Below are positions 1 to 32,612 of a DNA stretch of 32,612 nt, piece by piece (the first letter of the stretch is position 1; each line of letters opens with the position of its first letter). Below the pieces are notes generated by a model that was given only the letters and a program-made list of their open reading frames with translations, had not been told where the DNA came from and did not search any database. The stretch is from contig CAUJIW010000142.1 in assembly GCA_963205175.1 (NCBI GenBank), forward strand, positions 1 to 32,612. Direction: 5' to 3'. Made by a program: the position numbers and the translations under genes. This DNA comes from Pseudomonadota bacterium (lineage in GTDB: Bacteria > Pseudomonadota > Alphaproteobacteria > Sphingomonadales > Sphingomonadaceae).

Positions 1-112
1 GCCGGGCCGCTCCCAAGCGCTCATGCCGCAGCCCTTCAGGGGCGAAGGCTTCCTGGTGAGCGCGCCGGGCCGCTCCCAAGCGCTCATGCCGCAGCCCTTC
101 AGGGGCGAAGGC
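1..112. repeat. 63-bp tandem duplication downstream of nuoB
   Basis: Bases 1-49 recur exactly at 64-112, giving a unit of 63 bp (49 identical bases plus a 14-base linker) that may continue beyond the window edge. Each copy holds a small hairpin (CCTTC...GAAGG). On the minus strand the unit is 21 codons long and stays open, with an ATG in each copy (complements of 22-24 and 85-87), but the translation resembles no complex I subunit. The block occupies the place where nuoC normally begins after nuoB. Function unknown. Confidence 0.85.
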
Positions 113-135
113 GGCCCGAGGAGCTCGCGCGCGGC

Positions 136-687
136 TCAGCGGCTGAACACGCGGCGATCGCGGATCTTGCGCTGCAGTTGCAGGATGCCGTAGATCAAGG
201 CCTCGGCGGTTGGCGGACAGCCCGGCACGTAGACGTCCACCGGCACGATGCGGTCGCAGCCGCGCACCACCGAGTAGCTGTAGTGGTAATAGCCGCCGCC
301 ATTGGCGCAGCTGCCCATGGAGATGACGTAGCGCGGCTCCGACATCTGGTCGTAGACCTTGCGCATGGCCGGCGCCATCTTGTTGGTCAGCGTGCCGGCG
401 ACGATCATCACGTCCGACTGGCGCGGGCTGGCACGCGGCGCGACGCCGAAGCGCTCCAGGTCGTAGCGCGGCATGTTGGTGTGCATCATCTCGACCGCGC
501 AGCAGGCCAGACCGAAGGTCATCCACCACAGCGAGCCGGTGCGCGCCCAGTGGATCAGGTCTTCCGCCTTGGTGACAAGGAAGCCCTTGTCAGCCAGTTC
601 GGCATTGAGATCGTTGAAGAACTGGTCGTTGCCGCGCGACAGCGGCACGGCGCCGGCCTCACCGGTGACGGGCTGGATCACTCCCAT
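136..687 (-). CDS. nuoB: NADH-quinone oxidoreductase subunit B
   Basis: This is the peripheral-arm subunit of respiratory complex I that carries iron-sulfur cluster N2, the last cluster before quinone. The 183-residue product has the usual family length. The N2 ligands are visible as the Cys62-Cys63 pair in [11 protein letters not shown], Cys127 in GSCANGGG and Cys157 in VPGCPPT. I chose the start at 687 because AAGGGGG lies about 9 bases upstream. An in-frame ATG at 708 would add seven residues but lacks a good ribosome site. The gene overlaps the nuoA stop by 10 bases, which suggests translational coupling. It would assemble with NuoA and the rest of a complex I whose genes should continue leftward outside the window. 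Assignment is certain; only the start is open. Confidence 0.97.
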
Positions 688-1055
688 TCGAGCGCCCCCT
701 TCTTCCATTCATAGATGAAGCCGACGGTCAAGACGCCCAGGAACACCACCATCGACCAGAAGCCGAACACGCCGATCGACCCCAGGCTGACCGCCCAGGG
801 GAACAGGAACGCCACTTCAAGGTCGAAGATGATGAACAGGATCGAGACCAGGTAGAAGCGGACGTCGAACTTGCGCCGGGCGTCCTCGAACGCCTCGAAC
901 CCGCACTCATACGCCGACAACTTCTCGGGGTCCGGCTTCTGGATGCCCCCGAGCGTGCCGATAACCAGCGGCAGGGCAACGAAGATGCCGGAGAAAACGA
1001 TCGCGATTCCGAGAAAGATCAGAATCGGCAAATACTCTTGCGCGACCTCTGGCAT
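678..1055 (-). CDS. nuoA: NADH-quinone oxidoreductase subunit A
   Basis: This is a small membrane subunit of complex I located at the junction of the membrane arm and the quinone site. The 125 residues hold three hydrophobic segments (about 8-35, 68-88 and 95-115) separated by the conserved loop [20 protein letters not shown], in which the Cys and acidic residues are family hallmarks. The start at 1055 is preceded by AAGAGG at about 5 bases. It is the first gene of the leftward nuo operon and overlaps nuoB. Length and motif order are typical. Confidence 0.97.
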
Positions 1056-1085
1056 GAGACCTCTTCACCTTCCGTAACGGCGCCC

Positions 1086-1113
1086 CGTTTAGCACCCGTG
1101 GGGATCGGCGCAA
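1086..1113 (-). promoter_or_regulatory. candidate nuo operon promoter
   Basis: On the minus strand TTGCGC (1108-1113) and TAAACG (1086-1091) are separated by 16 bases, which would place the transcript start near 1079 and leave a leader of about 24 bases before nuoA. It is a weak sigma70-like match, proposed by position and spacing only. Confidence 0.35.
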
Positions 1114-1170
1114 GGGGCTCTGGCCAAAAGTCGATTCCGCGGACGCGAAATTTGCGATTTCAACGGTTTG

Positions 1171-1187
1171 TTGCGATCAGTTCGCAA
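1171..1187. repeat. TTGCGA inverted repeat upstream of nuoA
   Basis: TTGCGA-TCAGT-TCGCAA is a perfect 6-bp inverted repeat in the suhB-nuoA gap. A further half-site TTGCGAT lies at 1152-1158. The AT-rich block 1148-1195 stands out from its GC-rich surroundings. It may be an operator for the nuo operon or part of the suhB 3' end. No regulator is identified. Confidence 0.4.
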
Positions 1188-1203
1188 TTAAAGCCGTTCC
1201 ATA

Positions 1204-2022
1204 CTAGCCGATGACCGGGGGTTTCTTCAACGACTGGGCCACCAGCTTGTGCAGCCGCGACTGGATGTGGCTGTTGCCAGCCACCACGTCGCCCGAGGCC
1301 AGCATCTTGTCGCCACCCTTGAAGTCGCTCACGAAGCCACCCGCCTCGCGCACCAGCAGGATGCCGGCGGCGATGTCCCACGGCTGCAGGCCCGCGTCCC
1401 AGAAGCCGTCGAAGCGGCCGGCGGCCACGTAAGCCAGGTCGAGCGCGGCGGCGCCGAAACGGCGCACGCCGGCCACCTGCGGCATTACCGCCGCCAGGAT
1501 GGCCGAGAAACTGTCATGGTTACCATGACCATGGAAGGGAATGCCGGTGGCGATCACCGACTGGGCAAGGTCGGTACGGCCCGAGACCCGCAGCCGCCGT
1601 TCGCCCAGCCAGGCGCCCTTGTTCTTTTCCGCCCAGAAGGTTTCGTCGGTCAGCGGCTGGTAGACCATGCCGGCGACGATCTCGCCGTGATCCTCCAGCG
1701 CCACCGAAATCGCATAGTGGGGGATGCCATGCAGGAAGTTGGTGGTGCCGTCCAGCGGATCGACGATCCAGCGCGGCATGTCCGGGCTCGATCCGGCCTG
1801 CTCGCCCTCTTCCTCCATCAGGAAGCCGAAGTCCGGGCGGGCGCGCGACAGTTCCTCGAACAGCACCCGCTCGGCCTTGCGGTCGGCGTTGGAGACGAAG
1901 TCCGCCGGCCCCTTCTTGCTCACCTGCAGCTGCTCGACCTCGCCGAAGTCCCGGCGCAGGCTGGAACCCGCCTTGCGGACAGCGCGATCCATGACGGTGA
2001 TGAGGGCGGAACGAATGGGCAT
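1204..2022 (-). CDS. suhB: inositol monophosphatase family protein
   Basis: This is a Mg2+-dependent phosphatase of the inositol monophosphatase superfamily, 272 residues, cytoplasmic. The family motifs are clear: a metal-binding acidic stretch MEEEG near residues 69-73, DPLDGTTNF at 88-96 (Asp88 and Asp91 as metal ligands) and WDIAAG near 215-220 with Asp216. Bacterial SuhB homologues hydrolyse inositol phosphate and in E. coli also act with the Nus factors on rRNA transcription; which role applies here cannot be told. The start at 2022 has GGAG a few bases upstream. It is transcribed leftward after efp, 147 bases away, with a palindrome of the dispersed family in the gap. Related phosphatases such as histidinol phosphatase or CysQ are less likely by motif context. 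Confidence 0.88.
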   Translation of the reverse strand: MPIRSALITVMDRAVRKAGSSLRRDFGEVEQLQVSKKGPADFVSNADRKAERVLFEELSRARPDFGFLMEEEGEQAGSSPDMPRWIVDPLDGTTNFLHGIPHYAISVALEDHGEIVAGMVYQPLTDETFWAEKNKGAWLGERRLRVSGRTDLAQSVIATGIPFHGHGNHDSFSAILAAVMPQVAGVRRFGAAALDLAYVAAGRFDGFWDAGLQPWDIAAGILLVREAGGFVSDFKGGDKMLASGDVVAGNSHIQSRLHKLVAQSLKKPPVIG

Positions 2023-2059
2023 GGGGGCTCCAGCGAGTTCAATTCTATAACGGATCAGT

Positions 2060-2093
2060 CCGTTCGTCCCGAGCCCAGTCGAGGGATGAACGG
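2060..2093. repeat. dispersed palindrome, copy A
   Basis: This intergenic imperfect palindrome has 11-bp arms starting CCGTTCGTCCC and ending GGGATGAACGG (one G-T wobble) around the loop core GAGCCCAGTCGA. It lies between efp and suhB. It shares arms and loop core with the two elements at 8822-8854 and 8879-8913. A second, mutually exclusive hairpin AACGGA-TCAG-TCCGTT (2049-2064) shares its left arm. It may act as an RNA stabiliser or weak terminator; this is inferred. Confidence 0.75.
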
Positions 2094-2169
2094 TCGCTGT
2101 GCCATCGGGACTCGCCCCGCGCCTGGCCTCGGCACGAACGGGATCAGGATTGACGCAACGTCGCGGCCG

Positions 2170-2733
2170 TCAGTCGGCGCGACGGACGTATTCGCGTTCG
2201 TAAACGTTGACCACCACCTTCTCGCCGGTCTCGATGAACGGTGGCACCATGACACGCGCGCCGTTCTCCAGCTTGGCCGGCTTGTAGGAGGAGGCCGCGG
2301 TCTGACCCTTGACCACCGGATCGGCCTCGGCGACCGTCAGCGTCACCTGCTCCGGCAGCTTGATCGACACCGCGCGCTCCTCGATGGATTCGATCACCAC
2401 CGGCATGCCATCGGCCAGAAAGTCGATCTCCTCGCCGAGGATTTCCGCCGGCAGGGTGATCTGCTCGAAGGTCTCGGTATCCATGAAGGTCAGCTGCTCG
2501 CCATCGCGGAACAGGAACTGGTAGTCCTTGGGGTCGAGGCGCACCCGCTCCACCGTCTCCGACGAACGGAAGCGGTTGTTGCTCTTGCGGCCATCATAGA
2601 CGTTCTTCAGCTCCACCTGCATGTAGGCGCCGCCCTTGCCGGGCTGGGTGTGCTGAATCTTCACCGCCCGCCAGTGCGAGCCTTCGAACTCGATGATGTT
2701 GCCGGGGCGGATGTCGACGCCGCTGATCTTCAT
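2170..2733 (-). CDS. efp: elongation factor P
   Basis: This translation factor relieves ribosome stalling at polyproline stretches by entering the E site. It has 187 residues and the three-domain EF-P layout. The exposed loop reads QPGKGGA, with Lys33 as the expected site of modification (usually lysyl-type in proteobacteria). The C-terminal half holds the conserved [14 protein letters not shown] stretch. I chose ATG 2733 (protein begins [11 protein letters not shown]) because this is the universal family start. A frame upstream to 2817 is open but not conserved in composition. A promoter candidate lies just upstream. The polyproline-rich N-terminus of the neighbouring metzincin-like protein would be a plausible client, though this is inference. 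Confidence 0.97.
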
Positions 2734-2770
2734 GGGATTGCTCTCGCGATGATGGATTTGGTCGGTCGCG

Positions 2771-2799
2771 GCCATAGCAGGCGCGGCCGGTGAAAGCAA
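2771..2799 (-). promoter_or_regulatory. candidate efp promoter
   Basis: On the minus strand TTGCTT (2794-2799) and TATGGC (2771-2776) are spaced by exactly 17 bases, giving a start near 2764 and a leader of about 31 bases to the efp ATG. This supports the 2733 start over any upstream one. Confidence 0.5.
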
Positions 2800-2874
2800 C
2801 GGACGCGACGCGCGCACCCGTTCTTCCCGCCCGCCGGCACATCCCGACCCCTGCTCCGTCGGCCTGGCGGCGGC

Positions 2875-2909
2875 AAAAAAGGAGGGTACGGACCATGCAC
2901 GGCCCGCAC
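2875..2909 (-). terminator. rho-independent terminator after the metzincin-like gene
   Basis: On the minus strand GTGCGGGCC pairs with GGTCCGTAC (9 bp with two G-U wobbles) around a 6-base loop, followed after a 5-base gap by six T residues (complement of 2875-2880). It lies 40 bases after the stop at 2949 and separates this transcript from efp. Confidence 0.6.
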
Positions 2910-2948
2910 CCCCACGACCGACATCATTCCGGTCAGTTACGGGCCACC

Positions 2949-5186
2949 TCAGGCAACCTGCCGCCGCTCGCGCCCCGGCTTGTCGCGCGCCGCGCGCAGA
3001 TCGGCTGCCTTCTTGCAGGCATCGCCCATCTTGCGGGCGTCGGCCTTGTCGCCTTCCTTCTCCAGCCAGTCGCTGTAATGCCCGGCATAGTAGAGGAAAT
3101 CGACGCCTCCCAGCGTCTCCACCGCCAGCCGGGTGTCACCCAGCGCCTTGTCGAGCAGCTTGCGGGCGCCATCATGGTCCACCTTGGCAAAGCGGAAGCA
3201 CTTCGCCTCTTCCTGCCCGGCCCGCGCCGCCTTCCAGTCGAGCGTACGGAACCGCCGGCTCCTGGGCGTCGCCAGGGTGATGGCGGCATGGATCGCCGCC
3301 CGCGACTTCGGCAGCTGTTCCATCACCCGACGCCAGGCATCAATGCCGCTCTCCAGCACCATCGAGCCATCGAACGCCATCACCCGGCCGGCATCCTCGG
3401 TGAACACGTCCTGCGCCAGATGCTGCTCCTCGAACGAGCGCGGCGGCGCCACCCGGATACGCAGCGGGTTGGACATCAGCTCCTGGCCATTGGCCTCCAG
3501 CGCCACTTGCAGCGTGTAGTTGCCTGGCTCGTCGATGTGCCAGCCACCCTCGCCCACCGCCACGAACAGGCTCTCGGTCAGACTGTCGCCCGGCTGCAGC
3601 ACCCGCCCGCGCGGCTCGCGGCAGTGGTGGGCGAACGGTCGCCACTGCCTGGCCGCCTGCCCATCGCGCTTGGTGATGACCAGCATCTCCTGGGCGTCGG
3701 CGAGCAGACTCTCCGGCACGATCCTCGGCTCGGTCGCGCGGTTGGTGATCCGCAGCTCGACGACCACCGGTTCCATGAAGTCATAGTGCGGCTTGTCGCG
3801 GTCGATCCGCAGCTCCAGTTCCAGCTCGCCCGCGCCATCCGGCTGCTCGAAGCCGTGGTGGTCGAACCAGTCGGCGTTGCCCATCTCGACGAAGCGGCTC
3901 GGCGCGTGGCGCATGAACAGCATCTCGGGATTGGAGAAACGGAACTGGAAGTCGGCGAAGAACGCCTGCTGCCCCCCCGCAACCCGGACCGGGTAGTTCA
4001 TGAAGCTGCGCGCTTCACCGTCCGCCGCCAGCGGAATCCACGGCGTGCCGAGGTTCTTCTGCCAGCTGTGGGCCAGATTGAAGGCGTGGCCCATCTCGTG
4101 GATCATGGTCCAGAACTGCATCCGGCGCTTCCAGGCGTCGGGCGCCGGATCGCCCCCCGGCGCGACGTTGATGAAGCTGTCCGTGAACAACGCCGTGCCC
4201 TGGCGATGGTTCGGGCCGATGGAATCAAACATGATGCCGCCCAGGCCCGAGCCCATGTCATGCTGCCTGGCGGTCAGCACCCACATCGCCCATTGCGACC
4301 TGTCGGCGAAGCGCGACCAGTAGACCTGCATGGCGTCATGCATTTCCGCGTCGCTCCAGGTGGTGTTGGTGTCCGCGCCATCGCTGGGGATGGCGCTCAC
4401 CGCGCCGTTCACGCGGACATCGAAGCCCGCCCGCTGAAATACCTTGGTCGCTGTCAGTGTCTCGGCCCCGAGCGATGCCGGCCGGTTGGGATGCGCCGTG
4501 GTGTTGATGTCAAGCACCGGCGTCGCCCCGACCTGGTGATCGAACTCGAACTCCACCTTGTGGAAATAGCTCGACACGAAACCGTAGGTCCGGGTGCGGG
4601 TAGCGCCGCCACCGGCGAACTGGATGGTCACCCGCCGCTGGTTGGGGAACAGGCTGCGGATCACCGTGATGTTGACATTGGTGAACGGAAATCCCGCCGT
4701 GTCGCCGTCCTTGAACCAGATGGCGCCGGTGTAGCTGTTGCTGCCGGTACGGGTCAGCGAGGCGATCCAGTGGGTGCGCATGGTGAATCGGCGGAACAGC
4801 GTGCCGCTGGCGGTCATCTGCGGATAGCGGCCGTCGACGTCGAGCCGCAGTTCTTCCCGGTTGAACAGGATCGGCAGCAGCGCCTCGTCGGTCGCCGCCT
4901 CCGTCTCCAGGCCGGTCGGGCTCGGCCCCGGACCGGGCCGCGGCGGGATCGGCAGGTCGGGATGGATGGGCAACGGCGTCGGAATGGGCCGGACGGGCAG
5001 GTCCGGCACCAGCAGCCGCTGGCTCCACTGATACAAGCCGCTGGCGAACAGCGGCAGGGGCAGCCTGGGGGTCAGGCGGTCCGCCGGCGTCAGCTGGGTT
5101 GCCGTTTCGGGATAGTAGGCGGTTTCATCGAAGCCCGCGTCGGCCTCGTCGCCATATCCGTTCTCACCGTGTTTGATGTCGGTCAT
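2949..5186 (-). CDS. putative metzincin-like zinc metallopeptidase
   Basis: I do not recognise the family, but the 745-residue product has a clear zincin site. [11 protein letters not shown] occupies residues 363-373, giving three zinc-binding histidines (363, 367, 373) and Glu364. SFMNYP at 394-399 looks like the Met-turn that defines metzincins. The usual Gly between the second and third His is Asn370. No signal peptide or membrane segment is seen. Residues about 59-95 are rich in proline, about 100-330 look beta-rich, about 430-590 contain a beta-sandwich-like stretch, and the last 130 residues are helical and charged. The start is ATG 5186, with GGAGA about 8 bases upstream; the open frame continues to 5459 without support. 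It follows a 99-residue gene in the same direction and ends at a terminator. Substrate, location and export route are unknown. Confidence 0.75.
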
Positions 5187-5323
5187 CGTCGTCTCTCCAT
5201 TATCTGGTTGGGAACGGGCGCGCGAACATGAGCGCGCCAGCGCCACGCAACGACGTGGAGAGACTTTCGATAACGGGCCTTCCGGCGATAACCGATCGTC
5301 AGGCGATGCCCGGCGGTTCCGGC

Positions 5324-5623
5324 CTACATATAGCGAAACGGCTCGGCGGACGGTCGCATGATGACCTGCCCTTCGGCGCGTTCCACGCCGACATGGCTGA
5401 CCGACTGGGTGTCGACGGTCGTCTCCGCGACCTCGCCCTTGTCGGGCAGCAGGATGCACACCTTGTGCGCGCCCCGATCCAGCTCGATCTCGGCACGAGC
5501 CGCGAAGCCGATCTCATAGCGGGTGCGCACGCCGCGTCGGTCAAACACCGCGCGATCATCCACCAGAACGGTCACATGATCGTCGGCAAAGCCTTCCTGC
5601 AGATCCACGGTCAATACAGGCAT
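5324..5623 (-). CDS. small protein of unknown function upstream of the metallopeptidase
   Basis: This 99-residue protein is not recognised. Its pattern of short alternating hydrophobic strands with turns (for example VTVLVDD, EIELDRGAHKVCILLP) suggests an all-beta fold resembling a PEGA or Ig-like module, but that is a guess. It has a single cysteine and no signal peptide or membrane helix. The start is ATG 5623, with GGAGAG 5 bases upstream, a stronger ribosome site than the upstream in-frame ATG. The same GGAGAG-type site precedes the metallopeptidase 137 bases downstream, so the two are probably co-transcribed. It could be an inhibitor, adaptor or folding partner of the peptidase; nothing in the sequence decides. 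Confidence 0.7.
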   Translation of the reverse strand: MPVLTVDLQEGFADDHVTVLVDDRAVFDRRGVRTRYEIGFAARAEIELDRGAHKVCILLPDKGEVAETTVDTQSVSHVGVERAEGQVIMRPSAEPFRYM

Positions 5624-5720
5624 ATCTCTCCACCACGAACGCACGTGCTACCGGCTCCCCCCCGGAACCAGTTCGATGCGACCCAGATGGTCTGTTTTTG
5701 TCGTTTGGCTGATGCTTGCG

Positions 5721-5751
5721 CTTATACCACAGCGGCCGCACGACTGCCGCT
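5721..5751 (-). promoter_or_regulatory. hairpin and -10-like box between thiE and the 99-residue gene
   Basis: AGCGGC (5731-5736) and GCCGCT (5746-5751) form a 6-bp inverted repeat 30-50 bases after the thiE stop, and TATAAG (complement of 5721-5726) follows on the minus strand. The hairpin has no T tract, so it is a poor terminator. The -10-like box lacks a good -35. Either element could separate the thiE and metallopeptidase transcripts. Confidence 0.25.
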
Positions 5752-5779
5752 GTTGTTTCGCCGGAGTCTTGATTAACTC

Positions 5780-6469
5780 TTATTCGCCAGCAGGTTGTGT
5801 GACAAACAGGGCATTGAAGGCCGCGACCGCAGCGGCGGGTCCGGCCGCATGGGCCCACACGCCAGCGCTGACGGCGAGAAAATCCGCGCCCGCCGCCACC
5901 AGGGGGGCGGCATTGGCGGGCGTGATGCCGCCAATGGCGACGCAGGGAATTTCCGACAGCGCCACCCACCAGGTGAGGATATCCGGTTGCGCGAAACTCG
6001 GCGGCGTCTTGGTGTCGGTGGGATAGAAGGCGCCGAAAGCGACGTAATCCGCCCCCTCCTCGCCGGCGCGCATGGCAAGGTCACGGCTGGCATGACAGGT
6101 GACGCCGATCTGCGCGCCCTCGCCCAGCAAGCGGCGCGCCTCGCGCACCGAGCCGTCGGTCTGGCCCAGATGCACGCCGTCGGCACCGGCCTGTTTGGCG
6201 AGGTCCGCCCGGTCGTTGACGATCAGCGCCACATCTGACGCCTGGCACACCGGCAGCAGGGCCTCCGCCGCGCGCAGCACCACGTCGTCCGGCACGTCCT
6301 TCAGCCGCAGCTGCAACGCCGCCACCGGGCCGCCGTCCAGCGCCCGGCGGAACGTCTCGACAAAGGCCGGAATCTCCAGCGCCGGCGGCGTGATGAGATA
6401 GAGCTGGCAGGGCGGGCGCGCGTCGTCGCGTCCGAAGGCGGTGATGTCGCTGTCGATCGCGTCGGTCAT
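5780..6469 (-). CDS. thiE: thiamine phosphate synthase
   Basis: ThiE joins hydroxymethylpyrimidine pyrophosphate and thiazole phosphate to make thiamine phosphate. The 229-residue product is a TIM barrel with the family motifs in order: [15 protein letters not shown] with [28 protein letters not shown] and [12 protein letters not shown]. The last is the phosphate-binding loop near the C-terminus. The start at 6469 has AGGAG 6 bases upstream; an in-frame ATG at 6496 lacks one. It is the last gene of the leftward tkt-gap-pgk-fba cluster, 111 bases after fba. This makes sense because transketolase uses thiamine diphosphate. No other thi gene is in the window, so the TenI paralogue is a lesser possibility. 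Confidence 0.92.
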
Positions 6470-6580
6470 GATGCTCTCCTGCCCCTCAAATGCCATGGCC
6501 GGGCATCAGCCCGGCCACCCACGACCGTGGCGGTCGTTCGAGGCCCGTGGCACGCCACGGGCCCGACAGCCCCCGGCGGC

Positions 6581-7501
6581 TTATGCCTTGCCGAGATAGA
6601 TGTTGACGATCTTGTCCAGCATCGCCAGCGCGTCGGCCTTCGGACGCTGGAAGGTGTTGCGGCCAATGATCGAGCCGTTGCCGCCGCCGTCGCGGATGGC
6701 GCGGGCATCGTCATACACCGAGTCGGCGCCCTTGGTCGCGCCGCCGGAGAACACCACCAGGCGACGACCGGCGAAGGCGGCCTGCATGACGTGCTCGACG
6801 CGCTTGGCCATGGTCGAGAGGTCGATCTTTTCCTTCTCGTACACCTTCTTGGCTTCCGCCTGCTCCAGATGATCGGTCGGCAGCTTCACCTTGATGATGT
6901 TGGCGCCCATCAGCGCCGCCATGTGGGCGGCATAGGCGCAAATGTCCATCGCCGTCTCGCCGTCCTTCGACAGGCCGCCACCGCGCGGGTAGGACCACAG
7001 CACCACCGCCAGACCGACCGACTTGGCTTCCTCGGAGAGTTCGCGGAACTCCTCCATCATGTTGTAGCAGTCGTCCGAGCCCGGATAGATGGTGAAGCCG
7101 ATGGCCGAGCAGCCCAGCTTCAGCGCATCGTTGATGCTGCCGGTGATCGCCTGGTCCTTCAGACCCGACAGCGAGTTGGCCGAGTTCATCTTGAGGATCA
7201 GCGGAATCTGGCCGGCGACGCGGTCAGCCACCGCTTCCATCATGCCCAGCGGCGTGGCGTAGGCGTTCAGCCCGGCCTCGATGGCCAGCGACGGGTGGTA
7301 GAACGGATCATAGCCGGCCGGGTTCGGCGCGAACGAGCGGGCCGGGCCATGCTCGAAACCCTGGTCGACCGGCAGGATGATCATCTTGCCGGTGCCGGCC
7401 AGGCGACCGGTGCACAGGATACGGGCGAGATTGGCCTTGGTGCCGGCGTTCTCGGTCTCGTACCACGAGAGAATGTCTTTGACCTTGCGTGTGACTTTCA
7501 T
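6581..7501 (-). CDS. fbaB: class I fructose-bisphosphate aldolase (DhnA/FbaB type)
   Basis: This enzyme cleaves fructose 1,6-bisphosphate into dihydroxyacetone phosphate and glyceraldehyde 3-phosphate through a Schiff base, without metal. The 306-residue sequence belongs to the archaeal-type/DhnA class I family and not to the class II enzymes common in bacteria. LPVDQGFEHGP at about 43-53 is characteristic, NIIKVKL places the likely Schiff-base lysine at 204 (Lys206 is the alternative), and FSGGATKG and NGSIIGRN form the phosphate-binding loops. GAGGGG precedes ATG 7501 by about 9 bases. It sits between pgk and thiE in the leftward glycolytic cluster. Confidence 0.93.
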   Translation of the reverse strand: MKVTRKVKDILSWYETENAGTKANLARILCTGRLAGTGKMIILPVDQGFEHGPARSFAPNPAGYDPFYHPSLAIEAGLNAYATPLGMMEAVADRVAGQIPLILKMNSANSLSGLKDQAITGSINDALKLGCSAIGFTIYPGSDDCYNMMEEFRELSEEAKSVGLAVVLWSYPRGGGLSKDGETAMDICAYAAHMAALMGANIIKVKLPTDHLEQAEAKKVYEKEKIDLSTMAKRVEHVMQAAFAGRRLVVFSGGATKGADSVYDDARAIRDGGGNGSIIGRNTFQRPKADALAMLDKIVNIYLGKA

Positions 7502-7616
7502 GGGCGTGCCCCTCTGATCTGGTGTCCAACAGCTCTGGCGGCCTCATACATCACAGCCGCCCACAAGAAAACGTACAGGAGACGACGCGGATACCCGCCC
7601 TCTCCCTGCCAACCGG

Positions 7617-8813
7617 TTAAGCCTTCAGCGCGTCGACGCCGGGCAGAGCCTTGCCTTCCATCCATTCGAGGAAGGCGCCGCCGGCGGTGGAGACGAAGCT
7701 GAACTTGGCCGCCACGCCGGCGTGGTTGAGCGCGGCGACCGTATCGCCGCCGCCGGCCACCGACAGCAGGCCGCCGGCCTCGGTGAGCGCCGCCGCCACC
7801 TGCGCCAGCGCCACCGTCGCCTTGTCGAACGGTGCGATCTCGAAGGCGCCGAGCGGACCGTTCCACACCAGCGTCTTGCAGATCTTGAGCGCATCCGCCA
7901 GCGCCTCGACCGCGGCCGGGCCGACATCGAGGATCATCTCGTCCGCCGCCACCTCATGCACGTTGACGACGCGATTGTCGGCATTGGCCTTGAACTCGCG
8001 CGCCACCACCACGTCATAGGGCAGATGGACGGTGCAGCCGGCGGCCTCCGCCTTGTCGAGGATGGCCAGCGCCGTCTCGGCGAGGTCGTGCTCGCACAGG
8101 CTCTTGCCGACATTGACCCCGCGCGCGGCGAGGAAGGTGTTGGCCATGCCGCCACCGATGATCAGGTGATCGACGCGGCCGACCAGATTGGTCAGCACGT
8201 CGAGCTTGGTCGACACCTTGGCGCCGCCGACCACGGCCGCGACCGGCCGCTGCGGGTTGCCCAGCGCGTTTTCCAGCGCCTGCAGCTCACGGGCCATCGA
8301 GCGGCCGGCATAGGCCGGCAGCACCCGCGCCAGCGCCTCGGTGGAGGCGTGCGCCCGGTGCGCGCAGGAAAAGGCATCGTTGACGTAGAGGTCGCCCAGG
8401 CGGGCCATCGCCGCCGCCAGTTCGGGGTCGTTCTTTTCCTCGCCGGCGTGGAAACGGGTGTTTTCCAGCACCGCCACCGCGCCCGCCGGCAGGGCGGCGA
8501 CCGCCGCTTCCGCCCCGGCGCCGCAGCAGTCGTCGATGAAGGCCACGTCGCGGCCCAGCACCGTCGCCAGCGCCGGCGCCACCGGCTTCAGCGACATTTC
8601 CGGCACCCGCTTGCCCTTGGGACGGTCGAAGTGGGCCAGCACCAGCACCGTCGCGCCCTTGGCGACGAGGTCGCGGATGGTCGGCGCGGTGGCCTCCAGG
8701 CGGGTCGCGTCGCTCACCCGGCCGTCGTGCATCGGCACGTTGAGGTCCGAACGGACCAGGACGCGTTTACCAGTCAGATCAGAAAGATCATCAAGGGTCT
8801 TGAAGTTCGGCAT
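7617..8813 (-). CDS. pgk: phosphoglycerate kinase
   Basis: This enzyme transfers phosphate between 1,3-bisphosphoglycerate and ADP. At 398 residues it is standard length. The N-domain begins with [11 protein letters not shown] and the basic patch [10 protein letters not shown] for substrate binding. The C-domain carries the nucleotide-binding [13 protein letters not shown] and the C-terminal [17 protein letters not shown]. Both halves are intact. It is 111 bases downstream of gap, with two palindromes of the dispersed family in that gap, and 115 bases upstream of fbaB. The palindromes could set relative expression of gap and pgk. Confidence 0.98.
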
Positions 8814-8821
8814 GAAAGACT

Positions 8822-8854
8822 CCGTTCGCGGCTGGACAGGCTCGCCACGAACGG
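8822..8854. repeat. dispersed palindrome, copy B (inverted)
   Basis: CCGTTCGCGGC and GCCACGAACGG form 11-bp arms with one mismatch around TGGACAGGCTC, the reverse complement of the family loop core. It begins only 9 bases upstream of the pgk start, so in the gap-pgk mRNA it lies close to the ribosome site. Confidence 0.65.
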
Positions 8855-8878
8855 AATCGCACCGTTCCAGCCATCAGG

Positions 8879-8913
8879 CCCGCTCGTCCCGAGCCCGTCG
8901 AAGGGCGAGCGGG
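8879..8913. repeat. dispersed palindrome, copy C
   Basis: CCCGCTCGTCC and GGGCGAGCGGG make 11-bp arms (one T-G wobble) around a loop containing GAGCCCGTCGAA, the same core as copy A at 2060-2093. It lies 12 bases after the gap stop codon and 25 bases from copy B. Confidence 0.75.
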
Positions 8914-8924
8914 CGCGCCGGCGT

Positions 8925-9980
<1,056 letters not shown>

Positions 9981-11954
9981 CTATAGCGCAGCCTTGACCT
10001 TTTCGGCAATCTTGTTCGCGGTTAACCCGAAGAAATCGTAGAGCTGCTCCGCCGGCGCGCTGGCACCGAAGCGGTCGATGCCCAGCGTCAGGCCGTTGTC
10101 GCCGACATAGGCGCGCCACCCCTGGGTGCAGCCGGCCTCCACCGACACCTTCAGCGTGCCGGGCTTCAGCACCGAGGCGCGATAAGCCGCGTCCTGGGCG
10201 TCGAACAGCTCGGTGCAGGGCATCGAGACGACCTCGGCGGCGATCCCCGCCTCAGCCAGCAGGGCCGCCGCGTCGCAGACGATGCCGACCTCGGAGCCGG
10301 TGGCGATCAGGGTCACCCGGGCATTGTCGGCGGAGCGCAGCACATAGCCACCACGGGCCGACAGGTTGCCGCCGGTGGCCTCCAGGCGAAGCTGCGCCAG
10401 GTTCTGCCGGGTCAGCGCCAGCACCGACGGCCCGTCGGCGCGCTGCAGCGCCAGCTGCCAGCACTCGGCGGTTTCCACCACGTCGGCGGGGCGGAACACC
10501 GCCACGTTGGGCATCGCCCGCAGGCTCGCCAGATGCTCGATCGGCTGGTGGGTCGGCCCATCCTCGCCCAGACCGATGGAGTCGTGGGTCATGACATAGA
10601 CGACCCGCTGGTGCTGGAGTGCCGACAGGCGGATCGCCGGCCGGCAATAGTCGGTGAACACCAGGAAGGTGCCGCCATAGGGGATGATGCCGCCATGCAG
10701 GCTCATGCCGTTCATCGCCGCCGCCATGCCGAACTCGCGGATGCCGTAGTGGACATAGCGGCCGCCGTAGTTGTCGGCGTTGAGGATGGCGAGCCCCTTG
10801 GTCTTGGTGTTGTTGGAGCCGGTGAGGTCGGCCGAGCCGCCCACTGTTTCCGGCGCGGCGACGTTGATCGCCTCCAGCACCATTTCGGACGCCTTGCGGG
10901 TGGCGACCGTCTGCGGCTTCTCGATCAGCCCGGCGATATAGTCGGCGAGCGCCTGATCGAGGCCCGCCGGCAGGTCGCCGGCCATGCGGCGCTCGAACTC
11001 GGCGCGGGTCTCGGCGGGCGCGGCGGCGAAACGCTGGACCCAGGCGGCATGATCGGCCGCGCCCCGGCGACCGGCGGCGCGCCAGGCCTCCAGGATGTCG
11101 GCCGGCACCACGAACGGCTCGGCGGACCAGCCGATGTTCTCGCGGGTGGCGGCGATCTCGGCGGCCCCCAGCGGCGAACCGTGGGTGTCCTTGCTGCCCT
11201 GCTTGTTGGGCGCGCCCTTGCCGATGACGGTCTTGCAGCCGATCAGCGAGGGGCGCGGATCGGCCTGTGCCGCCAGCAGGGCGGCTTCCACCGCCACCGG
11301 ATCATGGCCGTCGACCCGCTGGACGTGCCAGCCGGCCGCCGCGAAGCGGGCCGGAATGTCCTCCGAGGAGGCGATGCTGATCGGCCCGTCGATGGAGATG
11401 TTATTGTCGTCCCACAGCACGATCAGCCGACCGAGCTTGAAGTGGCCGGCCATGGAAATGGCTTCCTGGCTGATGCCTTCCATCAGGCAGCCATCGCCGG
11501 CAATCACATAGGTGCGGTGGTCGACCAGGTCGTCGCCGTACAGCGCGTTGAGGTGCCGTTCGGCCAGCGCCATGCCGACCGAGGTCGCCAGCCCCTGCCC
11601 CAGCGGCCCGGTGGTGGTCTCGACACCCGCCAGCTCGCCGAACTCCGGGTGACCGGCGCACGGGCTGCCGAGCTGGCGGAAAGCCTTGATCTCGTCGATG
11701 GTCGGGTTGGCGTAGCCGGTGAGATACAGCAGCGAATACAGCAGCATCGAGCCGTGACCGGCCGACAGCACGAAGCGGTCGCGGTCCGCCCAGCGCGGCG
11801 CCGCCGGATCATATTTCATCACCCTGGTGAACAGGACGGTGGCGACGTCGGCCATGCCCATCGGCATGCCGGGATGGCCGGACTTGGCCTTTTCGATGGC
11901 GTCCATGCTGAGGGCGCGGATCGCGTTGGCCATTTGCTGCTGCGTGACGGTCAT
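9981..11954 (-). CDS. tkt: transketolase
   Basis: This thiamine-diphosphate enzyme moves two-carbon units between sugar phosphates in the pentose phosphate pathway (or the Calvin cycle). The 657-residue protein shows the N-terminal [13 protein letters not shown], the ThDP/Mg site [13 protein letters not shown], and the second-domain [11 protein letters not shown] and [24 protein letters not shown] chose ATG 11954 because the candidate promoter at 11986-12013 would start transcripts near 11979, downstream of the alternative in-frame start at 11987. It leads the leftward tkt-gap-pgk-fbaB-thiE cluster. No RuBisCO or phosphoribulokinase gene is present, so the role is best taken as central metabolism. 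Confidence 0.96.
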
Positions 11955-11985
11955 GGGCGGAACTACCTGGATTGAAATCGCGCGC

Positions 11986-12013
11986 ACAATAGGGATGCGG
12001 CGCCCGACGTCAA
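11986..12013 (-). promoter_or_regulatory. candidate tkt-gap-pgk promoter
   Basis: On the minus strand TTGACG (12008-12013) and TATTGT (11986-11991) are spaced by 16 bases. The predicted start near 11979 leaves a leader of about 25 bases. The -35 box is one arm of a 7-bp inverted repeat whose other arm is the -35 of the opposite promoter. Confidence 0.6.
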
Positions 12014-12031
12014 CTTATGCCGTGACTCGTG

Positions 12032-12061
12032 TTGACGCCGCTGCAAGCAAAGTCTTATGCT
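12032..12061 (+). promoter_or_regulatory. candidate promoter of the DUF4164-zapA operon
   Basis: TTGACG (12032-12037) and TATGCT (12056-12061) are spaced by 18 bases, with a start expected near 12068 and about 27 bases of leader. It lies back-to-back with the tkt promoter, the two -35 boxes being 18 bases apart. Confidence 0.6.
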
Positions 12062-12094
12062 TTTGCGACAACTCTTTGAGAACGAAGGCCGACC

Positions 12095-12454
12095 ATGCCC
12101 CTGCAAACGGCCATCCAGCATCTGGACGACGCCATGCGGCGCCTCGAATCCCGCATCGACGGGCGGATTCGCGCGTTGGAGGCCGAGGTGGCGGCGCTGC
12201 GCATCGAGCGCGACATGCTGATCGAACAGGTCCAGCAGGCCGCTGCCGGCCCGCCAACGGACGCCGAGGCGCCGGCGGGCGAGATCGCCGCCCTGCTCGA
12301 TGAACTGGACGCCATGGCCACCGCGCACGACGCGCTGATCCAGCGCTATGGCGAACTGGAATTGCGTCATGCCGAGCTGGAACAGGCGGCCCACGGGGCG
12401 CTGGAACGGGTCGATGGCCTGATCGCGCGGGTGCAGCAGGCGGGAGGCAACTGA
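12095..12454 (+). CDS. DUF4164-like coiled-coil protein
   Basis: This 119-residue, almost entirely helical protein has heptad-like leucine, alanine and isoleucine spacing in two coiled-coil stretches (about 7-48 and 60-115) joined by a proline/glycine-containing linker. It resembles the DUF4164 family that precedes zapA in many alphaproteobacteria. No cysteine, signal peptide or membrane segment is present. The stop is one base from the zapA start, so the two are surely coupled, and a role in Z-ring assembly beside ZapA is a reasonable inference from context alone. Confidence 0.8.
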   Translation: MPLQTAIQHLDDAMRRLESRIDGRIRALEAEVAALRIERDMLIEQVQQAAAGPPTDAEAPAGEIAALLDELDAMATAHDALIQRYGELELRHAELEQAAHGALERVDGLIARVQQAGGN

Positions 12455-12455
12455 G

Positions 12456-12773
12456 ATGGGCCAGATCAACATCCTGGTCGGCGGCCGCCATTACCCGATC
12501 GCCTGTGGCGACGGCGAGGAGGAGCAGGTCCGCCGGCTTGCCGACATCGTCAACCGCAAGGCCGATGAGCTGACGGCGGCGCTCGGCCAGATGGGTGAGG
12601 GCCGGCTGCTGCTGATGGCGGCGTTGATGCTGGCGGACGAACTGGCGGAAGCGCGCCAGCAGGCCGGCAGCGATCCATCGACGCTGGCAGCCGCCGAACA
12701 GGCGCTCGCCTCGGCCGCAGCCCGACTCGACGCTCTGGCCGATGGCCTTGAGCCTTTGCCCATCAGCGCCTAA
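12456..12773 (+). CDS. zapA: cell division protein ZapA
   Basis: ZapA binds and bundles FtsZ at mid-cell. The 105 residues contain the N-terminal ZapA globular domain (starts MGQINILVGGRHYPIACGDG, then the RLADIVNRKADEL helix) and a C-terminal coiled coil. Its position directly before 6S RNA and the folate cyclo-ligase gene is the classic proteobacterial arrangement. The stop TAA (12771-12773) lies within the -10 box proposed for the 6S RNA promoter. Confidence 0.93.
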   Translation: MGQINILVGGRHYPIACGDGEEEQVRRLADIVNRKADELTAALGQMGEGRLLLMAALMLADELAEARQQAGSDPSTLAAAEQALASAAARLDALADGLEPLPISA

Positions 12774-12776
12774 ATA
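12748..12776 (+). promoter_or_regulatory. candidate 6S RNA promoter inside the zapA 3' end
   Basis: TTGAGC (12748-12753) and TAAATA (12771-12776) are separated by exactly 17 bases. The expected start, about 12782-12784, agrees with the 6S RNA 5' end deduced from pairing. The -10 box includes the zapA stop codon. Confidence 0.6.
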
Positions 12777-12780
12777 GGAC

Positions 12781-12927
12781 GTCGGCGGGTACTGCAGGAT
12801 ACGAGCGTCGCGAACATCCCTGAGGCGATATTAACATCCTATGGGAGCTGTCCCTGAGCAAGTCCTGGCTTGACTTATACGGCGCCCACCTGACGTTTGG
12901 GCGTCAGAGGATCTTCCAGCCACCGAC
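12781..12927 (+). ncRNA. ssrS: 6S RNA
   Basis: This is a regulatory RNA that mimics an open promoter and binds the housekeeping RNA polymerase holoenzyme. It lies between zapA and the cyclo-ligase gene, its conserved place. Recognisable pieces are CCCTGAGGCGATATTAAC in the 5' half and CTTATACGGCGCCCACCTG with GGGCGTCAGAGGAT in the 3' half, typical of alphaproteobacterial 6S RNA. The ends were set by pairing GTCGG (12781-12785) with CCGAC (12923-12927) and CTGcAGGAT with ATCTTcCAG. Exact ends may differ by several bases. Confidence 0.88.
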
Positions 12928-12929
12928 CC

Positions 12930-13652
12930 ATGCGGTCCCGCCACCCCGCCATGCCTGACACGCCCCCCCCTGACGGCCCGCCGGACATCGGCCCGCCGGA
13001 CATCGGCCAGCCCGACACCGCCGCGCGAGCCGGCAAGTCATCGCTGCGCGCGTCACTGCGGGCGGCACGGCGAGAGGCCCATGCCGCGTTTACAGCCCTG
13101 CCCGCCGTCACGCGACAGCGCATCACCGGCGACATGGCCACCCGACTGCTGGCGCATCTGCCCGCCGCGCCCACCATCATCGCCAGCTACCGCGCCGTGG
13201 CGAGCGAGCTTGATCCCGCGCCGATCGAGGCGGTTTTGCGCGATCATGGCCACAGCATCGCCCTGCCCCGCATCACCAGGCCGGATCAGGCGCTGGCCTT
13301 CCACCGCCTCGACGACCCCGCCCGGCTGATCCCTGGCCCCCACGACATCGCGGAGCCTGACCCGAGCCTGCCGGTCGTCCGACCCGCCGTGCTGCTGGTG
13401 CCGCTGGTGGGCGCCGACACCGCCGGTCACCGCCTTGGCCAGGGCGGCGGCTACTACGATCGCACGCTGGCGTCCTTGCGCGCGACAGGGCCGGTGCTGG
13501 CGCTCGGTCTGGCCTACGACGCCCAGATCACCCCGATCCCGGCCGAGCCGCACGATCAGCCGCTCGATGCCGTGCTGACGCCGACATGCTGGATCGGCTG
13601 CCGCCCTGACACCGCGCGCCCCGACAACGAGGACAACACCCTTGACCGATGA
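12930..13652 (+). CDS. fau: 5-formyltetrahydrofolate cyclo-ligase
   Basis: This enzyme uses ATP to convert 5-formyl-THF to 5,10-methenyl-THF. The core includes an N-terminal basic helix (SLRASLRAARREAH), IIASYRAVASELDP, and the ATP-binding signature HRLGQGGGYYDR near residues 165-180. The N-terminus before about residue 30 is rich in proline, glycine and aspartate, with the repeat PPDIG, and is not typical. The start is uncertain: 12897 would lie inside the 6S RNA, while 12930 and 12951 are both possible, and none has a clear ribosome site. The gene follows 6S RNA as in many proteobacteria and overlaps the NUDIX gene by 11 bases. Confidence 0.9.
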   Translation: MRSRHPAMPDTPPPDGPPDIGPPDIGQPDTAARAGKSSLRASLRAARREAHAAFTALPAVTRQRITGDMATRLLAHLPAAPTIIASYRAVASELDPAPIEAVLRDHGHSIALPRITRPDQALAFHRLDDPARLIPGPHDIAEPDPSLPVVRPAVLLVPLVGADTAGHRLGQGGGYYDRTLASLRATGPVLALGLAYDAQITPIPAEPHDQPLDAVLTPTCWIGCRPDTARPDNEDNTLDR

Positions 13653-14124
13653 GCTCTCCGCGGCGGCCGATCCGCGCCTCTATACCGCCCATCCGCTGGT
13701 GGGCGTCGGTGTCGTTGTCATCCGCGACGGCCAGGTGCTGCTGATCCGCCGCGCCAAGCCGCCGCGTGCCGGCCAATGGAGCCTGCCGGGCGGGATGCAG
13801 CAGATCGGCGAGACCGTGCGCGAGGCGGGCATCCGCGAGGTACGCGAGGAAACCGGGCTTGAGGTGACACTGCACGATCTGCTCGACGTCATCGACATGA
13901 TCGAGCCGGATGACGCGGGGCGAGTCCGGCGCCACTACACGCTCATCGACTTCCGGGGCACGGCGGCGGCCGGCGAGCCGGTGGCCGGTGACGACGCGGC
14001 CGATGCGCGCTGGTTCACCCCCGAGGAGTTGACCATGCTCGATCTATGGTCCAAGACCCGCGCCGTGATCGATCAGGCTCTCGCGCGCGCCGGGGCCGCC
14101 GGTACGGGGACACCAGAAGGATGA
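13642..14124 (+). CDS. NUDIX hydrolase
   Basis: A hydrolase of a nucleoside-diphosphate-linked substrate, 160 residues. The full NUDIX box runs from GGMQQIGE to REVREETGL and keeps the catalytic Glu residues, preceded by GQWSLPGG. The substrate is not deducible; the layout resembles ADP-ribose pyrophosphatase-type members. The start is TTG at 13642, supported by GAGGA about 7 bases upstream and by the absence of an ATG at the right place. It overlaps fau at its 5' end and the DUF2842 gene by ATGA at its 3' end, so the three are translationally coupled. Confidence 0.9.
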   Translation: MTDELSAAADPRLYTAHPLVGVGVVVIRDGQVLLIRRAKPPRAGQWSLPGGMQQIGETVREAGIREVREETGLEVTLHDLLDVIDMIEPDDAGRVRRHYTLIDFRGTAAAGEPVAGDDAADARWFTPEELTMLDLWSKTRAVIDQALARAGAAGTGTPEG

Positions 14125-14342
14125 CGATCAAGACACGCAAGCTCGCGGGCATGCTGCTGCTGGTCGGCGGCCTGCTCACCTACGTCCTGGTCGCGGCCAG
14201 CGTCATCGGTGCCATGCAGGGTTTGCCGGAGGCCGCGCGGCTGCTGCTCTACGCCGTGGCCGGCATCGCCTGGATTTTCGCCGCCCGGCCGGTCTTGGTG
14301 TGGATGGAAACAGGAAAATGGTGGGTACGTCGTGAGCGTTGA
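14121..14342 (+). CDS. DUF2842 small membrane protein
   Basis: This 73-residue protein has two transmembrane helices (about 8-30 and 38-60), a short basic N-terminus (MTIKTRK) and a tryptophan-rich end (VLVWMETGKWWVRRER). This is the pattern of the alphaproteobacterial DUF2842 family, of unknown function. ATG 14121 overlaps the NUDIX stop as ATGA and has AGAAGG just upstream; a longer frame from 14046 is not supported. It overlaps the chorismate mutase start by 11 bases. Confidence 0.82.
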   Translation: MTIKTRKLAGMLLLVGGLLTYVLVAASVIGAMQGLPEAARLLLYAVAGIAWIFAARPVLVWMETGKWWVRRER

Positions 14343-14634
14343 TCCGGCTAGCGTGACATCCATGGCCGAGGTTCGGGCGGCCATCGACGACATCGACCGC
14401 GAACTGGTGGCGCTGCTGCGCCGCCGGCTCGACTTCATCGAGGCCGCCGCCCGCATCAAACCGGCCCGCGCCCTGGTTCGCGACGAGGTCCGCAAGGCCG
14501 CGGTGATCGCCAACGCCGTCGCCGAGGCCAAACGGCTCAACCTGCCCGCCGCCCTGGTGGAAGACCTCTACGAACGCCTGGTCGAGTTCAGCATCGCCCA
14601 TGAATTTGACCGCTTTGACGCCCTGAACGGCTGA
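14332..14634 (+). CDS. chorismate mutase, AroQ type
   Basis: This enzyme rearranges chorismate to prephenate, the first step to phenylalanine and tyrosine. The compact all-helical domain starts at VRAAIDDIDRELVALLRRR, continues with the basic IKPAR and DEVRKAAV, and ends with LYERLVEFSIAHE. It is a stand-alone domain of about 90 residues, with no fused dehydratase or DAHP synthase. The PchB-like isochorismate-pyruvate lyase subgroup cannot be excluded. The start is GTG 14332, overlapping the DUF2842 stop; ATG 14362 would also leave the whole domain intact. A terminator follows at 14675. Confidence 0.85.
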   Translation: MSVDPASVTSMAEVRAAIDDIDRELVALLRRRLDFIEAAARIKPARALVRDEVRKAAVIANAVAEAKRLNLPAALVEDLYERLVEFSIAHEFDRFDALNG

Positions 14635-14674
14635 CGCCGCGCCGCCCTCGTCCCCGGCCGCGACATCTTGCAGC

Positions 14675-14692
14675 ACCCGCCTCGGGTCTTTT
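14675..14692 (+). terminator. terminator after chorismate mutase
   Basis: ACCCG-CCT-CGGGT forms a 5-bp stem with a 3-base loop and is followed by CTTTT. It lies 41 bases after the chorismate mutase stop and would close the zapA-to-chorismate-mutase run. The stem is short. Confidence 0.45.
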
Positions 14693-14733
14693 ACTATCGC
14701 CGGCACTTCCTATCTTGAGGGGGAATGTGTGCC

Positions 14734-15408
14734 ATGCCGCGCTGGTACAGCGCGCGAACCGATGGACCCGCCATGATCTCTCGCCGATCCCTGCTGCGTT
14801 CCGTTCCCCTGGCGATTGCCGCCACCGCCGCTGCCCGCCCCTCTGTCGGCCGGGCCTTCACGGCACCCGCGACAATCAGCCGGCATGACCCGAAACGCGT
14901 GATCCGACGGCCGCTGCTGGACGCTGCCCTGGAGCGGTTCCATGAGCTGAAACCGCGCATCAAGGCAAGCGATCTCATTGGAATCGTCGATTTCTCCAGA
15001 CACTCCAGCGAGCCGCGCTTTCATGTGCTGGACATGCACAGCGGTGACGTGAGCACGCACCTGGTGTCTCACGGGCGTGGTTCGGACCCCGCGCATACCG
15101 GGCTGTTGCAACGCTTCTCCAATACACCAGGATCCAACGCCTCGTCGGATGGCGCCTACATCACCGGCGCCCGCTATGTCGGCCAGCACGGCCCCTCGAT
15201 GCGCCTCCATGGCGTCGACCCGACCAATGACAACGCCGAGGCCCGCGCCATCGTGCTGCATTCGGCCTGGTATGTATCGAAAGACCTGGTGCGCCAGCAC
15301 GGCAAGATCGGCCGCAGCCAGGGCTGCTTCGCCGTCAACCCGCAGGAGCTGGCCTACTTTCTCGACAATTTTGGCAACGGCCGGCTGCTTTACGCAGCCA
15401 AGGTCTGA
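14734..15408 (+). CDS. murein L,D-transpeptidase catalytic domain protein (YkuD_2-like)
   Basis: A likely exported peptidoglycan enzyme of 224 residues. The N-terminus carries SRRSLLR before a hydrophobic stretch and alanine-rich end, a plausible Tat or Sec signal. The C-terminal half contains LHSAWYVS and GRSQGCFAVNP, in which the Cys and preceding residues fit the catalytic S-x-G-C motif of the YkuD_2 family (murein L,D-transpeptidase catalytic domain). I used ATG 14734 because GAGGGGG is about 10 bases upstream; ATG 14773 directly before the twin-arginine motif is an alternative. It converges on a second, unrelated L,D-transpeptidase with only 20 bases between stops. Confidence 0.85.
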   Translation: MPRWYSARTDGPAMISRRSLLRSVPLAIAATAAARPSVGRAFTAPATISRHDPKRVIRRPLLDAALERFHELKPRIKASDLIGIVDFSRHSSEPRFHVLDMHSGDVSTHLVSHGRGSDPAHTGLLQRFSNTPGSNASSDGAYITGARYVGQHGPSMRLHGVDPTNDNAEARAIVLHSAWYVSKDLVRQHGKIGRSQGCFAVNPQELAYFLDNFGNGRLLYAAKV

Positions 15409-15428
15409 TCGCCGTCACCCGCCAGAGG

Positions 15429-16847
15429 TCAGACCGCGCAGCGTGACGCGCCATCGTCATCAGCGGCCCCGGTCGCCGCTGTCGCCGCGACAGGCGCGTC
15501 GAGATCGGCCCGTGCGTCGCGCGGCGTATCGAGCGCCGCCACTACCCCGGCATCCCGGCCGTAGACGTCGTCCAGCGTGATCACGGCGCCATCGCGCACC
15601 ACTGCCGTCATGTAGACGAGGAAGGCCGGCAGCGGCTGACCGAGTCCAACCGTCGTTTCCCGCCGGGTCTCCAGCGCGGTGGCAACCCGCGCCGCGTCCC
15701 ACCCCGCCGTGCCGGCGACCAGCGCCCGGGCAAGACCGAGGGCATCGCGGGTGCGGATGCACCCGTTGCTCAGCGCCCGTTTCGGCTGATCGAACAGTTC
15801 CTTGTTCGGGGTGTCGTGAAGATAGATGTCATAGGTGTTGTACATCCGCAGCTTGACCTGGCCCAGCGCGTTGCTGGGCCCGGGCGCCTGCCGCAGGCGA
15901 TACCCGCTGGGCAGTGACGACAGGCTCTTCCAGCCCAGCGTCGTCAACGGCACCGGCAGGCCGTCGCGATAGAGCCTGTAATCCAGCCTGGCGCCCTGGC
16001 CGCGACGCAGCGCCGGAATGACGGACTCGCTGACCAGCCGGCGCGGCGGATCCCACCACGGATTGAACACCACGCCCGTAACGTCGACACGGAAGGAGGG
16101 CGTCGGGTGCGCGACCTTGCCAATGATCACATCGTGGGCACGCACCGCAGCGCCACCCCGCCACAGGAACAGCCGGTATTCCGGCAGATTGACCCACAGC
16201 CGGTGCGCCGGCAGGGTTCGCGGCAACCAGCGCCAGCGTTCCAGGGTCGCGCGCAGGCTTTCAAGACGCCGCTGGCGGGCCGGATCGGCCGACACGATGG
16301 CGTTACCGGCGCCAAGGCTGCGCATTTCGGTCGTCAGAAGCTGGTATTCAGCGGCGGCCGGCGCCAATCCCGCCAGCGTCATCGCCAGGGTTTGCGCGTG
16401 CAGGGCAGCGTCCACGGCTGATGTCGGATCGGGATCGGAGTCGCGGATGTGCCACGCCGAATCGACCCGCCCGGCCGACACCCGGCCATGCGCCAGATCA
16501 CGCGCCAGCCGCAGCGCCATTTCCCGCGTCAGCAACGTGCCCGCGGCGGTGCCCGCCAGTGCCCTGAGGCGTTCCGGCTGATAGTCCGCCGGATTGAGGC
16601 CATGGGCTGCACTCTCGGTGATCGCCGCCAGCAGATCGCCAAGATTGCGGTCAACCCGCGCCACCACCGCCGGCGTCGGCACGGCCTGCACCGGCCTGCT
16701 GTCCACCAGCATGTCGGGTACGGATGACGGCTGGGAAGGCTGGCAGGCAGCCAGCGCGATGACCGCGATGGCCATGGCGGCCGAACGCCCGGTCCGCGAC
16801 GTCCGTAAGGAGTGCACAACAGCAAACATGAAAGTGGGATAGCACAT
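15429..16847 (-). CDS. L,D-transpeptidase, YcbB/LdtD type
   Basis: This protein forms 3-3 peptide cross-links in peptidoglycan. The 472-residue protein has an N-terminal hydrophobic stretch ending in ALAAC, a lipobox, so it may be an outer-membrane lipoprotein. A scaffold-like domain follows, and the catalytic part shows WVNLPEYRLFLW, FNPWWDPPRR and YLHDTP with SNGCIRT, containing the nucleophile Cys and the partner His. The order and the large insertion are typical of the YcbB group. The start is uncertain: ATG 16847 and ATG 16829 are both open without a clear ribosome site. It ends tail to tail with the gene at 14734-15408. Confidence 0.9.
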   Translation of the reverse strand: MCYPTFMFAVVHSLRTSRTGRSAAMAIAVIALAACQPSQPSSVPDMLVDSRPVQAVPTPAVVARVDRNLGDLLAAITESAAHGLNPADYQPERLRALAGTAAGTLLTREMALRLARDLAHGRVSAGRVDSAWHIRDSDPDPTSAVDAALHAQTLAMTLAGLAPAAAEYQLLTTEMRSLGAGNAIVSADPARQRRLESLRATLERWRWLPRTLPAHRLWVNLPEYRLFLWRGGAAVRAHDVIIGKVAHPTPSFRVDVTGVVFNPWWDPPRRLVSESVIPALRRGQGARLDYRLYRDGLPVPLTTLGWKSLSSLPSGYRLRQAPGPSNALGQVKLRMYNTYDIYLHDTPNKELFDQPKRALSNGCIRTRDALGLARALVAGTAGWDAARVATALETRRETTVGLGQPLPAFLVYMTAVVRDGAVITLDDVYGRDAGVVAALDTPRDARADLDAPVAATAATGAADDDGASRCAV

Positions 16848-16879
16848 GGCGGCGGCACTGTCGCCCCGACCGGTCCGGC

Positions 16880-16906
16880 AAAAAGAAAGCCACCTTGCGG
16901 TGGCTT
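16880..16906 (-). terminator. rho-independent terminator of tRNA-Asp
   Basis: On the minus strand AAGCCACC-GCAA-GGTGGCTT forms a perfect 8-bp stem with a tetraloop, followed by a tract reading TTTCTTTTT (the first Ts overlapping the stem end). It lies 26 bases after the tRNA 3' end. Confidence 0.85.
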
Positions 16907-16931
16907 GCTTTACCCTTTCCTGAAGGGAAAG

Positions 16932-17008
16932 TGGCGCGAGTGACGGGGCTCGAACCCGCGACCTCCGGCGTGACAGGCCGGCACTCTAACCGACTGAGCT
17001 ACACCCGC
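16932..17008 (-). tRNA. tRNA-Asp (anticodon GTC)
   Basis: The minus strand folds as a 77-base cloverleaf. Acceptor GCGGGTG pairs with CACTCGC, the D arm begins TAGCTCAG, the anticodon loop CTGTCAC reads GTC, the T loop is TTCGAGC, and discriminator G is followed by an encoded CCA. A strong promoter lies upstream and a terminator downstream, so it is a monocistronic tRNA gene. Confidence 0.97.
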
Positions 17009-17021
17009 GCGACAGGGGTGC

Positions 17022-17050
17022 TTCCTATGGGGTGAGCCCTGCCCTGTCAA
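17022..17050 (-). promoter_or_regulatory. tRNA-Asp promoter
   Basis: On the minus strand a consensus TTGACA (17045-17050) is followed after 17 bases by TAGGAA (17022-17027). The predicted start near 17015 is about 7 bases before the mature tRNA. The -35 is the best in the window, as expected for a stable RNA. Confidence 0.7.
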
Positions 17051-17121
17051 GCGATCTCGCATCGCAATTCTGTAAAATCCACATCTTCCCCCCGGCCCGC
17101 CCCGACGCCACCCTGACCGCT

Positions 17122-18336
<1,215 letters not shown>

Positions 18337-18444
18337 CTATCCATAAGCGCAGGCGCGCGGGCCGACCCGGCTGTGGCTAACTTGGCGTCCAACAAGGGCG
18401 CGCATCGCGTGCCGATATCAGACCATCCTGGGGAAGGACACGCC

Positions 18445-18855
18445 ATGAGCTATTCCGGGCCGATCGAAGACCGTCTCGCCATCCGCGAACTGCTTGAAAC
18501 CTACGCCGATGCCGTCTGCCGTGTCGATGCCGAGGCCTGGGGTGCCTGCTGGGCGGAAGACTCGGTGTGGTCGATGCCGGACTATCCCCAGTTCGGCGAG
18601 GTCAAGGGCAAGGCCGCCATCGTCGCCATGTGGATCGAGGCGATGAAGCATTATCCGGGCATCATCTTCGTCGCCACACCGGGCGAGATCATCGTCGAGG
18701 GCGACCGCGCCACCGCGCGTTCCTACACCTCGGAGGTCTATGACCAGGAGGGCGTCACCAAGCGCGATCGCGGCGTCTACAACGACGAACTGGTGAAGCA
18801 GGACGGCCGCTGGCTGTTCAGCCGCCGGGTGTTCAAGAACATCCACCGCGCCTGA
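18445..18855 (+). CDS. SnoaL-like / NTF2-fold protein
   Basis: This 136-residue protein is of the SnoaL-like, cone-shaped alpha+beta fold shared by small polyketide cyclases, dehydratases and isomerases. It starts with the helical IEDRLAIRELLETYADAVCRVD, in which the Asp is followed by the acidic WGACWAEDSVW typical of the family. It ends with the beta strands YNDELVKQDGRWLFSRRVF. GGGGAAGGA lies about 6 bases before ATG 18445, which decides the start. It diverges from frmA and converges on the flippase gene. The substrate cannot be predicted. Confidence 0.85.
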   Translation: MSYSGPIEDRLAIRELLETYADAVCRVDAEAWGACWAEDSVWSMPDYPQFGEVKGKAAIVAMWIEAMKHYPGIIFVATPGEIIVEGDRATARSYTSEVYDQEGVTKRDRGVYNDELVKQDGRWLFSRRVFKNIHRA

Positions 18856-18876
18856 CCGATGGCCGTTCCCGCCCGC

Positions 18877-20430
18877 TCAACGACGCAGGCGCAGGACAGC
18901 ACCCAGCCGCCCCAGCGCGGCGACATCCTCGCGCGCCAGACCCAGCCGGAGGGCAAGCCAGGTGCCGGCCAGCCAGGCCACGACCAGAACCGTGGCCTGC
19001 GCCGGGTCGGGGAGCGATGACAGCAGGCTCGACAGGCTCGCGAGCACCAGGGCCACCATGGCGGCGGCCAGTGCGGTGCGGCCGAATGGCGGCGCGAACG
19101 GCCGCAGACTGTCCGACATGATCAGCTGGAACACCGACAGGTAACTCGACACCACCATGCCGACGGCAACCGCCAGCCCCATGCCCAGTGCACCCAGACG
19201 GGGCACCAGCAGTGCGGCGGCCAGCAACCACAGTGCCAGCCCGACGACGCTGTTCACCGCCGGCAGCACCCGACGGCCGATCACCTCCTGGATCGCGTTG
19301 GACGGCCCAGCCACGGCCTCCAGTGCGCGGGCGACGGTCAGCACGATCAGCAGATCGCGCGCGGCGTGGGCCTCCGGCGCGAACAGCCGCAAGATCTCGT
19401 CGGCCAGCAGGATGGTGACGGTGGCCAGCGGCACCACCAGCAGGGTCGAGAGCCGTACCGCGAAGCCGTAGAGCGGCTGGATGCCGGCACGGTCCAGCGT
19501 CGACTGGTGGGAGGCCAGCGGCGCCAGCACATAGCCGAACGCGATGCGGATGCTCTGAGCCACGCTGGAGACCTTGCGGGCAATGCCGTAGAGCCCGGCC
19601 GCCGTGGCGCCCGCGGCACCAGGCAACATCAGGTTGAGCAATACCGGCGGCAGATCGCTGAAGCAGCGGCGGATGATGTTGGCCGGCAGAATGGCCAGGC
19701 CCGAGCGCAGCAGTTCGCGCGCCGCCGCCCGGTCGAGCGGCGCGGCCCACAGCAGCTCAAGGCGGTAGTAGCGGCCGAGCAGCCGCACGCCGAGGCCGGC
19801 GGTCAGGGTGAGCGAGGCGACATGCGCCACCATCAGGCCGATGCTGTGCAGCCCGGCCAGAAACAGCCCGGCGGCCAGCCCCAGCCGCGTCACCTGCTCC
19901 CAGAACAGGCGCAGACGGATTTCCGGCCCGAAGGCACGGCGGGCGCGCACCGCCGAGGTCACCACCTCGACCAGGCTCCACAGCGGCAGGGCAAGCGCGA
20001 AAATACGCACCGACAGCACAAGATCTCCAGCGTCGGCGGGCGCGACATTGAGCAGCCCCGACAAGGGCTCGGCGCACACAATGATCCCCGCCGCGACAGC
20101 GAGACTGGGCAGCACGCCCAGCAGCAGCGCCATCTTCACCACCGCATGTGCCCGCTCCTCGCCATCGGCCTGCGGCACCACCCGCTGCAACGCACTGGTC
20201 ATGGCGAGATCGAGCACGTTGGAGAGCATGTTCACCAGCGACCACAGCACGGTGTAGAGACCGTAGGTCGCCAGGCCGAACATCCAGGTGTAGGCGGGCT
20301 GGCTCACCACCTCGATCAGCGCGCCCAGGCGCGCCAGCGTCGCGCTGCCGGCACCACGGGCCACATCGCGCGAGGTGACGTGGGCGCGGGTCTTCCCCGC
20401 CGGGTCCGCTCCGTCCGGCGTCTGGCTCAT
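18877..20430 (-). CDS. MOP-superfamily polysaccharide flippase
   Basis: This 517-residue membrane protein of the Wzx/MATE-like (MOP) exporter superfamily has about 12-14 hydrophobic segments spread evenly from residue 25 to 500, matching oligosaccharide or O-antigen unit flippases and related polysaccharide transporters. Diagnostic features are LYTVLWSLVNMLSNVLDLAM near the N-terminus and a conserved central loop after GLYGIARKVSS. The N-terminal 25 residues are cytoplasmic and hydrophilic. No glycosyltransferase, ligase or chain-length gene is adjacent, so it is an orphan here and its lipid-linked substrate is unknown. Confidence 0.85.
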   Translation of the reverse strand: MSQTPDGADPAGKTRAHVTSRDVARGAGSATLARLGALIEVVSQPAYTWMFGLATYGLYTVLWSLVNMLSNVLDLAMTSALQRVVPQADGEERAHAVVKMALLLGVLPSLAVAAGIIVCAEPLSGLLNVAPADAGDLVLSVRIFALALPLWSLVEVVTSAVRARRAFGPEIRLRLFWEQVTRLGLAAGLFLAGLHSIGLMVAHVASLTLTAGLGVRLLGRYYRLELLWAAPLDRAAARELLRSGLAILPANIIRRCFSDLPPVLLNLMLPGAAGATAAGLYGIARKVSSVAQSIRIAFGYVLAPLASHQSTLDRAGIQPLYGFAVRLSTLLVVPLATVTILLADEILRLFAPEAHAARDLLIVLTVARALEAVAGPSNAIQEVIGRRVLPAVNSVVGLALWLLAAALLVPRLGALGMGLAVAVGMVVSSYLSVFQLIMSDSLRPFAPPFGRTALAAAMVALVLASLSSLLSSLPDPAQATVLVVAWLAGTWLALRLGLAREDVAALGRLGAVLRLRR

Positions 20431-20620
20431 GCCTCGGGCAATCCCCGGTCGATCGTCATGCGCATCATCCTGCCCGCCGCCGTGCGGCTCCGTCTATACG
20501 CCGCCGCGCGGCACCCGCCAGTTCTGCGACGTCGCTGGCCGCCATCCCTGGCGGATGCCATGCCGGGAAAAGGCGGGGCGGGCAAGAGCGGGCTGGCCGC
20601 CATGGCACCGACGTCGGACT

Positions 20621-21610
20621 TCAGGTGCAATGAAAGGCGTTGGGCTGGACGCGCGGGGCAACACTGACCCCGACTTCGCTGATCTGGCTGCTGCCGAGGA
20701 TCGTCACTGTTTCCTGGAAAACGTCCTTGTCGCACAACGCGCTGAGCTCGATGCCATACGCGGCGTCGGGGCCAATGCGTGCCTTCATCGCCTGGCTGAA
20801 ATCGCTCCACATCGCGAAGCCCTGATCGTCGACGTCGTTCACCGCCGCGAACTCGGTGCGGACATGCACGGCGCGGAAATTCTCGGCATGGGTTCCCGGC
20901 TTCTGGAGTTCCAGAAACGGCTCGGCGGCATTGCCGCAGTCGATGCACGCCTGGGCGATATAGAGTTCCGGGACGAAAGCGTCCGCCGAGGCGCTGGCCG
21001 GGCGGACCATCATCCGCAGCAGGTCCGCCATTTCCACGGCCTCATGCGGTTTGCCCAGCGGCGTCGTCTCCGTCGGCACGATATCGGCGATGTCGAAGAG
21101 GCACGGCGTGACGGCACCGCCCGACTGGTGGCGGTACAGCGAGACCATGAAATAGGTCACCGCGTCATTGGTATATTCGATGCGCACCCGGCAGCCGTCG
21201 ATCTCGTGGAGATATTCGCCGCCGTTCTTCGCCAGCGCCGCCGGCAGCTTGTTCTCGATCAGCTCCTTGGGCTTGCCGATGGGGTCGTTCCTGACGAACG
21301 TCGCCAGATCCCAGCAGGGCGCCTGCCGGCAGTCGGCGGTCGTCTGCGCCACCACGGTCTCCAGCCCCTGTTTCAGCGCATCGGTGTCGGCCTGGCTTTG
21401 CGCGGCATTCTCGATGTCCATGCGGAATGAGATGACGGACAGCACAAAGCCGACAATGCCGAGGATGGCCATCAATCCGGTGGCAAAGGGATGCGTGCCG
21501 ACAAACTCGATCGTTGCGCGGACGCCGCGCGCAATCAGCGAGGCCTTCACGGAGGCCGCCGCCGGACGCTGGTGTTCACCTGCGGGCTGATCCCGCTGCT
21601 CACGACTCAT
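20621..21610 (-). CDS. unrecognised membrane-anchored cysteine-rich protein
   Basis: The 329-residue product matches no family I can name with confidence; a distant ETEC_3214-like relation is only a thought. The N-terminus (1-41) is hydrophilic and basic, residues about 42-62 form one transmembrane helix, and the remaining 265 residues should lie outside the cytoplasm. That part has eight cysteines (94, 99, 140, 170, 222, 225, 293, 328), including CRQAPC and CIDC, enough for four disulfides. A short coiled-coil-like stretch follows the membrane helix. GGAGGGG lies 6 bases before ATG 21610. It is transcribed leftward between a tRNA and the flippase gene, with 190 featureless bases to the latter. 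Confidence 0.75.
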   Translation of the reverse strand: MSREQRDQPAGEHQRPAAASVKASLIARGVRATIEFVGTHPFATGLMAILGIVGFVLSVISFRMDIENAAQSQADTDALKQGLETVVAQTTADCRQAPCWDLATFVRNDPIGKPKELIENKLPAALAKNGGEYLHEIDGCRVRIEYTNDAVTYFMVSLYRHQSGGAVTPCLFDIADIVPTETTPLGKPHEAVEMADLLRMMVRPASASADAFVPELYIAQACIDCGNAAEPFLELQKPGTHAENFRAVHVRTEFAAVNDVDDQGFAMWSDFSQAMKARIGPDAAYGIELSALCDKDVFQETVTILGSSQISEVGVSVAPRVQPNAFHCT

Positions 21611-21701
21611 GCCGCCCCTCCGACGTCAAGTACCCCCAAAAAGGTGTCCCAACTTGCCGGGATGAAACCGCTTAAGATACTGAAAAATAATAGAAAAACA
21701 G

Positions 21702-21781
<80 letters not shown>

Positions 21782-21791
21782 ACAGCCCCAT

Positions 21792-21820
21792 CCCTTAAGT
21801 GTCCGTGCACAGGCTCGCAA
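21792..21820 (-). promoter_or_regulatory. candidate tRNA-Pro promoter
   Basis: On the minus strand TTGCGA (21815-21820) is followed after 17 bases by TAAGGG (21792-21797), placing the start near 21785, a few bases before the tRNA. The 14-bp tandem repeats directly upstream occupy the UP-element position. Confidence 0.5.
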
Positions 21821-21854
21821 GGGCAAACTGGCAGGGGCAAACTGGCAGGGGCAA
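21821..21854. repeat. 14-bp tandem repeat upstream of tRNA-Pro
   Basis: GGGCAAACTGGCAG occurs twice exactly (21821-21834, 21835-21848), followed by a partial third copy (GGGCAA, 21849-21854). It lies between the tRNA-Pro promoter and the stop of the channel gene. Confidence 0.85.
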
Positions 21855-21889
21855 TCAGCCGCCGCCCCCGTCGCGACCGGCGGCACGGT

Positions 21890-22711
21890 TCAGTCGTTGT
21901 CCTGCAGGATCTTCAGCCGGGTGCCGCAGGCCTTGCAGTAGACGGCATCGCCCTCGTGACGGGTCAGGCCGCAGCCGGGACAGGGGTAGCGCACCTTGGG
22001 GGCGCGCATGGCTACCTGTATCAGCCGGAAGAACAGCGAAACGCCGCCAATCATGATGAAGATGGATAACAGTCGGCCGGCAACACCCGGCAAGGTGATG
22101 TCGCCGTACCCCGTCGTCGTGAGCGAAGTCACGGTAAAATAGAGGGAATCGACGAAGGAGCCGATCTCGGGCACGCGGGCCGCGAACAGCGAATGCACCA
22201 GCGCCGTCATCATGAACACGAACACGAACAGGTTGACGCCGGCGATCACCGCGTCGGCAACCTGGGTATCGCGCCAGCGCCCGCCCCCCAGCCAGCGCCA
22301 GAAGGTCTTGCCGTGCACCATCGAATAGGCGCGCAAAATCCGGAGGAAACCGAGATTGGCGGCAAACAGTGGCGCCACCAGCGAGGCCAGCACCGCGAGG
22401 TCGGCCCAGACGATGGGACGCATGATCCAGCGCTTGAAGTCGCCATAGGCCCAGGCGCGCGCCGCAAGGTCAAGGAACAGCAACGCGGCGATGCAGTAGT
22501 CGACCACCAGGAACCAGAACCCCTTTTCCAGGAACGGCGCGACGATGAACAGGGCGATCAGCACGATGTCGAACAGCAACATCCAGCCCTGGAAACGTAC
22601 GGCGGCGGGGGTCTGGCCGAAATAAAGCTCCTTGAGCAGCGACTGCAGTCGCCGGTCGCGTGACGGATCGCCGTCGTCCGATGGACGATGCGCGGGACGC
22701 CTTGTCCTCAT
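21890..22711 (-). CDS. potassium-channel family protein with C-terminal zinc ribbon
   Basis: This 273-residue protein has six hydrophobic segments in a voltage-gated-like layout: S1 about 43-60, S2 65-86, S3 97-116, a short S4-like stretch about 119-135 with few arginines, S5 155-175 and S6 210-232. The pore loop holds TTTGYGD (residues 198-204), the potassium selectivity filter. After S6 come Cys244, Cys247, Cys259 and Cys262, arranged as CPGC...CKAC, a zinc ribbon. The S4 contains only R124, R127 and perhaps K135, so voltage sensing may be weak. It is transcribed leftward, 108 bases after pyrG. A cytosolic zinc-binding domain that gates the pore is inference. Confidence 0.88.
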
Positions 22712-22819
22712 CGCGACCTCGCCTCCTGTCGGTGCCGGCGCCGCCGGGTCGTCCCGCGACGCGTGGGGACACCGCGGGGGGTGCCCATCACGTCCAGGGT
22801 CGGGGACGTCATCCTCGCC

Positions 22820-24457
<1,638 letters not shown>

Positions 24458-24483
24458 CTATAGACGAACAAAAACCTCTCGCA

Positions 24484-24505
24484 CCACCAAATCTTGCGAT
24501 GGTGG
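24484..24505 (-). terminator. weak hairpin between secG and pyrG
   Basis: CCACC (24484-24488) pairs with GGTGG (24501-24505), and ATC with GAT can extend the stem across a two-base bulge with loop TTGC. On the minus strand a GGTTTTTG tract follows about 9 bases later. It may be an attenuating hairpin upstream of pyrG; the spacing to the T tract makes it a weak terminator. Confidence 0.3.
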
Positions 24506-24530
24506 GCGATAAACCTGTGGACAACCCGAT

Positions 24531-24863
24531 TTAGTCGGAAACGGGGACCGTCGGCTCGGCAGGCACCGGCGTGACCGGCGTCGCCACGGGCGCCACGGGC
24601 GCCTCCAGCAACTTGTCGACCCGGCTCGGCCCCTGCTCCACCTTGGCGACGATCGCCAGCGCGATCGAGGTGCCGATGAAGGTCGCCGCCAGAATCGCCG
24701 TCGTGCGGGTCAGCAGGTTGGCGGCGCCGCGCGCCGTCATCAGGCCGCCACCGCCGCCACCACCGATGCCCAGCGCGCCACCCTCGGAGCGCTGCAGCAG
24801 GATCACCGTGACCAGCGCCACGGCAATGATGCTGTGGAAGACCAGAAGCAGGGTCATGAACAT
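24531..24863 (-). CDS. secG: protein translocase subunit SecG
   Basis: SecG is the small auxiliary subunit of the SecYEG channel. Its 110 residues have two transmembrane helices (about 3-22 and 54-73) joined by the conserved glycine-rich loop LQRSEGGALGIGGGGGGGL. The C-terminus is rich in proline, valine and alanine (about 88-110), common in alphaproteobacterial SecG. ATG 24863 and ATG 24857 are both possible starts. It lies between tpiA and pyrG, the usual neighbours. Confidence 0.93.
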   Translation of the reverse strand: MFMTLLLVFHSIIAVALVTVILLQRSEGGALGIGGGGGGGLMTARGAANLLTRTTAILAATFIGTSIALAIVAKVEQGPSRVDKLLEAPVAPVATPVTPVPAEPTVPVSD

Positions 24864-25019
24864 GGGTAGGGCAACTCTCTTGCTGGCACGCCCGGCGCGC
24901 CTCGAACCGTTGCTGGGGCAGTTAGCGAGTCACCCGCCAAAAAGCAACCCCGCCAAGGCACGCCAAACCTAGCCGGCACCGCCCGACGACGGGCGAGGCT
25001 CCGGCCGACCGCCCCGGCT

Positions 25020-25775
25020 TCATCCGTTTGCCGGCACCCCGGCGATAATGCCGAGGAAGTCGCTGGCCTTCAGGCTGGCGCCCCCGACCAGGGCGCCGTC
25101 GACGTCGGTGACCGCCAGCAGCTCGACGGCGTTCGACGGCTTCACCGACCCGCCGTAGAGAATGCGCATCCCCTCGCCCTCGACGCCGAAGCGCGCCACG
25201 AGGTCGGCGCGGATGGCGGCGTGCACCTCGCCTACCTCCGCCGTGGTCGGGGTGCGGCCGGTGCCGATCGCCCACACCGGCTCATAGGCGACCACGGTGT
25301 TGGCGGCGGTGGCACCGTCGGGCAGCGAGCCGCCGATCTGGCTGGAGACCAGCGCCAGCGTCTGGCCGGCGTCGCGCTGGGCCTCGGTCTCGCCGACGCA
25401 AACGATGGCGACGAGGCCGGCCCGATGCGCCGCTTCCGCCTTGGCCCGCACCATGACGTCGGTCTCGCCATGGTCGGCCCGGCGCTCCGAGTGCCCGACG
25501 ATGACGCAGCCGGCGCCGGCATCCGCCAGCATCTCGGCGGCGGTGTCGCCGGTGTGAGCGCCGCTGGCCCTGGCGTGGCAGTCCTGCCCGCCGATCATCA
25601 CCCGGCTGCCGGCGGCCCGCGCCGCGAAGGCGGTCACCAGCGTGAACGGCGGACACAGGGCCATGTCGATGTGGCTGGCGATGGTCGGCTGGGCCGCCAG
25701 CAGGGCGTCGAGTTCGGCCACCGAGGCTGCCAGGCCGTTCATCTTCCAGTTACCGGCGATCAATGGCCTGCGCAT
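25020..25775 (-). CDS. tpiA: triosephosphate isomerase
   Basis: This enzyme interconverts dihydroxyacetone phosphate and glyceraldehyde 3-phosphate. The 251-residue barrel has the catalytic Lys in GNWKMNG, the His in IVGHSERR, and the Glu in [11 protein letters not shown], which also begins the lid loop. The C-terminal YGGSVKP and GALVGGASL bind phosphate. I chose ATG 25775, with GAGGGA about 9 bases upstream; a GTG at 25784 is adjacent to that ribosome site and so less likely. It leads the leftward tpiA-secG-pyrG run and diverges from ppiD. It completes the triose step for the glycolytic cluster at 6581-11954. Confidence 0.97.
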
Positions 25776-25818
25776 CCGCGTCACTCCCTCTCAACGTTGT
25801 TCCTGTCGCTGGCCCGGC

Positions 25819-25847
25819 TGATACACGTCGGGGGCAGCCGGCGTAAA
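25819..25847 (-). promoter_or_regulatory. candidate tpiA promoter
   Basis: On the minus strand TTTACG (25842-25847) and GTATCA (25819-25824) are spaced by 17 bases. The match is modest and rests on spacing and position in the divergent gap. Confidence 0.3.
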
Positions 25848-25883
25848 GAGCCGCCGGCGCCGGTCCCGGCGATCGCGGCCCGA

Positions 25884-25902
25884 CAAGCGCCAATGGCGCT
25901 TG
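25884..25902. promoter_or_regulatory. perfect palindrome at the ppiD promoter
   Basis: CAAGCGCC-AAT-GGCGCTTG is a perfect 8-bp inverted repeat with a 3-base centre, positioned so that its right end overlaps the -35 hexamer of the candidate ppiD promoter. It could be an operator site or a hairpin. Confidence 0.55.
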
Positions 25903-25928
25903 CCCGGCAGCCGCCCCCTCCCTATGAT
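25900..25928 (+). promoter_or_regulatory. candidate ppiD-trpE promoter
   Basis: TTGCCC (25900-25905) and TATGAT (25923-25928) are spaced by 17 bases. The -10 is near consensus. The expected start at about 25935 leaves about 29 bases to the ppiD ATG. Confidence 0.55.
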
Positions 25929-25963
25929 CCGCGCCCGTTTGGTCCTCGGTTAGGCAGATCTTC

Positions 25964-27889
25964 ATGCTCGCAGGCATTCGCAAGGCGCTTTCGTCCTGGG
26001 TGGTGGTCCTCCTCCTCTCCCTTCTGGTGGCGGCCTTCATCATCACCAGCGTCAACGACCCGTTCGGCAGCGCCGGCGGAAGCAACGCCACCCTGGTCAA
26101 GGTCGGCGACCGCAAGGTCAATGCCGGCGATTTCATGCAGCAGTTCGACCGCATTTTCCGGATGCAGCAGCGTGAACGGCCAGAGATCACCCGCGAGGCG
26201 GTGCTGAAGGCCGGCGCCGATACCGAGGTGCTGGCGCTGCTGGTGACCACCGCCGGATTCGATGCCTTCGCCGAGAAGATCGGCGTCACCGCCGGCGCGG
26301 AGAACATCTCGCGCGCCATCCGCTCCAATCCGGCATTCCAGCTCGGCGGGCAGTTCGATGTCACCCGCTATCAGGAAGTGCTGAGCCAGAACAACATGTC
26401 GCGCGAGCAGTTCCAGACCCTGCTGGGCAGCGAGCTGGCGCGCGAGCAGTTCACCAAGGCGCTCACCCTCAATCCGGTGGTGCCCGATGATCTCAGCCGC
26501 ACCTACGTCACCTTGTTGCAGGAGACCCGCACCGGCACCGTCGCCGTGGTCCCGGCCGAGCGCTATGCCGCCGGCGTCGGCACCCCGGACGACAAGACGC
26601 TGCAGGCCTTTTACGAGAAGAACATCAAGGCCTACACGGTGCCCGAGCAGCGTACCTTCCGCTACGTGCTGCTGACGCCGGCCGTCATCGAACCGGGCAT
26701 CAGCGTGTCGGACGAGGATGTGCGGCAATATTACGAGGACAACGCCGACATCTACGCGGGTGCCGAGAAGCGCACGCTGGAGCAGCTGCTGCTGACCGAC
26801 GAACAGGCGGCCCGCCAGGCCTACGAGCGGATCGCCAAGGGCGAGGACTTTCTGGCGGTCGCCCGCTCGGCCGGTTTTGCCGCCGGGGATGTCGCGCTGG
26901 GCACCCTGAGCGAAGCCGAACTCACGAAGGACGCAGGTGCCGACATCGCCCGCGCCGCCTTCTCGACCCCGCCGGGCAAGGTCAGCGCGCCGGTCAAGAG
27001 CGACCTCGGCTGGCTGTTGCTGCGCACCACGGCGATCTCGCAGCAGGCCGGCAAGGCGCTGGAGAGCGTGCGTGGCGAAATCACCGCCAAGATCAGGGCC
27101 GAACGGGCGCTCGATCGTCTTTACGACATGAGCCGCGCGATGGAGGACGAACTGGCCGGTGGCAAGTCGCTGACCGACCTGGCCCGGGCGCGCAAACTGG
27201 AGGTCGTGACCGCCCCGCGCGTCACCGCCAACGGCCTCGACAGCAGCGGCCAGCCGGTGCCGCTCGCACCGGAGGCCCGCCAGATGCTGGGCGTGGTGTT
27301 CAGCCAGAAGCCCGATGACGAGCCCTCGATGCAGGAACTCGGCAAGGATGTATTCTACGCCCTGGAAGTCACCGGCGTGACCCCCGCCGCCGCCCAGCCG
27401 CTGGCGACCGTTCGTCCCCGCGTCGTCGCCGAATGGCGGATGGTCGAGCGGATGAAGAAAGCGGAGGCGGTCGCCAGAGAACTGGTTGCCGCCGTCAAGG
27501 CCGGCAAGCCGCTCGCCGACGCCGCCCGCGCGACCGGCCTGCCGCCGACCAGTCCGGTGAAGGTGCGTCGCGCCAGCATCATGCGCGAAGGCGCCCAGGT
27601 GCCGCCGCCCATCCGCATGCTGTTCAGCGTGCCCCGGGGAGAAGCCCGCGCGCTGGCGCTGCCCACCGGGGAGGGCTTCTTCGTTGTCGCCACCGAGGCC
27701 ATCGAGACCGTGGCCGGCGCCGACACCGCGATGCTGGAGGCCGCCACCCGCGCCGAGATCAGCCAGTCGGCGAACCTTGAGCTGGCCACATCGTTCGCGC
27801 AGGCGGTCCGCGATCACATCGGCGTGAAATACAACCATGCCGTCATCGAGCAGGTGCGCAAGCAGCTCCTCGGGTCCGGTCAGGAATAG
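25964..27889 (+). CDS. ppiD: periplasmic folding chaperone, PpiD-like peptidyl-prolyl isomerase
   Basis: This inner-membrane-anchored foldase of 641 residues acts on outer-membrane and secreted proteins emerging from SecYEG. It begins MLAGIRKALSSWVVVLLLSL, a short cytoplasmic start and one transmembrane helix (about 12-29). A SurA/PpiD N-terminal chaperone region follows, then a parvulin-type domain (about 230-365) with KRTLEQLLLTDEQ and SDLGW, although this parvulin copy looks divergent and may be inactive. The C-terminal half is helical. It stops 9 bases before trpE, so the two share a transcript; this pairing with trpE is common in alphaproteobacteria. Confidence 0.9.
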   Translation: MLAGIRKALSSWVVVLLLSLLVAAFIITSVNDPFGSAGGSNATLVKVGDRKVNAGDFMQQFDRIFRMQQRERPEITREAVLKAGADTEVLALLVTTAGFDAFAEKIGVTAGAENISRAIRSNPAFQLGGQFDVTRYQEVLSQNNMSREQFQTLLGSELAREQFTKALTLNPVVPDDLSRTYVTLLQETRTGTVAVVPAERYAAGVGTPDDKTLQAFYEKNIKAYTVPEQRTFRYVLLTPAVIEPGISVSDEDVRQYYEDNADIYAGAEKRTLEQLLLTDEQAARQAYERIAKGEDFLAVARSAGFAAGDVALGTLSEAELTKDAGADIARAAFSTPPGKVSAPVKSDLGWLLLRTTAISQQAGKALESVRGEITAKIRAERALDRLYDMSRAMEDELAGGKSLTDLARARKLEVVTAPRVTANGLDSSGQPVPLAPEARQMLGVVFSQKPDDEPSMQELGKDVFYALEVTGVTPAAAQPLATVRPRVVAEWRMVERMKKAEAVARELVAAVKAGKPLADAARATGLPPTSPVKVRRASIMREGAQVPPPIRMLFSVPRGEARALALPTGEGFFVVATEAIETVAGADTAMLEAATRAEISQSANLELATSFAQAVRDHIGVKYNHAVIEQVRKQLLGSGQE

Positions 27890-27898
27890 CAGACCGCC

Positions 27899-29416
27899 GT
27901 GGACGCCAGCCCCTCGTTCGACGCCTTCGCCCGCACCTTCGAGGCTGGCCAGGCCCAGTGTCTGTGGCTGCGCCGGGTCGCCGACACCGAGACGCCGGTC
28001 TCGGCGATGCTCAAGATCGGCCTCGACGGGCCACCCTCCTTCCTGCTGGAATCGGTGGAAGGTGGCGCGGTGCGCGGGCGCTACTCACTGATCGGCCTGG
28101 CGCCTGACCTGATCTGGCGTGCTCAGGGCACCCGCTGTGAAGTCGCCCGTGACGCGCTCAACGCACCAGAGGCTTTCACGCCGCTGCCCGGCGCGCCGCT
28201 GGACGAGTTGCGGGCGCTGATCGCCGCCTGCCGCATGGACGTGCCCGACGCCCTGCCCAGGGCGCTGGCCATGCTGGTCGGCTACATGAGCTACGAGACC
28301 ATCAATCTCGTCGAGCGCCTGCCATCGCCCAGGGCCGACCCGCTGGGCCTGCCCGACCTGTTTTTCATCCGCCCGACCGTGCTGCTGGTGTTCGATCGTC
28401 TCAAGGACGAGCTGTTCCTGATCGCGCCGGTCTACCCTGACTCGGCGGCCACCGACGCCCGCGCCGCCTACGACCAGGCGCGCGACCGCCTGCACGCTGT
28501 CGCCGCCCGGCTGGACCGGCCGATGCCGCCGTCCCGCCTCGACGCGGGGGCGGTGCCGGATGTGGCGGTCACGCCGCAGCTTGCGCCCGGCCGCTATGGC
28601 GAGATGGTGGCCCGCGCCAAGGAATACATCGCCGCCGGCGACATCTTCCAGGTGGTGCTGGCCCAGCGCTTCTCCACCCCCTTCACCCTGCCGCCGATCG
28701 AGCTCTATCGGGCGCTGCGGCGGATCAACCCCTCGCCATTCCTCTATTTCCTCAATCTGCCCGGCTTCGCGGTCATCGGCTCAAGCCCGGAAATTCTGGT
28801 GCGGGTGCGGGATGGTGACGTCACCGTCCGGCCGATCGCCGGCACCCGCCCGCGCGGCGCCACGGCGGAGGAGGACGAGGCCAACCGCGAGAGCCTGCTC
28901 GCCGACCCCAAGGAACTGGCCGAACATCTGATGCTGCTCGACCTTGGCCGCAACGACGTCGGCAGGGTCGCCGCCACCGGCACCGTCAAGGTGACCGAGA
29001 AATTCACCATCGAGATGTACAGCCACGTCATGCACATCGTCTCCAACGTGCGCGGCCGGCTCAGCCCCGACCACGACGCGGTCGACGCGCTGATGGCGGG
29101 CTTCCCCGCCGGTACCGTCTCCGGCGCGCCGAAGGTGCGGGCGATGGAGATCATCAACGAGCTGGAGCCGGAAAAGCGCGGCCCCTATGCCGGCGGCGTC
29201 GGCTATTTCTCCGCCGACGGCTCGATGGACAGCTGCATCGTGCTGCGCACCGCCATCGTCAAGGACGGCATGATGCATGTGCAGGCTGGCGCCGGCATTG
29301 TCGCCGACAGTGATCCGGTCGCCGAGCAGCGCGAATGCGAGGCGAAATCCGGGGCGCTGGTCTCCGCCGCGCGCGAGGCGGTGCGGCTGGCCCGCGAAGG
29401 CCGTTACGGCCAGTAG
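27899..29416 (+). CDS. trpE: anthranilate synthase component I
   Basis: TrpE makes anthranilate from chorismate, with ammonia supplied by TrpG. The 505-residue chorismate-binding protein shows the N-terminal tryptophan-feedback region including LLESVEGG and YSLIG, and the catalytic signatures RPIAGTRPRG, HLMLLDLGRNDVGRV, and FPAGTVSGAPKVRAMEII. The start is GTG 27899, close to the ppiD stop; the AGGA in the ppiD end is about 13 bases away, so translation may depend on coupling. Its partner trpG lies at 32388, separated by two unrelated genes. Confidence 0.96.
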   Translation: MDASPSFDAFARTFEAGQAQCLWLRRVADTETPVSAMLKIGLDGPPSFLLESVEGGAVRGRYSLIGLAPDLIWRAQGTRCEVARDALNAPEAFTPLPGAPLDELRALIAACRMDVPDALPRALAMLVGYMSYETINLVERLPSPRADPLGLPDLFFIRPTVLLVFDRLKDELFLIAPVYPDSAATDARAAYDQARDRLHAVAARLDRPMPPSRLDAGAVPDVAVTPQLAPGRYGEMVARAKEYIAAGDIFQVVLAQRFSTPFTLPPIELYRALRRINPSPFLYFLNLPGFAVIGSSPEILVRVRDGDVTVRPIAGTRPRGATAEEDEANRESLLADPKELAEHLMLLDLGRNDVGRVAATGTVKVTEKFTIEMYSHVMHIVSNVRGRLSPDHDAVDALMAGFPAGTVSGAPKVRAMEIINELEPEKRGPYAGGVGYFSADGSMDSCIVLRTAIVKDGMMHVQAGAGIVADSDPVAEQRECEAKSGALVSAAREAVRLAREGRYGQ

Positions 29417-29540
29417 CGCCAGTCCGGCGTGGCAAGCTGACAGCGATGACAGGGTGGCCCCCCGTCATCTCCGTTGCGCCCCTCCCCCTCCCTGAAGGAC
29501 AGTGGGTCATTAGCACAATGATGGCGTGGGGAGCGTGCCT

Positions 29541-31046
29541 GTGACTGAAACCATGACCCTTGAGCGGAAGGCCGCCAGCGGCGCGGTCGAGCATTTCGAC
29601 GTCCTGATCGTCGGCGCCGGCATCTCCGGCATCGGCGCCGCCTATCATCTGTCCACCCAGTGCCCGGGCAAGAGCTTCGTCATCCTCGACTCGCTGGAAA
29701 GCTTCGGCGGCACCTGGCTCACCCACAAATATCCCGGCATCCGCTCCGACAGCGACCTCTACACCTTCGGCTACCGCTTCAAGCCGTGGACCAGTGCGCC
29801 GATCGCCAGTGCCGCGGAGATCCTGAAGTACATGGGCGAGGTGATCGAGGAGAACGACCTCGGCCGCCACATCCGCTACCGCCACAAGATCGCCGCCGGC
29901 CACTGGTCGAGCGCCGACAACCTGTGGACGCTCGACGTCACCGATCTGGCGACCGGCGAGACTCGCACGTTCACCACCAATTTCCTGAGGATGTGCCAGG
30001 GCTATTACCATCACGACAAGGGCTACACCCCCGAATGGCCCGGCATGGCCGACTTCAAGGGCCGCATCGTCCACCCGCAGACCTGGCCCGAGGACATCGA
30101 CCTCAAGGGCAAGAAGGTGGTGGTGATCGGCTCCGGCGCCACGGCCGCCACCCTGGTGCCTGCCATCGCCGGCGACTGCGCGCACGTGACCATGCTGCAG
30201 CGCTCACCGACCTATTTCTACGCCGCTCCCAACGTCAACGAACTGGCCGACATGCTGCGTCAGCTCGACGTCGCGGAAGAAACGGTGCACGACATCGTAC
30301 GCCGCAAGGCGCTGTTCGACCTCAAGGAACTGTCGCGCCGCTCGCTGGAGGAGCCGGACGCGGTCAAGGCCGAGCTGCTGGCTGGCGTCAAGGCCTATCT
30401 CGGCCAGGACTATGACATCGAGAAGCACTTCACGCCGCGCTACCGCCCCTGGCAGCAGCGCCTGGCGTTCATTCCCGAAGGCGACATGTTCAAGGGCATC
30501 GCCTCGGGCAAGGCCTCGGTGGTCACCGACGAGATCGAGCGCTTCGACGCCACGGGCATCCAGCTGAAATCCGGCGAGCATCTCGACGCCGACATCATCA
30601 TCACCGCGACCGGCTTCAGCCTCAGCGTCCTTGGCAACATCGCCTTCGACATCGACGGCAAGCCGCTCAACCTCGCCGACAGTGTCACCTACCGCGGCAT
30701 GATGTTCACCGGCGTCCCCAACCTGCTGTGGATCTTCGGCTATTTCCGCGCCAGCTGGACCCTGCGGGTCGACATGCTCGGCGATTTCGTCTGCCGCCTG
30801 CTCAAACACATGGACACCAGGGGCGCGCACCGGGTGGAGGTCGCCTTGCGGCCGGAAGACAAGGACATGCCGCTGCTGCCCTGGATCGCCGCCGAGAACT
30901 TCAACCCCGGCTACCTGATGCGCGACCTGCACCTGCTGCCCAAGCGTGGCGACAAGCCGGAATGGCAGCACAATCAGGACTACTGGAAGGAGCGCGAGGA
31001 GATTCCCGCCATCGACCTCGACGGCCCGGAATTCGTCTACAAGTAA
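29541..31046 (+). CDS. flavin-containing monooxygenase, Baeyer-Villiger type
   Basis: This FAD/NADPH-dependent monooxygenase has 501 residues. The FAD loop is VGAGISGIGAAYHL near the N-terminus. FKGRIVHPQTWP fits the FxGxxxHxxxWP fingerprint of type I Baeyer-Villiger enzymes, and GSGATAATLVPAIAG is the NADPH Rossmann loop. These suggest oxygen insertion into ketones, or S- or N-oxidation as in EthA-like members. GTG 29541 has GGGGAG 8 bases upstream; other GTG codons at 29526 and 29535 and ATG 29553 are possible. It stands between trpE and trpG, which is unusual, and ends at a strong hairpin. Substrate unknown. Confidence 0.88.
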   Translation: MTETMTLERKAASGAVEHFDVLIVGAGISGIGAAYHLSTQCPGKSFVILDSLESFGGTWLTHKYPGIRSDSDLYTFGYRFKPWTSAPIASAAEILKYMGEVIEENDLGRHIRYRHKIAAGHWSSADNLWTLDVTDLATGETRTFTTNFLRMCQGYYHHDKGYTPEWPGMADFKGRIVHPQTWPEDIDLKGKKVVVIGSGATAATLVPAIAGDCAHVTMLQRSPTYFYAAPNVNELADMLRQLDVAEETVHDIVRRKALFDLKELSRRSLEEPDAVKAELLAGVKAYLGQDYDIEKHFTPRYRPWQQRLAFIPEGDMFKGIASGKASVVTDEIERFDATGIQLKSGEHLDADIIITATGFSLSVLGNIAFDIDGKPLNLADSVTYRGMMFTGVPNLLWIFGYFRASWTLRVDMLGDFVCRLLKHMDTRGAHRVEVALRPEDKDMPLLPWIAAENFNPGYLMRDLHLLPKRGDKPEWQHNQDYWKEREEIPAIDLDGPEFVYK

Positions 31047-31067
31047 GCCGCTCACCGCACCCATGAC

Positions 31068-31094
31068 ACAGGCCCCGGCCACGCCGGGGCCTGT
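31068..31094. terminator. strong hairpin between convergent genes
   Basis: ACAGGCCCCGGC-CAC-GCCGGGGCCTGT is a perfect 12-bp stem with a 3-base loop, 21 bases after the monooxygenase stop. It has no T tract on either strand, so it probably works as a 3' stabiliser or bidirectional end with Rho. The next 108 bases to the deacetylase stop hold nothing recognisable. Confidence 0.6.
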
Positions 31095-31202
31095 CGCGCG
31101 TGACCGGCGCATCCGGGCCGGGTGCGGGATGGTTCCGAGGCCCGGCCGCAAAGACCGCCGGCCGCAAGAATCGCCTGCCTCAGGGATCGGTGGTTTCGGG
31201 GC

Positions 31203-32282
31203 TCACCCCCGTGCGAGCCGCCAGTAGGGCGAGCCCCGGGTGGCGATGACGGTACTGACCGGCACCAGTTCGATGCCACGATCCGCCAGTGTCGGTGCCC
31301 AGCGCGCCAGCGCCGCCAATGTCTCGCCATGCGGGTGGCCGATGGCGATGGCCGAGCCGAAGCGGCGCGCCAGCGCCTCAGTCTGCGCCAGCTGCTGACC
31401 GAGGTAGCGCGCGTCGCGGTGGTTGTCGAGAAACACGTCACGCTCGGCGTAGGGCACGCCCCGTGTCGCCGCGACGTCCCGCGCCACCGACCGGGCGGTG
31501 GTCCGGGAATCAAGGAAGTAGACGCCGCGCGCCTTCTGTTCGGCCAGCACCAGCGCCATGCCGTCATCCCACTGGGTGAACACGCTGCCCATGTGATTGT
31601 TGACGCCGTCGAACAGATGGATGCGCTCCATGTTCCACGCCAGCCGCTGTTCGAGGTCCGCCTGACCCAGCCGAGTGAGCAGCGCCTGCGGGCCAGGGTC
31701 GCCGCCCGGCCCGGCCTCCATCGGCAGATGCACCAATCGTTCGTGGCCGTTGTCGCGGGCACGCGCCAGATGCTGCTCCAGATTGTCGCCATAAGGCAGG
31801 AACGCCAGCGTCATGCCGGCCGGCAACCGGGTGGCGGCCAGCGTCTCCGCCTGCTTCAGGCCCAGATCGTCGATCACCACCGCCACCTGCGCCAGCCCCG
31901 AGGCCGGCCGGGCCAGCGGCGGCAGGACGCGCGGCACCCGCGGCCCCGGATCGGCCGGCGCCAGCGATGGTGCCGGCGGCAAGGCCCGCGGCACCGTCAG
32001 CGGCACATCCAGTGAGGCCAGTTCGACCAGACCGTCGTCGGCATCGATCAGCCCCGGCGGCAGCGACAGAGCGATGTCGGGGGATGCCCGGGGCACGACA
32101 GCGGCGCCCGGCAGGAGGGGGGCATCACCCAGCACCTGCCGGCGCACGAACCCGAGCCAGGCGGAAGCGCCGGCGGCGCCAAGACCGAAAGCGACCGCCC
32201 GGCGGCTCCAGCCCCGCCCGCTGGCGGTATCGCCGGCGGCCGCGCCTGTCTCTGCCTGTCGCTCGTCGGGGTCGTTCACCAT
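31203..32282 (-). CDS. divergent polysaccharide deacetylase family protein
   Basis: This belongs to the divergent polysaccharide deacetylase group (YibQ-like, PF04748) and has 359 residues. The N-terminus has a twin-arginine-like GRGWSRRAVAFGLGAAGASAW followed by a low-complexity proline-rich linker (about 60-130), so it is probably exported or membrane-attached. The catalytic-like domain begins VAVVIDDLGL and continues with LAFLPYGDN, HLPMEAGPGGDPGP, NNHMGSVFT, YFLDSRTT and AIGHPH. The Asp and His pattern is that of the family, whose activity is largely untested. The start is ATG 32282. It runs opposite to the trp genes and lies between trpE and trpG. Confidence 0.85.
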   Translation of the reverse strand: MVNDPDERQAETGAAAGDTASGRGWSRRAVAFGLGAAGASAWLGFVRRQVLGDAPLLPGAAVVPRASPDIALSLPPGLIDADDGLVELASLDVPLTVPRALPPAPSLAPADPGPRVPRVLPPLARPASGLAQVAVVIDDLGLKQAETLAATRLPAGMTLAFLPYGDNLEQHLARARDNGHERLVHLPMEAGPGGDPGPQALLTRLGQADLEQRLAWNMERIHLFDGVNNHMGSVFTQWDDGMALVLAEQKARGVYFLDSRTTARSVARDVAATRGVPYAERDVFLDNHRDARYLGQQLAQTEALARRFGSAIAIGHPHGETLAALARWAPTLADRGIELVPVSTVIATRGSPYWRLARG

Positions 32283-32290
32283 CGTCTCAC

Positions 32291-32320
32291 GGTTTAGTGC
32301 GTGAAAAAGATGGCGGTCAA
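32291..32320 (-). promoter_or_regulatory. candidate deacetylase promoter
   Basis: On the minus strand TTGACC (32315-32320) and TAAACC (32291-32296) are 18 bases apart. The transcript would begin near 32284, almost at the ATG at 32282, so either the mRNA is nearly leaderless or the true start is downstream. Confidence 0.3.
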
Positions 32321-32387
32321 ACGCGAAATTTTGGATAACGCCCCGGCCCCGGCACACCATCGCCGGGCAACGCGGGACTGGAACAGC

Positions 32388-32612
32388 ATGATCGTCGTCA
32401 TCGATAACTATGACAGCTTCACCTACAACCTCGTCCACTATCTGGGCGAGCTGGGGGCCGAGCTTGCCATCCATCGCAACGACCAGATCGGCGTCGCCGA
32501 CGTGCTGGCGCTCAACCCGCAGGCGATTCTGCTGTCGCCGGGGCCCTGCACGCCCAACGAGGCGGGCATCTGCCTCGACCTGATCGCCGCCGCCGCCGAG
32601 CGCCGGCTGCCG
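32388..32612 (+). CDS. trpG: anthranilate synthase component II (5' part)
   Basis: This is the glutamine amidotransferase subunit that supplies ammonia to TrpE. Only the first 75 codons are in the window, open to the right edge. They begin [20 protein letters not shown] and contain the family stretch [13 protein letters not shown], which binds glutamine near the oxyanion site; the catalytic Cys would follow outside. The para-aminobenzoate subunit PabA has the same start, but the neighbouring trpE favours TrpG. It is probably followed by trpD and trpC. Confidence 0.9.

Follow-up and report, generated by a model that had tools for sequence, protein, structure and literature searches.

What do the two adjacent genes at positions 2,949 to 5,623 encode, and what would the small product do for the large one? 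We approached this question within a window of 32,612 nucleotides, the whole stretch of DNA analysed, from a member of the Sphingomonadaceae. A sequence-only reading had described two same-strand genes with equally good ribosome sites, and this description holds: both frames are open on the minus strand, are separated by 137 nt, and are each preceded, on reading the sequence, by GGAGAG ahead of the ATG (Table 1). The pair had also been regarded as self-contained. This stands on the 3' side, where a predicted terminator lies downstream of the peptidase gene, with a 14-pair stem at 2913-2882 and then CTTTTTT. On the 5' side the unit is not demonstrably independent, since thiE lies on the same strand 156 bp before the start of the small gene and no terminator was found in that interval.

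Table 1. Features of the two-gene unit in the window, with the Krumholzibacteriota loci used for comparison.
Feature	Position	Strand	Basis
Metzincin-like metallopeptidase gene, 745 aa	2949..5186	-	open frame; relatives in many genomes
Pro-rich N-terminus, residues 1-108, probably disordered, without signal peptide	4863..5186	-	pLDDT about 20-25; hydrophobicity screen
N-terminal beta domain, residues 109-205	4572..4862	-	seven predicted strands, moderate to low confidence
Catalytic region, residues 206-445	3852..4571	-	conserved block with invariant residues; profile match to MMP-14, ulilysin, serralysins
Zinc motif (ligands and general base), residues 363-373	4068..4100	-	H363, E364, H367, H373 invariant in 19 sequences
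Met-turn SFMNYP, residues 394-399	3990..4007	-	M396 invariant in 19; Y398 invariant in 8-sequence set
Ig-like domain, residues 452-590	3417..3833	-	better-modelled part; structural matches near Ig-fold background
Helical C-terminal domain, residues 591-745, perhaps TPR-like	2952..3416	-	predicted helices; weak TPR matches
Small partner gene, 99 aa, eight-stranded beta sandwich	5324..5623	-	open frame; model pLDDT 89; homologues beside peptidase relatives
Ribosome site GGAGAG, peptidase gene	5193..5198	-	sequence
Ribosome site GGAGAG, small gene	5626..5631	-	sequence
Intrinsic-terminator-like stem and T run, after peptidase gene	2882..2913	-	14-pair stem
AAA+/peptidase loci of G451, G753, G754	L003:5873-10301, L058:6818-10361, L059:8313-11900		

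We identified in the large protein the extended zinc motif HExxHxxG/NxxH/D and, after 20 intervening residues, a Met-turn methionine, M396 in SFMNYP, confirming the zinc site and Met-turn pair from which the sequence-only reading had recognised a metzincin. In an alignment of 19 family members, drawn from bacteria and one archaeon, H363, E364, H367, H373 and M396 were invariant, and the position that is Gly in canonical metzincins was either Asn or Gly, with Asn in the window protein. The motif alone is modest evidence, since a bare HExxHx5H arose in 117 of 100,000 residue shuffles of the peptidase (about 0.1%); its invariance in 19 members is strong evidence. A family profile searched against the PDB matched MMP-14 (E 5e-4) and ulilysin (E 5.5e-4), and additionally myroilysin and serralysins; the peptidase as a single sequence had no match there. 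In Pfam, the window protein remained below the curated gathering scores of both Reprolysin_4 (18.1 bits, cut-off 22) and Reprolysin_3 (17.7 bits, cut-off 22.4), other family members reached E 2.6e-5 with M12B/Reprolysin-like models, and all the Pfam matches of family members were to zinc-peptidase families of the metzincin kind. No named family model passed at its cut-off for the peptidase, neither protein had a match in NCBIfam, PHROGs or PADLOC, and Peptidase_M43 was absent from the Pfam lists of eight members (E 0.1) and of 19 members (E 0.01). The NCBIfam Mep72 model was matched by one distant member of the 19 (E 7e-4) and not by the window protein, and the earlier view that no named peptidase family fits is thereby upheld. 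Judged by these motifs and profiles, the large protein is very probably a metzincin, and the family to which it belongs is, on the same sequence grounds, a metzincin family without a name.

Structure prediction contributed little to this assignment. The AlphaFold2 model of the peptidase, built from four sequences, had a mean pLDDT of 48, and ten-residue means across residues 201-450 of about 23-59, too weak to show three His around a zinc. We likewise set aside an identification of the catalytic-domain fold by structure matching: the weak model found structural matches only over residues about 446-594.

Two named groups come closest. Ulilysin, of the M43 pappalysins, is the best prokaryotic profile match, with a likeness that extends from HEIGHWLNLYHIW to FMNY and includes Asn at the Gly position and a Tyr after the Met-turn. 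A Tyr two residues after the Met is a zinc ligand (the "tyrosine switch") in unbound astacins and serralysins and has been proposed as such for ulilysin, and mirolysin has Asp at the canonical Gly position of its zinc motif (PMC6949598). However, secretion as zymogens, a Cys switch and disulfides characterise the M43 pappalysins, whereas the catalytic region of the window protein contains no Cys and the M43 model does not find it. The M12B reprolysin-like peptidases (ADAMTS, Pfam Reprolysin_3/4/5) are the closest group in Pfam, and the aligned stretch of ADAMTS-4, TAAHELGHVFNMLH, has the same Asn, although the window protein falls short of both curated cut-offs.

The peptidase consists, in order, of a Pro-rich and probably disordered N-terminus, a beta domain, the catalytic region, an Ig-like domain and a helical C-terminus. 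The best VIA-align match of the Ig-like domain was the propeptide of AsaP1, a zinc endopeptidase (Z 9.0, rmsd 4.2, 123 aligned residues), and the fourth was the intracellular proteinase inhibitor of Bacillus subtilis (Z 8.0, rmsd 3.7, 112 aligned), both with Z values little above those of unrelated Ig folds. Despite this shared fold, the domain differs from BsuPI/IPI inhibitors and the AsaP1 propeptide in lying after the catalytic domain and in having no significant sequence match to them: a profile of the domain found nothing significant in the PDB (arrestins E 0.12, AsaP1 E 0.79), and BsuPI in Pfam gave no match. The Ig-like domain and the helical C-terminus probably serve to position substrates or partners. 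We found no signal-peptide-like N-terminus in a hydrophobicity screen of twelve core members, and the only Cys residues of the window peptidase (522, 663 and 724) lie outside its N-terminal and catalytic parts. The missing signal peptide and the Cys-free catalytic region suggest that the peptidase is cytosolic, unlike its secreted relatives; it would either stay in the cytosol or exit by a non-classical route. The disordered N-terminus also led us to consider the peptidase as cargo of an injection system, an idea not adopted; we noticed no secretion apparatus at the loci that were inspected.

We investigated the distribution of both genes. Relatives of the peptidase at 48-54% identity were present in a Krumholzibacteriota MAG, an unclassified bacterium, an alphaproteobacterial MAG and the genome G1072; relatives at about 26-40% in the genomes G450, G995 and G1060, and in plasmid-collection records of Rhizobium, Nonomuraea, Embleya and Arthrobacter (the last with a broken frame), these records being the only representation of Actinomycetota; and more distant relatives in other bacteria and in the archaeon Halocatena. 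Within Pseudomonadota, the family was found in 4 of 398 genomes, the window's own included. Of 15 core loci, eight, spread over several phyla, have the small gene together with the peptidase, and at seven of them the two genes directly adjoin on the same strand, which supports the earlier claim that the two genes form a real unit. It stands upstream of the peptidase in the window and in G451, G453 (where the contig carries the N-terminal part of the peptidase), G450, G1072 and G1202, and downstream in Rhizobium pRL9b4; at the eighth locus, in Arthrobacter StoSoilB13, about 0.8 kb and an ORF on the opposite strand separate it from the peptidase gene, which follows on the same strand. We found no small gene at the loci of G452, G1060, Nonomuraea, Embleya, G753 and G754; at the G995 locus, one side is cut by a contig end. 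The expectation that close homologues would keep the small gene was thus borne out in part: eight loci have it, and G452, whose peptidase is about 50% identical, does not.

Beyond these loci, the small gene was found in none of the 298 other Pseudomonadota genomes sampled (299 with the window's own), and it is single copy wherever found. An extra copy in Arthrobacter NicSoilB11 adjoins the junction of a mirrored record, where its neighbour cannot be judged; this plasmid record (NZ_AP024658.1; L036, L041) looks like a mirror image of itself, its two ends carrying the same genes in inverted order, and is possibly an assembly artefact. On a tree, whose several long branches make the details unsure, possession of the small gene requires six changes and is no more clustered than shuffled labels, indicating repeated loss or transfer. 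The small gene is specifically associated with the peptidase family across phyla, as a characteristic and not an obligatory companion. No third gene is conserved at all loci, and the one recurrent neighbour, an AAA+ gene, was confined among the loci compared to Krumholzibacteriota.

The predicted fold of the small protein offers few clues to its function. Its resemblance to transthyretins (VIA-align Z about 7-7.7) is within the usual background, with a best Foldseek E of 0.015, and we rejected the fold as a functional lead, as the top VIA-align rows, HGSNAT (Z 9.1, rmsd 2.8, 92 aligned), PepT2 and the transthyretins, are generic beta sandwiches. There was no match in Pfam, and no sequence or clear structural match to known inhibitors. 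The profile searches of both proteins that had been proposed in the sequence-only reading therefore place the peptidase family near MMP-14, ulilysin and the serralysins and link the small protein to no solved inhibitor. Five residues (G11, F12, T34, G39 and A41) are common to all nine small-protein sequences, and conservation is highest in the loops 11-12 and 34-41. The C-terminal tail PFxYM is semi-conserved in core members (PFRYM, PFHYM, PFRYA, PFLYL) and varies in Rhizobium and Arthrobacter. The hydrophobicity screen detected no signal peptide or lipobox-like N-terminus in this protein either.

The most informative comparison came from three Krumholzibacteriota genomes, in which an AAA+ gene (AAA_2 plus ClpB_D2-small) adjoins the peptidase. 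In G451, the AAA+ gene, the small gene and a peptidase with an intact zinc site stand together. In G753 and G754, the AAA+ gene is followed directly by a peptidase homologue in which HExxH has become HGLGD and the Met-turn SFMNDP; the small gene is next to neither, with the G753 contig ending about 330 bp after the homologue. Both of these frames are open and their proteins are 54% identical, and they thus look like maintained pseudoenzymes. Between G451 and G754 the AAA+ proteins are 85% identical and the adjoining peptidase homologues 35%, indicating that the peptidase has evolved fast or been replaced. Since the small gene was lost together with the zinc site, a co-loss seen at one locus type in three genomes, the role of the small protein is probably dependent on catalysis.

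We favour the interpretation that the small protein is the cognate inhibitor, or immunity protein, of the metzincin, and by analogy with known pairs give this a probability of roughly one half. The small protein, usually made from the upstream gene, would bind the peptidase and keep it from cutting the cell's own proteins, perhaps through the two conserved loops, G11-F12 and T34-G39-A41. Binding and inhibition are what we infer from the loci: neither protein has a signal peptide, and an active enzyme would therefore face cytosolic proteins, and loci of one type that no longer have the zinc site also lack the small gene. Against inhibition stand the homologues with intact zinc sites and no small gene, in G452 and in the more distant G1060, Nonomuraea and Embleya, which suggest that restraint by the small protein is not always needed.

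The sequence-only reading had named an inhibitor, an adaptor or a substrate. This list was right as a list, and the Krumholzibacteriota loci now favour those roles that are tied to catalysis. Joint loss with the zinc site would fit a dedicated substrate equally well, one cleaved, for example, near the PFxYM tail for release or activation; the tail is similar in core members, and there is a precedent in Listeria, where the metzincin Mtz and its small partner Tim are encoded by adjacent genes, occur as a pair across bacteria, and Mtz cleaves Tim (PMC8235301). Mtz is however secreted and Tim is a lipoprotein with a TIMP-like region (PMC8235301), whereas the pair described here has neither secretion signals nor a lipobox-like N-terminus and our searches revealed nothing TIMP-like in the small protein. 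As conservation also peaks in the two loops and not in the variable tail, we consider a substrate unlikely, though it is the foremost of the alternatives.

An adaptor, folding helper or activator on which the function of the peptidase depends, with the Krumholzibacteriota AAA+ protein as part of the same machine, would account for the recurrent pairing of the genes on one strand, in which the small gene mostly comes first, and for the position of the AAA+ gene beside the peptidase in three genomes. Such a role is rather doubtful, given that intact homologues manage without the small gene, and that the AAA+ gene persists at loci that have lost both the small gene and the zinc site and does not occur at the other loci compared. 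Two accessory genes without a functional link might simply have been transferred together; the patchy distribution of the peptidase within Pseudomonadota, its absence from sampled relatives, and the lack of the small gene at about half of the core loci are consistent with this. Chance companionship would nevertheless hardly be expected to make the genes neighbours in distinct phyla, between different flanks and in both orders (upstream at six loci, downstream in Rhizobium), with the small gene otherwise nearly absent, and we judge it improbable.

Known metzincin-inhibitor pairs give the preferred reading, inhibition, its model. bamI lies upstream of mep72, and BamI binds Mep72 and relieves its toxicity in Escherichia coli; AprI, a small, beta-rich and cognate partner, inhibits AprA (PMC4334185). 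The layout resembles that of Mep72-BamI, a metzincin with a small gene directly upstream on the same strand (same-strand adjacency extends to six loci besides the window), although Mep72 is secreted and carries carbohydrate-binding modules, features unlike those of the window peptidase with neither signal peptide nor Mep72 match, and BamI is predicted to be partly unfolded whereas the small protein here is a compact beta sandwich. The resemblance to AprA-AprI lies in the combination of a metzincin with a small beta-rich partner, in the serralysins found by the profile search and in the shared SxMxY form of the Met-turn. Unlike the pair proposed here, AprA leaves the cell through a type I system and AprI resides in the periplasm, and the small protein has no sequence match to solved inhibitors.

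If this reading is correct, the locus would add to the metzincins, most of whose known members are secreted, an unnamed and apparently intracellular family, and would supply a candidate for a new family of protein inhibitors. The Krumholzibacteriota loci offer a direct way of testing how the small protein is tied to catalysis. Pairs of protease and small inhibitor genes are already known, and the locus would represent no new kind of system, its interest being for protease specialists. In its widest form, the proposal would be a mobile protease-antidote module, made of a cytosolic metzincin and a beta-sandwich inhibitor, sometimes accompanied by a ClpB-type AAA+ protein, from which in some lineages a pseudoenzyme has shed the inhibitor and kept the AAA+ partner; taken as a whole, this remains speculative and rather doubtful.

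We additionally asked how the pair came to lie in this genome. We searched 59 genomes as relatives: the window's own, 34 more from the same family and 24 from the same order. Apart from the window, the one match was distant, 29% identical and in another family, and the pair was present in none of ten family genomes in which the surroundings of efp were read. The efp-thiE gap is about 0.1 to 2.5 kb in the nine of these ten genomes where thiE was found. The pair was probably inserted into a variable junction in this lineage alone, or else is a relic that relatives have lost. The same junction (window 2731-5779; L063-L072) holds other genes in some relatives, as in L064, where the gap contains a predicted L,D-transpeptidase-like and a peptidase-like ORF. 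GC3 of the peptidase gene (0.883) is at the level of its neighbours and that of the small gene (0.78) somewhat lower, values that do not decide on transfer, and foreign origin by base composition was set aside. Phage origin was likewise not adopted: the peptidase had no match in the phage collection and one distant relative in viral contigs (L021), and the small protein had no match.

We noted several further features of individual loci. On Rhizobium pRL9b4 (L006:34-7055), a ferritin-like (PF12902) protein with BNR repeats adjoins the pair, and divergent genes encode a LodA-like protein split between neighbouring LodA_N and LodA_C genes, together with an FAD-dependent monooxygenase and a radical SAM protein. 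In Arthrobacter StoSoilB13 (L010:7083-9708), a frame change and a TAG interrupt the peptidase homologue, which is either a pseudogene or affected by a sequencing error. G632 has two distant copies (L038:764-3869, L039:7916-10715), in which the parts before the zinc motif and the Ig-like/C-terminal parts are in separate overlapping frames. A protein kinase with TPR-type repeats is encoded near the peptidase gene in G452 and G450 (L004:3345-7535, L017:11642-14281), and may be there by chance, as kinases are common. Finally, a very large Pfam-less protein is encoded divergently beside distant peptidase relatives in two genomes (L009:441-7250, L018:8649-13796), and has 2268 aa in the Methylobacterium plasmid pLVM1.
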